From NCBI GenBank assembly GCA_002786855.1, contig PCUU01000024.1, positions 62,001-126,000 on the forward strand: 64,000 nt of DNA, written 5' to 3'. The position numbers were made by a program, and so were the translations under genes. Under the pieces are notes generated by a model, which searched no databases, was not told the origin of the DNA, and saw only the letters and a program-made list of their open reading frames with translations. Position 1 is the first letter of the stretch. Each line of letters opens with the position of its first letter. The DNA is from Cytophagales bacterium CG12_big_fil_rev_8_21_14_0_65_40_12. GTDB lineage: Bacteria > Bacteroidota > Bacteroidia > Cytophagales > Cyclobacteriaceae. Shown here in pieces: positions 1-64,000 of this stretch.

Positions 1-32
1 CCTTTTATAAAAACATCGATTGACCGGTATAA

Positions 33-1412
33 TTACTTGCTTAATGCTGCGAAGTTCTTGAAAAAGAGAGGAATAGTTTCTATTCCTTTAAAATAATTAA
101 ATACACCATAGTGCTCATTTGGTGAATGGATTGCATCAGAATCCAAGCCGAATCCCATCAATACGGTTTTGATCCCAAGTGTCTGCTCAAACAAGGCAAC
201 AATCGGAATACTGCCTCCACCTCTGAAGGGTATTGGCGCTTTACCGAAGGTAGTTTCCATGGCCTTAGCAGCAGCCAAATAAGCTGGAGAGTCTGTTGGC
301 GTAACGGCAGGCTGACCTCCATGATGAGGCATGACTTTCACCTTAACGGATGCCGGAGCAATGGCCTTAAAGTGATCTTCGAAAAGTTTGGTGATTTTAT
401 CTGGGTTTTGGTTCGGTACCAATCGCATAGAGATCTTCGCGTAGGCTTTTGATGCAATTACCGTTTTGGCTCCTTCGCCAATATAGCCCCCCCAAATTCC
501 ATTTACATCTAATGTCGGTCTGATGGATGAGCGTTCCATTGAGGAATATCCCGCTTCTCCTTCAGTTCCACTCAATCCAATTGATTTCTTGTATTCCTCT
601 TCATTAAAGGGCGCTTTGGCCATTTCAGCCCTTTCTTCTGTTGAAAGCTCTACCACATCAGCATAAAAGCCTGGAATGTTAACTTTCTTGTTTTCGTCTT
701 TAAGCGAAGCAATCATTTCTGACAACACATTGATTGGGTTTGGCACCGCCCCACCATAAAGGCCTGAGTGCAGATCGCGATTAGGCCCTGTCACTTCAAC
801 TTGTACATAGCTAAGTCCTCTCAAACCGACTGTGATGGAAGGCACATCATTGGCAATGATGCCAGTGTCAGAAACCAATACTACGTCTGCAGCTAATTTT
901 TCTTTATTCTCTTCTAAGAAAATACCCAAGTGGTCTGAACCAACTTCTTCTTCTCCTTCGATTAAAAACTTGATGTTACAATCTAGATTGCCCGTTTGCA
1001 TCATCGTTTCGAAGGCTTTAATGTGCATGTACATTTGGCCCTTATCATCACACGCTCCACGAGCAAAGATTGCTCCTTCAGGATGAATCTCCGTTGTTTT
1101 GATTACTGGTTCGAATGGTGGTGAATCCCAAAGTTCATAGGGATCAGCTGGCTGAACGTCATAGTGACCGTACACCAAAACGGTAGGAAGTTTGGGGTCT
1201 ACCATTTTTTCACCATACACTATTGGATGACCGCCCGTTGGACAAATTTCGGCTACATCGGCTCCGGCCTCCAACAATTTGGCATGAACAAATTCAGCTG
1301 CTTTTAGTACGTCTCCTTTGAACTTACTGTCGGCACTAACCGAGGGAATGCGCAGTAAGTCTAATAATTCATTCAAAAAACGGTCTTTATTGGACTGGAT
1401 ATAATTGTTCAT
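33..1412 (-). CDS. M20 family dipeptidase
   Basis: Probable zinc-dependent cytosolic dipeptidase of the M20 family (carnosinase/CNDP2-like), releasing amino acids from short peptides. Visible motifs in order: YGHYDVQP near residue 81 (first zinc His and Asp), RGACDDKGQ near 118 (bridging Asp), EGEEEVGS near 152 (catalytic Glu pair) and HSGLYGG near 217, which marks the lid domain insertion. About 459 residues is full length for the dipeptidase subfamily. No signal peptide is seen. The frame stays open three codons upstream to a TTG, but the ATG at 1412 gives the normal N-terminus. It stands alone on the minus strand, 86 bp downstream of the thioredoxin-like gene. Family assignment is firm; the natural substrate is not known. 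Confidence 0.93.
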   Translation of the reverse strand: MNNYIQSNKDRFLNELLDLLRIPSVSADSKFKGDVLKAAEFVHAKLLEAGADVAEICPTGGHPIVYGEKMVDPKLPTVLVYGHYDVQPADPYELWDSPPFEPVIKTTEIHPEGAIFARGACDDKGQMYMHIKAFETMMQTGNLDCNIKFLIEGEEEVGSDHLGIFLEENKEKLAADVVLVSDTGIIANDVPSITVGLRGLSYVQVEVTGPNRDLHSGLYGGAVPNPINVLSEMIASLKDENKKVNIPGFYADVVELSTEERAEMAKAPFNEEEYKKSIGLSGTEGEAGYSSMERSSIRPTLDVNGIWGGYIGEGAKTVIASKAYAKISMRLVPNQNPDKITKLFEDHFKAIAPASVKVKVMPHHGGQPAVTPTDSPAYLAAAKAMETTFGKAPIPFRGGGSIPIVALFEQTLGIKTVLMGFGLDSDAIHSPNEHYGVFNYFKGIETIPLFFKNFAALSK

Positions 1413-1498
1413 GACAAGCAAAATTTAAGTTTTAACGCTTGCAATTTAATTGAATTTGAAGAGAGAAGTGAAGGATTGAGCAAAAGATAAGTGCCGCT

Positions 1499-2254
1499 CT
1501 ATTTCAATAGATCTTCTATTTTTTTGTCGATGATTTTAGTCAAAACGCCATTATACCCTGCCTGAAAAAATTGAATATTGCCTTCCTTGTCCAAAACATA
1601 ATGCGAGGGGTAACTGCTCACCTGATAGATTTGAGCTACATTTCTGGCACTTGGCACGATATCGTAATGAAAGGCCTTTCGATTCAAGAACTTTTCTATT
1701 GCAGCTTGATCGTCTAAAGCAAAAGCAACAAATTTTACATTCTGATTTTTGTATTTCTCCACGAGTTCATTCAGTTCTGGAATTTCTACTTGGCACGGTT
1801 TGCAGCCAATAAACCAAAAATTGAGCACCACAATTGACCCCTTCAATTCGTTCAAGTCCAATCTATCGGAATTCATGTTTTTGGCGATAAAACTAGGTGC
1901 TGCTGTTCCCTTTTTGTCTCCGGTGGTATCAGCCCGCTTCATCATTTGCGCTAAACGAGCGTCTCTTTGTGCTGCTGGTAACTCTACTAATACAATTGCA
2001 GACAGCGCTCCCTTATTATCAGCGTAAAGTTCGTATCCATAATCAGGGCCAGCAATTGCCCTCATGGCTGCCAATTGGTCCAGCTGTGTTCCATTTTCAA
2101 AATACATTGGTAAACTCAGGTTCAGCCGAACTCCGTTTTGTTCTTGCGCTGTCATTTTGTGCAAACCCGCAGGCAAGAAATCTCGGTTTTGAGCATCGAG
2201 AAGAAAGCTTGCGCTAACCAAAACTGCAATGCTAAGGAAGGTTCTAATTTTCAT
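1499..2254 (-). CDS. TlpA-like secreted thioredoxin-fold protein
   Basis: Exported thiol-disulfide oxidoreductase-like protein. Residues 1-21 form a Sec signal ending in an Ala-Gln typical of Bacteroidota. The C-terminal half (about 118-251) is a TlpA/AhpC-TSA-type thioredoxin fold: WFIGCKPCQVE carries the CxxC at C151 and C154, followed by the expected strand (VKFVAFALDD) and a cis-Pro-like SYPSHYV. The N-terminal 100 residues match no domain I know and may be a partner-binding region. It lies 36 bp downstream of the giant secreted protein gene on the same strand, so co-transcription is plausible. Likely role, by family: reducing or remaking disulfides of envelope proteins. The specific partner cannot be read from the sequence. 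Confidence 0.85.
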   Translation of the reverse strand: MKIRTFLSIAVLVSASFLLDAQNRDFLPAGLHKMTAQEQNGVRLNLSLPMYFENGTQLDQLAAMRAIAGPDYGYELYADNKGALSAIVLVELPAAQRDARLAQMMKRADTTGDKKGTAAPSFIAKNMNSDRLDLNELKGSIVVLNFWFIGCKPCQVEIPELNELVEKYKNQNVKFVAFALDDQAAIEKFLNRKAFHYDIVPSARNVAQIYQVSSYPSHYVLDKEGNIQFFQAGYNGVLTKIIDKKIEDLLK

Positions 2255-2290
2255 AATTGTATCAATGGTTGATTATGAAAAGGACAATGG

Positions 2291-5200
2291 TTAAAAACCA
2301 TCGCCCTCTACAACTTCTTTTTTCTTGAGGGTTTGGTTGCCATCGGCTGACATTGCCAAACGATAAGGCTCATCAATTCCGTAGAACAACTTTCTGTAAT
2401 TCTGAGTCCAGGCAATTACTTCTTCAAGGGTGTAAACATTCACCTTTGAATTGGTAATCTTGCCTTTCTTTCCATCGCCCAAAAGCGATGCATTAAAGGC
2501 TTCGTTTGAAGAGAAGGTACCCAAACTAAAGCCATCATAGGTAAAATAATACCAAGTGCCTTCGGTCATTTGCAAAAGGACATTGACGAGGTCGCCCTCA
2601 GGTGTTTTTTTAATTTCAACAAAGCCATCGACTTCCATATTAAGGTCAAGATTATTGACATTACTTAGGCTGATTTTGCCTTCGCTGTAAAAGGTTTTTA
2701 ACTGCTTCGACCATCTAAGGTCAACATTCGAGATGACCAAGTTCTTCATAAGCTCGCCTGCGCTGGAAGCATTTACCAAAGGAATTGGCACTGTTTGATA
2801 TGATTTGTCCCATTTTTTTGTCGCCTCATCCCCAATGAATTCGGCCACCTTATAAATGAGGTCAGAGCGATCGTCATGTGCTCTGCGCACGCCAAGCTTA
2901 TCCCCCATTTCTCTCAGATTTTGACCCATAAGCGGCACGCTTGTGATTGGCAAACCAAAATCCATGACGAGCATGGCATTTACTTTAAAATCAGCTGAGT
3001 CCAAGTTACCGGTGCCCTTGCCCGAAGCTTGCACAGAAAGGCCTTTGCTAAGCGGGCTCACAAAATTGAGTTTGCCTTCAAAAGATACATCCTGAGTATC
3101 TTCATTATAGGAAAACATACTGCCTTGATAAAAATTTGCGGGGTCATCGCGCTTGTCAGGATTGGCTATGTTATACGATCCTGTCGATTGGTCATAAGAG
3201 AGTTCTCCTCCTTTGGGGATAAAGAAATCGTCATCGTCAAAACCTCTTTTTTCTGTGATGAACGAAAGGTAAATCTCGCCCTTGTTGAAATGCAAACCTG
3301 CAGTAAGTGGTTCGCCAAACTCTGTTCTTGCCTTGTCAAAATCAAAGACCACTTCAGAAATATCATCATTGGATTCGTATTCGATCCAAACGTTTTTTTC
3401 TTTCAATTTTTGCAAATTCAGTTTTACAGCACCACTTAATTCCAAGGCCTTTCTAAAGGCATACATGTAAATTTTTCCCTTGAAAGTAAATCCTGGCGAC
3501 ACGATGACGCCATCCTCGGCTTTGACATCACCACTTGATTTGGTGAAAAGCCCATGCTCTTTGTCTTCTACGAATTTAAACTCGTCAAACTTGATGGCGA
3601 AAGTGTCTTGTACCGTAACCAGCTCATAAGTACCAACGCCTCTAAAGCGCTTTCGGGAAAGAATTTCTATCTCTGCATTGAAAAGACGGTGATTGGTATT
3701 CGCAGTATCAAAAACTACGACTGCGTTTTTCAAGATGCCCAGTTCAGAGTTTTCAAGAATCAGTACCTCATTATTCTCAGGCGAAATCAGCGCATCGGCC
3801 ACCACGATATTGGGGATTCCTTCTACCTTCAATTCTTGCTTTTCGATATCATAAAGGGCCTTAGTCCCTGAGAAGACGAGAGAGTCCATGCTTTTTCTTG
3901 TGGAATAAAAGAAGGATTTCTCAAGCGGTACAGTATCTGGTTTTACCATGGTGATCACCTTGTTCTCAATGTCCCATTCTGCATTTGGAATGGAAGTTTT
4001 ATATTGAGCGAAGGGGAATGAGAGGGCGGCCATTCCTTGCACCTCGGGCTGAATATTGGCTTTGTTTCTCGCCAAATCATAATCAACCCGTACATCTTCA
4101 GAACTTAAAATGGGTTGTTTTGGATTGGCAGAGCTCAACTCAAAACTCGAATTACGGGCTTCATAAAGTGTTTCTCCCATCGTAAAATTCTTGGACTTGG
4201 TAGTGGAGCCTTGCATTTTCATTTCTCCATTTCCGTAGAGCGCTTTAGTAGAAAGCGCCATGGTTCCATCAAATGTGCCCAGACTGTCATAAACCTTGAA
4301 CGGGTTTTCTAAATTTCGAAGCAGCATACTGTCCTTTTTAGCCAACCAGTTGATTTCATAACGCGCTAGTTTAACCGATGGGTAAGACGTTCCATTCAAG
4401 GTCCCAGCCACAATGCTTCCATCAATTCCTTTCTTGGAGTACATGGAATCTAGATAAAAAGTGACTCTTTCTGCATTAAAAGTACCCGTCAAAAACTCTA
4501 TTACTCCTGGAGATGAAAGCCCTGACTGGTCCATATTGATTTCGCCATAAAGCTTACCTGAGGTATTGTACAAATTATAGCCTGAATCGGGTACTGCATG
4601 AATAAAACCAAAGGATTTATCGGGCATGGCCCTTAGGCTTTCCTTAAAATCTGGAAAAATACCATTGGAATGAAAAGTGCCTTGAAACTCATAGGCCGAT
4701 GGGTCTGCTTTCGAGGCACTGTCTAATACAAACGGAGGAACGTCAAAATACACCGTGCTGTCATAAGCGCCTCCTAAAACCTTACTTTTGTCGAAGAAAA
4801 CATTGGCACTTTGGTCGGTAGAGAAAATTGGATAATCAGGTTTTGAAACCCTGGCCGATTTATTATTGGGGTCGTTGATCAACAGGGTGCCTGAGGTGTT
4901 AACCAATTGGTTGTTCAACACCTCTCTTCGTCCTTCAGACACCTCAACCTCTAGTTTAATTGAGTCAATTTGGGTCAATTGAATAAGAAAAGTATCGTAC
5001 CTGAATTTAAACTTTTGGCCATTGAACTGAAAATTCCCTGCTTCCAAAGCACCATCAAATTCTATATTTCTGTTTTCAAGGATTTTGACAATACCATCCT
5101 TAGGTGTGATCAAAACATCCAGTGAATCACTCACAAAAAATTGCTCTACACCCCTGACCACCAGCGTATCATTTAACAAATCTATGGTGGCATTTGGGGA

Positions 5201-6967
5201 TGAGCTGATGATGGAAGGAATTACCAAATCATCAAAATCTGACTCGTCACGTCCGGCATCATAATAATGCAGGCCCTTTTCTGTAATGATCACCTGATCG
5301 GTGTAGCCATTATAAAGCACCATTCCTTTGGACATCAAGTCGATCATGGTGCGCTTCAAAATTCCAATGTTGAGCTTGCGCTCCTCGGCCAATTCGTTCA
5401 GAAAGAATTCGTTTTTAGGTTCATATTTCTGGGCTTGCTTTACCGCTAAAATCAAGGGATGAAAATTGTAAAGCTGAGAAAGTCCGTTATACCTGGCCGC
5501 ACTAAAAAAGTTTTTGGATTCTACCACCAGGGGTACCTCTGTTCGTGCCGAAAGGATGGTAATGTTCAGGCTGTCGGATTTTACATTCCATGTAAGTCGG
5601 TCGCCCGTTAAGTCAACATTGTAGTAAGATGAATTAAAAGGGGTTGTTCTAAAGTCCTTTTTTTGAGGCTCTAAGCCGAGCATGTATCGACCATATTGAT
5701 AAGAAAACTCAGCCGCTGGATGATAAATAGAGTCTGCGCCATGATAAATTGTTACTTGCGCTTGTGGCGAAGTGACCACAGAGTCTTCTTTGTTAAAGAA
5801 AAAGGCTGATCCCTGCGCCTTAAATTTTCTTTTGCCATCAATGATGGCCTCTAGCGTGGAAAGTTCATTGAAGGCAGATCGGCTAAAGAACTGACGGCCT
5901 TCATAGCTCACCCCCCCTTTATAGCTAAGTTCAGACGTTCCTAAATCGTTGATGGGTGCATCGGCATAATCAGAAACAAACTTTGGATAACTGTCTACTG
6001 TGGTGCGCTGAGGGGTTAAGGTAATTTCAACAGCACCAGAAACGGGGTCGTTTAACTTGCCAGAATAATGGAAGTAGGTTTCTTCGAACCTTATATCTGT
6101 TTGAGTTACAAAGAAAGCGTAGTTTCGGAGTTTCGCATAAGTGCTTTCAGCAGGTAAACCTACGTTCGTCCAATCTACTGCTCCCCCTTGTCCTTTGAAT
6201 TCTAAGGTTTCGAAAGAAAAAGTACCTGAAGTTCCTTTGAGGTAGATTGTATCCAACCTATTCAGAAATACCAAGTCAATGTTCTTGAATTCGATTACTG
6301 GCCCCATCACAAGAGGTAAAGAAGGTAAGGGTTCATCGGCTGGATTTACTTTTGGAGTATCTTCCTGAACGATACCTTGTTCCTTCATCAGGAGTAGCTC
6401 AATAGCATCTGGCCCCTGCTGTTCCTGCACTACGGGAGCTTCGTCCTCGAAATCATCATAACCATTGAATTTGAGCTCTGAACTTCCATTCTCTACATAA
6501 ATACCATAACTACGGTCTTTATAAAGTGCTTTGTCTGTGATAAAAAAGGCAGCGTATTGATAAAACTGATCGATAATCTTTTTGTCGTAATCTTCTGAAA
6601 CCCTCAAACAAGCCTTCACTAAGGCATTGAACTGATCTTGGTTAAAACCTGCTTTGTCTTCAGCAGAACTTAGAATATTAAATATGCCTTTGAAATCGAA
6701 CCTTGGACGAAAGCCCTTTTTCTCCATGTTGAGAAGACTCTGACCGATCTGGTTTTTCTGTTCAGTCGTAAAACCGCCCGATTGCCATTTCTCTATGAAA
6801 GGTTGGTAATCTGGGCCAAAGCTGGCTGGATTAGGCGTGGTAAAGATTCTTTGAATATCGGCTGTATAAACGATCGAGTCTTTGGCCAATTCATTCTGCC
6901 CAAGGGCAAAGCTTGAAAAGGCAATACTAAAAAGAACTGTAAACAAGACTTTTTTCAATTCGACCAT
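2291..6967 (-). CDS. giant secreted beta-rich protein of unknown function
   Basis: A 1558-residue protein that I do not recognise by name. Residues 1-23 are a clear Sec signal (hydrophobic core, then FALGQ). The rest is soluble-looking, rich in Gly, Asp, Ser and alternating hydrophobics, with many short strand-turn-strand stretches, suggesting long beta-solenoid or beta-sandwich architecture. There is no obvious membrane segment after the signal and no type IX C-terminal sorting domain that I can see. About residues 520-580 look different: a helical stretch followed by GMVLYNGYTDQVIITEKGL, resembling a winged-helix fold. The ATG at 6967 is well placed. It is followed closely by the TlpA-like gene. 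A periplasmic or outer-membrane structural role is a guess. Confidence 0.75.
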   Translation of the reverse strand: MVELKKVLFTVLFSIAFSSFALGQNELAKDSIVYTADIQRIFTTPNPASFGPDYQPFIEKWQSGGFTTEQKNQIGQSLLNMEKKGFRPRFDFKGIFNILSSAEDKAGFNQDQFNALVKACLRVSEDYDKKIIDQFYQYAAFFITDKALYKDRSYGIYVENGSSELKFNGYDDFEDEAPVVQEQQGPDAIELLLMKEQGIVQEDTPKVNPADEPLPSLPLVMGPVIEFKNIDLVFLNRLDTIYLKGTSGTFSFETLEFKGQGGAVDWTNVGLPAESTYAKLRNYAFFVTQTDIRFEETYFHYSGKLNDPVSGAVEITLTPQRTTVDSYPKFVSDYADAPINDLGTSELSYKGGVSYEGRQFFSRSAFNELSTLEAIIDGKRKFKAQGSAFFFNKEDSVVTSPQAQVTIYHGADSIYHPAAEFSYQYGRYMLGLEPQKKDFRTTPFNSSYYNVDLTGDRLTWNVKSDSLNITILSARTEVPLVVESKNFFSAARYNGLSQLYNFHPLILAVKQAQKYEPKNEFFLNELAEERKLNIGILKRTMIDLMSKGMVLYNGYTDQVIITEKGLHYYDAGRDESDFDDLVIPSIISSSPNATIDLLNDTLVVRGVEQFFVSDSLDVLITPKDGIVKILENRNIEFDGALEAGNFQFNGQKFKFRYDTFLIQLTQIDSIKLEVEVSEGRREVLNNQLVNTSGTLLINDPNNKSARVSKPDYPIFSTDQSANVFFDKSKVLGGAYDSTVYFDVPPFVLDSASKADPSAYEFQGTFHSNGIFPDFKESLRAMPDKSFGFIHAVPDSGYNLYNTSGKLYGEINMDQSGLSSPGVIEFLTGTFNAERVTFYLDSMYSKKGIDGSIVAGTLNGTSYPSVKLARYEINWLAKKDSMLLRNLENPFKVYDSLGTFDGTMALSTKALYGNGEMKMQGSTTKSKNFTMGETLYEARNSSFELSSANPKQPILSSEDVRVDYDLARNKANIQPEVQGMAALSFPFAQYKTSIPNAEWDIENKVITMVKPDTVPLEKSFFYSTRKSMDSLVFSGTKALYDIEKQELKVEGIPNIVVADALISPENNEVLILENSELGILKNAVVVFDTANTNHRLFNAEIEILSRKRFRGVGTYELVTVQDTFAIKFDEFKFVEDKEHGLFTKSSGDVKAEDGVIVSPGFTFKGKIYMYAFRKALELSGAVKLNLQKLKEKNVWIEYESNDDISEVVFDFDKARTEFGEPLTAGLHFNKGEIYLSFITEKRGFDDDDFFIPKGGELSYDQSTGSYNIANPDKRDDPANFYQGSMFSYNEDTQDVSFEGKLNFVSPLSKGLSVQASGKGTGNLDSADFKVNAMLVMDFGLPITSVPLMGQNLREMGDKLGVRRAHDDRSDLIYKVAEFIGDEATKKWDKSYQTVPIPLVNASSAGELMKNLVISNVDLRWSKQLKTFYSEGKISLSNVNNLDLNMEVDGFVEIKKTPEGDLVNVLLQMTEGTWYYFTYDGFSLGTFSSNEAFNASLLGDGKKGKITNSKVNVYTLEEVIAWTQNYRKLFYGIDEPYRLAMSADGNQTLKKKEVVEGDGF

Positions 6968-7025
6968 TTTTTGCCCATTGACTGACCCTTAATAACGTAT
7001 AAAACCTCAAATTTATGATAGATAA

Positions 7026-7856
7026 TCAAACTTTCTTTAGCAGAATTGCCGCCCAATTTTTCCTTTCTGTAGATTTTATCTTTTCAAAACCATTGGCTGC
7101 CGTACATTCTAAAAGATCGGCCTCGTCTTCGGTATAAAATCCACTTAAGAATAAATACCCGCCTGACTTGGTCAATTTTGAATAGTATTCCATTTCAGCC
7201 AATAATACATTCTTATTGATGTTGGCATAAAGAATATCAAAAGGCTCATCAAAAGTGAATTCATCGATGGTGCCTAAAAGCACTTGCTTAGGTTCAATAC
7301 CATTTAGGGCGAAGTTCTCTTTGGCATTCTCGATACACCAATCATCAATATCGGTGGCCGAAACTTCCACAGCCCCTAATTTGGAAGCCATTATGGCCAA
7401 AATCCCCGTTCCAGATCCAACATCAAGCACTTTCGTGCCCACATGGTCAAGCTCTAACTGCAACGCCAACATTTGATGAGTTGTTTCGTGGTGCCCAGTT
7501 CCAAACGACATTTGCGGATGGATGATGATTTCATGTTTGAAACCTGGCTTTGATTCATGGAAAGTAGCGCGAACGAAAATATCATCCCCAATTTCAATAG
7601 GATCATAATTTTTCTCCCATTCTTCATTCCAATTTTCTTTCGGAATCTTCTTTAACTCATACCAAATGCGGGTTTGCTTTCTGTATTTGTTAAAAAGGGT
7701 TTGCAGAGCCGGATGGCTAAAAATCTCTTCTGATATATAGCCATCAAAGCCTACTTCGGTTTCCACAAAAGTATCAAAGTCCAATTCGCCCATTTCTGCG
7801 ATAAGAATATCTGCAAAAGGCGAGTCGCAGTGCACTTTGATTTCGATGTAATTCAT
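7026..7856 (-). CDS. prmA: ribosomal protein L11 methyltransferase
   Basis: PrmA, the SAM-dependent enzyme that methylates lysines and the N-terminus of ribosomal protein L11. An N-terminal substrate-recognition domain of about 110 residues is followed by a class I methyltransferase fold with PQMSFGTGHHETT, the glycine-rich VLDVGSGTGILAI, an acidic ribose-binding TDIDDW and a catalytic-region ANINKNVL. The length (276 residues) is normal for Bacteroidota. The frame is open 12 codons further upstream, but that would overlap tpiA. The ATG at 7856 lies 10 bp after the tpiA stop and gives the usual start, so I chose it. tpiA-prmA looks like a two-gene transcript. Confidence 0.95.
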   Translation of the reverse strand: MNYIEIKVHCDSPFADILIAEMGELDFDTFVETEVGFDGYISEEIFSHPALQTLFNKYRKQTRIWYELKKIPKENWNEEWEKNYDPIEIGDDIFVRATFHESKPGFKHEIIIHPQMSFGTGHHETTHQMLALQLELDHVGTKVLDVGSGTGILAIMASKLGAVEVSATDIDDWCIENAKENFALNGIEPKQVLLGTIDEFTFDEPFDILYANINKNVLLAEMEYYSKLTKSGGYLFLSGFYTEDEADLLECTAANGFEKIKSTERKNWAAILLKKV

Positions 7857-7866
7857 AATTATGGGA

Positions 7867-8628
7867 TTAAAACGATTTTGCGATTGAAACAAAATCTCTA
7901 GCTTTTAGAGAAGCCCCACCAATCAAACCTCCATCTACATCAGGTTGAGCGAAAAGTTCAGGTGCATTGTCTGGCTTGGCACTTCCACCATATAGAATCG
8001 AAATTTCATCCGCTACTTCTTGACCATATTGGCCTGCCAAGAAATCGCGCAATGATTTGTGCATGTCTTGTGCTTGTTGAGACGAAGCCGTTCTACCTGT
8101 TCCGATGGCCCAAATTGGCTCATACGCAATTACCACTTTTTGAATTTCATCTTCTGTAAGATGGAAAAGGCTTTCGGTCAATTGATTGGTAACGTAAGCT
8201 ACTTCCTTTCCCGATTCACGAATTTCTAAAGATTCGCCACAGCAGAAGATTGGAGTTAAGCCATTGGCCAATGTCAAATCTACCTTTTTCGCCAATTGTG
8301 CATTGGATTCGTTGTGGTATTCTCTGCGCTCGCTGTGTCCAAGCACCACATATTCAGCGCCTGTTGATTTCACCATTTCAATAGAAATATCACCGGTATA
8401 TGCCCCCGATTCGTGCTCGCTGATGTTCTGAGCCGATAAAAATACTTTGCCGCTACCTTCCACAATTTTGGCAACCTGCGAAAGATGAATAAATGGAGTA
8501 CACAACACCACAGTGACATCGTCATTCAATTCATCATTGACAATGTTCACTACTTCCGAAGCTAAGGCAAGGCCTTCACTTAGGTTTTTGTTCATTTTCC
8601 AGTTACCAGCAACAATCTTTTTTCTCAT
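7867..8628 (-). CDS. tpiA: triosephosphate isomerase
   Basis: Glycolytic enzyme interconverting dihydroxyacetone phosphate and glyceraldehyde 3-phosphate in the cytosol. All catalytic residues are visible: Lys11 in AGNWKMNK, His98 in VLGHSERRE and Glu170 in AYEPIWAIGTG, with the phosphate-binding YGGS and GGLIGGASL near the C-terminus. 253 residues is standard. A 13-codon upstream extension exists, but the ATG at 8628 gives the canonical N-terminus. The gene is divergent from recX, with 53 bp between the start codons, and is followed at once by prmA. Confidence 0.97.
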   Translation of the reverse strand: MRKKIVAGNWKMNKNLSEGLALASEVVNIVNDELNDDVTVVLCTPFIHLSQVAKIVEGSGKVFLSAQNISEHESGAYTGDISIEMVKSTGAEYVVLGHSERREYHNESNAQLAKKVDLTLANGLTPIFCCGESLEIRESGKEVAYVTNQLTESLFHLTEDEIQKVVIAYEPIWAIGTGRTASSQQAQDMHKSLRDFLAGQYGQEVADEISILYGGSAKPDNAPELFAQPDVDGGLIGGASLKARDFVSIAKSF

Positions 8629-8681
8629 GATTTGATTTTTTCGCGTTTCGCCCCAAAGATAATTCATTCTATCTTAGTTCG

Positions 8682-9188
8682 ATGGCTTTTGAGAACGAAG
8701 AACGAAAACGAATGCGGCTCGACCCTAAAGTAGCAAAACTGAAGGCTGCTGACTATTGCGCTTATCAGGAACGCTCTCAGCAAGAAGTTAGGGATAAATT
8801 ATATACTTATGGCCTGCATCAAAACGAAGTGGAGGAAGTAATTTCGGAGCTGATTCAAGAAAATTTTATCAATGAAGAGCGATTTGCAAAAGCATTTATT
8901 GGTGGAAAATTTAGAATGAAGGGCTGGGGCAAGCGAAAGATCCTGCAAAGCTTAAAACCACACAAAATTTCGGAGTATTGCATTAAAAAGGGTATAGAAG
9001 AAATTGATCCTGATGCCTATTACGCCACTTTGAAAAAGCATGCAGAAAAAAAACTTCCTTCTTTGAAGGGGCAAAACGATTACATCATCAAAGGCAAACT
9101 TAGCCAACACCTAGCCATGAAAGGCTTTGAAGGCGATTTGATTCGAGAGGCGATTCAAGAGGTTTTGAATGAATTTCGAGAAGGATAA
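8682..9188 (+). CDS. recX: RecX family regulatory protein
   Basis: Probable RecX, a small helical protein that binds RecA filaments and modulates recombination and the SOS response. The three-helix repeats are recognisable: YCAYQERSQQEVRDKL (repeat 1), VEEVISELIQENFINEERFAKAF (the most diagnostic segment), then GWGKRKILQSLK and a C-terminal repeat. 168 residues is typical. No recA is nearby, which is common in this phylum. It is transcribed alone and divergently from tpiA, and followed by a palindromic repeat rather than a clear intrinsic terminator. Confidence 0.85.
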   Translation: MAFENEERKRMRLDPKVAKLKAADYCAYQERSQQEVRDKLYTYGLHQNEVEEVISELIQENFINEERFAKAFIGGKFRMKGWGKRKILQSLKPHKISEYCIKKGIEEIDPDAYYATLKKHAEKKLPSLKGQNDYIIKGKLSQHLAMKGFEGDLIREAIQEVLNEFREG

Positions 9189-9197
9189 TTGATCGTC

Positions 9198-9217
9198 ATT
9201 CCCGTGAAAACGGGAAT
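9198..9217. repeat. short palindromic repeat, REP-like
   Basis: The arms ATTCCCGT (9198-9205) and ACGGGAAT (9210-9217) are perfect inverted copies around a GAAA spacer, flanked by CGTC and CTCC. The wording CGTCATTCCCG...CGGGAATC is familiar from dispersed extragenic repeats of many bacteria. There is no T-run after it, so it is unlikely to be an intrinsic terminator for recX. A second weak pair, TACTC (9238-9242) and GAGTA (9258-9262), lies just downstream. Confidence 0.6.
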
Positions 9218-9360
9218 CTCCGTTCTACATTACAACATACTCGTTGCAAACAAGAATGAGTAGATGGAAAAAATGAGCAAAGTCACTCGGAGAAATCGAG
9301 CGACCAGCAAACTTTTAAAATGAGAAGACTCAAGGATTAGCCTACATCTTGAATCCCTGC

Positions 9361-9852
9361 TTAACCTCTTTCCCAGAAAAATGGAGGCTCGATTCCTAAA
9401 GTTCTAAGGTATACATAACCTTGACCTCGGTGGTGGATTTCGTTATCGATGCAGTAAAAAATCAAAGCATAGTTGGTGCCCTCGTATTGACCAAAAGCCT
9501 TTTCTACTTCTTGAAAACGCTCAATCCTAATTTGAGGAAATAACTCATTCAATTTCTCTGTTGATTCGTCCCAAAGTTTAAGAAGTCCAGTTTTAGTGGT
9601 AGGTTTTTCTTCTGCCTCGGATTCGCCAAAGGTTTTCCATTCTCCGGTGATAATACCTGCTACGCTCGGCACAGCCATGTGGATCATTTCGAGCGCTAGC
9701 TCAGAAAATGGCCGCATTCCGCCTACTGAATAACTAAAAAGTTTGTCTTCCGGAAAAGCTTCAATCGCCTTACGGGTTAGGCTCCTGTGTCCTTGCCAAT
9801 GGTTTAAAAAATCGTTTGGGCTAATGAAAGCTGGTAATGTTTCGTTTTTCAT
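9361..9852 (-). CDS. DinB family protein
   Basis: DinB/YfiT-type four-helix-bundle protein of 163 residues. The putative metal triad is visible: a His in helix 2 (LEMIHMAVPS, about residue 58) and the pair in NEIHHRGQGYVYLR near residue 140, where HHRGQ is the strongest family signature. Members are often thiol-dependent transferases or stress-induced proteins. The actual reaction is unknown here. It lies downstream of the alkylation-repair operon on the same strand, but about 320 bp away across a repeat, so shared control is possible rather than shown. The ATG at 9852 is clear. Confidence 0.85.
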   Translation of the reverse strand: MKNETLPAFISPNDFLNHWQGHRSLTRKAIEAFPEDKLFSYSVGGMRPFSELALEMIHMAVPSVAGIITGEWKTFGESEAEEKPTTKTGLLKLWDESTEKLNELFPQIRIERFQEVEKAFGQYEGTNYALIFYCIDNEIHHRGQGYVYLRTLGIEPPFFWERG

Positions 9853-10020
9853 GATCTGTGTTTTTTGATTATGATATAAACTTAAAGGCCACTTGTGACA
9901 ACCCTATGTCAGTAGGTTTTTTGGATGGGTGAAATTCTTTTGGATTGGGAAGCACAAAAGTCTGAAAGTCGATAGAAGAGATTGTGCGAAGTGATCTATA
10001 CTTTGAATTAATTATTCTAA

Positions 10021-10151
10021 AGATTGCCTCTTCATCATCCACTACTCTACAGATTTATCGCAATGACAGTTCGAACAGACTTACAAGGGTAACCGTCATT
10101 GCGAACCTGTCTTGGTTCATTTTTTACTAAATGATGACGTGAAGCAATCTC
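10021..10151. repeat. nested inverted repeat, REPIN-like element
   Basis: Between the DinB-like gene and alkB. The outer ends are imperfect inverted copies: AGATTGCCTCTTCATCATC at 10021 against GATGACGTGAAGCAATCT ending at 10150. Inside them sit a second pair, TCGCAATGAC (10058-10067) and CGTCATTGCG (10094-10103). The pattern of two oppositely oriented palindromic units is that of a paired REP element. The sequence CGTCATTGCG...GAAGCAATCTC is familiar to me as a dispersed repeat in Bacteroidota genomes, from memory. The rest of the 319-bp gap (9853-10171) shows nothing I can name. Confidence 0.6.
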
Positions 10152-10171
10152 AAACATTCAAGTATTTATCT

Positions 10172-10780
10172 TCACCTCACAATCGTTCTAAAAGTCAAAT
10201 TTACACGTGGGGTTTTGATCATTTTTGTGGGAGGCAAGCGATGAAGCCAATGGCTTTGAGTGGTGTCTTTCATCACCAAAAGGCTGCCATTTTCTAAGAA
10301 GATCTCAATCTTCTCTTTTGTTTCTTTATGCTTGAAAGCGAATTTTCTTTCTGCCCCAAAACTCATGGAAGCAATCGCTCCATTTTTCTTCAAGTCCTTT
10401 TCTCCATCGCTGTGCCAAGCCATTCCTTCTTCACCCGAATGGTAAAGGTTAAGCAAACAGGAGTTATAAGTTTCTCCAGATTTTGCCTCTGCCAGAGCTT
10501 TCAATTTGATCAACTCAGGCGTCCATGGCAAGGCATGTTTTGTAATATTAGAGTAACTGTATTCAAATCTCTGATCTCCATACCAAGCCACTTTCCGCTT
10601 GGTGATGTAGTGCTTTCCGAAAATTACTGCCTCATCATTTCTCCATTCAATTCCATCCAAAAGAGCTCTATAGTAGAAATTAGATTCTTCGGAAGACATC
10701 AGTTTACCGTAATAGTTTACCGTACCATCTTGAGGCAACCAGTTTTTAGTTTTGTCTATTTCTTGAGGGAAGAGGTTCAT
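10172..10780 (-). CDS. alkB: AlkB-like 2OG-Fe(II) DNA dealkylase
   Basis: AlkB-superfamily dioxygenase (closest in feel to the ALKBH2/3 type), expected to remove 1-methyladenine and 3-methylcytosine lesions oxidatively. Iron ligands are visible as AWHSDGEKDL (His123, Asp125) and SHWLHRLPP (His180), with the 2-oxoglutarate clamp in PRVNLTFRTI (Arg192, Arg198). 202 residues is full length. Its start overlaps the Ada zinc-domain gene by 35 bp, making it the last gene of a four-gene operon on the minus strand. That context strongly supports a DNA-repair rather than RNA or protein role. Confidence 0.93.
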   Translation of the reverse strand: MNLFPQEIDKTKNWLPQDGTVNYYGKLMSSEESNFYYRALLDGIEWRNDEAVIFGKHYITKRKVAWYGDQRFEYSYSNITKHALPWTPELIKLKALAEAKSGETYNSCLLNLYHSGEEGMAWHSDGEKDLKKNGAIASMSFGAERKFAFKHKETKEKIEIFLENGSLLVMKDTTQSHWLHRLPPTKMIKTPRVNLTFRTIVR

Positions 10781-11012
10781 TTTTCCAATTTAAGTATGCT
10801 GTTCTCATGCAATGTCCGCAGGGACGAAAACCATTCAATTTAGCTTCATCTACCGAATAGAAAAACACCCTGTTTTCCTTTTTCATCCTTTTCCCTGAAG
10901 TGCAACTCAGCGCTCCGTAAATTTTAAGTTTTCGGTTACCGCCCAAAGTAAGCTCTTTCGATTTTAGCTTTAGGTGCAAGTCAGCATCACCTATCGAGTT
11001 ATGTTCAATCAT
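10746..11012 (-). CDS. stand-alone Ada-type metal-binding domain protein
   Basis: An 88-residue protein corresponding to the N-terminal zinc domain of Ada, which accepts methyl groups from phosphotriesters in the full protein. The signature is clear: ALSCTSGKRM, then NRVFFYSVDEAKLNGFRPCGHCMR. Compared with the E. coli Ada pattern C-x3-C...C-x2-C, the first Cys (the methyl acceptor, C38 in Ada) and the last two are present, but the second (C42 in Ada) is Lys here. Zinc binding is therefore either altered or completed by another residue. The gene sits 4 bp after the oxygenase gene and overlaps alkB, so it is co-expressed with repair partners. It may sense methylation separately from the AraC-type regulator, or bind DNA only. 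Confidence 0.8.
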   Translation of the reverse strand: MIEHNSIGDADLHLKLKSKELTLGGNRKLKIYGALSCTSGKRMKKENRVFFYSVDEAKLNGFRPCGHCMRTAYLNWKNEPLPSRNRQN

Positions 11013-11016
11013 TAAA

Positions 11017-11727
11017 TCAAGTCAACGCATCGTGAAAAATTATGCCGAGCGTATGCCTTTCTCCACTATGCACCTCGCTAACGCCATGCTTCATATTAAC
11101 TCGATAATAGCCTTTTGTTCCCTTTATGGGTCGAAAATTTGTTGTGAAAATTACCAGATCCCCACGGTTGGGCTTTAAGACTATGGCTTTCGATTGCGCT
11201 CTTGGCGTTTGTTGGGTCAAAACAAATTCCCCTCCCGTAAAATCTTGATCGGGTTGGTTTAAGAACATCACCGCCTGAATTGGAAAATAAACCTCACCAT
11301 ACAAATCTTGATGCAGCGTGTTAAAGCCGCTCTTGCCATATTTCAAAATCAAAGGCGTGGGTTGAAGTTGACCAGCGGCATGACATAGCTTTTGCAAAGC
11401 CAGAAAGGAATCGGGAAATTGCTTTTCTATCGCTAAAACCTTCATCCAAAGATTAGCAATTGGAGCAAGTCTTGGATACAAGCTTTCCCGAATTTGTTGG
11501 ATCATTTCTGGCAATGGATATTGAAAGTATTTGTATTCTCCCAAACCAAATCTATAACGCTCCATCACTACTGTTTTTCGATAACTTCCCTTTCGATCAT
11601 AATTGGCAATCAATTCCTCGCAATCAACCCTACTTAAAAAATCTGATATTATTGCATATCCCTTTTGATGCATTTCTTCCGCAACCTGTGCCCAATTGAC
11701 AGCGGTTATTCTTTCTTGAATCGTCAT
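11017..11727 (-). CDS. 2OG-Fe(II) oxygenase of the alkylation operon
   Basis: A 236-residue 2-oxoglutarate/iron oxygenase, distinct from AlkB and nearer the prolyl-4-hydroxylase-like group. Iron ligands are His139 and Asp141 in TLHQDLYGE and His214 in MKHGVSEVH, with Arg224 in SGERHTLG as the probable 2-oxoglutarate contact. GGEFVLTQQ and the GDLVIF strand are also typical. It lies 6 bp downstream of the AraC-methyltransferase gene and 4 bp upstream of the Ada zinc-domain gene. I recall that oxygenases of this type recur in alkylation-response operons. Its substrate (DNA, RNA, free base or protein) is not known to me. Confidence 0.85.
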   Translation of the reverse strand: MTIQERITAVNWAQVAEEMHQKGYAIISDFLSRVDCEELIANYDRKGSYRKTVVMERYRFGLGEYKYFQYPLPEMIQQIRESLYPRLAPIANLWMKVLAIEKQFPDSFLALQKLCHAAGQLQPTPLILKYGKSGFNTLHQDLYGEVYFPIQAVMFLNQPDQDFTGGEFVLTQQTPRAQSKAIVLKPNRGDLVIFTTNFRPIKGTKGYYRVNMKHGVSEVHSGERHTLGIIFHDALT

Positions 11728-11733
11728 GGCTGA

Positions 11734-12585
11734 TTAAATAGAGATCTTGGTTTTGGCGGCTTCCCAACCAATGATTGCCGTTTTTCGAGTTGAACCCCAC
11801 ATATAGCCCCCCATATTACCACTGGTTTGAATGACCCTATGGCATGGAATTAAAAAAGCAACAGGGTTACTACCAATGGCCGTACCTACCGCCCTTGAAG
11901 CACTGGGTTTTTCTATTTTCGAGGCGATGTTTCCATAGGTTGTAAGACAACCAAAGGGTATATTCAACAGCGCCTTCCATACTTTAAGTTGAAAATCTGT
12001 TCCTTTTAAATGGAGCTTAATCTTGTCTAGTTTTTGCCAATCGTGAGTGAAAATGTAAAGTGCATTCTGCTGGATGAGATCTACCATTTGCTGAAATTCC
12101 GCTTTGGGAAAATGGTTTTTCAGCACAGCTAACCCATCCGTTTCGTTTTCTGCAAAGGCCATATGGCAAATCCCTTTTTGGGTGGAAGCTACTATGATGT
12201 TTCCAAAAGGGCTTTCGGCAAAACTATAATTGATTGACAATTTCTCTCCCCCGTTCTTGAATTCTCCTGGAGTCATTCCTTCAATATTCACAAACAGGTC
12301 GTGAAGTCTACTTGTGCCAGAAAGACCTGTTTCATAAGCGGCATCGGACACGGTCACCTGCTTTTCTTTTAGCATTTGCTTGGCATGCTCAATGCTGATG
12401 TATTGCAAGAATTTCTTCGGACTTACCCCTGCCCAATCTGTGAACATTCTTTGAAAGTGGAAAGGGCTTAGGTTTACCTTTTCGGCCACTTCATCCAAAT
12501 TGGGTTGTTGCTTAAAATGCTGCTGCAAATAATCAATGGCCTCGGCTATTCGCTGATAGTTAACATAATTTTGATTGTTCATCAT
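11734..12585 (-). CDS. AraC-type regulator fused to O6-methylguanine-DNA methyltransferase
   Basis: An Ada-like protein without the N-terminal zinc domain. About residues 10-115 are an AraC helix-turn-helix pair (NLDEVAEKVNLSPFHFQRMF, then SDAAYETGLSGTSRLHDLF). About 120-283 are the methyltransferase, with IPCHRVIQ holding the acceptor Cys near residue 248 and the arginine-finger region ASRAVGTAIGSNP before it. It should both repair O6-methylguanine and activate its own operon. Two ATG codons (12585, 12582) are preceded by an in-frame TTG at 12591; I chose the first ATG. It is the first gene of a run ending in alkB. Whether it senses damage through its own acceptor Cys or through the separate zinc-domain protein is open. 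Confidence 0.93.
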   Translation of the reverse strand: MMNNQNYVNYQRIAEAIDYLQQHFKQQPNLDEVAEKVNLSPFHFQRMFTDWAGVSPKKFLQYISIEHAKQMLKEKQVTVSDAAYETGLSGTSRLHDLFVNIEGMTPGEFKNGGEKLSINYSFAESPFGNIIVASTQKGICHMAFAENETDGLAVLKNHFPKAEFQQMVDLIQQNALYIFTHDWQKLDKIKLHLKGTDFQLKVWKALLNIPFGCLTTYGNIASKIEKPSASRAVGTAIGSNPVAFLIPCHRVIQTSGNMGGYMWGSTRKTAIIGWEAAKTKISI

Positions 12586-12746
12586 TTCCAAAATTTAATG
12601 ATTTAATGAGAACAAAGGTTAAGCAAAGCAGCAGCGATTAAAACCCGAATCTTGCTCAGTTAGGCTAAAACTAGACACCCCTCAGCAAAACCACAAAATT
12701 CATCTGAGAAGGTGCAATAATATAATACGGATGACCTGGATTACAA

Positions 12747-13886
12747 CTACTCGATATAATAGTGACAAAACTTTATTTGAGATTCATCTTCACCATCCTT
12801 TGCCCAAAAGAATATGCCTTCATCTGTAGCAAAGCTTCCCTCTAAATAGCAGTTATCATCAATTTTGATTTCATCAATCACCTTCAGTTCATTATCGAAA
12901 AACATAATGTAGCCAGGTTTTGTAGAGGCATCGGTTGGCTCACCGTCAGGCCTAAGTTTATGCTGGCTTCCCCAATGTGTACGATAAAAATATGGTTTTT
13001 CTGGGTACTGGTTTAGCCTATTAAACCAAGTGCCATCATTGCGATAATCATAATCAGAGTGCTGTGATTGCCTTTTCGCTTTATTTTCAGAAAACTTACT
13101 TTCGGCAGAATGCATCTTACTTTTCTGAGTAAGGAAATCATATTCATAGATATTTGATTCTACTGGAAATCCATAAAAAAGTCTACCCCCTTGAAATGAT
13201 AAATTAGGCCGTATTTCGGCAAAGTCTTCGTCATTTTCTATTATAAAACTAGAGTATGAGATGGGGAGAAAGCTCAAAATTTCATTGTCCAAATCATAAA
13301 GCCCTAGAATTGACTGTTCAAAAGCTTCTCCATTTTTTCCAGATCCCCTTGCATTGTCATGCTGAAAAAAGCCTATCATTTCCGATCCTTCTATGCTGAA
13401 ATTAGCCTCGTTTGGTGTCCTAAATTGTCCACTAATTGTGCCTTCATAATTACCAAAGTCCATATTGTAAGCTTTTAGTAATCTACCTGAATCATCGATC
13501 AAATATAATTTACCAGCGCCCATAACATACAGGCTGTCAGGCCTAAGCACATTCAGTTTGTAAAACTTATTTATGTAATTAGGGCCTTCTTTGGCCAGCA
13601 TAATTCGGTAATTAAAACGCCTTTCTGTCAAGTTGTAAACATCCAAACTATGCAAAGGGCGGTTATAAACATAAAGGAAATCTTGTCCTTCAATTTGGAA
13701 GACATGTGGTTCTGAAGGGTAGATGGTCAGGCCTAGACTATCGACTTTTACATAGGTTATAGAATTATTAACACTAAATTCCGAACCAAAAGACTTTTGA
13801 CTATTATCTTTTTTTTGCTCACAAGCGAATAGTGTGAGCACCAAAATCATAAGTAGAGCCTTCAAATAGGTAATCTGTAAATTCAT
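12747..13886 (-). CDS. DUF4221-like lipoprotein
   Basis: A 379-residue predicted lipoprotein. The signal runs to a lipobox LTLFAC (Cys22), so the mature protein should be lipid-anchored at the periplasmic or outer face. The body is rich in Tyr, Phe and Asp with strand-like repeats (FLYVYNRPLHSLDVYNL, LYVMGAGKLYLIDDSGRLL), consistent with the DUF4221 beta-propeller-like family of Bacteroidota. Function is unknown. The ATG at 13886 is unambiguous. It has no close partner: about 160 bp separate it from genes on both sides. Confidence 0.75.
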   Translation of the reverse strand: MNLQITYLKALLMILVLTLFACEQKKDNSQKSFGSEFSVNNSITYVKVDSLGLTIYPSEPHVFQIEGQDFLYVYNRPLHSLDVYNLTERRFNYRIMLAKEGPNYINKFYKLNVLRPDSLYVMGAGKLYLIDDSGRLLKAYNMDFGNYEGTISGQFRTPNEANFSIEGSEMIGFFQHDNARGSGKNGEAFEQSILGLYDLDNEILSFLPISYSSFIIENDEDFAEIRPNLSFQGGRLFYGFPVESNIYEYDFLTQKSKMHSAESKFSENKAKRQSQHSDYDYRNDGTWFNRLNQYPEKPYFYRTHWGSQHKLRPDGEPTDASTKPGYIMFFDNELKVIDEIKIDDNCYLEGSFATDEGIFFWAKDGEDESQIKFCHYYIE

Positions 13887-14052
13887 CCAACACCAATTTA
13901 AAGCAATTTAAAGCTATTCGAAGCATTCGGACTAAACACAGATGTTAAATATGGCTAAAATGGTTCGATAACCATCGTTTGCTAAAAAACCACCCTGTAC
14001 TGAGAAGCCGTTAATCAAAAATGCGCTTGTTTCAGGGCTAAAAAAGATAAAA

Positions 14053-15225
14053 TCAAGCCAAACCCTTTACCCATAAATAAGCGTAGCGGACGGCCAAAAG
14101 CAGCATAATAGGCAACATGGCAATAGAATATACTTGCACTTGGAAGACCCAAATCAAGGACATGCCCAATAACAGGATAAATAGCAGGCGAATATAAACA
14201 CGCACCCAGGCAGGTACATTCCTTCTCACAATAAAAAATGCCACAATCAGGTTAGGCGCGAAAGCCCAAAGTACATTCATATTTTTGGCAGTGGCAGTAT
14301 GGTCCGTGGCAAACCAGAGTAAGAGCACTACAAGGCCCACCAGCCCTGTGATCAACAAAATGGTAAAATCAAGATAACGCGCCCTTACCATTTGGGCCAT
14401 GTCGCGGTAAGTAAGTATAACCACTACTATGGCCAATAACGAGAAAATCATCCAAGGTGAAATACTCTCTTTGGCCACTTCATAATAATCCTCTTCGAAT
14501 AGTTTGTTGGTCGCCTTAACGGCTGGGATTTCCACACCATTTCTGTTTATGGTTGCATGATCGTAAGCGCCCATCACATAATCGGGCAGAAACATGTACT
14601 CTTCTGGCTTTGCCTTTACATCGATGACAGCACCTAAGGCGATGTCGATACCAAAATCCCACCACGGATGATTAAAGGTGTTCTCTTGAATCAAATCCCT
14701 GAAGGTGTCTTCCCTACCTAAATATTCCTGATGAAATTGAAGCTTGTCGCCTAAAGCATCTTGAACAACATCTCTTAATCTCGTGGCACAATTATCAAAG
14801 AAGAAGTCATAGAGGTAGCGGCTGTTTTCTGGAAGTGCATTATTTTGGATGAAATTAAAAATCTGTTGTTTTTCATCATTGGTCAAGTCCAACACCTGTT
14901 CCGTTACCCATCTGCCTTGGCTCTGATAATTGCCCAAAAAACTTCTAAAATCTTGCACTGCTAGCTTATAGAGCAATTTCCCTTGAGCAAATTTTACATA
15001 AAAGCCATCTTGAAAGGATTCATAGGTGCCATAATTGTAGGCATAATCTATGTTCAAATAAGGGTCGCGGATGCGCAGCGCTCCATGACCAAAGCTATCG
15101 TACAACTCTGAGCCTGGGCCAATGGTAATTACACTTACTTCGGCCTGACCAGACAAAGTGCTGAATTGAGCTTTTAGCGAAGCACAAATTATAATGAAAA
15201 CCAAAAAGTAGAAAAAGCGCTTCAT
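14053..15225 (-). CDS. DUF4105 (Lnb-like) membrane protein
   Basis: Inner-membrane protein with a periplasmic N-terminal domain of the DUF4105/Lnb family. A Sec signal or anchor lies at about residues 1-20. The domain follows with ITIGPGSELYDSFGHGALRI, then NYGTYES and a conserved FFDNCATRLRD (candidate catalytic Cys). The C-terminal 130 residues hold about five hydrophobic segments. The domain is related to lipoprotein N-acyltransferase (Lnb) of Gram-positives, so lipid or lipoprotein processing is possible but unproven in Bacteroidota. The ATG at 15225 is preferred over an upstream TTG at 15231. It is divergent from the radical SAM gene. Confidence 0.8.
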   Translation of the reverse strand: MKRFFYFLVFIIICASLKAQFSTLSGQAEVSVITIGPGSELYDSFGHGALRIRDPYLNIDYAYNYGTYESFQDGFYVKFAQGKLLYKLAVQDFRSFLGNYQSQGRWVTEQVLDLTNDEKQQIFNFIQNNALPENSRYLYDFFFDNCATRLRDVVQDALGDKLQFHQEYLGREDTFRDLIQENTFNHPWWDFGIDIALGAVIDVKAKPEEYMFLPDYVMGAYDHATINRNGVEIPAVKATNKLFEEDYYEVAKESISPWMIFSLLAIVVVILTYRDMAQMVRARYLDFTILLITGLVGLVVLLLWFATDHTATAKNMNVLWAFAPNLIVAFFIVRRNVPAWVRVYIRLLFILLLGMSLIWVFQVQVYSIAMLPIMLLLAVRYAYLWVKGLA

Positions 15226-15321
15226 GTGCAATTCGATTGAGTAATACGAAGATAAAGAGAGTTATCAGATTAAAAACTCATTGTGTTTTGAAAGTGCATT
15301 TTGCCGACCTAATTTGATGCC

Positions 15322-16344
15322 ATGAACAGGAATTTAACCGATGGTTTAAATTATGCTTCCAAATTAAGCCCTTTGCGCATTTGGAACCTGTTTCAGTTGG
15401 TGGGCAGTTATTGGCTTTCAAAACTAACTAGGAAGTCTATTCATTTTGGAATGCCCACGAGCATTTCTTTAGAACCCACCACTGCTTGTAATTTACGCTG
15501 CCCCGAATGCCCTAGCGGTTTGCGCAGTTTTACCCGAGACACAGGAATGTTAACCGATCAGGTTTTTGAAAAAACCATTGATGAGCTTGCCCCACGACTG
15601 AGTTATTTGATCTTTTACTTTCAAGGAGAGCCTTATTTGAACGCTAATTTTTTGAAGCACGTAAAATATGCCTCCAAAAAGAAAGTCTATACGGCCACCT
15701 CCACCAACGCCCATTATTTAGATGATAAAAATGCCAAAGCTACTGTTGAGTCTGGGCTGGACCGATTGATCATTTCCATTGATGGCACCACGCAAGAAAC
15801 CTATGAGCAATATCGTGTTGGTGGAAAATTGGAAAAGGTAATTGAAGGCACACAAAACATTGTCCGCTGGAAAAAGGAGCTGAAGAGTAAAACTCCGCAC
15901 ATTATTTTTCAATACTTGGTGGTAAAGCCGAATGAGCATCAATTGGATGATGTCCAAAAATTAGCCAAAGATTTAGGCGTAGACGAAGTCGCTTTTAAAA
16001 CCGCCCAGATTTATGACTATGAAAATGGTTCGGACTTAATTCCGACTATTGAGAAATACGCTCGCTATCGCAAAACAGCCAGTGGTAAATGGGAAATCAA
16101 AAACCGTTTGCTTAATCACTGCTGGAAAATGTGGCATTCGTGCGTAATCACTTGGGATGGAAAGGTTGTGCCTTGCTGCTTCGATAAAGATGCGCATTAC
16201 CAATTAGGCAGTATGCAGGGAACAACCTTTAAGCAAGTTTGGCGCGGAGCTGCTTATCAAAACTTTAGACAGTCTTTGATCAAATCGCGTAGCGAAATCG
16301 AAATGTGTAAGAATTGTTCTGAAGGAACGAAGATTTGGGCTTAG
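15322..16344 (+). CDS. radical SAM/SPASM domain protein
   Basis: Radical S-adenosylmethionine enzyme of 340 residues. The [4Fe-4S] motif is ACNLRCPECPSG near residue 52 (C-x3-C-x2-C). The TIM-barrel core follows with FYFQGEPYLN and DRLIISIDGTTQETYEQYR. A C-terminal SPASM region has NHCWKMWHSC, VVPCCFDKDA and MCKNCSEG, enough Cys for auxiliary clusters. Such enzymes modify peptides or serve as iron-sulfur maturases. No precursor peptide or partner gene is evident next to it, so the substrate is unknown. Its last bases overlap the convergent small Cys-rich gene. Confidence 0.88.
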   Translation: MNRNLTDGLNYASKLSPLRIWNLFQLVGSYWLSKLTRKSIHFGMPTSISLEPTTACNLRCPECPSGLRSFTRDTGMLTDQVFEKTIDELAPRLSYLIFYFQGEPYLNANFLKHVKYASKKKVYTATSTNAHYLDDKNAKATVESGLDRLIISIDGTTQETYEQYRVGGKLEKVIEGTQNIVRWKKELKSKTPHIIFQYLVVKPNEHQLDDVQKLAKDLGVDEVAFKTAQIYDYENGSDLIPTIEKYARYRKTASGKWEIKNRLLNHCWKMWHSCVITWDGKVVPCCFDKDAHYQLGSMQGTTFKQVWRGAAYQNFRQSLIKSRSEIEMCKNCSEGTKIWA

Positions 16345-16514
16345 CCTTTCAAGTGATCGGGGATTCTCACTTCGGCCTTTTTCATTTCTTTGGCAATATC
16401 GCATGAGCCACAGCCTTTAGGACAGCCTTTGTCGGCCCTGTATTGGTTATAGAAGTGCCTGCCGATGTACAAAACCGCAATCAAAAAAACGATACCTACT
16501 ACAACTTCTTCCAT
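16341..16514 (-). CDS. FeoB-associated Cys-rich small membrane protein
   Basis: A 57-residue protein. The N-terminal 17 residues form one membrane helix (VVVGIVFLIAVLYIG). A short basic linker leads to KGCPKGCGSCDIAK, the C-x3-C-x2-C cluster typical of FeoB-associated Cys-rich membrane proteins, which may bind iron or an iron-sulfur cluster. No feoA or feoB is in the window, so linkage to ferrous iron uptake is by family resemblance only. The ATG at 16514 has an in-frame stop shortly upstream. The gene ends inside the 3' end of the convergent radical SAM gene (4 bp overlap). Confidence 0.75.
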   Translation of the reverse strand: MEEVVVGIVFLIAVLYIGRHFYNQYRADKGCPKGCGSCDIAKEMKKAEVRIPDHLKG

Positions 16515-16652
16515 TCAATTTAACTTCTGAAGGCTTAACCCTTAACTCGCTGGCGAAGTTCGTTTTTATTTAGAATTATTCCAAATAACCTGCTGTTTTT
16601 GAATTAGCTTAAATGGGGAAGCCATTGAAAAAGCTGTTACCTAACAAAAATG

Positions 16653-16667
16653 AAATGAATATCATTT
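16653..16667. promoter_or_regulatory. candidate operator of the PIN-domain gene pair
   Basis: A perfect inverted repeat AAATGA/TCATTT with a 3-bp centre, lying 12 bp upstream of the toxin ATG. Its position fits autoregulation by the toxin-antitoxin complex. The 6-bp arms are short, so chance is possible in this AT-rich stretch. Confidence 0.35.
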
Positions 16668-16679
16668 AAATTTAAGGGA

Positions 16680-17144
16680 ATGAATAAACAACGGATATAT
16701 ATTGATACCTCAGTCTTTGGAGGATATTTCGATTCCGAATTTGAAGAATTCACAAAACCTCTTTTCACTCGAATATTGAACAATGAATTCATGGTGTTAT
16801 TTTCAACCGTCACTCAACAGGAGTTAGAAAAAGCACCTATCTCTGTAAAAGAGCTTGTGGTGAGCCTGAAAGCCGAAAGCACGGAATTTATTGAAGAAAC
16901 GCTCGAAGCTGTTGAATTAGCAATGAGCTATATTGAAGAAAACGTTGTAGGTAAAACAAGCTTTGCTGATTGTTTGCATATAGCTCTGGCTACAATTAAC
17001 AATGCCGACATTCTCATTAGTTGGAATTTTAAACATATTGTAAATGTCAATCGTATCCGTGGTTACAATTCTATAAATATTAAAAATGGCTACCATCAAA
17101 TAGAAATTCGTTCACCAAGAGAATTAATGAACTATGAAGACTAA
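16680..17144 (+). CDS. PIN-domain protein, putative toxin ribonuclease
   Basis: A 154-residue PIN-like protein. RIYIDTSVFGGYFD near the N-terminus provides the first acidic residue, and KTSFADCLHIALATINNADILISWNFKHI near residues 100-125 holds the second acidic residue plus the typical ADxLI-WNxxHI wording. PIN proteins of this size are usually toxin RNases (VapC type). The next small gene overlaps its stop by 11 bp, as expected of an antitoxin partner, although the order is toxin first. A palindrome lies just upstream. The catalytic acid pattern is read by eye; activity is inferred. Confidence 0.75.
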   Translation: MNKQRIYIDTSVFGGYFDSEFEEFTKPLFTRILNNEFMVLFSTVTQQELEKAPISVKELVVSLKAESTEFIEETLEAVELAMSYIEENVVGKTSFADCLHIALATINNADILISWNFKHIVNVNRIRGYNSINIKNGYHQIEIRSPRELMNYED

Positions 17145-17286
17145 ACAAAAAGAGTTCGATGCCGTGAAGTTCATGAGAGATCAAAGAACAATAATAAGCT
17201 CGAAATTGAGCAAAATGACGCCTTCTGAAATAGTTGAATATTTTAAGAAGAAAAAATTAGAAAACGGGATTCGACCAAGCGGGTAG
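17134..17286 (+). CDS. small putative antitoxin of the PIN protein
   Basis: A 50-residue basic protein whose ATG at 17134 lies inside the end of the PIN gene (11-bp overlap). It starts MKTKQKEFDAVKFMRDQR and continues through a helical, Lys-rich stretch (SKMTPSEIVEYFKKKK). The FDAVKxMRxxR opening is one I associate with small proteins that follow PIN genes in Bacteroidota, from memory. No DNA-binding domain is obvious, so it may act by wrapping the toxin. Translational coupling is likely. Confidence 0.65.
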   Translation: MKTKQKEFDAVKFMRDQRTIISSKLSKMTPSEIVEYFKKKKLENGIRPSG

Positions 17287-17300
17287 GTTCAACTAACCTA

Positions 17301-18083
17301 TTAAACCCAATACTTCTGAATCATTTTGAGCATTTCAGGCTGCACCTGATTGCCTGCAATGATTTGTCGGCCAAAAAGAAAATCTGAGCCCCCTTTGAAA
17401 TCTGTTACCAAGCCACCTGCTTCTTTTACAATCAAAGCCCCAGCTGCAACATCCCATGGTTGGAGGTTATACTCGAAGAATCCTTCGAATCTACCACAGG
17501 CCGTATACACAAGATCGACAGCTGCGCTCCCCATTCTTCTCAGTCCATGCGTTCCTTTCATAAACTCATTTAAAATGGCCAAGTATTGCTGCATTTGGTC
17601 GAAGTTATAGTATGGAAAACCCGTTGCTAATAAGGCTTTATCAATGGTTTCGACAGGAGATACCTTTATTGCAAAGTGATTGAGGTAAGCACCTTGTCCT
17701 TTTACCGCATGAAAACATTCATCTCGATTGATTTCATAAACAACACCCAATACCAACTCGTTGCGTTTCATCAAGGCAATGGACACCGCAAAAACTGGGA
17801 CTCCGTGAGTGAAGTTGGTTGTACCATCCAAGGGATCGATGATCCAATTGTAAGTATCTGATTTTTTAGTAGACGTGCCTTCTTCGGCAATAAACCCCGA
17901 GCCAGGCAGTATGGCGTTCAAACCTTTGACAATACGCTTTTCTGCTTCCTTATCTACATAAGACACCAAGTCGTTTTTGCCTTTGTATTCAATTTTGGCC
18001 AAATCGAAATTTCTTGATTCTTGCCGAATGAATTCTCCGGTTTCTTTGGCAAGCACGATTACATCTTGAAGTAGCTGTTGCAT
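17301..18083 (-). CDS. suhB: inositol monophosphatase family protein
   Basis: Mg-dependent phosphatase of the inositol monophosphatase family, 260 residues. Metal-binding motifs are complete: FIAEEGTS near residue 70, WIIDPLDGTTNF near 85 and the C-terminal LQPWDVAAGALIVKEAGG near 210. Physiological substrates could be inositol phosphate, another sugar phosphate or 3'-phosphoadenosine phosphate. Sequence alone does not decide this, so the SuhB name is by resemblance. It lies 89 bp downstream of the four-gene amidoligase cluster on the same strand and could be read through from it. Confidence 0.9.
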   Translation of the reverse strand: MQQLLQDVIVLAKETGEFIRQESRNFDLAKIEYKGKNDLVSYVDKEAEKRIVKGLNAILPGSGFIAEEGTSTKKSDTYNWIIDPLDGTTNFTHGVPVFAVSIALMKRNELVLGVVYEINRDECFHAVKGQGAYLNHFAIKVSPVETIDKALLATGFPYYNFDQMQQYLAILNEFMKGTHGLRRMGSAAVDLVYTACGRFEGFFEYNLQPWDVAAGALIVKEAGGLVTDFKGGSDFLFGRQIIAGNQVQPEMLKMIQKYWV

Positions 18084-18172
18084 ATCATTAGTTCAGACAG
18101 GCAAATATAGTCTTTTCAATTCCTTAGGGTTTTGGAATTAAAAGGAAATATTGAAAGCTGCTATCCACCTTC

Positions 18173-18868
18173 TTATTGTTTCAACGAAGCCAGCCCCTGT
18201 TGCAACAAAAAGCCAATAGAGGTTAATTCCTTATTAAAATGAAAGCGCTGATTAATTTCAATTTCAATCCCTGAGTAGTCTTTTATTGGATATTGTTTCC
18301 GTAAATAGGTGGTAAATCCATCGTCAGTGCCTTTATAAGGCTCATTCAAATCAATTGTTAGCAAGGGCGCAAGCGCCTGAAGTTTAGCCTGCAATTGCAG
18401 TGCGATCTTAGCTTCTGGTTTACGATCAGGGTCATATAAAATACCTATATCCGTTGTTCTTCTCTTTCCTTCCCAAATTGGAGTGAAAGAATGGATGGAA
18501 AAATGGGCCACTTCGAAATGATTTTCAATCGCCTTATTCACAGAAGCAACCACCGCTTTTCTATACGGATGATAGTATTTATCGAGAATGAAGGTTTTGA
18601 CAGAAGGTTCAAGCTCTTTACCATATTCACTAAAAAGTTGAGGGCTTTTTAAAGATCGGTTCGCTTCTACCAACAATCTGGAGGTTGTGTGCAAAAAGAC
18701 AGGAATGCCTAAAGCAGCACCCATTGCCGAGGCCACATTTGCGGCTCCTGGGTCCCAGCCACGATGCGATTTTATCTCGTCATCGGCATTTTTAAATAAG
18801 TATTTGTAGTTCTCAGGAATCTCATTTCCTGCGTGCTCGCATGTAATTATTAAGCTCCTTCGAGACAT
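18173..18868 (-). CDS. N-formylglutamate amidohydrolase-like protein
   Basis: A 231-residue zinc-type amidohydrolase of the N-formylglutamate amidohydrolase family. It opens with LIITCEHAGNEIPENY (first zinc ligand region), then HRGWDPGAANVA, TTSRLLVEANRS, and VAHFSIHSFTPIWEGKRR, the core of the family. In histidine utilisation such enzymes release glutamate from formylglutamate, but no hut genes are here. Instead its start overlaps the GCS2 ligase gene by 19 bp, in a cluster of amide-bond-forming enzymes. A role in hydrolysing or trimming a glutamyl amide product of this cluster is therefore more likely (inference). Confidence 0.88.
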   Translation of the reverse strand: MSRRSLIITCEHAGNEIPENYKYLFKNADDEIKSHRGWDPGAANVASAMGAALGIPVFLHTTSRLLVEANRSLKSPQLFSEYGKELEPSVKTFILDKYYHPYRKAVVASVNKAIENHFEVAHFSIHSFTPIWEGKRRTTDIGILYDPDRKPEAKIALQLQAKLQALAPLLTIDLNEPYKGTDDGFTTYLRKQYPIKDYSGIEIEINQRFHFNKELTSIGFLLQQGLASLKQ

Positions 18869-20112
18869 GGATTAAACATTTCGTTGTTTTCTAAACAGTC
18901 GGTCAACTCCCTGTAGACCATCTTTAAATTGCTATGTTCGCTATTATGGTCAACGCTTTCCAAAATTCTATTGGCCAAAGTGCCTTGATCTAATATCATG
19001 CGAATTTGAGTTTCCCATGGGCTAAGCCTTTCGGGATACAAGCCCATCAACTTTTGAAACATTTTCTTCCAAAAGTCGGAAGCGGTAACCTCTTCGCTGG
19101 CCTCAAATCCAAATGCCTTAAGGTAAGTCTTATCTCTGATTATAGAATGATCGGCATGACGAATTACATTCTTAAAGATTGCGTAGAGATCATTTGTTTT
19201 GAACTCATGCTGCTCTTCGGTGGTGAGACCTTTCTCATCGACCAACATTTGCAAAAAGGCAATTACCAAACTAGCAACCGCCAAATCTGCTGCTGGGCAC
19301 TCTTGAATATCAATGATACGAATTTCAATGGCTCCTCTATCAAATCGGGCAATTGCGCCACGTGAGTTCAGCCAAACAGGATCAAGTATTCCCTCTGGAT
19401 CGTAAGGTAAAATATCCTGTTCGATTTGACTGTGGATGTATTTGCGATAGGTCCTTCTCGAAAATACCGCCTCAGGAATCACCTTCCCCGTAAGGGACGG
19501 AATGAGCTTTTGATTGTTTTGATAGTAATCCAATCGCTTGTCCAGAAAACCTGTGAGTTGACCACCAATGATGGGCGAGCTAGCCGATAGGGCAGGTAAT
19601 AAAGGTAAAATCAATCTGATTGCTCCATGAAGTTTAGAGAATTCCTCATCGTCATAAAACGGTAGATTGATATGGGTGCTTTGCAAATTGCTCCAGCCAT
19701 GTCCTTTGCAGTTAAAGATTCTATCATAGGCAGCATAAATCTCCGCACTGTCGTGTGTCCATTGAAAAGATTCTGTTTCAGGATCCATCCAAGGATGAGC
19801 AGCACCAGGCATCAAACGCGCATTGAAGCTGCTCAAGAGCTCGTTCATTTGCTCAATTGCCTCCTGAAAATCCTGATTGAGCTGTACCAAATCGCTCACA
19901 GGCTTGGTACACTTCAGCTCTAATACATGCAATGCCAATTCGTTGGACCAGCTCACGCTACCCAAATTTACCTCCCCAATATATTCGCCTGTCAAAGCTT
20001 TAAAAACCTCATCGGCAATGGGCTTTACGTTGAGGGTTTCTATATCCACAATCATGTATTCTAGCTCTATTCCAAATGCTTCGAATAGATGCAGGCGGCT
20101 GACATTACTCAT
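18850..20112 (-). CDS. GCS2-type glutamate-cysteine ligase-like amidoligase
   Basis: A 420-residue carboxylate-amine ligase of the GCS2 (YbdK-like) family. It opens with FGIELEYMIVD, the family's metal-binding glutamates, followed by NLQSTHINLPF near residue 145 and RGAIEIRIIDIQECPAAD near 280. Such enzymes join the side-chain carboxyl of glutamate to an amine using ATP. Here the acceptor is unknown. The gene lies 5 bp downstream of the RimK-like ligase gene and overlaps the amidohydrolase gene, so all are co-translated. No glutathione synthetase is next to it, which argues against ordinary glutathione synthesis. Confidence 0.87.
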   Translation of the reverse strand: MSNVSRLHLFEAFGIELEYMIVDIETLNVKPIADEVFKALTGEYIGEVNLGSVSWSNELALHVLELKCTKPVSDLVQLNQDFQEAIEQMNELLSSFNARLMPGAAHPWMDPETESFQWTHDSAEIYAAYDRIFNCKGHGWSNLQSTHINLPFYDDEEFSKLHGAIRLILPLLPALSASSPIIGGQLTGFLDKRLDYYQNNQKLIPSLTGKVIPEAVFSRRTYRKYIHSQIEQDILPYDPEGILDPVWLNSRGAIARFDRGAIEIRIIDIQECPAADLAVASLVIAFLQMLVDEKGLTTEEQHEFKTNDLYAIFKNVIRHADHSIIRDKTYLKAFGFEASEEVTASDFWKKMFQKLMGLYPERLSPWETQIRMILDQGTLANRILESVDHNSEHSNLKMVYRELTDCLENNEMFNPCLEGA

Positions 20113-20117
20113 ATTGC

Positions 20118-21566
20118 TTAACTCATTTTAACTCTTTCGAAGATGATCTCCATGATTCGCTCATAGAGCCTATTTTTTATGATTCTATCTTCTACCCCGG
20201 CATCAATATTGGGGTTGTCGTTGATTTCAATAACGTAGAATTTACCGTTCACTTCTTTGACATCCACCCCATAGAGGCCGTCACCAATTAATCTTGTGGC
20301 TTTTAGCGCAGTTTGAAGCAAGCCCACCGGGGCTTGTTCCAGCGCAATGGTATCGGCATTTCCTTCAATATGTTTGTCCCCATCTTTCCAGTTCACAATT
20401 TGCCAATGATCTCTGGCCATGTGGTAACGACATACGTAAAGGGGTTCGTGGTTCATTATCCCTATTCTCCAATCAAAAGGAGTAGGCATAAACTCTTGTG
20501 CTATGAGCAGTTCCGAACCTTTAAAAAAGCCTTTCAAAAGGGCTTTGAGTTCAACATCATTACTTACTTTTTTGACGCCACGAGAAAAAGCACCATCGGG
20601 TTCTTTCAGAATAAAGGGATATTGAAGCTTTTCCGTTTCGGGCGTTGATTTGTCGCGTGAAATGATTGCCGATTTTGGAACGGGAATATTGTTGCTGGTC
20701 ATCAACTCATTCAAGTACACCTTATTGGTGCAGCGCAGAATCGAAGTTGGATCGTCTACCACTACCAAGCCTTCTGATTCAGCCTTTTTAGCGAAACGGA
20801 AAGTATAGTTGTTTACATTGGTGGTTTCGCGGATGAATAGTGCATCGAATTGGGTAAGACGGGCATATTCGTTTCTGGTAATGATTTCTGTGTTGAAGCC
20901 CGTTTTTTCGGCAGCCTTTACAAATTTCTGCAAGGCTTTGGCATTCGAAGGGGGGTTGTCATCCTCTGGGTTCACCAAAATAGCCAAATCATATTTTCTA
21001 CGGGGGTTACTCTTGCGCACGACCATTTTTCGCGTAAGAAATAAGCCCAGCTGCTGTGCAAGTGTGATTCTTTCCTCCTCGTCCAGATCGTAAATATTGA
21101 GTGGTTTAAGCTGCTCCAAAGCCCACTTTTCCTTCTTTACGAAGGTTACTTTTAGTATGGGCGATTGAAACAAGTTGAAAAGCAACAAACCTAATTTCCC
21201 AGTGTGTATACCGCCAGTGTAGCCAAAATAGATTTTGAATTCGACCTTGTTTTCTGGGCTACCCTTAAATGTTTTTTGGATCATTTCTGTAAAATCCTGC
21301 GCATCATCTTTGATCATGGCTGGGAAACGAAAATCTTGAATTGTGGCCACTTCGGGCAGCACCTTATGGTTGCGCGCCTCGGCCAAGAGCGACACGTAAT
21401 AGCCTGTGCTTTGGTATTGGTATGATTTACAAAGGTTAATGACCTTTACATTATTCAAGTGTCTTAAACCCTCATTTGCAAAGTATTCTCGCGCTGAGAT
21501 TACTTCCACACCTGGGATATTAAAGTTCCATTTCTTTGGGTTTTCTGTTACGATCAGTTTTGACAT
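20118..21566 (-). CDS. RimK-family ATP-grasp ligase with N-terminal extension
   Basis: A 482-residue ATP-grasp enzyme. The C-terminal 290 residues are the RimK-like fold: KVYLNELMTSNNIPVPKSAI, YPFILKEPDGAFSRGVKKV (ATP-binding Lys), LLIAQEFMPTPFDWRIGIM, and VIEINDNPNIDAG with the metal-binding Glu and Asn. The N-terminal 190 residues form a separate domain absent from E. coli RimK; it is common in the long RimK family protein group. The likely reaction is ATP-driven addition of an amino acid (often glutamate) to a carboxylate. It lies 2 bp after the C39-like peptidase gene and 5 bp before the GCS2 gene. Confidence 0.9.
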   Translation of the reverse strand: MSKLIVTENPKKWNFNIPGVEVISAREYFANEGLRHLNNVKVINLCKSYQYQSTGYYVSLLAEARNHKVLPEVATIQDFRFPAMIKDDAQDFTEMIQKTFKGSPENKVEFKIYFGYTGGIHTGKLGLLLFNLFQSPILKVTFVKKEKWALEQLKPLNIYDLDEEERITLAQQLGLFLTRKMVVRKSNPRRKYDLAILVNPEDDNPPSNAKALQKFVKAAEKTGFNTEIITRNEYARLTQFDALFIRETTNVNNYTFRFAKKAESEGLVVVDDPTSILRCTNKVYLNELMTSNNIPVPKSAIISRDKSTPETEKLQYPFILKEPDGAFSRGVKKVSNDVELKALLKGFFKGSELLIAQEFMPTPFDWRIGIMNHEPLYVCRYHMARDHWQIVNWKDGDKHIEGNADTIALEQAPVGLLQTALKATRLIGDGLYGVDVKEVNGKFYVIEINDNPNIDAGVEDRIIKNRLYERIMEIIFERVKMS

Positions 21567-21568
21567 TA

Positions 21569-22294
21569 CTACTGTTTTGTTCTGGGTTCAATTATTAAAA
21601 GATTGGAATCATAAGTAACAATACCAAGCATTATGGCATTGATTAATCTGCTAAAGTCCACTTGGTAATGATGGCCTCGATTTGTTGGGTTATTCTTTAA
21701 AGGGTCTGCAATATCTATCTGGCCAGTTTGCTCGTCATAACCATCCAAAATCACAAAATGGCCCACTGGTATTCCTCTTACATCATCATATTCTGTTTCA
21801 AATTCCCCAATCTCGCGCTTGCTTCCATATAAGTAGGTAGCGCTCAGCCCAGTAAGCACTGGGCGCCTTTCCTGCAAATACGTTTTAATGAGCGCAGGGG
21901 TCAGGTCTTGAAACTTGATTTTGCCACCCATTTTCAAAAACTTAATATAAGCATTCGAGGCATATTTAATTTTGCGCTGAACTTTGTACTCGCTCTGCAA
22001 AGTCAATTTCTGAATAAGGTCTGTGGATGGATCGTCAAACCAAGATGGGTCAAATAAATGGAGATTATAGGTGTAAATTGTGGCCTGATAACCTCTCTTC
22101 AAAGCATGATTACCAAGGTTTACAGCGAGTGTGCCGCCACTCTTCAATTGCTTTACTTGTCCGATTAAACCCGATAGATCAACAAAGTCATCGTAGTATT
22201 GATAAACCGCCTGCAAGCAAGTTGGGCCGCAAGTAGAATCGGTAGGTTGCGAAAGTATATCAATTCCTAAAAAGGCCTTATCAGAAACAGTCAT
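21569..22294 (-). CDS. C39-like papain-fold peptidase
   Basis: A 241-residue protein with a bacteriocin-processing (C39-like) papain fold. The full active-site set is visible: Gln16 and Cys22 in SQPTDSTCGPTCLQ, His179 in PVGHFVILDGYD and Asp197 in IADPLK. No signal peptide or transporter domain is attached, so it is probably a cytosolic peptidase or transpeptidase. It is the first gene of the amidoligase cluster (2-bp gap to the RimK-like gene) and divergent from an ECF sigma gene 69 bp away. By context it may cleave or transfer a peptide made or modified by the ligases. That is inference. Confidence 0.85.
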   Translation of the reverse strand: MTVSDKAFLGIDILSQPTDSTCGPTCLQAVYQYYDDFVDLSGLIGQVKQLKSGGTLAVNLGNHALKRGYQATIYTYNLHLFDPSWFDDPSTDLIQKLTLQSEYKVQRKIKYASNAYIKFLKMGGKIKFQDLTPALIKTYLQERRPVLTGLSATYLYGSKREIGEFETEYDDVRGIPVGHFVILDGYDEQTGQIDIADPLKNNPTNRGHHYQVDFSRLINAIMLGIVTYDSNLLIIEPRTKQ

Positions 22295-22363
22295 CTATTT
22301 TTTTACCTTTGATTACCCTATGACGCAGACATAAAAAAAAGTCACCTGCCACTAGTAAAATTT

Positions 22364-22930
22364 ATGATCAACAGCGACCACCTTTCAGACGAAGAAGTAA
22401 TCGCCCTACTCAAGGCGGGCGGACATGATCGCTATTTTGCTGTGCTTACTCTACGCTACGAAAACTATATTATCAAAAAATGCAAAAGCTATGTGAAGGA
22501 TGAAGATGAAGCGGAAGACCTCTGTCAGGAAATTCTGATCAAGATTTTTATGCAGATAAAGGACTTTCGCAGCGAAGCCAAATTCAAAACTTGGCTCTAT
22601 TCTATTATTCACAATACCTGCGTTGATTATTTAAGAAAGGAAAAGAATAAAAGCCACAAGGTAATTTCCGAAAAGCTTCAAGAAGAAATGGCCGATCTGG
22701 TAGATGAAGATATTGTGAACTTCGAAAGTCTTGAAATGGCACTTTTTCAATTGCTCGAAGAAATTACCCCTGAAGAAAAGTTAATTCTACTTTTGAAATA
22801 CAAGGAAAAGCATTCCATCAAAGAAATCGAAACCACATTGGGAATTTCTGAAAGTGCTGTGAAAATGCGGCTTTCAAGGGCCAAGGAAAAAATCAATAAG
22901 CTCTACGCCAAAAACCAGCGTTTGCATTAA
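22364..22930 (+). CDS. ECF RNA polymerase sigma factor
   Basis: A 188-residue extracytoplasmic-function sigma factor. Region 2 is at about 25-90 (YENYIIKKCKSYVKDEDEAEDLCQEI, then FKTWLYSIIHNTCVDYLR). Region 4 is at about 125-180 (ITPEEKLILLLKYKEKHSIKEI, LGISESAVKMRLSRAK). No anti-sigma gene follows; the next gene is convergent. It is divergent from the amidoligase cluster with only 69 bp between them, so it might control that cluster, itself, or neither. The ATG at 22364 is the natural start. Confidence 0.92.
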   Translation: MINSDHLSDEEVIALLKAGGHDRYFAVLTLRYENYIIKKCKSYVKDEDEAEDLCQEILIKIFMQIKDFRSEAKFKTWLYSIIHNTCVDYLRKEKNKSHKVISEKLQEEMADLVDEDIVNFESLEMALFQLLEEITPEEKLILLLKYKEKHSIKEIETTLGISESAVKMRLSRAKEKINKLYAKNQRLH

Positions 22931-22937
22931 ACTTGGG

Positions 22938-23615
22938 TTAAACAGTTTTTCCTTCTACCAACACTACAAACTCGCCTTTTACTCCTTTTCGAGTGAAGTA
23001 ATCAACCAATTCTGAGAGGCTTCCTCGAACCGTTTCTTCAAACATTTTAGAAATTTCTCTCGATACTGAAGCATTTCTATCACCTAAGTATTCCTTGAGT
23101 TGTTCAAGGCATTTCACCAATCGATGGGGTGATTCGTACAAAATGATAGTTCTCTCCTCTTCAGCCAACTTCAGCAATCGCGTATGGCGGCCTTTTTTGT
23201 GAGGTAAGAAGCCTTCGAAAACAAAACGATCCGATGGTAAACCAGAGTTGACCAATGCTGGCACAAAGGCGGTGGCACCTGGTAAGCAGTTAACCTCTAT
23301 ACCCGCTTTTAAAACCTCTCTTACTAATAAAAAGCCTGGATCAGAAATGGAGGGTGTGCCAGCATCCGAAATCAAAGCGAAAGTTTCACCAGCCCTCATT
23401 CGATTAATCAATTGCTCAACTGTTTTATGCTCGTTGAAAATATGATAGCTCTGGAGTGGTTTGGAAATATTATGATGTTTTAAAAGTTTGCCAGAAGTGC
23501 GGGTATCTTCAGCCAAAATCACATTCACTTCATTCAAAATCCGAATTGCCCTGAGGGTGATGTCCTCAAGGTTTCCTATGGGCGTGGGAACAAGATAAAG
23601 TGAGATTTCAGCCAT
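22938..23615 (-). CDS. rsmI: 16S rRNA 2'-O-ribose C1402 methyltransferase
   Basis: RsmI, which methylates the ribose of cytidine 1402 in 16S rRNA. The N-terminus LYLVPTPIGNLEDITLRAI is diagnostic, followed by LAEDTRTSGKLL and ALISDAGTPSISDPG (SAM-binding of the tetrapyrrole-methylase fold), CLPGATAFVPALVNSGLP and YESPHRL. 225 residues is the short form usual in this phylum, lacking the C-terminal domain of E. coli RsmI. The ATG at 23615 shares one base with the stop of the pterin dehydratase gene, so the two are translationally coupled. Confidence 0.95.
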   Translation of the reverse strand: MAEISLYLVPTPIGNLEDITLRAIRILNEVNVILAEDTRTSGKLLKHHNISKPLQSYHIFNEHKTVEQLINRMRAGETFALISDAGTPSISDPGFLLVREVLKAGIEVNCLPGATAFVPALVNSGLPSDRFVFEGFLPHKKGRHTRLLKLAEEERTIILYESPHRLVKCLEQLKEYLGDRNASVSREISKMFEETVRGSLSELVDYFTRKGVKGEFVVLVEGKTV

Positions 23616-23845
23616 TAAATTAGATTGTCAATTTTAGCGGCCAATTTACGGTCTTTCTCGGTAACGGTATTGCCCGCGTCATGTGTCGTCAGTTCTATAT
23701 TCACGGTGTTATATACATTTGACCAATTGGGATGGTGATTCATTTTTTCGGCCTCAATTGCTACTTTGGTCATAAACCCGAAGGCCTCCACAAAATCTTT
23801 GAACTTAAATTGTCTTACTAGCTTATTATCATTTTCTTCCCACAT
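23615..23845 (-). CDS. phhB: 4a-hydroxytetrahydrobiopterin dehydratase
   Basis: Pterin-4a-carbinolamine dehydratase (PhhB/DCoH fold), 76 residues, which recycles the pterin cofactor of aromatic amino acid hydroxylases. The active-site motif [20 protein letters not shown] is intact, and the C-terminal [18 protein letters not shown] matches the family. It is slightly short at the N-terminus (family about 95). No hydroxylase gene is in the window. It lies 6 bp downstream of the lipoprotein methyltransferase and overlaps rsmI by one base. Confidence 0.93.
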
Positions 23846-23851
23846 GGCTCC

Positions 23852-24532
23852 TTATTTTTCTGCTGTTATGATGTACTGAAATTCTAGGCTTTTCAAGTCT
23901 GTAGCCAAGTTATTAAAACCGGCCCGCTTTAATGATTTTTGAAGTTCAGCAGCCGATACCTTATGCTCATCCGAAGGACCCACAGGGATTTCACCTGATT
24001 TAAAATCGACCACAACCAGCTTTCCCCCCGACTTTAATCCCTGATAAAGCCTTAACAAGTACTTATCCTTATTCGGAATATAACCATAGGTATTGACAAT
24101 CAATACAATATCGGCCTCGGCATCTAGCAGATTGGGAACATCAGGAGGGGTAAGTCTGGCCTCTATATTATCTGCCCAACTCCCCACAATCGCTTTTTGA
24201 TTATTGATGTATTCCAACGAATTGGGATCAATGTCTAATGCAATTACCTTCTTGGCTGTTCTGGCAATTTTGAAGGTAAAGTAACCAGAGCCAGCGCCAA
24301 CATCAGCCACCGTTTTATCCTTAAGGTCACCGAGTACCTTTAAGACTAGCTCAGGGTTTTGCCATTCTGTTCTTTCTTCATCTTGTTCTGGAAGTACAGT
24401 TTCTTCTAAAGGTGCTGGTTGAGGCGATAATTGCACATCGGGGGAGGCCTGAGGCTCGTTATTCTCTTGCTTTGGCTTATCAGCACAAGCCCACAAAAGA
24501 ATGATCAGCGATATGCAGAGCAGCTTCTTCAT
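23852..24532 (-). CDS. lipoprotein-anchored SAM methyltransferase-like protein
   Basis: A 226-residue protein combining a lipoprotein signal (LLWAC, Cys16), a Pro/Glu-rich linker to about residue 55, and a class I methyltransferase fold. The SAM-binding loop is TVADVGAGSGYFTFKIA, with VIALDIDP as the acidic strand and ADIVLIVNTYGYI near the catalytic strand. If the lipobox is used, the fold would sit outside the cytoplasm, where SAM is not expected. The C-terminal part (LKSGGKLVVVDFKSGEIPVGP) is complete. It abuts the DUF493 gene by one base. Its substrate is unknown. Confidence 0.8.
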   Translation of the reverse strand: MKKLLCISLIILLWACADKPKQENNEPQASPDVQLSPQPAPLEETVLPEQDEERTEWQNPELVLKVLGDLKDKTVADVGAGSGYFTFKIARTAKKVIALDIDPNSLEYINNQKAIVGSWADNIEARLTPPDVPNLLDAEADIVLIVNTYGYIPNKDKYLLRLYQGLKSGGKLVVVDFKSGEIPVGPSDEHKVSAAELQKSLKRAGFNNLATDLKSLEFQYIITAEK

Positions 24533-24796
24533 TTATAGTGCAATGATTCCTTCAATTTTAGAAGCCTCTTCATAAATCTTTATAATCGATTCGCTGTTTG
24601 GCATCATGGTCTGTGCGGTCAGGCTCACGTACTTTCCTTTGCTAGAAGGTTTCATTTTTACCTCGTGGCCCGGAAAAAGTTTCTTTACCTCGTCTTGCAA
24701 CGAATCCACAACAATGAATTTAAACATGTATAATGCGGGGAAAACATGCGTTGCCTCTAATTTTTCGCGAAATGCTATTGACGTGAAATTTTGCAT
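24533..24796 (-). CDS. DUF493 family protein
   Basis: An 87-residue ferredoxin-like-fold protein of the DUF493 (YbeD-like) family. FPALYMFKFIVVDSLQDEVKKLF and KGKYVSLTAQTMMPNSESIIKIYEEASKIEG are the recognisable halves. E. coli YbeD is thought to be a small regulatory ACT-like domain; the role here is unknown. It heads a run with the lipoprotein methyltransferase, phhB and rsmI, all within a few bases of each other on the minus strand. Confidence 0.85.
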   Translation of the reverse strand: MQNFTSIAFREKLEATHVFPALYMFKFIVVDSLQDEVKKLFPGHEVKMKPSSKGKYVSLTAQTMMPNSESIIKIYEEASKIEGIIAL

Positions 24797-24821
24797 ACTG
24801 CTAAGTTAAGCGGCTATTGAT

Positions 24822-24849
24822 CAAAAAAAAATCGGCCCTAAGGCCGATT
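24822..24849 (-). terminator. intrinsic terminator after the PpiD-like gene
   Basis: Perfect stem AATCGGCC (24830-24837) and GGCCGATT (24842-24849) with a 4-base loop. On the minus strand it is followed by a run of Ts, 8 bp beyond the PpiD-like stop. It separates the envelope operon from the DUF493 operon. Confidence 0.85.
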
Positions 24850-24856
24850 CTATCTC

Positions 24857-26980
24857 TTAGTAGAATTTGTAGCGTTTATCTACAATTTCAGCTTTTCCTT
24901 TAATGGACTGGCTCAACTTGATCTGTGTGTTAGAAGCCATTCTTTGCGAGACTTGATTTACATAATTTGTATAGTCTGTAATTGCCGCTGGCTCCGACTT
25001 TGCTTTTAAATCAATGATCACAACTCCTGTTTCTGTAACAATGGGATTAGACCTATCTCCTACATTTTTAAGTGCAAATGCCTTACCAATAGCCATTGGC
25101 GAAGTGCCCACATTGGGCAGAGAATTAGAGGCCAATTGCAATTGAGTGTCGCTATAAACCTGAGCAGTAGCATCGAATGAAGCGGCAATATCACTAAGCG
25201 CTCCTTTAGCCGTAGCCAATTGATCTTGGATGTATTTGGCTTTTTTGGCGTTTTCAACCTTGAGTTTAATTTCACTTCGCACATTGCTCAATTTAGCTAA
25301 ACCAGCTTCCACCTTGCCTTTATATACAGCTACGACATAGTCATCGCCCAAGTCAAAATTTTCAACATCACCGATAGATGCATCACCATACATCCATGTT
25401 ACCAACTGACGTGCATCAGCCAATTGTCCGACTGAGTTGCTGTTAGCGTTTACGTTGTTACCATTGTAAACTGAATATCCTTTTTCGGAGGCATAATTTA
25501 CGAACTCATCATATGAATCAGCATTCAATAAAAAGTCACCCGCTAATTTGTAAGCCTCATCTACTGTTTCATCAGATGGAGTTAATTCCTTCAGGATTAT
25601 AGCCACTTTATAACGATTCTTCGATGGCGCGTTAAGTACTTTAATGATGTGAAAACCAAATTGGCTTTCTACCAACCTGTTTACAACACCTGGCCTAGAC
25701 AAAGAAAAGGCCGCAGATTCGAAAGCATCATCCCATTTACCTTGACCCGAACCGCCTTTGGCATACCATCCTAAATCACCGCCAGATGGTCCTGAAGAAT
25801 CTTCAGAATTTTGTCTAGCCAATTGAGCAAAGTCTTCACCATTTCTAGCTTGAGTCAATAACTTCTGAGCTTTGGCTTTCACATCTGCCTTTTCGGCCAA
25901 TGATAAGCCTTCAGTTTTTAATAAAATATGGCTTACTCTAACAAACTCATTTTCACCCTGAACGATATCTGAAAGCTTGAAAAGTGTATAAATACCATTT
26001 GAAAGTTTTGGTCCCAATACATCTCCTACTTTTAAATTATCAAGATTATCTGCTAAATCCGTTGGCAGTGCAGTTGGGTCATAAGTTCCAAAGCCTTGGC
26101 CTTGTTCTGTGTTGATTACCGCTAGTGTTGAATCGTTATCAGACTCTTCGAGCTGAGTTCTTAATCGGGTCAATTCCTGCTGAGCGTAAGCACTATCTGC
26201 GGCTGAAGGAATCACCGGAAACGTAACATAGTCCAAAGAACGGCTTTCTTCCACGGTATATTCTTCTTTGTTCTCATTCAAGTAGGCCTCCATTTCGGCT
26301 TCTGTAACTTCAGTGATTTTATCTTGATCAACTGCAATGAATGGGATATAGAGATAATCTACAGTAATATTTGAGGCTTGTGCATTGTACTCTTGCTGCG
26401 CCTCGGCCAAGGTTACATAGTTAGTTTTTTGAAGTAGATTCTGGAATTTTACCATACGTCTATTTTCTGCCAAACCATTTTCAAACATTTGCCATTGCAC
26501 TCTAGCTTGCTCGTTCAAATCACTGTTAACAAGTACTTGGTTCAAAAACTCCCTATCTAGCTCGCCTGTTTCTGGGTTAGCAAATTGCTGAAGCACAGAA
26601 GGAGAAATGTTTTTTCCTTGGACCATGTCGATGCGCTCATCGGCAGAAACCACAATCCCTGCCTCATCAAAATGTTGTGTATAAGCGATCTGGGCAATCA
26701 TTTGCTCCCAAGCCTGATTTCTGATGGTCTGCATTAAAAACTCATTGGGATTGACACCATACTGTGCCATGTAGTTTTGCTTAATGCTTTCTACTAAATT
26801 GGCAAATTCCTCTTGACTCACGGATTCCCCGGCAATTTCGCCAACTTCCGTTTGATCACTACCGAGTATAGATGACCTCGTTCCTAATAAATCGGTGAGA
26901 ACGAAAGCCATAATAGAAATGCCTACTACTATTACTAAGAATCGCCCCATCTTTTCGCGGAGCGTGTTAATTATTGCCAT
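24857..26980 (-). CDS. ppiD: PpiD-like periplasmic peptidyl-prolyl isomerase
   Basis: A 707-residue membrane-anchored foldase of the PpiD/SurA type. One N-terminal helix (FLVIVVGISIMAFVLTDLL, about 13-31) anchors it to the inner membrane. A SurA-N-like chaperone region follows at about 45-190 (NQAWEQMIAQIAYTQ). A parvulin domain lies near residues 345-450 (VSHILLKTEG, GDLGWYAKGG, FGFHIIKV). The C-terminal 250 residues resemble a second, degenerate parvulin module. It helps nascent envelope proteins fold. It is the last gene of the envelope block and is followed by a strong terminator. Confidence 0.9.
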   Translation of the reverse strand: MAIINTLREKMGRFLVIVVGISIMAFVLTDLLGTRSSILGSDQTEVGEIAGESVSQEEFANLVESIKQNYMAQYGVNPNEFLMQTIRNQAWEQMIAQIAYTQHFDEAGIVVSADERIDMVQGKNISPSVLQQFANPETGELDREFLNQVLVNSDLNEQARVQWQMFENGLAENRRMVKFQNLLQKTNYVTLAEAQQEYNAQASNITVDYLYIPFIAVDQDKITEVTEAEMEAYLNENKEEYTVEESRSLDYVTFPVIPSAADSAYAQQELTRLRTQLEESDNDSTLAVINTEQGQGFGTYDPTALPTDLADNLDNLKVGDVLGPKLSNGIYTLFKLSDIVQGENEFVRVSHILLKTEGLSLAEKADVKAKAQKLLTQARNGEDFAQLARQNSEDSSGPSGGDLGWYAKGGSGQGKWDDAFESAAFSLSRPGVVNRLVESQFGFHIIKVLNAPSKNRYKVAIILKELTPSDETVDEAYKLAGDFLLNADSYDEFVNYASEKGYSVYNGNNVNANSNSVGQLADARQLVTWMYGDASIGDVENFDLGDDYVVAVYKGKVEAGLAKLSNVRSEIKLKVENAKKAKYIQDQLATAKGALSDIAASFDATAQVYSDTQLQLASNSLPNVGTSPMAIGKAFALKNVGDRSNPIVTETGVVIIDLKAKSEPAAITDYTNYVNQVSQRMASNTQIKLSQSIKGKAEIVDKRYKFY

Positions 26981-27064
26981 TTGTACTTATTTATTGAAAT
27001 AGCCGCAAACATAATTGATTTATGCTCTATTATCAAAGGAAATGATCTACAATAAGGCTGAAGC

Positions 27065-28345
27065 TCAGTCTTCTTGGCTAGGAATGTAGGTAAACATGAC
27101 GGTATCTATTCTGGCATCTTGCATGGCTACGATTTTAATTTTGAACGGAGGGATATTAATCGTCTCATTAACATGCGGAATATTTTCGGTAACCGATAGA
27201 ATAAAGCCTCCTAAAGTGTCATAATCGCCCTCTGGAATATTGAAATTATATTCCTCGTTGAGGTAATCAATTTCGTGCCTTGCAGAAAACATGTACTTAT
27301 TATCTTCCAGCACCTCCTCTACCCAATCCTCATCATCGTGTTCATCTTGAATTTCACCGAAGATCTCCTCAATTACGTCTTCTAAACTGACCAATCCAGA
27401 AGTGCCTCCAAATTCATCAACCACCAAGGCCAAACTTTTCCTTTCTTGAATAAACTGAATCATCAATTCATTCACCAACATAGTTTCTGGCACAATAATG
27501 ATTGGCGTTAGAATGCTTTCTATGTCCTGAGGCTTTTTGAACAAGGCCAGCGCATGGCAATAACCTATCACCTCGTCTATACTTTCTCGGTAAACCAAAA
27601 CTTTGGAATGTCCACTTTCAATGAATTCATTCTTGAGGTCTTCAATCGTATCTTCTAGCTCAACGGCTGAAATTTCGGTCCTGGGAATCATACATTCCCT
27701 CACCTTTACGGTTTTAAACTCAAGGGCATTATTGAAAATCTTAGTGTCGAGCTCCACCTTTGTTTCCTTGATATCCTTATGCGTATTGCGTTGAATGTAA
27801 GATCGAAGATCGGTAAGCCCAAAAACGGGCCTGTCTTCTGAGAATTTCTGCCTCAGGATATAAACAATGATGAACCTGGACATTTGTTCAATGATCCAAA
27901 CGAGCGGAAACATTAAAACAAAAATGATGATTATGGGAAGTGCCAAAAAAGTCAGCAGCCGATTAGGGTTAATTAGAAAAATGCTCTTTGGCGTAAACTC
28001 AGCGGTGAACAATACCAGCAAAGTTGATAATACGGTCTGGATTAGCAGCACAGAGCCAGGGTTGCTCAAGTATTCAGGCAAAGTTTGCATGATGAGCGGC
28101 TCTAAGATAAGAGCCATAAAATAGCCATAAATAACCAGGGCTATGGTGTTACCAACAAGGGCAGTATTAATAAGTCTTGAGGGCTTCTGAGTAAAAAAAG
28201 CTAGTATTCTTCCGCTTAATAAGCCTTGCTTACTTTGAAGTTCGATTTGCAACTTGCTAGAGGTGACAAAAGCGATTTCAGTTCCAGAAAAGAAAGCTGA
28301 AAAAATTAGGGTAATTAAAATAATTGAGCCCTGATAATAGTCCAT
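27065..28345 (-). CDS. CNNM/CBS-domain (CorC/HlyC family) membrane protein
   Basis: A 426-residue inner-membrane protein of the CorC/CNNM family, proposed Mg or cobalt transport or sensing. Membrane helices lie at about 5-25, 60-85, 100-120 and 130-155, including the family motif FSAFFSGTEIAFV. A pair of CBS domains covers about 205-330 (VRECMIPRTEISAVE, LALVVDEFGGTSGLVSLEDVIEEI). A CorC_HlyC C-terminal domain closes it (DTLGGFILSVTENIP). It lies 1 bp from the small membrane protein gene upstream. The related Bacteroidota GldE has the same layout, so GldE cannot be ruled out. Confidence 0.9.
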   Translation of the reverse strand: MDYYQGSIILITLIFSAFFSGTEIAFVTSSKLQIELQSKQGLLSGRILAFFTQKPSRLINTALVGNTIALVIYGYFMALILEPLIMQTLPEYLSNPGSVLLIQTVLSTLLVLFTAEFTPKSIFLINPNRLLTFLALPIIIIFVLMFPLVWIIEQMSRFIIVYILRQKFSEDRPVFGLTDLRSYIQRNTHKDIKETKVELDTKIFNNALEFKTVKVRECMIPRTEISAVELEDTIEDLKNEFIESGHSKVLVYRESIDEVIGYCHALALFKKPQDIESILTPIIIVPETMLVNELMIQFIQERKSLALVVDEFGGTSGLVSLEDVIEEIFGEIQDEHDDEDWVEEVLEDNKYMFSARHEIDYLNEEYNFNIPEGDYDTLGGFILSVTENIPHVNETINIPPFKIKIVAMQDARIDTVMFTYIPSQED

Positions 28346-28564
28346 TTAGTGTTTGTTTTTAGGCTTTTGTACCTGCTTTTTTTTTATTGGCTTTTCCTTT
28401 TCTTCCCGTTTCGCTTTGCGATATCGGTATAAAAATAACAGTCCTATCGATATCATAAAAATGTAATAGGCTTGCGCAATGCCAAAAGTCATTGCTTGAT
28501 GCACTCCGATAATGAAAGAAACCACACAAAGGGTAAAAATGATGGTATCGCTAATTGTTCGCAT
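28346..28564 (-). CDS. small two-helix membrane protein
   Basis: A 72-residue protein with two hydrophobic segments (about 8-24 and 29-46) and a very basic C-terminal tail rich in Lys and Gln. It overlaps the end of lptC by 14 bp and ends directly before the CNNM gene, so it is part of the envelope operon. I recall a small gene in this place in related genomes. No function is known to me. Confidence 0.7.
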   Translation of the reverse strand: MRTISDTIIFTLCVVSFIIGVHQAMTFGIAQAYYIFMISIGLLFLYRYRKAKREEKEKPIKKKQVQKPKNKH

Positions 28565-29099
28565 TGCCTTCTTTAATAATGAATTCTGAGTCTCTTGGGT
28601 TTTTGATAATGTAAGAAGAAAAGTCTTGTGGAGCTTCTAATCCCTCTCCTTTTATGAGTTGGTCTTCTGTAACAATCGTAAAGAAGCGTTCAGTGAAAAT
28701 CATTTCTTTTTCTGGATCCCAAAATAACTCTTCCGTTCTTAATGTCTGCTTTTCTTTCAAGTTACGAACAAATACATCACCTGTAGCTCTATACAGCTTT
28801 GTTTTTGCATCATAGCTGCCAGTCATGGCGGTGAGTACAGAGGTAGTATCACCCGCTGTATCAAAGAAATCTATCCTTATGGTTTCTGGAAAAGATAAGT
28901 CCCCGTTCTTAAAGGTCAATTGCTTGTTCCCTTTGATCACCAGCTTAAGCCTTGCTGCATCGGTCATCGTAATAATCACGTTGGTCGACTCTAAGCTTGG
29001 ACCATCGTACTCTTCCATTTGCGCAAGTTTTTGCTGATCCGCACCACAAGCGCAGACAGAGAAAATAATGAACAAATAAAATAGTTTGGTCAACTTCAT
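28551..29099 (-). CDS. lptC: LPS export protein LptC, lipoprotein form
   Basis: LptC, which passes lipopolysaccharide from the LptBFG transporter to LptA. The mature region has the beta-jellyroll wording of LptC/OstA proteins (PETIRIDFFDTAGDTTSVLTAMTG, LYRATGDVFVRNL, LRTEELFWDP). Unlike the E. coli protein, which has a plain membrane anchor, this one has a lipobox ending at Cys18 (SVCAC). 182 residues is normal. An intrinsic terminator hairpin ends only 10 bp upstream of its ATG, so how it is transcribed is a question. The small membrane protein gene overlaps its 3' end. Confidence 0.88.
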   Translation of the reverse strand: MKLTKLFYLFIIFSVCACGADQQKLAQMEEYDGPSLESTNVIITMTDAARLKLVIKGNKQLTFKNGDLSFPETIRIDFFDTAGDTTSVLTAMTGSYDAKTKLYRATGDVFVRNLKEKQTLRTEELFWDPEKEMIFTERFFTIVTEDQLIKGEGLEAPQDFSSYIIKNPRDSEFIIKEGNANN

Positions 29100-29105
29100 A
29101 TCATG

Positions 29106-29137
29106 AAAAACGGTCTTCTCTGTTAAGGGAAGACCGT
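29106..29137 (-). terminator. intrinsic terminator between the TPR gene and lptC
   Basis: Stem ACGGTCTTC (29110-29118) and GAAGACCGT (29129-29137) with a 10-base loop. It has T-runs on both strands (AAAAA just before the stem and CTTTTT just after it), so it can act in both directions. It lies 20 bp after the TPR stop and 10 bp before the lptC start. Confidence 0.8.
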
Positions 29138-29157
29138 CTTTTTATGCTTTAATTGTC

Positions 29158-30483
29158 TTACTGTTGATCAGGTCTTTTTTGTAATGTCACACTTTTTTGG
29201 ATCCAACATCCAACAAAAACACTGTCCCCAAGTTCCTTTCCTTCAGTAAATATTTCTCCTTGACTAGGGAAATAAGATTTGGCCTGATTGGCTTTTAACT
29301 GATTTCCACCCTGAAGGTAATATTCATAAGCGACTATAAATTTCGCTCTGTCCTGCACTTGACTTTGCTTTTGATCACATTCTGCGCTTGAAAGAATCAT
29401 GTCTCCAATCATGGTATACATTTCTTCTTTTAAGGTAGGATCAATCGCTGCTGCCTCTAAAGCCACTTTTCTAGCTTCTGCCTTTTCACCTGCCAATCTT
29501 TCAATCGTTGCAATTTGCTTCAAAGCCTTGCCCTTGTCAGTATTGTCTTGGGTTAAAGAAACTGCCTTTCTATAATAATCTTTCGATTTATCATATTCCT
29601 TAGACTGACTAAATCTTGAGCCCAATAAATATGCAACACCATAATTTGGATCAGCTGCAAAGACACTTTCGGCTACGCTAACAAACCACTCGGCATCAGT
29701 ACAACCTCCGTTGAATGCTTGTCCAAAGATTTTTTTAGCTAATTCTGCATTTTGCGGGTCAGCCTTAAATTCAGGAACTAGTTTTTCAATGATAAAGTCA
29801 CAGTCGATCAAATTGAGCTGGGCCAATTTATCATCAACAAACTCTTTTACGGCATCCATACTTTTAGTGCTTTTTTTGGCGGCTTTTGCCTTGGCAATTT
29901 GGTAATCGATATGCTCAATGCATCGATCATAAATCGCCAAGATTTCATCTTCTGTAATACCAATATCACGGGCATAAGCCAAAGCAGCAATGTTCATGTA
30001 ATATCTGCCCAATGAATAAAAGGCTTCATTACCTTCCAATTCATACGCCAACTTGAAAAGATCTAGTAGGTATTTGGTTTTGTCTGATTCCTTATAATAG
30101 AATTTGAAAGCAGAGTTAGCCTGACGCGCAATGTTATCCTTTTTTGATTCTGGATAGACAGTGAATCTCTTTTCGTACAAAGACATCACTTTGTCTGCTG
30201 CTTTTAACCTTTCTGCATCCGTTTTGGCGTTGTCAAAGGTTTCGTCCCAAATCTGAATTCCCTTTATATAAAGTGATTCTCCAACATCAGGATAGTTGGC
30301 GAGAAGGTATTCAAAATGAGGTTTGGCTGCTTCATATTGCCCTGATTTTTCAGAATCGCTGAACAGCGTCCATTTGGTTTGGGCATCTTTTCTTTTTTCT
30401 GGATCTTCAGGCCATTTGAATTGAGCCATAGCAGAGTATCCTGATAAAAGGATCACAACCGTCAATAAAAACTTAAGTCTCAT
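29158..30483 (-). CDS. secreted tetratricopeptide-repeat protein
   Basis: A 441-residue periplasmic protein. A Sec signal ends at about residue 21 (YSAMAQ). The rest is helical with TPR-like pairs, clearest at about 275-350 (YGVAYLLGSRFSQSKEYDKSKDYYRKAVSLT, KGKALKQIATIERLAGEKAEARKVA when read as separate helices). Such proteins usually scaffold envelope complexes. It lies 11 bp downstream of the outer-membrane barrel gene, in the order barrel-TPR-lptC-CNNM-PpiD that I recall from Cytophagales. A role in outer-membrane assembly is likely but not shown. Confidence 0.82.
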   Translation of the reverse strand: MRLKFLLTVVILLSGYSAMAQFKWPEDPEKRKDAQTKWTLFSDSEKSGQYEAAKPHFEYLLANYPDVGESLYIKGIQIWDETFDNAKTDAERLKAADKVMSLYEKRFTVYPESKKDNIARQANSAFKFYYKESDKTKYLLDLFKLAYELEGNEAFYSLGRYYMNIAALAYARDIGITEDEILAIYDRCIEHIDYQIAKAKAAKKSTKSMDAVKEFVDDKLAQLNLIDCDFIIEKLVPEFKADPQNAELAKKIFGQAFNGGCTDAEWFVSVAESVFAADPNYGVAYLLGSRFSQSKEYDKSKDYYRKAVSLTQDNTDKGKALKQIATIERLAGEKAEARKVALEAAAIDPTLKEEMYTMIGDMILSSAECDQKQSQVQDRAKFIVAYEYYLQGGNQLKANQAKSYFPSQGEIFTEGKELGDSVFVGCWIQKSVTLQKRPDQQ

Positions 30484-30494
30484 AGTTTAATAGT

Positions 30495-31763
30495 TTAATT
30501 GTACTTCTGTCTAACAAACCAAGTTTGATCTTGTAAGCTAAACCCTAAATTTAATTTTAAATAGTTTTCTCTTATTAAGCCGTCTACCACACTACCCCTT
30601 CTACCTAAAGTGGCGCCAAAGTTAATGTTCGAAACTCCCCAAAAAGCATTCAACGGTAAAGACATTCCAATATTTATACCAAAGTCGTTTACCTCTTGTG
30701 AATTGATTAGATATGGGGTCCTTTCATAGTGAACTCCAAATCTATAAGTAAAACGCGATAAGGCCTTCAATTCTAGGTTATTTGGCGTAAATTCTCCACC
30801 AAGGGCAATTCGAAAGGCATTTCCGAAATTCTGGCCTTTAACTCCAGCTTCGTTAACATAGTTTGACCAAGGTTGTGATTGCAAGTCTAAACCAAACACA
30901 TATTTGTCCTTTTTTTCTATCGAAATCCCAAATCCCAATCGATGTGGAATAGTAATCTGAGAATCTACATTGGCCACAAGCGTATCGCTTGAGGATGTAT
31001 TTCCGTTGAGATCTCTACTTTCAAACTTGGTTAAATTTCTACTTCTCACATCGGCCTCCAGATTATAGAAGGCTCCCAAATTCAACTTTTTAAGCTCTCC
31101 TACCTTGAAACTATAATTCAGCCCTACATTGGCAGTAAAATCCGAAAAACTTCTTCTTTCGTTGTAAACTGTAGTTCCAAAAGTGGTGCCTTCCGCATCA
31201 AGAATAGTGTATTCTATCTCTCTTAGAATGGAGCCAAACAAAAACGATCCTTTTATTCCTACCAATAGATTATCTCCAATGCGAAAAGCATTAGTCAAAT
31301 AAACTTGGTCTATACCGCCCGAACCATCCAGCTGGGAAGCTGATGATGTATTGTCGGTTTCATAGAGGCTGTAATTGACGGAGGTGTATGGGCTAAGGCC
31401 AAAAGCCAAATTCCATTTGCCATATTTTATGGGCAATGACAAGCCAAAATCTTTGAATCCACCAGTAAAAGAGCTGTATTGCGTTTGTCCATTGTTGTAA
31501 GTCCTAGAGTCAAATGAAGCACCGATTTGAAAAATGGCTTCGTAGTTTGTTGCTACAAGGGCTGGGTTAATATTGTTCAGGAAAAGCCTATTATTAAAAC
31601 TGATGCCTAAGCCGCCCATCGCAGCATTTTGTGAGTAGCCACCCCAACTAACCTCTCCAACGCCAAAAGACGAGTAAGCGCTTTGTGTAAACTGCGCATT
31701 TAAATTGGCACAGAATAAAAATGCCCATAAAAGGGCTGAAAATCTTACTGAATTTTTAAGCAT
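30495..31763 (-). CDS. outer-membrane beta-barrel protein (FadL-like)
   Basis: A 422-residue outer-membrane protein. The Sec signal (about 1-23) is followed by FTQSAYSSFGVGEVSW and NAAMGGLGISF, which resemble the plug region of FadL/PorV-type barrels. Many amphipathic strands with aromatic girdle residues follow (FRIALGGEFTPNNLELKAL, TYRFGVHYERTPYL), but the last residues are KYN rather than a classic terminal Phe. It heads the envelope operon. It could carry hydrophobic substrates or help protein secretion; nothing in the sequence decides this. Confidence 0.8.
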   Translation of the reverse strand: MLKNSVRFSALLWAFLFCANLNAQFTQSAYSSFGVGEVSWGGYSQNAAMGGLGISFNNRLFLNNINPALVATNYEAIFQIGASFDSRTYNNGQTQYSSFTGGFKDFGLSLPIKYGKWNLAFGLSPYTSVNYSLYETDNTSSASQLDGSGGIDQVYLTNAFRIGDNLLVGIKGSFLFGSILREIEYTILDAEGTTFGTTVYNERRSFSDFTANVGLNYSFKVGELKKLNLGAFYNLEADVRSRNLTKFESRDLNGNTSSSDTLVANVDSQITIPHRLGFGISIEKKDKYVFGLDLQSQPWSNYVNEAGVKGQNFGNAFRIALGGEFTPNNLELKALSRFTYRFGVHYERTPYLINSQEVNDFGINIGMSLPLNAFWGVSNINFGATLGRRGSVVDGLIRENYLKLNLGFSLQDQTWFVRQKYN

Positions 31764-32215
31764 TGTTTACCAAAACAAGTTCTAACCAACTGGCACTATT
31801 TTGAGGGTTACAAATATGCCAGCTTTTCTTTTAGATTCAAACTTTTCAATTCATTCAGGGTCAATAAATGACTTAAAATCAGACATTTTAACTAAAATTA
31901 TGATCTGCCGACCCGAAATGATACGTTCTTGATCTTATATATTTTTTATGTCATCGATTGCATGATTTTGTTTTCAACCGACACTAAGTCCCTAACTGTC
32001 AATATTGTCGGGACATCGCAATTCAAAGTCCGATGAAAATCATGCATTTTAAAATCCTTCATAAAACACCCAATTGGATGAACCGTTATTCAATCCATTA
32101 TTTAACTATAAATTTAGTTTAATAATCGTAAAGCGCAAATCTCAATTTATATTTCCTAATCTGCCCATAGAATCATTAGTTTTACGGCCGTCAAAACAAC
32201 AGGTGAAACAAAGGA
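31764..32215. other. intergenic region between divergent barrel and dehydrogenase genes
   Basis: 452 bp, AT-rich, with no convincing open frame. The only structure I see is a weak pair GTCCC (31988-31992) and GGGAC (32010-32014). It should contain both divergent promoters, but I could not place a full TTTG/TAnnTTTG pair with confidence. Confidence 0.5.
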
Positions 32216-33442
32216 ATGAGAGATTTATTAGAGAAATTCGAGAATAAGAAACCAGAAATAATTTTCGAATGGAATGATTCTGAAACCGAGGCTTGTGGGT
32301 GGGTAGTGATCAATTCATTGCGTGGTGGAAGTGCTGGAGGAGGCACGCGCATGAGGCTCGGACTCGATAGAAATGAGGTAGAATCGCTCGCAAAGACCAT
32401 GGAAATCAAATTTACTGTGAGTGGCCCACCGATTGGTGGAGCTAAGTCTGGCATTAACTTCGATCCGAGCGACCCAAGAAAAAAGGAAGTACTCAAGAGA
32501 TGGTACAAAGCCGTTTACCCGCTTCTCAAAAACTACTATGGTACCGGTGGCGACCTGAACATAGATGAAATTGCCGATGTTATTCCAATTACTGAGGCCT
32601 ATGGACTATGGCATCCGCAAGAAGGCGTAGTGAATGGGCATTATCAGGCGAACGAACCCTTGAAGATCAAACTACTGGGGCAGTTGAGAACGGGAGTTTC
32701 CAAAGTAGTTGAAGACCATAATTATACTCCTTCATTAGAGCGAAAATACACGGTTGCCGATCTCATTACCGGATATGGCGTTGCAGAGTCTGTTATCCAT
32801 TACTATGATATATGGGGTGGCTCGCTGAATACAAAGCATGCAGTAATTCAAGGTTGGGGCAATGTTGGAGCTTCTGCTGCCTATTATTTGTCCAAAGCGG
32901 GTGTAAAAATTGTTGGTATCATCGATAGAAATGGTGGTGTTATCAAGGCAGAGGGATTCAGCTTTGAAGAAGTGACGGAGCTATTCTTGAATCGAAATGG
33001 CAACCAGCTCGTTGCGGAAAATATGCTGCCATTTGCCGAGGTAAATTCCAAAATCTGGGATTTGGATGCTGAAATCTTCATTCCTGCGGCAGCATCACGA
33101 TTATTAAATCAAAGTAATGTGGACCAAATGGTTGCCACCAAGCTGGAAGTAATTGCCTCAGGAGCCAATGTTCCTTTTGCCGACAAAGAAATTTTCTTTG
33201 GTCCTATTGCCCAGTTTGTAGATGAGCGCGTTTCTTTAATTCCAGACTTTATCGCCAACTGCGGTATGGCGCGTGCCTTCGCTTATTTTATGAGCGGGTT
33301 GGTGGAAATCACAGATCAAGCTATTTTTCAGGATACTTCCCAAACCATTCGAGCAGCACTAGAAGAAGTGAGGAAGTCGAATAGTAATAAGACACATTTG
33401 GCCAATTCGGCTTTTGAGATTGCGCTCAAGAAACTAATTTGA
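32216..33442 (+). CDS. Glu/Leu/Phe/Val dehydrogenase
   Basis: NAD(P)-dependent amino acid dehydrogenase, 408 residues, converting an amino acid to its 2-oxo acid and ammonia or the reverse. The dehydrogenase motif is GPPIGGAKSGINFDP, with the catalytic Lys. The Rossmann domain starts at about 200 (AVIQGWGNVGASAAYYLSKAG), with IPAAASRLLN and VIASGANVPF later. Length and motifs resemble glutamate dehydrogenase, but the glutamate or leucine choice is not certain by eye. It has its own upstream region of 450 bp and is followed 109 bp later by nhaD. Confidence 0.9.
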   Translation: MRDLLEKFENKKPEIIFEWNDSETEACGWVVINSLRGGSAGGGTRMRLGLDRNEVESLAKTMEIKFTVSGPPIGGAKSGINFDPSDPRKKEVLKRWYKAVYPLLKNYYGTGGDLNIDEIADVIPITEAYGLWHPQEGVVNGHYQANEPLKIKLLGQLRTGVSKVVEDHNYTPSLERKYTVADLITGYGVAESVIHYYDIWGGSLNTKHAVIQGWGNVGASAAYYLSKAGVKIVGIIDRNGGVIKAEGFSFEEVTELFLNRNGNQLVAENMLPFAEVNSKIWDLDAEIFIPAAASRLLNQSNVDQMVATKLEVIASGANVPFADKEIFFGPIAQFVDERVSLIPDFIANCGMARAFAYFMSGLVEITDQAIFQDTSQTIRAALEEVRKSNSNKTHLANSAFEIALKKLI

Positions 33443-33551
33443 TTTAGAGTTAACATTGCATTTAGCACTATTTCATATCTTGACCCAAATTCGCAGTACT
33501 TATTTGTATTGTCAATTCAGAAGCCTATTTTAGCGAGACACAGCAACCTTA

Positions 33552-35039
33552 ATGAAAAAGACTATCCTAATTGTATTATGCCTTTTCGCAATGGTATTCA
33601 CTGCCACTTCGAAGCCTTTACACAGGGTTAGCAGTACTCTTCTTTTGGTTGAACAACACGATGAGCCAGCGCAAGCACAAGATGATCATCACACCGAAAC
33701 AGGCACTGAAGAGCATACTTCTCCTCCAGGTTGGTCCGTAATTCCTTTCGTTCTATTGCTAGTGATGATTGCTACAGGACCTCTGTTTTATGAGCATTTT
33801 TGGCACAAGAACTATCCAATCGTTGCTGTATCATTGGCTTCTGTAGTGGTACTATATTACCTCTTCGGGATTGGGGACGTCAATCACCCTGTTCATGCAT
33901 TAGCAGAATACATTCAATTTATAGCGTTACTTTCTTCATTATATATTGCCTCTGGTGGTATTATGATCAATGTGGATAAGAAAGCCACACCCATCACCAA
34001 TGTTGGCTTGTTGATCATTGGTGCAATAATCTCCAATCTTATAGGAACTACCGGGGCATCAATGCTTTTGGTACGCCCGTTCATTCGATTGAACAAAGGA
34101 AGGATTCAGCCCTACCATATTATTTTCTTCATTTTTATGGTAAGCAATATTGGTGGTGCACTTACTCCAATTGGCGACCCCCCTCTGTTTTTGGGTTTTC
34201 TGAAAGGAGTGCCTTTTACCTGGACCATTGCACATAACTTTCTGCCTTGGGCCACTGCCTTGGGAATATTGGCGGTTCTCTTTTATATTTTCGATAAAAG
34301 GAACACTGATGAAGACCCAGACGAAGTGCCAGATTATACCAACAAGACCACTATTTTGGGCGCCAGAAACTTCTTTTGGTTGGCGGTAATCATTGGCTCT
34401 GTTTTCTTGGACCCGAATGTTATTGAAGGCGTTCCTGCCATTCACTATCATGGTCAAAAATTTTCCTTTTTAAGGGAGCTGATCATGTTCTCTGTCGGCT
34501 TCTTCTCTTATAGGTTCGCTGACAAACGAGCAATCAAAGGCAATGAGTTTAATTTTGAACCCATACGTGAGGTAGCATTTATTTTCGTGGGGATTTTTGG
34601 TACCATGATGCCCGCTCTCGCACTGGTAAGTGAATTTGCCCAATCAGAAACTGGGGTTGCTCTAATTAGTCCCAACACTTTGTATTGGGGCACTGGTGTT
34701 CTATCAGGTTTCTTGGACAACGCGCCTACCTATTTAAACTTCTTGGCAGCTGCCTTGGCTTCGCAAGGAGGGGATATTAATGTGATTGCCGATGTTCAGA
34801 ACTACGCCAACGGTGGAGTTTATGAAGATTCAATCATCAATTTAATTGCAATCGCTGTGGGAGCCGTGTTCTTTGGCGCAATGACCTACATTGGTAATGG
34901 CCCCAATTTTATGGTGAAGTCAATCGCTGAACAAACCGGTATCCATATGCCTTCTTTCTTTGGCTATATTCTTAGATATTCCATCCCGATATTGCTTCCG
35001 ATCTTCTTTGTGATTTGGATTCTTTTCTTCTTGATTTAG
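33552..35039 (+). CDS. nhaD: NhaD-type sodium/proton antiporter
   Basis: A 495-residue inner-membrane antiporter of the ArsB/NhaD superfamily, exchanging Na+ (or Li+) for H+. About 11-12 hydrophobic segments are visible. Family hallmarks include IIGAIISNLIGTTGASMLL and NIGGALTPIGDPPLFLGFL near residues 155-225, and GFLDNAPTYLNF near 395. The first 20 residues look like a cleavable signal, followed by a His/Asp/Glu-rich stretch (DDHHTETGTEEH) before the first helix, an exported N-terminal tail. This fits a marine bacterium dependent on sodium gradients. Confidence 0.93.
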   Translation: MKKTILIVLCLFAMVFTATSKPLHRVSSTLLLVEQHDEPAQAQDDHHTETGTEEHTSPPGWSVIPFVLLLVMIATGPLFYEHFWHKNYPIVAVSLASVVVLYYLFGIGDVNHPVHALAEYIQFIALLSSLYIASGGIMINVDKKATPITNVGLLIIGAIISNLIGTTGASMLLVRPFIRLNKGRIQPYHIIFFIFMVSNIGGALTPIGDPPLFLGFLKGVPFTWTIAHNFLPWATALGILAVLFYIFDKRNTDEDPDEVPDYTNKTTILGARNFFWLAVIIGSVFLDPNVIEGVPAIHYHGQKFSFLRELIMFSVGFFSYRFADKRAIKGNEFNFEPIREVAFIFVGIFGTMMPALALVSEFAQSETGVALISPNTLYWGTGVLSGFLDNAPTYLNFLAAALASQGGDINVIADVQNYANGGVYEDSIINLIAIAVGAVFFGAMTYIGNGPNFMVKSIAEQTGIHMPSFFGYILRYSIPILLPIFFVIWILFFLI

Positions 35040-35111
35040 TAGCGACAAACTTTTAGATGATTCATTCCGTTGGGGATTCAACAAAAGTTGGTTAAATTAA
35101 TCATTTAGAGA

Positions 35112-35339
35112 ATGCCCATGAATAGCCTATACTTTGATCTGGTGCTTAGCGGTCTTACCTATGTCATCTTGACCTACTTGTCCTTTATGCTAATGAAGAA
35201 AAGAAAATCAAGGATTGACAATGATGACGATGGAGGGATTGGCTTGGTCTCAGGCACCCCAAAAATTGACCTGCCACCAGGGGTAGTTTGGTCCGATAGT
35301 CCAAGAACTTTTAAAGATCACCCTCAGGAGGTCTTTTGA
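35112..35339 (+). CDS. small single-helix membrane protein
   Basis: A 75-residue hypothetical protein. One hydrophobic helix (about 9-28) is followed by a basic patch (MKKRKSR) and an acidic linker (DNDDDGG), then a Pro-rich tail. It overlaps the convergent fur-family gene by 16 bp. I do not recognise the family. Its position 72 bp after nhaD allows co-transcription. Confidence 0.6.
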   Translation: MPMNSLYFDLVLSGLTYVILTYLSFMLMKKRKSRIDNDDDGGIGLVSGTPKIDLPPGVVWSDSPRTFKDHPQEVF

Positions 35340-35761
35340 ATTCCATTCTTACACTTGTCGCAAATTCCTGTTATTAGAAAGTTACTCTCCTCCGCAGTGA
35401 ACCCACGCGGAAGTTTCACCGATGGAATTTCTACATGCTCCAAACAAATGGTTTGTTCGCATTCATTACACTTAAAATGAATATGGTTATGCTGATGGTC
35501 TCCATCAGAACATTCATCGGCACAAAGTGCATATCGAATGCCTCCTTTATCATCGAGGATCTTATGAATCATTCCACGGTCGAGGAAAGATTTTAGGGTT
35601 CGATAAATAGTCACCCGGTCGTATTTACCATCCACAGCAGACTCAATATCGGCATGAGAAATCGCGATATTATTATTCAAAAAGACCTCAATAACATCGG
35701 CTCTCCCTTGAGTGAGTCTTAAATCATGATCCTTCAATAATGTCTTTACGTGTGCCTCCAC
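35324..35761 (-). CDS. Fur family metal-dependent repressor
   Basis: A 145-residue Fur-family regulator. The winged helix is at about 1-80 (LRLTQGRADVIEVFL, YDRVTIYRTLKSFLDRGMIHKI). The metal-binding dimerisation part has HQHNHIHFKCNECEQTICLEHVEIP and GICDKC, with two CxxC pairs for structural zinc. It may sense iron, zinc or peroxide; the His-rich HQHNHIH resembles Fur/Zur. The start is GTG at 35761, since a stop lies two codons further upstream and no ATG fits. It is convergent with the small membrane protein gene. Confidence 0.9.
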   Translation of the reverse strand: MEAHVKTLLKDHDLRLTQGRADVIEVFLNNNIAISHADIESAVDGKYDRVTIYRTLKSFLDRGMIHKILDDKGGIRYALCADECSDGDHQHNHIHFKCNECEQTICLEHVEIPSVKLPRGFTAEESNFLITGICDKCKNGIQKTS

Positions 35762-35824
35762 TTTTCAAAGATAATTAATCATTTCCTATAATGACCATGA
35801 GATACTTCGGGTTCCCCAAAGCCG

Positions 35825-36148
35825 TTAATTACTTCCCTTTCGTCTGAAAATCTTGGTTAAAGAGTTAAATATCTTCTTTTGCCATTTCCAAAAAAAATCA
35901 AATTGCCCGAGGAGCGTTCCATAGACCATTAACAAAATCTGGTACAATGGAAACACAAGAAGAATGTAAAGCAGCGCTCCCTTCATCCCAACGATCTCCT
36001 GTATTCCGAAAAGTTTGAAAACAAACGGTTTTAAAAAAACCACGGAACTTCCTGTAAGCGTGAATACAATAAGCACCAGCACCACTTGCGTAATGGATTT
36101 TAAGTGCCATCGCTCTTGCATTTTCACTAAAAATTTATTGTCTGCCAA
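35825..36148 (-). CDS. DUF6787-like membrane protein
   Basis: A 107-residue protein with two membrane helices (about 21-41 and 58-79) and a C-terminal segment GQFDFFWKWQKKIF. This resembles the small DUF6787 family of Bacteroidota as I remember it. The longest frame starts with TTG at 36148; an ATG at 36121 (MQERWHLKS) is an alternative. I kept the longer form because the extra residues resemble the amphipathic start of relatives. Function is unknown. It is upstream of the fur-family gene, same strand, 63 bp apart. Confidence 0.65.
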   Translation of the reverse strand: MADNKFLVKMQERWHLKSITQVVLVLIVFTLTGSSVVFLKPFVFKLFGIQEIVGMKGALLYILLVFPLYQILLMVYGTLLGQFDFFWKWQKKIFNSLTKIFRRKGSN

Positions 36149-36296
36149 AATTGATAAGGGTTGTAAATGGGGACGAAGTTATACATGTTGATTCGAAAGC
36201 CCAACTTTCGCGAAATTCTGACTTAAAAAAACTTCATATGCATAGACTTGAGCTGATTATTTCAATAAATTACATGTCTAACTAATATGTTCGATC

Positions 36297-37223
36297 ATGC
36301 ACGATTTAAGCAAGTTCCAAAGAATGATGGTTTGTCTGGACCTGACTGAAATGGACAAGCATCTGATTCAATATGCCTCCATGGTAGCGAGCGTTTTTGA
36401 GATTAATTCGGTCTATTTTTACCATGTGACAGAATCCTTTGAGCTTCCTCCAGAAATTCAAGAAAAGTACCCTGACTTGGTTGCTCCTCTAGACGAAACT
36501 CTCGTGCATGAAATAAAGGGTAAGCTTGAGCAAGACTTCGTCAAGCCCGAAAGCTGTGATGTACATGTGCTGGTTTCTACAGGAAACAAAACTGATGAGG
36601 TACTCAAAATGGCCAAAATCAAAGTGGTGGATTTAATGCTTTTAGGACGAAAAAAGACTTTCAGTGGCACTGGCCTCAATTCAAGAAAGATCGCCAAGAG
36701 CGCTCCATCTTCTGTCATTTTTGTGCCCGAAAAACCTCCGATGGAGTTGAAAAAAATAATGGTGGCCGTTGATTTTTCCAACCACTCGCGCATGGCCTTC
36801 GAAATTGGAATGGCACTGCAACGAAAAACTGGAGCCATTTTGCTAAGTAACAACGTTTATAAAGTGCCCAATGGCTATTACAAATCCGGAAAAACTTACG
36901 AGGAATTTGCCGAGATTATGCTAGAGAATACAAGGCGCGATTGCGAAAAGTTTTTCAAAAAAATTAATCTCGAAGGCATAACCTATGACCATACCTATGC
37001 CTTAGATGACGACCCTCATCCCGCTGATAAAATCTATCGGACAGGTTCTGAAAATGGTGTGGATATAATTGTGCTTGGTTCGAAAGGAAGAACGAGTGCG
37101 GCCGCGTTTTTAATCGGTAGTGTGGCTGAAAAACTTGTTATGGAAAGTGGTGATATTCCGTTGTTCTTGGTCAAAGAAGGCAAGGAGAATGTTGGTTTAC
37201 TTGAAGCACTTTTCAGGCTCTAG
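36297..37223 (+). CDS. tandem universal stress protein
   Basis: A 308-residue protein of two UspA domains. Domain 1 (about 8-148) starts RMMVCLDLTEMDKHLIQYA; domain 2 (about 153-297) starts KKIMVAVDFSNHSRMAFEIG. Domain 2 ends with VLGSKGRTSAAAFLIGSVAEKLV, the ATP-binding G-x2-G-x9-G(S/T) pattern. Domain 1 has the related LLGRKKTFSGTGLNSRKIA. It probably binds ATP and protects cells under stress or stasis. It is a single gene whose stop abuts the stop of the convergent lipoprotein gene with no gap. Confidence 0.92.
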   Translation: MHDLSKFQRMMVCLDLTEMDKHLIQYASMVASVFEINSVYFYHVTESFELPPEIQEKYPDLVAPLDETLVHEIKGKLEQDFVKPESCDVHVLVSTGNKTDEVLKMAKIKVVDLMLLGRKKTFSGTGLNSRKIAKSAPSSVIFVPEKPPMELKKIMVAVDFSNHSRMAFEIGMALQRKTGAILLSNNVYKVPNGYYKSGKTYEEFAEIMLENTRRDCEKFFKKINLEGITYDHTYALDDDPHPADKIYRTGSENGVDIIVLGSKGRTSAAAFLIGSVAEKLVMESGDIPLFLVKEGKENVGLLEALFRL

Positions 37224-37805
37224 TTAATTTCCAATAACTGCTTTTAAACTATAGCTCAAATCGCTTTTCAAGAGCATGTCTTGATTTCCTATTATCGAGA
37301 AGCTTGAAATTCTGTTCATGCCAGCGTCAAAGCTAAAATTTAGATTGAGTTCTTTATCGAATTCATAAACGGTATTATTCTCTCTTGAGAGAATTCGAAT
37401 ATTTGTGAGTTGTTCATTAAGGTAGTTGTATTCGATTAATCGGACTGTGGCTTTTTGTCCTTTAGCTTCATCAATTATTTTCTTTTGGTTTTCGCCAAGA
37501 GGAAATTCTTCAGTTACATAGGCCGTTTCTAAGCCCAGCTTATTGATATCAGCCTGATAAAATAAGGCCAATTGTGCCTTCCATTGACTGGCCGAATCCA
37601 ACTCAATGCTGATCGTCTCCGTTTCACCATTAACGGTGAGCATCTTAGTAAAACTTGGTTTCTCTTTGGCCAAGAGCTCCGCTTGCTGATCTAATAATTC
37701 CACAAGATCAAAATAAATCCCAGTTCTAATCGGCTCAGATTTTTGACCTTCATCGCATCCCCACAATGCAATCACAACAAATAAGAATAGGTATTTCAAT
37801 TTCAT
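37224..37805 (-). CDS. unknown lipoprotein downstream of gpmI
   Basis: A 193-residue predicted lipoprotein (lipobox ALWGC, Cys17). The mature part is mixed helix and strand, with no motif I recognise. It may belong to a small Bacteroidota-specific family. It overlaps gpmI by 4 bp (ATGA), so it is co-translated with a glycolytic enzyme, an odd pairing. The stop meets the universal stress protein stop exactly. Confidence 0.7.
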   Translation of the reverse strand: MKLKYLFLFVVIALWGCDEGQKSEPIRTGIYFDLVELLDQQAELLAKEKPSFTKMLTVNGETETISIELDSASQWKAQLALFYQADINKLGLETAYVTEEFPLGENQKKIIDEAKGQKATVRLIEYNYLNEQLTNIRILSRENNTVYEFDKELNLNFSFDAGMNRISSFSIIGNQDMLLKSDLSYSLKAVIGN

Positions 37806-39319
37806 ATAAGAATGTTTCCTGTCATTTCCGCTGGTCTTTCAACACCCATTAATTGAAGAATGGTTGGGGCCAAATCGCCTAATTTACCATCTTTCATTTG
37901 AGGTCGCAGCTCATTGTCAACGAGAATACAAGGCACCAAGTTCGTAGTATGTGCAGTATTTGGGCTTCCATCAGGATTAATCATAATATCGGAATTGCCA
38001 TGATCCGCTATTACTATCGTGGTATACCCGTTTTTAAGCGCTGCTGCAATCACAGTTTCAGCACAAGCATCTACTGTTTCACAAGCCTTAACCGCAGCTT
38101 CGAAAACACCGGTATGACCGACCATATCTGGATTGGCAAAGTTCAGGCACACAAAATCAACCTCCTGTTTATCCAATTCCTTTACAATGGCCTCTTTTAT
38201 GTCGTTTGCACTCATCTCTGGTTGCAAATCGTAAGTGGCTACCTTTGGAGATGGGCAGAGAATTCTAGTTTCGCCTTCAAAAACTGTTTCCCTACCTCCA
38301 CTAAAGAAGAAGGTCACATGTGGATATTTCTCTGTTTCGGCTATTCTGATCTGCTTTTTGCCTGCATCGGCCAGTACTTCACCGAGTGTATTCTTAAGGT
38401 TATCCTTATCGAACATTACATGAACACCCTTGAAAGAATCATCATAGTTGGTCATGGTGACATAGTACAGATCTAAGGCATTCATATTTTGCTCCGGGAA
38501 GTCCTTTTGAGTTAAAGCTTGCGTAATTTCTCTTCCTCTGTCTGTCCTAAAGTTGAAGCAAAGCACTACATCTTCTTCCTCAATATTGCCAATTGGCTTA
38601 CCGTTATTGGCATGGATAATTGGTTGAATAAATTCATCGGTAACACCAGCAGCATAAGATTTCTTGATGCTTTCTTGGATATTTTCAGTGGCCTCTCCAA
38701 CACCATTTACCATGGCGTCATAGGCCAATTTTACCCTTTCCCAACGGTTATCACGGTCCATGGCAAAGTACCTTCCAACTACGGAAGCTACTGTTCCTGT
38801 AGTTTTGGCCATGTGGGCTTCTAAATCCGCCATATAAGCACTTCCTCCTTTTGGATCCGTATCTCGCCCATCCATAAAGGCATGGACAAACACCTCTTTA
38901 AGCCCGTTTTCATGGGCAATCGTCAATAAACCTTTTAAATGATCGATGTGAGAATGTACACCACCATCTGAAAGTAATCCAATGAAATGGACTTTCTTGT
39001 CATTTGATTTAGCATAAGAAATGGCGTCTTTCAAAGTCTCATTTTCAGCCAAAGTACCTTCTTCAACGGCTTTATTCACTTTGACTAAATCTTGATAAAC
39101 GACTCTTCCTGCACCAATATTCATATGGCCCACTTCAGAATTACCCATCTGCCCTACTGGCAAACCAACCGCCAAACCCGAGGCTTCAAGTTTACTATGA
39201 GCATAGTTTTTATACAGAGAATCTACAAAAGGTGTTTTGGCATGATCAATTGCTGAAACCGCTGAATTGGTGCCAATTCCCCAACCATCTAGGATCATTA
39301 AGAGTACGCGTTTTTCCAT
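37802..39319 (-). CDS. gpmI: 2,3-bisphosphoglycerate-independent phosphoglycerate mutase
   Basis: Mn-dependent phosphoglycerate mutase of glycolysis (alkaline phosphatase superfamily), 505 residues. Asp11 in LMILDGWGIG and the phosphoserine Ser61 in MGNSEVGHMNIG are present. The insertion domain follows with FMDGRDTDP and GRYFAMDRDNRW, and the second metal site with NFANPDMVGHTG, IADHGNSD and NTAHTTN. It is full length with all motifs intact. It overlaps the downstream lipoprotein gene by 4 bp and is divergent from the DUF4783 gene. Confidence 0.97.
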   Translation of the reverse strand: MEKRVLLMILDGWGIGTNSAVSAIDHAKTPFVDSLYKNYAHSKLEASGLAVGLPVGQMGNSEVGHMNIGAGRVVYQDLVKVNKAVEEGTLAENETLKDAISYAKSNDKKVHFIGLLSDGGVHSHIDHLKGLLTIAHENGLKEVFVHAFMDGRDTDPKGGSAYMADLEAHMAKTTGTVASVVGRYFAMDRDNRWERVKLAYDAMVNGVGEATENIQESIKKSYAAGVTDEFIQPIIHANNGKPIGNIEEEDVVLCFNFRTDRGREITQALTQKDFPEQNMNALDLYYVTMTNYDDSFKGVHVMFDKDNLKNTLGEVLADAGKKQIRIAETEKYPHVTFFFSGGRETVFEGETRILCPSPKVATYDLQPEMSANDIKEAIVKELDKQEVDFVCLNFANPDMVGHTGVFEAAVKACETVDACAETVIAAALKNGYTTIVIADHGNSDIMINPDGSPNTAHTTNLVPCILVDNELRPQMKDGKLGDLAPTILQLMGVERPAEMTGNILI

Positions 39320-39323
39320 AGGG

Positions 39324-39331
39324 CAAATATA
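39324..39331 (-). promoter_or_regulatory. TAnnTTTG box upstream of gpmI
   Basis: Reads TATATTTG on the minus strand, 4 bp before the gpmI ATG, so a transcript from it would be nearly leaderless. No TTTG is found at the usual distance upstream, hence the low confidence. Confidence 0.3.
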
Positions 39332-39449
39332 TTATATTCTCTCTGGGTTTGTAAGTCTTTATCGATTGTCTTAATTTGGATGAGAACTTGCTGAATGGAA
39401 ATAATAACTGGCATTGTTTTCGTTATGGTCAGCAGCTAAGTCGTTCAAA

Positions 39450-39863
39450 ATGAGGTATCAAAACTTAAGTAGGTCTTTAACTTTTCTTTGTTTGTTGGCC
39501 ATAGGCTTTTACAGCTTTGCTCAAACAAATGAAGAAATAATTATAAATAACGTTCAGGAGGCCTTAAAGTCTTCGAGTTCGCGGGAGCTGGCCAAGTACC
39601 TAAGCGACCGAGTTGAAATTAAGTTAGAGAACGAGAAAAAAGACTACAGTGCCAACCAAGCCGAAATAGTTTTAAAGCAATTCTTTCAGCAGCATCCTGC
39701 TAGTGAAACTGAGTTTATCCATGAAGGCAATTCGGCAGGTGGGATTATTTACGCCATTGGCTCTTACACTTCTGGTAATCAGAAATACAGAGTAGTGGTG
39801 CGCGCTAAGAAATACGAAGATCAGTACAAAATCTACCGATTAGAATTTACTGAAGACCGTTAA
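39450..39863 (+). CDS. DUF4783-like secreted protein
   Basis: A 137-residue exported protein (Sec signal to about residue 24, ending SFAQ). The mature part begins TNEEIIINNVQEALKSSSSRELAKYL and has an NTF2-like alternation of helix and strands ending YKIYRLEFTEDR, matching the small DUF4783 family of Bacteroidota. The frame runs 12 codons further upstream, but only the ATG at 39450 puts the signal at the N-terminus. It is followed 30 bp later by nadC. No function is known. Confidence 0.8.
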   Translation: MRYQNLSRSLTFLCLLAIGFYSFAQTNEEIIINNVQEALKSSSSRELAKYLSDRVEIKLENEKKDYSANQAEIVLKQFFQQHPASETEFIHEGNSAGGIIYAIGSYTSGNQKYRVVVRAKKYEDQYKIYRLEFTEDR

Positions 39864-39893
39864 GCAAGCCAATCTATTTGTTAATTTTGGTCT

Positions 39894-40754
39894 ATGTGGC
39901 CAAAATACATCAACGAAGACTCTCTCGATCAATTTATTAATTCAGCATTAGCCGAAGATATTGGCGATGGTGATCACTCCTCACTTGCTTCTATACCAGA
40001 AGACGCAAAAAATGGCGCTTTCCTTTTGATGAAGGATAGCGGTATCATCGCTGGTATTGACCTTGCAAAAGTCATCTTCAAAAAACTAGATCCAAATATT
40101 GAAATTGAAGCCTTGGTCGAAGATGGTGAGCCTGTTCTTCGAGGTGACATCATTATGAAGCTTCATGGCAATTCAAGAGCAATTTTAGCTGGCGAACGCC
40201 TCATGCTCAATTGTATGCAACGCATGAGCGGGATTGCCACTTATACCAACAAATTGGCTAAGCTTATTTCACACACCAAAACCAAACTTTTAGATACGCG
40301 AAAGACGACTCCTAATTTTCGCTTGATGGAAAAATGGGCAGTACAAATCGGTGGAGGAGTAAATCATAGATTCGGTCTTTTTGATATGATTATGTTGAAA
40401 GATAATCACAATGACTTTGCTGGAGGTATTACTCAAGCGGTTTCAGCAACCCAGGAATATTTAGCAGCAACAGGCAGGGATTTAAAAATTGAAGTTGAAA
40501 CTAGGAATTTGGATGAAGTTAAAGAAGTATTGAGCTTACCAGGAGTGCATAGAATCATGCTCGACAACATGAGCCCAAAGTTGATGAGGGAAGCACTGGC
40601 ACTGATCCAAGGCCGTTTAGAAACAGAAGCTTCCGGTGGCATTAGCGAAACAACCATTCAGGCCGTGGCCGAGACTGGTGTAGACTTTATTTCCGTTGGA
40701 GCATTGACCCACTCTGCCAAGAGTTTGGACATTAGTCTTAAAGCCGAAAATTAA
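39894..40754 (+). CDS. nadC: nicotinate-nucleotide diphosphorylase (carboxylating)
   Basis: Quinolinate phosphoribosyltransferase of de novo NAD synthesis, converting quinolinate and PRPP to nicotinate mononucleotide. Motifs are AEDIGDGDHSS near residue 17, LMLNCMQRMSGIAT near 103, LLDTRKTTPNFRLMEKWAVQIGG near 132 when read in two parts, MLKDNHN, and the PRPP-site EASGGISETT. 286 residues is full length. No nadA or nadB is in the window. Confidence 0.96.
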   Translation: MWPKYINEDSLDQFINSALAEDIGDGDHSSLASIPEDAKNGAFLLMKDSGIIAGIDLAKVIFKKLDPNIEIEALVEDGEPVLRGDIIMKLHGNSRAILAGERLMLNCMQRMSGIATYTNKLAKLISHTKTKLLDTRKTTPNFRLMEKWAVQIGGGVNHRFGLFDMIMLKDNHNDFAGGITQAVSATQEYLAATGRDLKIEVETRNLDEVKEVLSLPGVHRIMLDNMSPKLMREALALIQGRLETEASGGISETTIQAVAETGVDFISVGALTHSAKSLDISLKAEN

Positions 40755-40755
40755 T

Positions 40756-40851
40756 TTGAAACGCGACAAACGCAATTTTTTAGTCTTAATGATTGAAGCC
40801 TTGGTTTTGATCCTTATGTTTGTGTTCCTTTTTCGACACTGTGTTAGTTAG
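40756..40851 (+). CDS. possible 31-residue membrane peptide
   Basis: A TTG at 40756, one base after the nadC stop, opens a frame encoding a basic N-terminus (KRDKRN), one hydrophobic helix (FLVLMIEALVLILMFVFLF) and a short tail. The composition is that of a genuine small membrane protein, but the start is weak and nothing else supports expression. It could be chance. Confidence 0.3.
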   Translation: MKRDKRNFLVLMIEALVLILMFVFLFRHCVS

Positions 40852-40866
40852 CAGGGATTTTTAATC

Positions 40867-41346
40867 ATGATTGTAAAGACAAAAAAATACGCTTTAGATA
40901 AAAAAGCCTACATACGCGCTGGAATGCGCAATATTTTAAAAGAACAATGGTGGGTAGTATTGATAGCCGTTGCTATTTCTTCGATGACCTTTGTAATCCC
41001 ATCCAACTGGTGGTGGATTGGTGCCATGATCGCCTTCGTGCTTTACATACTTTTTTGGTTGATTCAATTTACTGGGGTTACTCAATTAGAGCAAAGCAAA
41101 ATGCTCTTCGAAAAACTCTCCTACGAGATTGACAGCCGACAAATCTTAATCAAGCTGAATTCCAAACAAGGAATGCCCATGAAATGGGAGCAAATCAAAA
41201 CCGCTTGGGTAGATAAAAAGCAATTTGTTTTGGTGGTGAACAAGGCGCAAATGATGCTCTTTCCTTTTGGTGTTTTCAAAACAGAAAACGAAATCAAATT
41301 CGTGGAAACCATCATGAAGAGAAAAGGCTTACTCAAAGAGAAATAA
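40867..41346 (+). CDS. YcxB-like membrane protein
   Basis: A 159-residue protein with two membrane helices (about 29-45 and 49-68, the second rich in Trp and Ile). A C-terminal cytoplasmic domain follows with MPMKWEQIKTAWVDKKQFVL and an ending FVETIMKRKGL, the pattern of the YcxB-like family. Function is unknown. It is followed by a clear intrinsic terminator. Confidence 0.75.
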   Translation: MIVKTKKYALDKKAYIRAGMRNILKEQWWVVLIAVAISSMTFVIPSNWWWIGAMIAFVLYILFWLIQFTGVTQLEQSKMLFEKLSYEIDSRQILIKLNSKQGMPMKWEQIKTAWVDKKQFVLVVNKAQMMLFPFGVFKTENEIKFVETIMKRKGLLKEK

Positions 41347-41370
41347 AATATTCAAATTGAAAATTTACTG

Positions 41371-41401
41371 AGCACTGCCGTTTACTGGCCGTGCTTTTTT
41401 T
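41371..41401 (+). terminator. intrinsic terminator after the YcxB-like gene
   Basis: AGCACTGCC (41371-41379) pairs with GGCCGTGCT (41387-41395) with one mismatch and a 7-base loop, followed by a T-run to 41401. It lies 6 bp before the start of the EamA gene. Confidence 0.8.
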
Positions 41402-41406
41402 GTTTA

Positions 41407-42321
41407 TTGCCATCAAAAAAATTGAACACGCGCTCGTACATCGAAGGCATATTGGCCTCATTTCTTTTCGGATGTACGCCAGTGTTTATAAAAAAAGTAA
41501 GCGCTAACGCATATACAATTGGTGTCGTGCGATTGGCCATTGCTTCAATCTTAGTCTACTTTCTATTTGTTGGCTACAAAAGACTTAAAGGTTTAAATAA
41601 AAAGGATTGGAAATCGCTGGCCGTGATAGGATTGGTTTTTGGACTGCATTGGGTCACCTATTTCACGGCTGTGAAAACAGCAACTCCTTCGCTTGCAATT
41701 TTAGGCGTTTCCTCCTTCGGTATTTATCTGCTTCTTTTTGATTGGTTGATTCATAAGAAAAAACCCACCGCATTCAATTGGGCAATGATAGCATTGGCGG
41801 TCTGTGGAATTCTATTGATCGTACCAGAATTTACGCTCGGTAATAACTACACCTTGGGCCTTTTAATCGCACTTGTGAGCGCCTTTTTCTTTGCAATTTT
41901 GCCATTGCTTCAACAGAAAAATAAGCACATCCATTCTTATACAAGAGCATGGGGTCAATACAGTTTTGCGCTTATCTTCTTTACCTTTTTCATTTCAGAA
42001 ACTGAATGGAATTTGTCTCCATCAGATTGGGGATATTTGGGGATTTTAGCCATTCTATGCACGCTTGGGGCGCATACACTTTGGTTGCGCGCCACTACAA
42101 ATTTGCCCAACACCTCATCAGGTTTGATCTACTATTTGAGTATTCCCGTTGCCATGATTGTCAGCTATTTCTTTCTGGACGAAGCAATGCCCGCTCAAAA
42201 AATTCTTGGAGCTGTTTTAATCGTTATGTCCAATGTAATTGGCGTGGGACGACAAATCCTTAGAAACCAAATTGCAAAAAGAGACTTGAGTAATTCAGAG
42301 ATCAAAATAAATCAAGGATGA
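41407..42321 (+). CDS. EamA/DMT family transporter
   Basis: A 304-residue inner-membrane protein of about ten helices arranged as two EamA repeats (repeat 1 about 10-140, repeat 2 about 150-285). The signs are FLFGCTPVFIKKVS near the N-terminus and YYLSIPVAMIVSYFFLDEAMPAQKILGAVLI read as the end of repeat 2. Substrate is unknown; relatives export amino acids or metabolites. The start is a TTG at 41407 right after a terminator, and no suitable ATG is near. The N-terminal residues before the first helix fit. Confidence 0.85.
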   Translation: MPSKKLNTRSYIEGILASFLFGCTPVFIKKVSANAYTIGVVRLAIASILVYFLFVGYKRLKGLNKKDWKSLAVIGLVFGLHWVTYFTAVKTATPSLAILGVSSFGIYLLLFDWLIHKKKPTAFNWAMIALAVCGILLIVPEFTLGNNYTLGLLIALVSAFFFAILPLLQQKNKHIHSYTRAWGQYSFALIFFTFFISETEWNLSPSDWGYLGILAILCTLGAHTLWLRATTNLPNTSSGLIYYLSIPVAMIVSYFFLDEAMPAQKILGAVLIVMSNVIGVGRQILRNQIAKRDLSNSEIKINQG

Positions 42322-42517
42322 CCTCGGCATTTTCTTTGATTCGCTAAGCCGTTGAGACTCGCCTTACTTTTTCAAGTTTTGTAATGGGATGGATCAACAC
42401 GACAATCAATACTCAATCAATTCTATAGTTTGATCTACAACGTTTTGATTAATAACTCCTGAAAACAGGCCATTCTCAATAATCAAATATTGAAGAAGGT
42501 ATAAATTTCGCGGCTGT

Positions 42518-42557
42518 AATCGCAAAATTTATAATATATTTGCGATTGTAATCGCAA
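42518..42557. promoter_or_regulatory. double palindrome over the AAA-ATPase promoter
   Basis: AATCGCAAA (42518-42526) is inverted as TTTGCGATT (42539-42547), and TTGCGATT (42540-42547) is inverted again as AATCGCAA (42550-42557). A promoter -7 box TATATTTG (TAnnTTTG) lies at 42535-42542 inside the repeat, 20 bp before the ATG. The geometry is that of an operator covering the promoter. Confidence 0.65.
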
Positions 42558-42561
42558 TTTT

Positions 42562-43686
42562 ATGATCAATCGCGCCCTTTCCATCCTGATCAATCAACGG
42601 GTAAATGATAAAAAAGTAATTATTCTACTTGGCCCAAGGCAAGTAGGTAAAACTACTTTATTAAGGCATAATTTCTCAACTGAGCGTACGCTATGGCTCA
42701 ATGGTGATGATGCGGATACGAGAAATCAACTTTCCAATCAATCAACAACCTGGATTAAACAGCTTGTTGCAGGTCATGACAGGATCATCATTGATGAAGC
42801 ACAGCGCATTGAAAATATCGGCATTACCCTTAAAATCATTCATGATAATATTCCTGAAATCAAGGTAATCGCAACAGGTTCATCCTCTTTTGAATTGGCT
42901 AATCAAATCAACGAACCGCTTACCGGACGTAAATGGGAATTTAAACTTTGGCCATTGAGTATTGGTGAAATGATAAAGCACCATTCCCTTTTAGAAGAAA
43001 GCCGTCTTTTAGAGCACCGATTGGTCTATGGCTGGTATCCTGATGTGATCAACAACCCTGGACATGAAAAAGAAATCTTGAATACACTTTCAGACAGTTA
43101 TCTCTATAAGGATATTTTAACTTGGGAGAACATCAAGAAGCCACAGAAATTGGAAATGCTGGTTCAGGCCTTGGCATTTCAAATCGGCCAAGAAGTTTCA
43201 TACCACGAATTAGGACAAACAACAGGTCTGGATAATGAAACCGTGGAAAAGTACATTTCATTGCTTGAAAAGGCATTTATAGTTTTTAGGCTTCCATCGT
43301 TGAGCCGAAACCTTCGCAATGAATTAAAGAAGAGCAGAAAGATTTATTTCTGTGATGTAGGTATTCGTAATGCAGTGATCAAAAACTGGAATCCAATAAG
43401 TTTAAGGCAAGATGTTGGCGCTCTTTGGGAAAACTTTTTGATTGTCGAACGACTTAAATACAAGGCCTACAATTCCGTTTTCTCAAATGATTACTTCTGG
43501 AGAACCCATGCCCAACAGGAAATAGATTTTATTGAAGAATACAACGGCACGCTCCATGCCTTCGAATTCAAATGGAATGAAAAGAAAAAAGGAAGTTTCA
43601 GCAAATCATTTACACAAGCATACCCAAATCATGAATTGCTTACTGTCAATCGAAAGAACTACTTGGAATTCATTCAGAAGCCTTAG
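42562..43686 (+). CDS. AAA ATPase with DUF4143 domain
   Basis: A 374-residue ATPase. Walker A is LLGPRQVGKTTLL near residue 22 and Walker B is RIIIDEAQRI near 75. An AAA_14 module follows, and the C-terminal DUF4143 domain begins near 185 (YLYKDILTWENIKKP) and ends with TDEIDF-like HAQQEIDFIEEYNGTLHAFEFKWN, a degenerate restriction-endonuclease-like fold. These proteins are widespread, often as single mobile genes, with no settled function. The ATG at 42562 lies 4 bp after a strong double palindrome, suggesting self-regulation. Confidence 0.88.
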   Translation: MINRALSILINQRVNDKKVIILLGPRQVGKTTLLRHNFSTERTLWLNGDDADTRNQLSNQSTTWIKQLVAGHDRIIIDEAQRIENIGITLKIIHDNIPEIKVIATGSSSFELANQINEPLTGRKWEFKLWPLSIGEMIKHHSLLEESRLLEHRLVYGWYPDVINNPGHEKEILNTLSDSYLYKDILTWENIKKPQKLEMLVQALAFQIGQEVSYHELGQTTGLDNETVEKYISLLEKAFIVFRLPSLSRNLRNELKKSRKIYFCDVGIRNAVIKNWNPISLRQDVGALWENFLIVERLKYKAYNSVFSNDYFWRTHAQQEIDFIEEYNGTLHAFEFKWNEKKKGSFSKSFTQAYPNHELLTVNRKNYLEFIQKP

Positions 43687-43727
43687 AGCCTACATATTCC
43701 CCATATTTTTTTAAGATCAATTTTCAT

Positions 43728-43761
43728 ATTTGTAGATTTTGATTATGTTTGTTCTACAAAT
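43728..43761. promoter_or_regulatory. PadR operator and promoter
   Basis: Perfect 9-bp inverted repeat ATTTGTAGA (43728-43736) and TCTACAAAT (43753-43761) with a 16-bp spacer. The spacer holds a promoter -7 box TATGTTTG at 43744-43751. PadR regulators bind such sites to repress their own operon. The ATG of padR is 14 bp downstream. Confidence 0.7.
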
Positions 43762-43775
43762 ACGAATCTTGATTT

Positions 43776-44123
43776 ATGAAAGGAACGCAATTAGGTGAAT
43801 TTGAAGAGCTCGTACTGCTGGTAGTTGGCGTATTATTTCCAGAAGCCTACGGCCTAAGCATTCGAGAAGAAATCATCAATCAAACTAAACGAAGTGTAGC
43901 CATTGGGGCTGTACATTCCGCATTAAGCAGACTAGAAGAAAAGGGCTTTTTGCAATCGGATTTGGCAGAAGGCACCCATGAACGTGGTGGTCGCAGAAAA
44001 CGCATCTTTTCCATCACGGCAAGCGGCAAACGCGCACTTGAAAAGAATCACGAAATGCGGAACTCATTGTTCAATCAAATTCCAGAAATGGCGCTTAAAA
44101 CAATAAAGCTAAGTGGCTATTAA
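43776..44123 (+). CDS. PadR family transcriptional regulator
   Basis: A 115-residue PadR-type winged-helix repressor: TQLGEFEELVLLVVGVL, ALSRLEEKGFLQSDL, and GGRRKRIFSITASGKRALE are typical. It overlaps the start of the permease gene by 11 bp, the usual PadR-permease pairing in Bacteroidota. A palindrome over its promoter supports self-repression. The inducer is probably an antimicrobial or envelope stress, by analogy only. Confidence 0.92.
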   Translation: MKGTQLGEFEELVLLVVGVLFPEAYGLSIREEIINQTKRSVAIGAVHSALSRLEEKGFLQSDLAEGTHERGGRRKRIFSITASGKRALEKNHEMRNSLFNQIPEMALKTIKLSGY

Positions 44124-46761
44124 AACCCCATATTCACCTCCAAAAACTGCCGTCAAGCTGCTTTCGCTTATATGCAAAAGAAGCCTCTTTGAAGAGATTG
44201 AAGGTGATTTATATGAATACTATCAAGCCGAAAGAGAAGAAAAATCTAAGCTAAAATCGGACCTCAATTATTGGTACCATATGCTGAATTTTCTTCGCCC
44301 CTTCGCACTCAAAAAATTTGGTCAAAACTCAAACGCAATCATCATGTACAGAAGTTATTTGAAATTTGCTTGGCGTGGAATGCTCCGCCAAAAATTGCAA
44401 ACAAGCTTTCATTTACTGGGCCTAATTGTAGCCTTTAGCATTTGTGGCTTCATTTATCTGCACCTAAAATTCGAACGTTCCTTCGATTCATTTTTTGATA
44501 ATTCGGAGGATATCTACCGAGTGGCCTGGATGAGCGACAACCCTCAAACCAGAACTCCTCATCCTATGGCTCAGGCTTTGGTGAATGACTTTCCAGAAGT
44601 GATCGATGCGGTTAGTCTATCTCCTATTTATGGTCCGGGTCTCACCAAAACAACCATTCCGCTTAAAAATGAAAAAAAGAACATCGCCTTCAATGAGCCT
44701 AATGGCTATTTCGTAGACAGTACATTTTTTGATGTCTTCAGCTTTAAAGTGATTGCCGGAAATGCCGATAAAGCATTAAGAGAACCATATGCCATCATTC
44801 TATCACAATCTACTGCTGAGCGTTATTTTGGCAATGAAGAAGCCGTAGGTCAAAGATTATCTTTCAGTGGCATGACGGACATGCTTGAAGTTGCCGCGGT
44901 AATTGAGGATGCCCCAGTGAACACCCACTTTCACTACAACTTTTTGATTTCTTATGTCACGCTTAAATCACTTCAATTCAATGACCCTTGGATGTCTTGG
45001 GACGATTTTGGTCATTTCAACTATTTGAAGCTTGCACATAATACCGATGCAAAGCAATTCGAAGCTAAAATCCCTGATTGGGCGTCAAAGTACCTCGACT
45101 GGACCCAAGAAAACCTTACCGCGTTAAAAAATGGTGATCTCAAATTTGAGTTACAACCATTAGAGGACATTCACCTTCATTCTAATATCCGATGGGAGTT
45201 AGAAAACAACGGAAGCGCAAGTTATCTGCTTATTTATGGCCTCAGTGCTTTGTTTATCCTCCTTATTTCAATCATCAATTTTGTGAATTTGAATACCGCA
45301 AAAGCAGCACAGCGATTGAAAGAAGTAGGTGTAAAGAAGACATTAGGAGCGTACAAATCGCAAGTGTTTTCTCAATTTACCTTCGAAGCCTTATTGACCA
45401 CTTTTCTGGCACTCGGACTTTCATTCTTAGCAATGTTCCTTTTCGAAAACTCATTTAATCAGTTGGTCAATGGCCATATAGACGTGTCTGATTTATTTCA
45501 GGCTGATTTGATTGTGTTTCTAATCTCAGTCTCGGTGATCACAGCTTTTCTTTCAGCTATTTATCCTTCCCTCTATTTGAATTCTTTTGAAGCAGGTCAA
45601 ATCTTAAAAGGCTTAAAATTGAGCAAATTAGGTGGCGCGAATATTCGAAATGGGCTTTTAACAGTCCAGCTTATTGCGGCCATTGTAATGATCAGCGGAA
45701 GTATCGTCATCAAAAATCAGATTACTTTTTTAAAGGAAAAGGATCTAGGTTTTAAGCAAGACAACCTATTGGTTGTAGATATTGACGGATGGGATCCCAA
45801 TACTCTATTGATCAAAAATAAAATGCTTAAGAACTCCAGCATTTCCGAAATCGCTGCGGTTTCAAATATTCCAGGCGGACAGTTCAACCAACACCCTCTT
45901 TATCTTGAAAACAATCCTTCAACGACCATTGATGCCTCAGAAATGTTTGTCGATGATGATGTAGCCGCTGTTTTAGCCCTAAAACTTGCGGCAGGCCGAA
46001 TGCTAAATAAAGCGTTTTCTGCTGATTCTGCCGGAACTTCATTTGTGTTGAATCAATCAGCTATCGAAGCGCTCAATGTCCAGAACCCCATCGGAAAAAC
46101 CCTTGTTTGGGTGGACAATGAGAACTTAGTAAAAGGCGTAATAGTCGGAGTTGTTGAGGACTTTCATTACAGATCATTGCATGAGCCAATCAGGCCAATG
46201 ATCATGGCCATGCAGCCGAACAACTTAAACTATGCATTGATCAAGGTAAGCCCAAATGATCTGAGCAAAACCATTGCTCAAATTGAAACGGACTATAAAG
46301 AACTATTTCCTGATTCAGAATTCCACTATCAGTTTTTAGACGATGAAATAGCTTCGCTTTATCAAGAAGAATCCCGGACTTTAACGCTTGTTACTTTACT
46401 CTCAGGCATCTCAATTCTCTTGGCTTGTGGAGGCCTCTTCGGCATCATTTCTATCGTGATCAGACAAAGGGTAAAGGAGATCAGTATTCGGAAAATAATG
46501 GGCGCATCGGCAGCTCAAATATTATGGCTGATGAATTTAAAATATTTGCTCATCGCTGGCTTGGCTATTCTTGTAGCAGTACCTCTTTCTATCTTCTTTA
46601 TGAAAGATTGGTTGGGCAATTTCACTTACCAAATTGGCATTAGTCCAGTGGCTTATATCATAACGGCTGTTGGCGTAATCGTATTGATCGGGCTGACCAT
46701 TAGTATGATTTCGATGAAAACCGTAAAGAGTAATCCAGCTAAAGCGCTGAGGGCGGAATAG
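44113..46761 (+). CDS. MacB/FtsX-type ABC permease with PadR-linked prefix
   Basis: An 882-residue inner-membrane permease. The N-terminal 75 residues are a cytoplasmic prefix domain (LLSLICKRSLFEEIEGDLYE) known from PadR-linked permeases. A helix follows, then a large MacB periplasmic domain (about 125-370), three helices of an FtsX module, a second periplasmic domain (about 500-740) and a closing FtsX module (IKEISIRKIMGASAAQILWL-like). There is no ATPase gene next to it, so it must borrow one. The start is GTG at 44113, inside padR. Confidence 0.88.
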   Translation: MAIKTPYSPPKTAVKLLSLICKRSLFEEIEGDLYEYYQAEREEKSKLKSDLNYWYHMLNFLRPFALKKFGQNSNAIIMYRSYLKFAWRGMLRQKLQTSFHLLGLIVAFSICGFIYLHLKFERSFDSFFDNSEDIYRVAWMSDNPQTRTPHPMAQALVNDFPEVIDAVSLSPIYGPGLTKTTIPLKNEKKNIAFNEPNGYFVDSTFFDVFSFKVIAGNADKALREPYAIILSQSTAERYFGNEEAVGQRLSFSGMTDMLEVAAVIEDAPVNTHFHYNFLISYVTLKSLQFNDPWMSWDDFGHFNYLKLAHNTDAKQFEAKIPDWASKYLDWTQENLTALKNGDLKFELQPLEDIHLHSNIRWELENNGSASYLLIYGLSALFILLISIINFVNLNTAKAAQRLKEVGVKKTLGAYKSQVFSQFTFEALLTTFLALGLSFLAMFLFENSFNQLVNGHIDVSDLFQADLIVFLISVSVITAFLSAIYPSLYLNSFEAGQILKGLKLSKLGGANIRNGLLTVQLIAAIVMISGSIVIKNQITFLKEKDLGFKQDNLLVVDIDGWDPNTLLIKNKMLKNSSISEIAAVSNIPGGQFNQHPLYLENNPSTTIDASEMFVDDDVAAVLALKLAAGRMLNKAFSADSAGTSFVLNQSAIEALNVQNPIGKTLVWVDNENLVKGVIVGVVEDFHYRSLHEPIRPMIMAMQPNNLNYALIKVSPNDLSKTIAQIETDYKELFPDSEFHYQFLDDEIASLYQEESRTLTLVTLLSGISILLACGGLFGIISIVIRQRVKEISIRKIMGASAAQILWLMNLKYLLIAGLAILVAVPLSIFFMKDWLGNFTYQIGISPVAYIITAVGVIVLIGLTISMISMKTVKSNPAKALRAE

Positions 46762-46770
46762 GTTCTAAAT

Positions 46771-46931
46771 CCCCCTCTGGCCTAGGCCACTTCGCTTTGC
46801 CGCAGCTACGCGAAGGCAAGATGGAGGACAGCGGAAGAGGTAAAATAAAAGTATATCAAGCTAAATTAACTACAGCTGTAATTATCCCCCGATGCGCGTA
46901 TGCTAAAGCTTTAGCGCAAGCATGGCGGGGG
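46771..46931. repeat. two large imperfect palindromes between convergent genes
   Basis: The first spans about 46771-46840: CCTCT/AGAGG ends, a perfect TGGCCTAGGCCA (46778-46789), then CTTCGC (46790-46795) paired with GCGAAG (46810-46815). The second spans 46886-46931: CCCCC/GGGGG ends, ATGC/GCAT within, and a perfect GCTAAAGCTTTAGC centre (46902-46915). Neither has a T-run. Both look like dispersed extragenic elements, and they may also act as a two-way barrier between the permease and uvrA. Confidence 0.55.
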
Positions 46932-46984
46932 CAGGGGGTGGAACAATAAATTTCTGTGGTGGTAACCTGTATAATAATAGACTA

Positions 46985-49801
46985 TCAAGAAATCACCTCA
47001 GCCAAATACTTCGCGGTGTGGTTGTCTTTCAACTTTACCATGTCCTCAGGGGTACCCGTAAAAGTGACTTTACCGCCTTTGTGGCCTCCTTCAGGGCCAA
47101 GGTCAATGATCCAGTCTGCTAGCTTAATTACTTCGGTATTATGCTCAATAATGATCACCGAGTTGCCTTGTTCAATCAAGGCGTTAATGGCCTTCATCAA
47201 CTTGCTGATATCATGAAAATGCAAGCCAGTAGTAGGCTCATCAAAAATGAAAAGGATATGCTCTTGATTATTTGATTTACCTTTTCCTAAATAGAAAGCC
47301 AACTTCACCCTTTGTGCCTCGCCTCCACTCAACGAGTTTGAGGATTGACCTAAACGGATATAACCCAAGCCAACTTCTTGCAACGGTTTCAGTTTGTTGT
47401 AAACCGATTTTTCGTTTTTGAAGAAAATCATCGCATCGTCAATCGTCATTTCAAGCACATCAGAAATGTGTTTGTCGTTATAAGTGACTTCTAAAATCTC
47501 TTGTTTAAAACGTTGTCCTTTGCAGCTTTCGCAGGTCAATTGAATGTCGGCCATGAACTGCATTTCAATCTTCACCACTCCTTCTCCTTGGCAAGTTTCG
47601 CAACGCCCACCTTCCACATTGAAAGAGAAGAAAGCTGGTTTGTATCCTCTTTGGCTAGAAAGCGGTTGGCTAGAATACAAATTTCGAATGGCATCATAAG
47701 CCTTCACATAGGTAACTGGGTTGGAGCGCGATGATTTTCCAATTGGGTTTTGATCGACAAATTCGATTTGGGTTACCTTTTTAGTATCGCCCTCCAAAGC
47801 ATCCATTTTACCTGTTTGATCCCCGACCGTTCCCAGCATTTTGCCTAACGAAGGATAAAGAATTTTCTTGATCAAAGTCGATTTTCCAGATCCGCTGACT
47901 CCTGTAATCACCGTCAAAATATCCAAAGGAATATCGACATTGATATTTTGAAGGTTGTTTTCTCTTGCTCCGACTACCTTTAAGCTATCTCTCCATTTTC
48001 TTCTTTGGGCTGGAATTGGGAGTTTATCTCGGCCGCTTAAGTAGTTTGCCGTATGCGAAGTCCCTGTTGCAATTAATTCTGCAATAGTCCCCTGAAACAC
48101 CAACTCACCACCGCGAGTACCCGCATCGGGACCGATATCTATGATTTGATCAGCAGCGTCCATTACTTTTTCCTCATGCTCAACCACTACAACGGTATTG
48201 CCCAAATCTCGAAGTGTAAGTAATACCGAAATCAGTCGATCTGTGTCTCTTGGGTGCAAACCAATGCTCGGTTCGTCAAGGATGTACATGGAACCGACCA
48301 AGGCACTGCCTAAAGAGGTCGCCAATTTAATTCGCTGATATTCTCCGCCAGAAAGTGTGCTTGTCAATCGGTTTAAAGTCAAATAGCCTAAGCCCACTCG
48401 TTCGAGGTATTCCAATCGATTCTCAATTTCGCGAAGCAATCTTCTGGCTACTTTTTCATCATGAACAGAAAGCTTGAGCCCTTTGAAAAAAGCAGCTGAA
48501 TTTTCTACAGGCATTAAAACAATATCCGAGATGCTCTTGCCTTCTATTTTGACATAGGAAGCATCTTTTCGCAGCCTTGTTCCTTTGCATTCCGGACAGT
48601 CAGTTCTTCCGCGATAGCGAGAAAGCATTACTCTGTATTGAATTTTATGCGATTTCGCCTCTAGGTGATCGAAGAATTTATTGAGCCCTTTAAAGTATTT
48701 ATTTCCTGTCCAAAGCAGTTCTTTTTCCTTTTCATTCAATTCGGAATACGTTCTGTGAATTGGAAAATCGAATTCGATGCCATGCTTGAGCAAAGGCTGC
48801 AACCATAAATTCATGGTCTCGCTGCGCCAAGGAGCAATCGCTCCCTCAAAAACAGACAGTGATTTATCTGGAATGACGAGGTCAGGATCAATCCCTAACA
48901 CTTTTCCAAAACCTTCGCAACGCTTACAAGCGCCAAAAGGATTGTTGAAAGTAAATAGATTCACGGATGGCTCTTCAAACAAAATCCCATCCGCCTCAAA
49001 GCGATCCGAAAAAGTCATCCTCCCTTCGCCAGGAAATTCTATGATACAATCTCCTTGACCTTCAAAAAGCGCAGTTTGCACAGAGTCAGAGAATCTAAAT
49101 TGAGTGTCTTCGTTATGAGCAACGACTCCTCTATCAATCAAGATTTCTAAATCAGTGGAGAGAATATTTTTCTCATTTTGAAGAAGGTCTTCTATAAAAA
49201 ATGGTTCGCCTTTGGCTAAAACCCGTGTATACCCTTTTTGGAGTAAAAGATTAAGCTCTTCTGCCAAGCCCCTTTCTTCCTTTTCGATCAAAGGACAAAG
49301 GATCATCACCTTTGTTCCTTCGGCCTTGGCCATTAAAAACTCAACAATACTGGTAACGCTATCTCGGCTGACTTCCTGCCCACTAACTGGACTGTAGGTT
49401 TTGCCAACTCTAGCAAAAAGCAGTTTCAAATAATCGTAAATCTCTGTGGTAGTACCTACCGTAGAGCGTGGATTCCGAGTATTTACCTTTTGTTCGATGG
49501 CTATGGCAGGAGAAACTCCCTTGATATAATCCACTTCAGGCTTTTCCATTCGGCCTAAAAACTGGCGGGCATAAGAACTCAAACTTTCAACGTACATCCG
49601 TTGACCTTCAGCAAAGAGCGTATCAAAAGCCAAAGAAGATTTTCCCGAGCCCGAAAGGCCCGTTACCACCACCAATTTATTTCTTGGGATGGCGACATTC
49701 ACGCTTTTAAGGTTATTTACCCTTGCTCCCTTAATGATAATGAACTCTTTAGGATCAAGTTCATCAATAGGGGTGGCAGCGACTAAAGTTGTTGAATTCA
49801 T
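46985..49801 (-). CDS. uvrA: excinuclease ABC subunit A
   Basis: UvrA, the damage-recognising ATPase of nucleotide excision repair, 938 residues. Both ABC modules are visible: Walker A sites [15 protein letters not shown] and [14 protein letters not shown], signatures [13 protein letters not shown] and [13 protein letters not shown], and zinc modules [18 protein letters not shown], and CETCQGEGV with CESCKG. The frame extends 41 codons upstream, but MNSTTL at 49801 is the expected N-terminus and lies just after a TAnnTTTG box. Confidence 0.97.
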
Positions 49802-49808
49802 AAGATTG

Positions 49809-49816
49809 CAAAGATA
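49809..49816 (-). promoter_or_regulatory. TAnnTTTG box upstream of uvrA
   Basis: Reads TATCTTTG on the minus strand, 7 bp before the uvrA ATG. It implies a very short or absent leader. No matching -33 TTTG at the usual distance, so confidence is limited. Confidence 0.35.
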
Positions 49817-49963
49817 ACAGAGCTTACGGCTATTTGTTAATTGAAAAGAAAATCGGGCTTCAGAATTATATTTGCCTCTTTGGCAAGATAGTTGTTGAAA
49901 ATTTTGAGCATTGCTCTTGGGCATCTATTCAGGTTCAGAAATTCAAAATTTACTTGATGAAAA

Positions 49964-49994
49964 TTTGCATTCTTTGATTGAATGAATACTTTTG
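49964..49994 (+). promoter_or_regulatory. Bacteroidota promoter of the ECF sigma operon
   Basis: TTTG at 49964-49967, a 19-bp spacer, then TACTTTTG at 49987-49994: an exact match to TTTG-N19-TAnnTTTG. The transcript would start near 50001, leaving about 75 bp of leader before the sigma factor ATG. Confidence 0.7.
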
Positions 49995-50076
49995 AGATTG
50001 ATTCTATTGTTAAACCGTTCCAAATCTAAACGTTACCATATGTAAAGACCTCTACTTAGACCTAACAAATACTAAC

Positions 50077-50676
50077 ATGAGGAAATACGAAGTAAGCGAC
50101 AGTCAACTGATCTCGCTATACAAAAATGGTAGTGAAGATGCCTTCACAGAATTAGTCACACGTCATAAAAACAAAATCTTTACCACGATCTATATGATTG
50201 TGAAAGATCATGACTTGGCCGAAGACCTTTTACAAGAAACCTATGTCAAAGTAGTGAATACCGTAAAATCGGGTCGCTATAATGAAGAAGGCAAATTTCT
50301 GCCTTGGGTAACTAGAATCGCTCACAACCTAGCCATCGACCATTTTAGAAAGGCCAAACGCTACCCTACAATTGTATTGGAAGACGGAAGCAATGTGTTC
50401 AACAGTTTGGAGTTTTCAGAAGATTCTATTGAAGACCGTCAAATAAAAGAAGACACACATACGTTATTGAGGGAGTTGATCCAGGAATTACCTGATAGTC
50501 AACGTGAGGTACTGATGATGAGACACTATATGCAAATGAGTTTTCAAGAAATTGCCGAAGTAACTGATGTGAGCATCAATACGGCCTTGGGAAGAATGCG
50601 CTATGCTCTGATCAACCTCAGAAAGAGGATGGACAAACTAAATGTTGCGTATGATAAAAACCTTTACCCAGAATGA
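50077..50676 (+). CDS. ECF RNA polymerase sigma factor
   Basis: A 199-residue ECF sigma factor. Region 2 is at about 12-85 (AFTELVTRHKNKIFTTIYMI, DLAEDLLQETYVKV, LPWVTRIAHNLAIDHFRKAK). Region 4 is at about 130-185 (LPDSQREVLMMRHYMQMSFQEIAE read in parts, then VSINTALGRMRYALINLRK). Its stop overlaps the next small gene by 35 bp. It has a canonical housekeeping-type promoter, so it is probably expressed constitutively and controlled after translation. Confidence 0.93.
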   Translation: MRKYEVSDSQLISLYKNGSEDAFTELVTRHKNKIFTTIYMIVKDHDLAEDLLQETYVKVVNTVKSGRYNEEGKFLPWVTRIAHNLAIDHFRKAKRYPTIVLEDGSNVFNSLEFSEDSIEDRQIKEDTHTLLRELIQELPDSQREVLMMRHYMQMSFQEIAEVTDVSINTALGRMRYALINLRKRMDKLNVAYDKNLYPE

Positions 50677-50887
50677 TCTGATCAGATTCGTCTATCAGGA
50701 GACCCACGCAGAAGAAAATATCGAGATTGAAACTGCAGCTATTTTTGACGAAGAGCTTGCTGATGAATTGAATGCACTTAAAAGAACAATTAGTGCATTG
50801 GATTTGGTTGAAAGAACACCTTCTTTCAAATCAATCGATAAAATACTGAGTTACTCTAAATCCTATGACCTACATTCTTCGAAATAG
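50642..50887 (+). CDS. small candidate anti-sigma partner
   Basis: An 81-residue acidic, helical protein (NDLIRFVYQETHAEENIEIE, FDEELADELNALKRTI). It overlaps the sigma gene by 35 bp, so it is translated with it. It lacks the zinc-type anti-sigma motif and any membrane helix. Small proteins of this style follow ECF genes in Bacteroidota as I recall, but function is not established. A soluble anti-sigma or accessory role is inference. Confidence 0.7.
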   Translation: MLRMIKTFTQNDLIRFVYQETHAEENIEIETAAIFDEELADELNALKRTISALDLVERTPSFKSIDKILSYSKSYDLHSSK

Positions 50888-50901
50888 CCTAATTTAGGGG
50901 C

Positions 50902-51555
50902 ATGACGAGAAAGCAGAGATACGAGGCTTTTATAGACTACTTCAGTAACCATCAACCTCAAGCGGAAACGGAATTGGCTTATGGCAATCCGTTCGAACTT
51001 TTGGTGGCGGTGGTTTTAAGTGCGCAATGCACTGACAAGCGCATCAATATGGTGACACCAAAGCTATTTCAGGATTTTCCAAGTCCTGAGCACTTGGCGG
51101 CCACTACATTCGATGAGCTGTTTCCCTATATCCGAACGGTTTCTTACCCTAACAATAAAACCAAACACCTGATTGGTTTAGGTAAAATGTTGGTGGAAGA
51201 TTTCGGCTCCGAAATTCCCAGTACCATTGAAGAACTCCAAAAACTTCCTGGAGTAGGTCGAAAAACTGCCAATGTAATTACATCGGTAGTTTGGAATCAG
51301 CCGAGTATGGCTGTAGACACACATGTTTTCCGCGTTTCTAAACGACTAGGGCTTGTAAATCAAAACGCCTCTACTCCACTTGCTGTGGAGAAGCAATTGG
51401 TAAAGCACCTTCCTGAAAAAGTAATTCCTGTGGCCCATCATTGGCTGATTTTACACGGCCGTTATACTTGTGTTGCCCGATCGCCTAAATGTGATTCATG
51501 CGAACTGACTTCTTTTTGTCGATATTTCGAAAAAAAGGAGGGAATTGCTCGTTAA
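50902..51555 (+). CDS. nth: endonuclease III
   Basis: Bifunctional DNA glycosylase/AP lyase that removes oxidised pyrimidines. The helix-hairpin-helix LPGVGRKTANVI carries catalytic Lys121, and AVDTHVFRVSKRLGL has Asp139. The [4Fe-4S] loop is Cys190, Cys197, Cys200 and Cys206 (C-x6-C-x2-C-x5-C). 217 residues is normal. It lies 14 bp after the sigma operon and 19 bp before the glycosyltransferase gene. Confidence 0.96.
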   Translation: MTRKQRYEAFIDYFSNHQPQAETELAYGNPFELLVAVVLSAQCTDKRINMVTPKLFQDFPSPEHLAATTFDELFPYIRTVSYPNNKTKHLIGLGKMLVEDFGSEIPSTIEELQKLPGVGRKTANVITSVVWNQPSMAVDTHVFRVSKRLGLVNQNASTPLAVEKQLVKHLPEKVIPVAHHWLILHGRYTCVARSPKCDSCELTSFCRYFEKKEGIAR

Positions 51556-51574
51556 GGTGTATCAGACTTAGCAT

Positions 51575-52801
51575 ATGAAAATCTTATACGTCCATCAATA
51601 TTTCAAAACCCCGCAAGAAGGTGGCGCCATTCGCTCCTACTACCTTGCCAAGGGTTTGGTGAACGATGGCTTTGAGGTTGAAATGATCACAGCCCATAAT
51701 GAGCAAGGCTACAGGAAAGTGGAAATTGATGGGATTATCGTTCACTATCTACCCGTATTTTATAGCAATGACCTAGGATTTTTCAAGCGGATCAAATCAT
51801 TTCTCAGCTTCGTTAGAAAAGCCAAAAAGCTAATTGAGAAGGAGAAAATCCATTTCGACTTGGCCTATCTCACCTCCACCCCGCTCACTATCGGTCTAAT
51901 CGGTCTTTGGATCAAAAAGACCAAAAAGAAGCCTTATATTTTTGAAGTACGGGATTTATGGCCCACTGCACCTATCGAAATTGGTGCAATCAAAGGCAAG
52001 ATAATCAAGCGATGGCTGTATAAGCTTGAGGCCAAAATCTATGAAGGAGCGGATAAAATCATAGCGCTTTCTCCGGGCATGAGGGATTGGATCAAATCGG
52101 TTGTGCCTGAAAAGGATGTTTATATGATTCCTAATATGGCGGACTGCGAGTTTTTCAACAAAGAATTAAAAGACCCAAAATTAGCGCATTTCTACCATGC
52201 CAATAAGCCTTTTACCATTACCTATTTGGGAAGCATTGGCCTCACCAATCACTTAGAGTACTTTTTAGATATTGCTGAAAAATCCCAACAGTTGGGTCTC
52301 AAGATAGATTTTAAAATTGTGGGCGAAGGCTCAAGGCTGCCCCATTTAAAAATGTTGAGCTATTTAAAGCACCTAAAGAATGTGGAATTCTACAGTCATC
52401 AAAATAAAGAAGGGGTAAGAAGAATTCTGAATGTGACCGATGCCACTTATGTATGCTTTGCAGATATTCCCGTATTAGGCACAAATAGTCCGAATAAAAT
52501 GTTCGATAGCCTGGCGGCTGGAAAACTCACTATTGTGAATTCAAAAGGCTGGACTAAGGACCTTGTGGAAAGCTACAAATGTGGCTTTTATACTGATCCA
52601 AATCAGCCGAATGATTTTATAGAAAAAATTAACCCCTTTCTCCAAGAGCGCAGCTTATTGGAAAGCTATAAAAACAATGCGCGCGAAGTAGCCGAACAGC
52701 ATTATTCAAAAAAACTACAAATTCAAAAGCTCGTGGGCATTTTAAGAAATGAGAAAAAAATCAAGATCAGCGATTCCGAGGTCTATATTTTGACTGCATA
52801 A
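51575..52801 (+). CDS. family 4 glycosyltransferase
   Basis: A 408-residue GT-B glycosyltransferase (GT4, WbuB-like). The N-terminal YVHQYFKTPQEGGAIRSYYLAKGL, a central FEVRDLWPTAPIEIGAIKG, LSPGMRDWIKSVVP with an acceptor-side loop, and FTITYLGSIGLTNHLEYFLD opening the donor domain. VLGTNSPNKMFDSLAAGKLTIV holds the EX7E-like region, degenerate here (the first Glu is absent). Sugar donor and acceptor are unknown. It stands outside any polysaccharide cluster. Its last 35 bp overlap gldB in antisense. Confidence 0.87.
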   Translation: MKILYVHQYFKTPQEGGAIRSYYLAKGLVNDGFEVEMITAHNEQGYRKVEIDGIIVHYLPVFYSNDLGFFKRIKSFLSFVRKAKKLIEKEKIHFDLAYLTSTPLTIGLIGLWIKKTKKKPYIFEVRDLWPTAPIEIGAIKGKIIKRWLYKLEAKIYEGADKIIALSPGMRDWIKSVVPEKDVYMIPNMADCEFFNKELKDPKLAHFYHANKPFTITYLGSIGLTNHLEYFLDIAEKSQQLGLKIDFKIVGEGSRLPHLKMLSYLKHLKNVEFYSHQNKEGVRRILNVTDATYVCFADIPVLGTNSPNKMFDSLAAGKLTIVNSKGWTKDLVESYKCGFYTDPNQPNDFIEKINPFLQERSLLESYKNNAREVAEQHYSKKLQIQKLVGILRNEKKIKISDSEVYILTA

Positions 52802-53747
52802 GCACTTTTCCAGGATCCGTTTCTTTCATTAAGTCCGTAAAGTCCAAGTCTTCTTCATCACGGTACTTTCGAACAATTTGCCAACCAATCCATTGACCAA
52901 TTCTTCCCGGGCAAATAGGGTCAATCTCTGGAATGCCCGGTCGTTCATCTATGTACCTCGATAAATTGGCAGGCGTTTTATCATAAAGTAGGGCCTTATC
53001 CACAAAATAGGACCACAAAAACCCTTCGCTGCGGATGGAAGAAGCAAGCGCTTCGCCTGAATAACCAATGATCAAACTATCGGCTGTGCACGGCAGAATG
53101 GTTTTGGTAAACTCCAAGGCCTTTCCATAATAGACCATTTCGTCCAACACTGTTCTTTGACCTTGCTCGGTGGTATTGAACTTTAAAGAAGTGAACTGTA
53201 CAATTTGAGGCACCAAATGCTCAGGTGTCAACCTCGCTTTCAGATAGTCATACACATTAGGTCGGTAAGAGGCTTCATTGCCCAAGTAATAATCCAAGCC
53301 TATGACAAGCAATGAATCCGAAAAAAAGACATCATTACCGAAGGCGGAATAGACGGTTTGTACCTTGGGCACTTTGTAATCTGGGTAATATGACTTTATC
53401 CTCTTAAAAGCATCGGTCAAATCTTGCTCTAATTGCTCCTCGTTGATCAAAAGCTTGGTTTGTTGGTAAAGCGTATCAACAAAGGGATTTTTCAATAATC
53501 CAAAGACCTCAGCCACCATTGCTGACTCTGAAGGATAATCAGCAGACAAGAAGAAAAAATCTCTGAGAATTGGGTTCGCCTTAAAAAAATTCTTGAGTGC
53601 AAAGGTATCCTCCACGTCATGGATCTGATCTACAAGGCTTTCATATGAAAGTTCGAGTTCAATATTCGGCACTGCGGGACAATCACTGTCCTCGCCACAA
53701 GCCATTACCAAAAATAGAAGCGCAATAATAAACCAGCTTTTATTCAT
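52767..53747 (-). CDS. gldB: gliding motility lipoprotein GldB
   Basis: GldB-like lipoprotein (lipobox VMAC, Cys17), one of the proteins required for gliding in Flavobacterium. The mature domain is predicted helical with conserved PNVYDYLKARLTPEHLVPQIVQ read in parts, MVYYGKALEF and GRIGQWIGWQIVRKYR, similar to a DUF2268-type metalloprotease fold without a clear HExxH. A further upstream open stretch exists, but MNKSWF at 53747 puts the lipobox in place. No other gld gene is adjacent. Confidence 0.85.
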   Translation of the reverse strand: MNKSWFIIALLFLVMACGEDSDCPAVPNIELELSYESLVDQIHDVEDTFALKNFFKANPILRDFFFLSADYPSESAMVAEVFGLLKNPFVDTLYQQTKLLINEEQLEQDLTDAFKRIKSYYPDYKVPKVQTVYSAFGNDVFFSDSLLVIGLDYYLGNEASYRPNVYDYLKARLTPEHLVPQIVQFTSLKFNTTEQGQRTVLDEMVYYGKALEFTKTILPCTADSLIIGYSGEALASSIRSEGFLWSYFVDKALLYDKTPANLSRYIDERPGIPEIDPICPGRIGQWIGWQIVRKYRDEEDLDFTDLMKETDPGKVLMQSKYRPRNR

Positions 53748-53790
53748 CCTAAATTTTAAATGACAAAAGTATTCATTTATTTTATTCCCT

Positions 53791-54438
53791 ATGAGGAAAT
53801 ACATAATTACGACCCTAGTTTTAGTCTTAGTCAGTTTCGCCATTTCGGCTCAAGACTATACCATTGGAATTAAGTTAGGCCCTACTCTTACCTTTGCAAA
53901 AGCCGCTACTGATGGCAATTCTACTAATTACGATAATGAAAGTGCACAAGCCCAGTTTTTGGTAGGTGCTTTTGTTGATTATACTTTTAAAGAAAATTAC
54001 CATTTCAATTTTGGTATTAATTACGCTTCTAAGGATTTTGGTTTGATCGCCAGATCATCGCAAAGTATTGCCACAGAATTAGGGCGGGCTAGTTTCCAGC
54101 AGGAGTTCTTGCAATTACCCGTTCTGCTCAAGCTCTATACCAACGAAATAATTTTAGACACCAAAATCTATTTCAACTTTGGGATTGTACCAGAAATAAG
54201 GCTCAGCAACTCTGCCCGGGCTGCCAACGATGATATTGTCCGTGAATTCCGAAGTTTCGATATAGCCGGAAATTTTGGCGGAGGATTAGAGCGCAGCATA
54301 GGAGTGAACACCCGTATTTTTGCCGGCATCTTTTACAACCTAGGTTTTATCAACCAAGTCAAAACCCAAAACGATACATTTGACGAGCTCAGCCTTAAAA
54401 ACAGATTGATCGCTTTAGAGATTGGTATTAAGTTTTAA
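53791..54438 (+). CDS. PorT-like outer-membrane beta-barrel protein
   Basis: A 215-residue outer-membrane protein: Sec signal to about residue 20 (ISAQ), then YTIGIKLGPTLTF and eight or so amphipathic strands, ending ALEIGIKF with a terminal Phe as required for barrel assembly. It matches the OMP_b-brl/PorT family. PorT is needed for type IX secretion in some relatives, but the family is broad, so the symbol is left out. It is divergent from gldB, 43 bp apart. Confidence 0.78.
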   Translation: MRKYIITTLVLVLVSFAISAQDYTIGIKLGPTLTFAKAATDGNSTNYDNESAQAQFLVGAFVDYTFKENYHFNFGINYASKDFGLIARSSQSIATELGRASFQQEFLQLPVLLKLYTNEIILDTKIYFNFGIVPEIRLSNSARAANDDIVREFRSFDIAGNFGGGLERSIGVNTRIFAGIFYNLGFINQVKTQNDTFDELSLKNRLIALEIGIKF

Positions 54439-54457
54439 ACTCAAATTTTAATCAAAG

Positions 54458-54516
54458 GCTGGTTGGAGAAAGCGCTATCCTTTCGCTTACGCAAAGACCG
54501 CTAAAACCCAACCAGC
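54458..54516. repeat. inverted repeat after the PorT-like gene
   Basis: GCTGGTTGG (54458-54466) and CCAACCAGC (54508-54516) are perfect inverted copies around a 41-bp loop that holds its own AGCG/CGCT pair. No T-run follows. It may work as a transcription barrier between the convergent genes or be a dispersed element. Confidence 0.5.
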
Positions 54517-54572
54517 TGTGAAAGGTGCAAAGACCTGAGGACAATCACATTTGTGAGATGTGGATACAGTGT

Positions 54573-55133
54573 CTAATCACCAAGAGTAAATTTATCTAAA
54601 AAATAATGATTGTCATTATTTGGGTCTAGCGCTGAATGCTGGGTAATGGGCGGCCCAAGTTCTTTAAGCATTAAAGCTTTTATTTCTTCATAACTGGTTT
54701 CGGCATCGTATGCCAATTCTTCATACTTCCAAAGTGGAGTAACATCGCCTAACCAAATAACCTCTGTGCCTCCCAAAGCCTTTACTACCTTTTCAATATT
54801 TGGCCGAGTGCGTTGGTAGAATTCTGAATGGAACAAAAAACTGTACCTATCCGGTGATATTATATAACCTACCTCTGGGTAAAGCGTTGGCAGATACCAA
54901 GTGGGGTTTTCAAACACGATTCCTACTTCTTCTTCTCTGTTTTTAGATTCTAGCCAAACTAGCTCTTTATAGTAACGCCAAGGCGTATCATTAATGCATT
55001 CTTTGCCATTATGATCTCTATAAGTGGTGGAGAGGTTCAAGGCTTTCAGTTTTTCTAAAACAGCATTGTAATACGCTTTACCGTGGTTTGGAGGCAAGCT
55101 TACGTTGGTGATGGCTGTGAGCGTAATTCCCAT
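54573..55133 (-). CDS. hypothetical protein
   Basis: A 186-residue cytosolic protein that I do not recognise. It begins MGITLTAITNVSLPPNHGKA and has many Tyr, Trp and Glu residues, no signal peptide and no membrane segment. The wording (YKELVWLESKN, GGTEVIWLGDVTPLW) suggests an alpha/beta fold. It lies 40 bp downstream of the HigA-like gene on the same strand and so may ride on the toxin-antitoxin transcript, as accessory genes do. Confidence 0.65.
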   Translation of the reverse strand: MGITLTAITNVSLPPNHGKAYYNAVLEKLKALNLSTTYRDHNGKECINDTPWRYYKELVWLESKNREEEVGIVFENPTWYLPTLYPEVGYIISPDRYSFLFHSEFYQRTRPNIEKVVKALGGTEVIWLGDVTPLWKYEELAYDAETSYEEIKALMLKELGPPITQHSALDPNNDNHYFLDKFTLGD

Positions 55134-55173
55134 TTGTTGTTAAGCTATAGCCCTTCAAGGGTTTAGTTGAATT

Positions 55174-56262
55174 TTAGTAAATCTTAAAATCTATGCCTCT
55201 TGGCTTTCTAAAGTCACCCATTTCAAACTGATAAAGGCCACTCGCTACGGCTGGGTGAATTCCCTGTTCATCAGCCAAAAACTTAAATGCTTCTGAATTG
55301 AACTTGTAAGTACGTTCCATAAAATGTTCCCAAGCTTTGGGCTCTACTAATTGGCTCTTTGCATATACATTGGCTTCATGCTCAATTTCATTCGACTTTT
55401 CTCCTGTCTTTCTCTCTAAATCAACAAACTCATTCTTAGAGTCAGCTTTCAAATGTTTAAACACGTGGCCTAATTCATGAAATAAGGTGAAGGCAAAATT
55501 GTCGATGCGTTTATGCCTTAAAGTCATCACTATGGCAGGATTATTCTCAGACCAAAAAGCCATGCCATCTACAGGAACTTTATTGGCCTTCTCTTGAATG
55601 ATAAACTTGATCCCATAGGCCAAAAGAAGCTCTCTAATTTTGTTTAAGAGGCCTTTATTCTCTTGAAGAAGTGATTTAAGGTTAAAGATTAAATCTTCCT
55701 CTAAACTTTTATCGAAGGCTGCAACCTTTATTTGCTTTGCTTGGAATTTTGAAACAGCTGTCCAAGTGTTGAAACTCACCTGATCATGCGCCAACTTACC
55801 AGATAATCTGTAATGTTGAGCTAAGGCTGGCTCTTCTGCCCTATTGTTCTCAGCATCTCCTAAGCCTAAGATTTCATATATTGTTTCAATATCCTTTTCA
55901 GGTTCGCCACATAAAAAATTCTGCTGCCTCAAGTATGTCATATCGACATGTGTACTTAGAGACTTCCATTGTTCAATGATTGATACCTGCGACTTGGCTT
56001 CAATCTTAGCTAGGTTTAACTCATACTCTTTCTGGGCATTGAGCCAAAAATCTGCCGGAATATCTAAAGCAGCTGCTAGTAATAAGGCTAGCTTCGCATT
56101 AATTCCCCGTTTCCCTTTTATCACTTCGTTTATCTGACTTCTCTCGTAGCCAATTAATTTGCCAAGCTCAGTCTGCGAAATATCCCTTGCCTCAATTTCA
56201 TCCAAAAGCATTTCGCCTGGGTGAATCGCATAGGCTGGCTTTAATTCATCAATTCTTTTCAT
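55174..56262 (-). CDS. higA: HigA antitoxin fused to ImmA/IrrE metallopeptidase
   Basis: A 362-residue two-domain protein. Residues 8-75 are a HigA-type XRE helix-turn-helix (AIHPGEMLLDEIEARDISQTELGKLI, read in parts, then NEVIKGKRGI). Residues about 200-340 are an ImmA/IrrE-type zinc protease with HELGH at 252-256 in FTLFHELGHVFKHL. It is 10 bp downstream of the HigB toxin gene. The HTH should repress the operon and hold the toxin; the protease domain may degrade a partner under stress. That last part is inference. Confidence 0.9.
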   Translation of the reverse strand: MKRIDELKPAYAIHPGEMLLDEIEARDISQTELGKLIGYERSQINEVIKGKRGINAKLALLLAAALDIPADFWLNAQKEYELNLAKIEAKSQVSIIEQWKSLSTHVDMTYLRQQNFLCGEPEKDIETIYEILGLGDAENNRAEEPALAQHYRLSGKLAHDQVSFNTWTAVSKFQAKQIKVAAFDKSLEEDLIFNLKSLLQENKGLLNKIRELLLAYGIKFIIQEKANKVPVDGMAFWSENNPAIVMTLRHKRIDNFAFTLFHELGHVFKHLKADSKNEFVDLERKTGEKSNEIEHEANVYAKSQLVEPKAWEHFMERTYKFNSEAFKFLADEQGIHPAVASGLYQFEMGDFRKPRGIDFKIY

Positions 56263-56272
56263 TACTATCCTG

Positions 56273-56590
56273 CTATTCGTAATGTTTGCTAATATCTTCT
56301 AATTCTAAAACCTCCAATTTTGTTGAAGTACCATCTTCAACCACCTGGAAAAGCAACCGATATTGTTTATTGATACGTACTGAGCAAATTCCTTTTAGGT
56401 CTCCTTTTAACTTCTCGAAGTTTAATGCTCGGTGTTGTTTTAATTCTTCTGTCGATTCGATTACTCTTAATCGCTGTACCGTTTTTACATATTGACGAAC
56501 TAGACTTGGGTTCGATTTGAACTCTTTATGCCTATGAACATTCCCTTCATAAACATCAACCAAATACTGTTTGCCAAACCTGATTTCCAT
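56273..56590 (-). CDS. higB: HigB-like RelE/ParE toxin
   Basis: A 105-residue RelE/ParE-fold toxin, probably a ribosome-dependent mRNA endonuclease. RALNFEKLKGDLKGICSVRINKQYRLLFQV is the family core (Lys and Arg needed for RNA cleavage), read in parts. It is the first gene, followed by the HigA fusion with a 10-bp gap, the normal higBA order. A perfect operator palindrome and TAnnTTTG box lie 26-52 bp upstream. Confidence 0.88.
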   Translation of the reverse strand: MEIRFGKQYLVDVYEGNVHRHKEFKSNPSLVRQYVKTVQRLRVIESTEELKQHRALNFEKLKGDLKGICSVRINKQYRLLFQVVEDGTSTKLEVLELEDISKHYE

Positions 56591-56615
56591 TTAGTCAACG
56601 TAAAAAAATGACTCA

Positions 56616-56642
56616 TTGTTCACGATTTTGTGAACAAAAGTA
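56616..56642 (-). promoter_or_regulatory. higBA operator and promoter
   Basis: Perfect inverted repeat TTGTTCAC (56616-56623) and GTGAACAA (56630-56637) with a 6-bp spacer. A minus-strand promoter -7 box TACTTTTG lies at 56635-56642 and overlaps one arm, so bound HigA would block transcription. The higB ATG is about 26 bp downstream of the repeat. Confidence 0.72.
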
Positions 56643-56742
56643 ATGATAATATAGGGAATTAAAAAAGTCTTGTGTATCCACCTATAGAACACTCTATTCT
56701 TATTTGAATCAAGAAAGGCCTGTAATTATATTACTCCTTCCT

Positions 56743-57726
56743 TTATATTTTCAAAACCTTATCAAGGTCATAAAACCTAATCTTTTCGTCATTCAAACTA
56801 AACCGAACAACATCTATATTCAGTTTATCTAATGAATCGACTACTTCCTTTTTGATGTCTTTGGGAGCAACAAAAATCTTTTTACATCTACTAGGGAGGT
56901 TAAGTGAGTAAAAGTACAGCTGACCTATGGCTCCATACAAATTCTGTGTTGATAACTTAGTTTTCACTTCAATTAAGTGGGATATCTTGTCGTTGCTTCT
57001 ATAAATAAAAATGTCCATTTTCTGGTCATTGCCAACTAATAGACCCTTGCTTTTAAGTCTCAAAGTGAGCTCATTGACTATTAGCCCGTGATTCGATTGA
57101 ACTGTAACCGTTTCGGGTAAGTTGTAGGTGTATTTGCCATGAAACTCTGGATTAAATGAAAAACCATCCAACCCATTTTTATTTCCTTTCAGTATTTCTT
57201 TAATTTCAGCAACATGATGAACGAATCTCGCCAACTCATTCATTAACAAATTCGATTTAACATTAGCTATAATTGCGACCTTTTTGACTTTACCACTTGG
57301 AAGAAGCGCTAATTCAGATGCTCCCCTATAGTGATTCCAAAATCCCGATGGACCGACCCCTTTAACACCCCCTTTAATGTTGCCTGTATGAACAAGCAGA
57401 ATTTCTTGAGAATCATTGATTGCGAAGAATGCTCCTCCTTCTGAGAGGTGGCTAGGGGTGTGTTTATAAGTAATATTCACTGTAATTTGTGCTAATCCAT
57501 TTTCTGAAGGAATATTTGAACCAAACGGCCCCCAATAATGATCTTGACGTTTTTCATTATGCCACCATATTTGTAATTGATTATTGACAGCGACTCTAGC
57601 CTCTATTTGTTTGGGTTGATAAGTAATGCGCACATTTCGAACATCGTCAGCAGCATTGTCTAGTTTTTTAACAAAGTATTTGTGAAGTTTTTCAAACTCT
57701 GCATAGTCTTCAATTGGAATGATCAT
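56743..57726 (-). CDS. unknown protein with PD-(D/E)XK-like nuclease end
   Basis: A 327-residue protein, unnamed by me. The first 200 residues are unfamiliar (QIWWHNEKRQDHYWGPFGSN, FWNHYRGASELALLPSGKV). The last 120 look like a restriction-endonuclease fold: an early Glu in VNELTLRL, Asp near 239 in MDIFIYRSND, EVK near 253 in HLIEVKTKL, then AIGQLYFYSL, the Q-x2-x-Y helix seen in RecB-like nucleases. It lies 13 bp downstream of the restriction-methylase gene in a three-gene run. A defence function is likely by context. Confidence 0.7.
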   Translation of the reverse strand: MIIPIEDYAEFEKLHKYFVKKLDNAADDVRNVRITYQPKQIEARVAVNNQLQIWWHNEKRQDHYWGPFGSNIPSENGLAQITVNITYKHTPSHLSEGGAFFAINDSQEILLVHTGNIKGGVKGVGPSGFWNHYRGASELALLPSGKVKKVAIIANVKSNLLMNELARFVHHVAEIKEILKGNKNGLDGFSFNPEFHGKYTYNLPETVTVQSNHGLIVNELTLRLKSKGLLVGNDQKMDIFIYRSNDKISHLIEVKTKLSTQNLYGAIGQLYFYSLNLPSRCKKIFVAPKDIKKEVVDSLDKLNIDVVRFSLNDEKIRFYDLDKVLKI

Positions 57727-57739
57727 GTGTGTTAAATTT

Positions 57740-60700
57740 TTATGATTCCTCTATTATTTTAATCTCCTCCTCGCTTAGCCCATACAGTTCATACACCATT
57801 AAATCAATTTCGCGCTCTAAGGCTGAAGTATCGGCCTGCGGGTTTTCCTTTTTGAGGGAAAGGATTTGGTCGACTTTGGATTCGAGAGAAGTTGAATCTA
57901 CCATAGGGATTTGCTCCAAGTATTGTCGGATGAATCTGTAATAACCTCCTCTAATTGTTTGAGTGATATTCCCATAAAAGAAAAGAACGAGACCAGAATT
58001 CAATAAGCCCAAGTCTGACTTTTTTAATGTTGGCATGATGTAAGCCGTATTAACACAATAAAAATTTCCTTCATCGTAAAGCGCCTCACACCTTATTGAA
58101 ATATCTGGAAGCATAACTTTAGGCTTCTCAAACTCTTCATAATAATCGCAAGCTCTCAATTCCCACCAATAATGGCCTTGATCATACCTAGCCTTGGCTT
58201 TAACCTCAAACTGTTTTAAGAAACTTGAAATTGAAGGGAATTTCTCTTGAAGTTTCTCCCATGCCTTTTCTTCGTCTAAATCACCAAACCATTTTTTAGT
58301 GTCTCCATTTTTGAAGAGTATCAAATACTTATCACTCTTGGGTTGCTGATATCGTTTAATATCTCGACCAGCCAAAAATGGTTTAATGATTTCGGCACTT
58401 TTGGGGTCTTCTTCAATCAGTTGGTTTTTGGTGGCCTCATCAATTACAAAGGCCTCATTATAACCAGTTAATACCCCTCTATAAATTTTACCCTCCACAT
58501 ACTCGCCAAGCGGAGCTCCTTGGTTTTTTATCTTTTCTAAAAGGCGCTGAATTTTATCATCAACCAATGTCCAGCCGTTTTCTGGCAATAGGCTCTGGTT
58601 TACCTCAAACTGGTTTTGCTTTACATATTCGCCTAAAGACACATCAAACTCTAGTGATTCAATTGTACAGGCTTTAAAGTTGGGTTCGGCATTGGCGGTT
58701 TTGCTCATGTGCCAAATACAAGGGTAGGTTGTGGCTTCTTCAAAAACGGGCAAGTCGCCAAAGTCCACAATAGATTCGATGGAAAACTGCCCTACCCAAT
58801 TGCGCAGGTTTTTGCCATAGCCCGCCCGCATCCATTTGTTCGGCAAAATGTATATGAATTGGCCATTTTGTGCCAATACGTTCATTCCCCTTTCCACAAA
58901 ATACACAAAGAGGTCGGCCGTGCCTGCTGCGGTTTGGTAGTGCTGCTGCAAATAGGGTTTATCGGCAGAAAAGGCTTCTTGCCTAATGTATGGTGGATTC
59001 CCAATCACCACATCAAAGCCTAGAAAGTCGCCATTATGGTTTAGCACTTCAGGGAATTCGAAGCGCCACTCAAAGGCGTTTTGGTAAATCTTGTTGCTTT
59101 TTATTTCATCAAGTTTGCCTTGCTCTATGGCAATATCCTTTTCAAGTTTTTTTATTTTTGCTTCACGCTTCTTCTTAAGCAATTTATCCTTCCCATAATC
59201 TTCTTCTGGATCAAACATCATAAGACCAAACCCGTCTTTACCCTTGCCTGTAAGTTTGAAAAGTTCATACCCGAGTTTATCAAGTCTTCTTTGGATCGGA
59301 TTGTCTCTGGCTATTTCTGATCGAAAATCACTTTTGATTTGCTCAATCAACTTCTCTAACCCCTTCTTCTCTTCCTTATTGCTGGCGTGTTTGTAGTCCA
59401 GTACAAAACCTTTATAAGTTTCAATGTTCCATTTTACAGACTTGAGAATCCTACTCAGGTCTTCGTCTAACCCAAAACGGCTAATCAGCGAGTTGCCGCA
59501 TTTTATGTTGATGTCGATGTTTGGGAGGGTTTCTAAAGTGGAATAACTCCCTACTTTATCATAACCCTCCAAGGGTTTGAAACCCTTGGAGGGTTCGGTA
59601 GCTTGACGATAGTAAGCATGCTTCAGCAACTCAATCCAAAGCCTAAGGCGGCAAATTTTTACCGAGTTGGGGTTAATGTCTACCCCAAAGAGGCAGTTTT
59701 CTATAATGGTCTGCTTTTCATGAAAAATGGTTTCCTGAATGCGCTGACTGGTTGGGTTTTTAGGGTTGTACTGAAAAAGCTCATCGTCTAGCTTTATAAT
59801 CAGTTCATCGTTAATCACCTCAAAAGTGCAGTCGCGCAAGGGTTTGCCTTCTTTGTCAATCAGTATTTCCAGTTCGCTTTTAATGGCGATCAATTCATTC
59901 AAAGCCGAAACCAAAAAGTGACCCGAACCCACCGCAGGGTCGCAGATTTTCAGGCTGTTGATAGCCGCATTATATTCGGGTTTTTTCTTTCTGTCCAGTT
60001 GACTGTAGAGATCGTCAATGTCATCGGCTTCAATGCCAAAATCATTTTTAAATCTCTGCAAAACCGCTCTTCTAATGGTTTCGCGGCACATGTACATTGT
60101 GATAAAACCGGGTGTAAAGAAGGAGCCATCTTTATAACCATTGATCTTCTCGAAAATTAGCCCCAATACTGAAGCATTGATCAGGGTTTTCTTCTCTTCC
60201 TGAATTTCTTCTCCGTTTTCCGAACTGAAATCATAGGCATCGAGAAAAGCAAAGAGATAATGAAGGGCACTCAATTCTCCACCTTTACGTTTGCCGTTAT
60301 TGTCTTTCAATACCGTTTGGTTATGCAGAGGCAATTGGCGTTCATCGCGCAATAACCCGACATACAGTGTAGAAGCCTCTAAGGTAGTGGACTCAAACAA
60401 AGAACTGTTGAGGTAAGGCACTTGGCCGAATTTTTTGTGGTTTTCCTCATCGCGTTCTTCGGGTTTTTTGGCCAAAACACCAAAGAAGAGGTCGTCCAGA
60501 TCGTCATAATCATGAATCAAATTGGCATTCAGAAAAGCAAAGGCTTTGTCTTTGTTATAGCTAATCAGTTGGGCTTCGAGCAGCTTGAGAAAAAGCACAC
60601 GGTTTACCCAAGTAATGACAAGCTCAAGCGCCACCCCAAAAAGTTGATCTTCTTTGGAAGCACCATATTGGATTGGTTTTTCCACCTGAAAAATGAGATC

Positions 60701-61588
60701 ACGTTTGTCTAGCTGCTTAATGGTGTTTTCCAAAAGCGAAGCTTCATCTCGTTGACCTTTGGCCTTGCGCTGAATAATGTGCTTGCCTCCTTCTTTTTTA
60801 TCTTCCAATCCAATAATATGGAGTAGCTCTTTATAGAATTCTTTATTGAGGCTATTGCTATCGTTGGCAAAATTGAGCTTGAGCAGATGTTCTGGAGAGA
60901 AAATCTTATAGAGCGCGATTAGTTTTTTGTTGCTCTCGCTGTCACCTTTCTTTAAAACCGTTTCATAATCTTTTAGATCGAAATGGGTGAATGTAATTTC
61001 GGTTTCGAGTTTATCTAAAAATGGCTTAGCAATGTCGTTATAGAAAACCGAGGTATTGGACGCAGAAAGTTGCTTGCTTTCAAATTGATCGAACTGCTTA
61101 ACAAGGCCTTTATTTTGGGCGAACAGCTTTTCGAAAACCTGCGCATCGAAGATAAACCACTCGTGAATATTGGTGATGATCAGGTGTCTGACTTCCAAAT
61201 TTTTTGCGGTAATGCGTTCTCGCAAATAATACAGAATCAGCTCATGAAATGCCTTTCGGTTCAGGTTGTCTTTGGTCACCATTTCAGCTTTGTTGGTCGG
61301 CCTCTTCGCCTCAATAATTACCCCAACCGAGTCGCTGCTTTTAGGACCATTGAAAATCGCCCAGTCAATATTCTGCTTTACATTAAAGTGGTATTCTTCC
61401 CCGAAATAGGTCTTTTTTAGGAAATCCCGCATTTCGGTTTTGTGGTTCTCCTCGTCTTTGGCATCATCTACTTGGCTAATGAGGTAGAGTAAGTTTTGCC
61501 TAAACGCTTCAATATCATTCCTGAAAGGTTTTACCTTCCGGTATGCTTGGTTAAGGGCGTCTTTTGGTTGTATGGGGTGGAGAAGCAT
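57740..61588 (-). CDS. Eco57I-like type IIG restriction-modification enzyme
   Basis: A 1282-residue fused endonuclease-methyltransferase. A PD-(D/E)XK-like nuclease is near the N-terminus (Asp75 in NIDWAIFN, Glu93 and Lys95 in VIIEAKR). A long helical linker follows to about 480, then an N6-adenine methylase: CDPAVGSGHFLVSALNE near 550 and GNPPYIRQ near 862 as the catalytic NPPY. The C-terminal 350 residues should be the target-recognition domain. Recognition site is unknown. It has the same wording as large class-II methylases annotated in defence islands. It lies 22 bp after the DUF1016 gene. Confidence 0.92.
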   Translation of the reverse strand: MLLHPIQPKDALNQAYRKVKPFRNDIEAFRQNLLYLISQVDDAKDEENHKTEMRDFLKKTYFGEEYHFNVKQNIDWAIFNGPKSSDSVGVIIEAKRPTNKAEMVTKDNLNRKAFHELILYYLRERITAKNLEVRHLIITNIHEWFIFDAQVFEKLFAQNKGLVKQFDQFESKQLSASNTSVFYNDIAKPFLDKLETEITFTHFDLKDYETVLKKGDSESNKKLIALYKIFSPEHLLKLNFANDSNSLNKEFYKELLHIIGLEDKKEGGKHIIQRKAKGQRDEASLLENTIKQLDKRDLIFQVEKPIQYGASKEDQLFGVALELVITWVNRVLFLKLLEAQLISYNKDKAFAFLNANLIHDYDDLDDLFFGVLAKKPEERDEENHKKFGQVPYLNSSLFESTTLEASTLYVGLLRDERQLPLHNQTVLKDNNGKRKGGELSALHYLFAFLDAYDFSSENGEEIQEEKKTLINASVLGLIFEKINGYKDGSFFTPGFITMYMCRETIRRAVLQRFKNDFGIEADDIDDLYSQLDRKKKPEYNAAINSLKICDPAVGSGHFLVSALNELIAIKSELEILIDKEGKPLRDCTFEVINDELIIKLDDELFQYNPKNPTSQRIQETIFHEKQTIIENCLFGVDINPNSVKICRLRLWIELLKHAYYRQATEPSKGFKPLEGYDKVGSYSTLETLPNIDINIKCGNSLISRFGLDEDLSRILKSVKWNIETYKGFVLDYKHASNKEEKKGLEKLIEQIKSDFRSEIARDNPIQRRLDKLGYELFKLTGKGKDGFGLMMFDPEEDYGKDKLLKKKREAKIKKLEKDIAIEQGKLDEIKSNKIYQNAFEWRFEFPEVLNHNGDFLGFDVVIGNPPYIRQEAFSADKPYLQQHYQTAAGTADLFVYFVERGMNVLAQNGQFIYILPNKWMRAGYGKNLRNWVGQFSIESIVDFGDLPVFEEATTYPCIWHMSKTANAEPNFKACTIESLEFDVSLGEYVKQNQFEVNQSLLPENGWTLVDDKIQRLLEKIKNQGAPLGEYVEGKIYRGVLTGYNEAFVIDEATKNQLIEEDPKSAEIIKPFLAGRDIKRYQQPKSDKYLILFKNGDTKKWFGDLDEEKAWEKLQEKFPSISSFLKQFEVKAKARYDQGHYWWELRACDYYEEFEKPKVMLPDISIRCEALYDEGNFYCVNTAYIMPTLKKSDLGLLNSGLVLFFYGNITQTIRGGYYRFIRQYLEQIPMVDSTSLESKVDQILSLKKENPQADTSALEREIDLMVYELYGLSEEEIKIIEES

Positions 61589-61610
61589 TTATTAAATTTA
61601 GACAAATAGG

Positions 61611-63194
61611 TTAGTTGTTAGCGTCAATACCATCAAGCCTTTCTTCAATATCGGTGGCTAAGTCTTCTGTGAGTTTGTTAGCCCATACTTCAATTTCGGA
61701 TTTTGATGGTAATTGATGATAAAGAAATTCTATTTCAGGCTTTCGGTCATTATCATAAAAGATTTGATATTTTAGCTCCAAAAGACGAATTGTTAGTTGT
61801 CTATAGACTTGAAAAGCCTCAGTGCCTGCAGGAATAAAACCATCAAGATTCAGGCATATTCTTAGCTCGTAAGGATTTGGTTCTTCCTTCAGTTTATTTT
61901 CAAAATCATCCTTTTCGTAAAACCTATGACTTGTATGCTCTAGAGTGCTCCTATCATATTTAAACAGAGTCCTCAATTCTGTACTTTTCAATTTAAATGA
62001 ATCCCAAAGGGGATAAATATAACCGTCAACTATTTTTCTGATAGTTTCCTCGCTTTTTGATTCTTCGATTTTGGGCTTTTTAAGCCGTTCAACTCTTTCT
62101 TTGATGGACTTTAGTCTTGTTTCAATACTAGAGGAGGGAATATCAATATCCTTTTCTAGCTCCCTCTCAAGCTCTTCAACGGTAGGAAGATCCTCCTTAA
62201 ACTCATCTGGTAATGCACTATGAAATTTGTAATCAGCAACTCCAAGTGGTTTGTCTAGGCCCTTCAATGAATATTCAATTACGGTTTTGTTGGGAGTTTT
62301 ACATAAAAGAATACCAATTGTTGGTTCATCAAGCATTCCTCTTAATTGTGCATCAATCGAGTTGATGTAGAAGTTTAATTTACCCGTATATTCTGGTTTA
62401 AATTCTCCCACTTTCAACTCAAAAATTACATAGCAATGAAGTCTGATATTGTAAAAGAGTAAATCTAAGAAATAGTCACTGCCATCAACCTGAAGGTTAT
62501 ATTGATTTCCTACATAAGCAAAGCCCTTACCAAGCTCCAATAAGAATTTTTTCATATTGCCGATCAAGGCATTTTCGAAATCTCTTTCGTGCATTTTTTC
62601 CCCCAGAGATAGAAAATCAAATACATATGGGCTTTTGATTGTTTCAACAGCCAAATCTGATTGAGCAGGAGTTAGCGTTGAATTGAAGTTAGTAATTGCA
62701 GCTCCCTGCCTCTCATGAAGTTTGTTTTCAATTTGGGCCAGCATTACATTTCTACTCCAACCGTTATCAACTGTTTTTTGAATGTAAAAAAGCCTGATTT
62801 TCTCTTCCTTTATTTTTTCCAATAAAGTCAAATGATGATACCAAGTCAATTGTGCAAGTGGTGCTTGCACAATTACGGAGTCTTGCTTGTCCAACAATTG
62901 TGCAAGTGATGCTTGCACAATTCCGCTAGGATAAGCTTCTGCAAAAACCCGCATATATTTTAAGTTTCGCTCAGACAAACCCTTCATGTCAGGGAATTCT
63001 AACCTTAAATCATCTGCTAAATGTTTAATTACTTTAGCTCCCCAACCTTCCAATGCTTGCTGCTCAAGAATTGTTTTACCTATTTCCCAGTAAAGACAAA
63101 GAAGTTGCTCATTCACTACAATGCTGGCCTTAAGTCGTGCCAGCCTGATGCTCTCCTTCAGAGACTTTAAAATGTTTTCGTAATTACCCGTCAT
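61611..63194 (-). CDS. DUF1016 (YhcG-like) nuclease
   Basis: A 527-residue protein of the DUF1016/YhcG family. The N-terminal helical domain (about 1-90) has LYWEIGKTI and GLSERNLKYMRVFAEAYP. Two copies of a VQAxLAQL motif follow (about 91-116) and then TWYHHLTLLEKI. The PD-(D/E)XK nuclease is at about 200-320 with DYFLDLLFYN and VIFELKVGEF as the Asp and Glu-x-Lys positions, and LNFYINSIDAQL after it. The C-terminal 180 residues are a charged extension that ordinary DUF1016 proteins lack. It is the first gene of the defence cassette. Confidence 0.88.
   Translation of the reverse strand: MTGNYENILKSLKESIRLARLKASIVVNEQLLCLYWEIGKTILEQQALEGWGAKVIKHLADDLRLEFPDMKGLSERNLKYMRVFAEAYPSGIVQASLAQLLDKQDSVIVQAPLAQLTWYHHLTLLEKIKEEKIRLFYIQKTVDNGWSRNVMLAQIENKLHERQGAAITNFNSTLTPAQSDLAVETIKSPYVFDFLSLGEKMHERDFENALIGNMKKFLLELGKGFAYVGNQYNLQVDGSDYFLDLLFYNIRLHCYVIFELKVGEFKPEYTGKLNFYINSIDAQLRGMLDEPTIGILLCKTPNKTVIEYSLKGLDKPLGVADYKFHSALPDEFKEDLPTVEELERELEKDIDIPSSSIETRLKSIKERVERLKKPKIEESKSEETIRKIVDGYIYPLWDSFKLKSTELRTLFKYDRSTLEHTSHRFYEKDDFENKLKEEPNPYELRICLNLDGFIPAGTEAFQVYRQLTIRLLELKYQIFYDNDRKPEIEFLYHQLPSKSEIEVWANKLTEDLATDIEERLDGIDANN
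62848..62922. repeat. two in-frame palindromic repeats inside the DUF1016 gene
   Basis: Two 27-bp palindromes, each with perfect 11-bp arms AATTGTGCAAG and CTTGCACAATT and a 5-bp centre, at 62848-62874 and 62896-62922. They differ only in one centre base and start 48 bp (16 codons) apart. In the minus frame each encodes IVQA(S/P)LAQL, so both copies keep the gene open. Confidence 0.85.
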
Positions 63195-63252
63195 TTCTTA
63201 CAAGTCAAAATAACAAAAATAACTATGAAAATTAGTCAATCTATTTTAAACC

Positions 63253-63618
63253 TCAAATCGCCCTCCCAAAAGGAGCGAAAGCCAAGCCAGCCAATTTAAA
63301 GTGCTGCATACCGAAGGGAAGGCCAATAATGGTAATTGAGAAGAGGATTCCCCAGAAGAGGTGGGTGAGGAAAAGCCAGAAACCTCCGAAAATGATCCAG
63401 ATGATATTGAGTGGTAAAAACAGACAACCACCCACAGCGCTGCCGGGTCTCACTTCTTGACCGAAAGGGGCAAAACCAAGAATCGCAAGTTTAAAACATT
63501 GAATGCCAAAGGGAATACCTACTACAGTAAGGCAAAGTGCGATTCCCCCAATAATATATTCCAAAGCGATCATCCAACCGCCAAATACAATCCAGATGAT
63601 GTTTCCTAAAAGCCTCAT
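63253..63618 (-). CDS. YccF domain membrane protein
   Basis: A 121-residue inner-membrane protein made of two YccF repeats. Repeat 1 is NIIWIVFGGWMIALEYIIGG, VVGIPFGIQCFKLAILGFAPFG; repeat 2 is NIIWIIFGGFWLFLTHLFWG, IIGLPFGMQHFKLAGLAFAPFG, read in parts. Four hydrophobic helices. Function is unknown, though related proteins are found near helicases. It overlaps the gene upstream by 4 bp. Confidence 0.9.
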   Translation of the reverse strand: MRLLGNIIWIVFGGWMIALEYIIGGIALCLTVVGIPFGIQCFKLAILGFAPFGQEVRPGSAVGGCLFLPLNIIWIIFGGFWLFLTHLFWGILFSITIIGLPFGMQHFKLAGLAFAPFGRAI

Positions 63619-63959
63619 AAAATATCTTTGAAAGAAAGCACCTCTAAATTTTCCGTAGACAGCTCAAAAACCGTTGTCAATGGCTGATCCTCGAGTTGAT
63701 ACTGATGCAAGTAGTGAACAGATGTTTTTCCACTTAAATCCATATGAAAAACGGAGAGGTTTAAGGCATTAAGCTGTTGATTTAAGATTGAGATTTGATC
63801 GTTAAAAAGTTGTTGCTGTAATTTATATTCTTCTAAAACTGAAGAATTGGTTTTAGCCGAAGACTTCTCCATTTGCTTATCTAGCCTTACATTCTCAAAA
63901 ATCAATTCATCCAAAAGGTCAAATTCAAAATTATCATTAGCGGCTAAAAAACGATGCAT
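63615..63959 (-). CDS. hypothetical protein, possibly continuing past the window
   Basis: At least 114 residues from an ATG at 63959 (MHRFLAANDNFEF). The frame stays open upstream to the window end, with a TTG at 63986, so the true start may lie outside. The middle is acidic and Gln-rich with a coiled-coil look (YKLQQQLFNDQISILNQQ), followed by a strand-rich end. No family recognised. It overlaps the YccF gene by 4 bp, so the two are co-translated. Confidence 0.55.
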   Translation of the reverse strand: MHRFLAANDNFEFDLLDELIFENVRLDKQMEKSSAKTNSSVLEEYKLQQQLFNDQISILNQQLNALNLSVFHMDLSGKTSVHYLHQYQLEDQPLTTVFELSTENLEVLSFKDIL

Positions 63960-64000
63960 GATGCCATTTTTACCTTCCTGAAGCAAATTTGAAGCAAGGC

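Follow-up and report, generated by a model that had tools for sequence, protein, structure and literature searches.

Four closely packed genes encode two ligases, a papain-fold enzyme and a hydrolase

A four-gene cluster in the window, by which we mean the whole 64,000-nucleotide stretch of a Cytophagales bacterium contig (PCUU01000024.1) analyzed here, raises the question of what two ligases, a papain-fold enzyme and a hydrolase might produce together. All four genes lie on the minus strand and encode a C39-like papain-fold cysteine enzyme (21569-22294, 241 aa; Pfam Peptidase_C39_2, 5.7e-09), an amide ligase combining an RLAN domain with a RimK-like ATP-grasp (20118-21566, 482 aa; RLAN 1.4e-42, RimK 1.5e-07), a GCS2-family carboxylate-amine ligase (18850-20112, 420 aa; GCS2 9.1e-27), and a hydrolase of the N-formylglutamate amidohydrolase (FGase) family (18173-18868, 231 aa; FGase 2.2e-24), with the Pfam matches of all four proteins above the family cut-offs. 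The C39-like and ATP-grasp genes are 2 bp apart, the ATP-grasp and GCS2 genes are 5 bp apart, and the GCS2 and FGase genes overlap by 19 bp, exactly as an initial annotation of the window had described. A scan for promoters and terminators returned sites no more numerous than in shuffles.

The same annotation had called the catalytic motifs intact, and in family alignments these residues are kept in nearly all aligned relatives: Gln16, Cys22, His179 and Asp197 of the C39-like protein in 38/38, Glu447, Asn449 and Asn451 of the ATP-grasp EINDN motif in 115/115, 114/115 and 113/115, Glu16 and Glu18 of the GCS2 ELEY motif in 52/52, and Cys10-Glu11-His12 of the FGase protein in 34/34. The label "RimK-like ATP-grasp" given to the ligase holds for its ATP-grasp part (RimK 31.6 bits, cut-off 21), to which a separate N-terminal RLAN domain (PF14401; 145.3 bits, cut-off 25) has to be added.

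The gene set recurs in other genomes

The neighborhood had been proposed to be a conserved one with an undefined product, and co-occurrence of the families in other genomes bears this out: the set was found across the window's phylum, in one Chlamydiae MAG and, without the C39-like gene, on a Legionella adelaidensis plasmid. When the window, the genome-contig set, the own-phylum set and the plasmid set were pooled, the same gene order with a joint of at most 60 nt was seen in 36/39 places for C39 followed by RLAN, 40/45 for RLAN followed by GCS2, and 34/35 for GCS2 followed by FGase, a recurrence beyond chance, with the caution that the loci include many close relatives, which do not count as independent events. 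The archaeal set had an RLAN-GCS2 joint of at most 60 nt in only 1/7. Among 44 bacterial GCS2-type loci, C39 was present in 39, FGase in 35, and all four genes in 30. Since FGase is missing from 9 and C39 from 3 of the 28 own-phylum GCS2-type loci, neither looks essential to the core.

RLAN matches occur in 44/395 genomes of the window's phylum (with one match per genome in all 44), in 72/398 genomes from the phylum to which a Legionellaceae MAG belongs, and in 26/196 from that of an Archaeoglobaceae MAG, yet we met no product name for them in the open-licence literature. No paper naming PF14401 or the RLAN domain was found there, and one named PF11814 (DUF3335). Iyer, Abhiman, Burroughs and Aravind reportedly described a class of RLAN/GCS2/GNAT-C39 amidoligase neighborhoods in 2009, so we regard the window's cluster as a new case of a known, uncharacterized class. 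The Pfam text on PF14401 reportedly places RLAN-ATP-grasp proteins with GCS2, peptidases, a metal-cluster protein and fusions of a GNAT with a papain-like domain; the window protein has its RLAN domain fused to an ATP-grasp ligase, with GCS2 and C39 genes beside it. For DUF3335-GNAT fusions, PMC10318531 refers to Iyer et al. 2009.

The RLAN ligase is accompanied by either GCS2 or a GNAT

At 129 RLAN loci, with GCS2 sought within 5.5 kb of RLAN, the ligase was accompanied by GCS2 in 52, by a neighboring GNAT in 44, by a fused GNAT in 21, by neither in 12, and by both in none. A GNAT thus stands beside or is fused to the ligase at 65/129 loci, and one or the other partner is present at 117/129. 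GCS2 and GNAT are mutually exclusive partners in the loci examined. No statement of this exclusivity was met in the open-licence literature searched on related subjects. All 40 own-phylum RLAN loci retrieved had a partner (28 GCS2, 12 fused GNAT). Of the 14 loci of the archaeal set, 7 had neither and form part of the overall 12/129. Only GNAT matches of 1e-24 or better enter these counts; weaker ones occur near five loci, which all belong to the "neither" class (L022, L104, L157, L158 and L160), and that of L104 (3.3e-19) could be a genuine partner.

Counted instead by the 132 ligase rows of our first tree, two of them doubtful (L058_6054 and L154_11680), and within 3 kb, the figures were 54 with GCS2, 44 with a GNAT nearby, 21 fused and 13 with neither. 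The minimum number of partner changes was three on this tree and two on a second one, which does not agree with it in detail. For the second tree, five rows with long branches or partial sequences and two duplicates were removed manually and similar rows were thinned out, leaving 94 of the 132.

We compared the ligases of the partner groups using rows of at least 430 aa (41 GCS2, 21 fused and 44 near), a length that excludes most archaeal rows. In 69 columns, each of the three groups kept the same residue in 90% or more of its rows, and no column differed between GCS2-linked and GNAT-fused rows at 85%. At 80%, four columns differed between the GCS2 and fused groups, two between the GCS2 and near groups, and nine between two GCS2 clades; at thresholds of 60-70% some columns do differ between partner groups. 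Judged by these alignments, the ligase is without a clear partner-specific residue signature and does not appear clearly partner-tuned. A lack of signature columns is weak evidence, as variable loops could determine specificity, and identical substrates are not thereby proven.

C39-like domains accompany both kinds of partner

Of the 45 Pseudomonadota-type loci, 32 have a DUF3335 domain encoded within the GNAT gene by the DUF3335 profile, compared with 2/45 by the window-type C39 profile, which overlooks most of these domains; a Pfam scan confirmed DUF3335 in all five GNAT genes scanned. The window C39-like protein aligned with the DUF3335 domain of the GNAT fusions (hhalign probability 96.6, E 6.3e-10), so that, on profile comparison, the two are homologous and C39-like domains accompany both partners. 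Among the 21 GNAT-fused loci, none had a window-type C39 or an FGase nearby and only one (L145) had DUF3335.

The C39-like protein is predicted to be a transacylase or a peptidase. Its structure model is of moderate confidence (pLDDT 73.3) and had no PDB match at E 0.001; the second structural match was CtaG, which was not significant (Foldseek E 2.3e-02), with cathepsins close behind. The DUF3335 sequence profile reached CtaG at E 0.12 only, and the window C39 profile matched C39 peptidase domains at 1.9e-04. Structure and sequence comparisons thus did not separate transacylase from protease, and the protein is not necessarily a protease because its fold includes acyltransferases. Precedents for a papain-fold enzyme in such a role are BtrH, for acyl transfer (PMC10318531), and CtaG, for which peptidyl transfer has been proposed (PMC6772006). 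The closthioamide assembly in which CtaG acts would share papain-fold acyl transfer with the window, but no carrier protein is encoded among the window's four genes.

A proposed pathway to an N-capped peptide

We give about even chances to the joint reading that the four genes form one operon and that this operon encodes a non-ribosomal, ATP-driven pathway to a small peptide with a blocked N-terminus. In it, the RLAN/RimK-like ATP-grasp would activate a carboxylate with ATP and form the central peptide bond; GCS2, a predicted N-capping ligase, would cap the amine end with a carboxylate, of the glutamate type by family, and in other lineages the RimI-like GNAT would put an acyl group there instead. 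An acyl or peptidyl group would be transferred or trimmed by the C39-like enzyme via Cys22, and the FGase-family protein (solved relative 2odf, profile E 4.2e-36), a predicted uncapping, editing or salvage hydrolase, would take the cap off for editing or turnover. We infer the substrates, the order of steps, the release of a free product rather than a protein tag, and the cytoplasmic site. The initial annotation's version, in which a glutamyl peptide is made, trimmed and possibly transferred by the set, stays conjectural in all these steps, with the glutamate content drawn from family names only; at loci where a GNAT takes the place of GCS2, the cap is not necessarily glutamyl.

More tentatively, it is possible, if somewhat doubtful, that Bacteroidota, Pseudomonadota and archaea all build an identical inner peptide with one ancient RLAN/ATP-grasp core, to which a papain-fold transacylase usually belongs, and that lineages exchange only the cap, which would be gamma-glutamyl-type (GCS2) or acyl (RimI-like GNAT). 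If true, this would define a widespread undiscovered class of N-capped peptides whose diversity comes from cap exchange rather than from changes in the backbone. The partner rule offers a direct test, with one ligase, two exchangeable capping enzymes and one predicted shared intermediate. Because a CxxCxxCC-family protein lies near the archaeal versions, the capped peptide might then be metal- or redox-active.

Ligase fold and protein tagging

The ligase model (pLDDT 82.8) gave 1278 fold matches at E 10 or better, the best 50 of which are all ATP-grasp ligases with lengths of 270-322 residues. These include D-Ala-D-Ala ligase, LysX/ArgX and RimK, the last three being ligases of protein C-termini and LysX/ArgX targets reaching a TM-score of up to 0.84. 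No fold relative of the RLAN domain was among these best 50 matches to the full-length model, which leaves that domain without an assigned relative. The fold gives no preference for a free product, since the closest matches include the protein-modifying RimK.

Such folds would suit an alternative that we consider rather improbable, in which the RLAN/ATP-grasp adds amino acids to a protein in the manner of RimK on S6, the tag is capped by GCS2 or the GNAT, and its removal falls to C39 and FGase. The GNAT part of all three relatives scanned scored best, among NCBIfam models, with RimI, a capper of protein N-termini (at L146, 79.3 bits, cut-off 86.4), and a gene of the DUF155 family, which includes RMND1, lies near 10/129 RLAN loci. 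However, the DUF155 lineages are few, with no match found in the window's genome, and clustering of neighbors gave no candidate target gene recurring across lineages. The genome probably encodes a canonical RimK at another place (226.9 bits; the stronger PF08443 match, at C65), and the window ligase differs from the known enzymes in its extra RLAN domain and in scoring 71 bits against the RimK subfamily cut-off of 143.4 (TIGR00768) and 71.2 against the LysX cut-off of 275.6.

GCS2, FGase and other metabolic assignments

The cysteine amine is blocked by GCS2 in glutathione and by a GNAT in mycothiol, and either partner found here could block it, which would fit a thiol pathway in the style of glutathione or phytochelatin: GCS2 would make a gamma-glutamyl thiol, the ATP-grasp would extend it, and the papain-fold enzyme would transfer units in the way of phytochelatin synthase. 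The GCS2, ATP-grasp and papain-like folds form the same trio, and the archaeal CxxCxxCC neighbor is in keeping with a thiol; PMC10318531 places phytochelatin synthase with the papain-like families. We nevertheless hold this reading to be quite unlikely. For none of the nine NCBIfam models listed does the GCS2 protein reach the cut-off (highest score 77 bits, cut-off 371, NF010039), and these include every listed glutamate-cysteine ligase (48.7 against 249.05 for TIGR02048). Glutathione synthesis by a GCS2-type GshA and GshB has the GCS2 and ATP-grasp folds in common with the window set, which adds C39 and FGase. In the 99.09% complete genome, a search for synthetases of the GshB and GshF kinds found one place above the GshB-type cut-off (PF02955, 79.4 bits), which itself scores 226.9 bits with RimK, one place below it, and no GshF match (TIGR01435). 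Contrary to the possibility that GCS2 simply serves glutathione synthesis, glutathione is, from these searches, an unlikely product.

The family names would also suit separate, ordinary amino-acid metabolism, with FGase as the deformylase of histidine degradation and GCS2 as a YbdK-like enzyme; this is very unlikely, as FGase scores 17.7 bits against the HutG cut-off of 278.75 (TIGR02017), GCS2 scores 68.2 against 176.4 for YbdK, and the genes keep a tight common order in many genomes.

A graspetide-like RiPP, in which the ATP-grasp cyclizes a ribosomal precursor that the C39 peptidase cuts, is extremely improbable: both families are known from RiPP clusters (PMC8939145), but gaps of 2 and 5 bp leave no space for a precursor inside the operon. 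Separately, 456 small ORFs with lengths of 20-90 aa were compared, all lying within 2.5 kb at 43 GCS2-type rows; the eight widest shared families were each restricted to a single close group, with at most five loci (Roseivirga-type) and one comprising L064, L066 and L076. The RiPP reading was disfavored on this count, no family among those listed spanning more than one close group.

Comparison with capped-dipeptide synthesis, and the divergent sigma factor

For the capped peptide that we prefer, a precedent with a GNAT-family ligase is Ngg, which has an ATP-grasp part in the same protein as its GNAT. In N-acetylglutaminylglutamine amide synthesis (asnO-ngg, PA3459-PA3461), this GNAT protein makes a capped dipeptide and a peptidase gene lies in the operon (PMC8070244); the window has GCS2 instead of a GNAT, and no asparagine synthase among its four genes. 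Matching to the Ngg model TIGR03103 was confined to the GNAT part of a single relative (41.9 bits against 569); no full-length match was listed for the GNAT-RLAN fusion at L014 nor, within the best 25 of 39 families, for the ATP-grasp protein of the window.

An ECF sigma factor gene with Sigma-70 regions 2 and 4 (22364-22930, plus strand) lies divergent from the cluster at the 69 bp originally noted. It also stands divergent beside the operon at L006-L009 and L088. The gene is missing there in the closest relatives, L002-L004; it was rejected as a part of the system because it is not conserved beside the operon, and it is probably an incidental neighbor.

The four-gene operon and its conservation

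The operon comprises minus-strand genes for a C39-like protein (21569-22294), an ATP-grasp protein (20118-21566), a GCS2 protein (18850-20112) and an N-formylglutamate amidohydrolase-family protein (FGase, 18173-18868). When the coordinates were re-read, the positions, the gaps of 2 and 5 bp and the 19-bp overlap claimed in the initial annotation were exact, the divergent ECF sigma gene 69 bp from the operon was confirmed, and each family assignment was matched by Pfam over the cut-off. The Pfam scan added an N-terminal RLAN domain (PF14401, 145.3 bits) in the ATP-grasp protein. The genome holding the window (4.06 Mb, 99 contigs) contains one RLAN, one FGase and two GCS2 matches, and of the named relatives scanned, Roseivirga species are the closest to it (ligase identity 87-88%). 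An inositol-monophosphatase-family gene lies near the ligase at 17301-18083 and is also found downstream in Roseivirga-type operons, upstream in eight GNAT-fused loci (e.g. L020) and near the ligase in three archaeal loci; three members were assigned to this family by Pfam scan, and examples include L020, L087 and L094.

We compared 129 loci in total, the window included; scanning genome contigs supplied 24 of them. In the RLAN searches, hits came from 44 of 395 genomes in the window's own phylum, 72 of 398 in the phylum of a Legionellaceae MAG (L022; hereafter Pseudomonadota) and 26 of 196 in that of an Archaeoglobaceae MAG (L025; hereafter archaea). Neighbourhoods were taken from 40 of the 43 other own-phylum genomes (leaving out G155 and G370, which matched weakly, and G235), 45 of the 72 Pseudomonadota-set genomes, 14 of the 26 archaeal-set genomes and five of 13 plasmid records with an RLAN match.

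The initial annotation had asked whether the four families neighbour each other elsewhere, and all four were present in 30 of 44 bacterial loci with a nearby GCS2 gene (C39 in 39, FGase in 35), with joints mostly within 60 nt; these counts are lower bounds, as contig ends cut some loci, and the loci are not independent events, several being close kin or identical (L008 and L088; L020 and L085). A Chlamydiae MAG (L023) carries all four genes in a different order, and a Legionella adelaidensis plasmid (L103) carries, by annotation, the ligase, GCS2 and FGase. The catalytic motifs previously described as intact, together with Gln16 of the C39-like protein, were retained in 113-115 of 115 rows or in every row of family alignments made from the fetched loci: Gln16, Cys22, His179 and Asp197 of the C39-like protein in 38/38 sequences, Glu16 and Glu18 of GCS2 in 52/52, Cys10, Glu11 and His12 of FGase in 34/34, and Glu447, Asn449 and Asn451 of the ATP-grasp protein in 115, 114 and 113 of 115. 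With residue roles taken from family knowledge, all four enzymes appear functional.

GCS2 and GNAT are exclusive partners of a conserved ligase in the loci compared

GCS2 was near the RLAN ligase in 52 of the 129 loci, a GNAT gene was a neighbour in 44 and GNAT was fused to the ligase in 21; 12 loci had neither partner and none had both. The fused form, ordered GNAT-RLAN-ATP-grasp and 642-718 aa long in three scanned examples, accounts for 12 of 40 own-phylum loci. The GNAT ORF was at least 320 aa in 33 of 45 Pseudomonadota-set loci and carried DUF3335, a C39-like domain, in 32, with all five ORFs scanned by Pfam positive. DUF3335 is homologous to the window's C39 protein (hhalign 96.6%, E 6.3e-10), the alignment bringing the Cys, His and Asp regions into register. 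The ligase is thus accompanied by a C39-like domain whichever partner it has, the fused form excepted (DUF3335 nearby in 1/21 loci, window-type C39 in 0/21). At least three partner switches were counted on the ligase tree with FastTree and at least two with IQ-TREE (94 rows), counts that give no order of partners. One Legionellaceae MAG carries three tandem RLAN ligases (L138) and one more at a separate site (L022); neither GCS2 nor a strong GNAT match lies nearby.

In the ligase alignment, which had 41 GCS2-linked, 21 GNAT-fused and 44 GNAT-neighbour rows, 69 columns held the same residue in 90% or more of each group. No column conserved at 85% differed between GCS2-linked and fused rows. At 80%, 4 and 2 columns separated partner types, compared with 9 between two same-partner clades. 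The ligase thus seems indifferent to partner type at the sequence level. Because its columns are conserved across partner types, we infer that its reaction would be the same whichever partner is present, with GCS2 or GNAT acting on the ligase product or on a part that the ligase does not read.

GNAT-papain fusions, GCS2 and a metal-cluster protein are reportedly described as RLAN neighbours both by the survey of Iyer et al. 2009 and by the Pfam entry for RLAN. PMC10318531 credits DUF3335-GNAT fusions to that survey. The operon therefore belongs to an already described, uncharacterised kind of neighbourhood; a search of open-licence papers found none that names PF14401 or the "RLAN domain". A candidate addition to the 2009 description is that GCS2 and GNAT exclude each other as partners of a ligase that itself stays unchanged.

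Enzyme resemblances and a proposed pathway

The ATP-grasp protein was modelled with a pLDDT of 82.8 over its whole length, and the best of the fold matches listed for its ATP-grasp half were D-Ala-D-Ala ligases, LysX/ArgX and RimK, from which this half is predicted to be a carboxylate-activating amide ligase. The C39-like protein matches C39 peptidase domains by sequence profile; its model was moderate (pLDDT 73.3), and its best fold matches, the pseudomurein endoisopeptidase PeiR, CtaG and cathepsins, all fell short of E 0.001. A peptidyl transferase role has been proposed for CtaG (PMC6772006), and PMC10318531 classes two papain-fold enzymes, the acyltransferase BtrH and phytochelatin synthase, near these families. 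The C39-like enzyme may catalyse either acyl/peptidyl transfer or hydrolysis.

The FGase protein is not HutG by the HutG model score; among solved structures, its closest relative is Atu2144, a hypothetical protein. By score, the operon GCS2 is distant from the models for glutamate-cysteine ligase and YbdK. A separate YbdK-type carboxylate-amine ligase is encoded at C95 of the same genome (G000; 517.3 bits, cut-off 371), in a second amidoligase-like cluster (locus L165, 4105-9136) of genes for an esterase-like protein, a 349-aa RimK-like ATP-grasp protein under the subfamily cut-off, the YbdK-type GCS2, a class-I glutamine amidotransferase and a protein of 398 aa whose ATP-grasp match is weak and under its cut-off.

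The most likely pathway is one in which the RLAN/ATP-grasp ligase would form a peptide bond, GCS2 would cap the amine end, the C39-like enzyme would transfer or trim, and the FGase-family enzyme would remove the cap. The product may be free or kept on a protein, and may contain glutamate, going solely by the family names. Counted against this pathway are the own-phylum loci with GCS2 (n=28), 9 of which lack FGase and 3 C39, the GNAT-fused loci, where the neighbourhood search found neither FGase nor window-type C39, and the archaeal set, in which 7 of 14 loci have no nearby GCS2 or strong GNAT match. Of the known systems, the one working most like the proposed pathway is the synthesis of N-acetylglutaminylglutamine amide, where acetylation and ligation are both carried out by Ngg (PMC8070244), but neither the window ligase nor a fused ligase (L014) matches the Ngg model.

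Other neighbours of RLAN ligases

A DUF155 (RMND1/Sif2-Sif3) gene was near the ligase in 10 of 129 loci (L086, L089, L091, L125, L127, L129, L131, L132, L166 and L168), five calls being confirmed by Pfam and the rest made by BLAST clustering only. These loci span GCS2-type own-phylum and GNAT-type Pseudomonadota loci; DUF155 occurred in just 7 of 118 sampled own-phylum genomes, and in one genome (G070) DUF155 and RLAN lay on different contigs. In all 11 archaeal loci L154-L164, the RLAN/ATP-grasp profile was spread over two adjoining ORFs and a protein of one BLAST cluster was present, with CxxCxxCC (PF03692) in the single member scanned; GCS2 was found in 7 of the 11. Lastly, one BLAST-cluster gene lies beside GNAT-type ligases in six loci (L125, L127, L129, L131, L132 and L147), with DUF2817, an M14-peptidase-like domain, in both members scanned, and is a possible stand-in for FGase.
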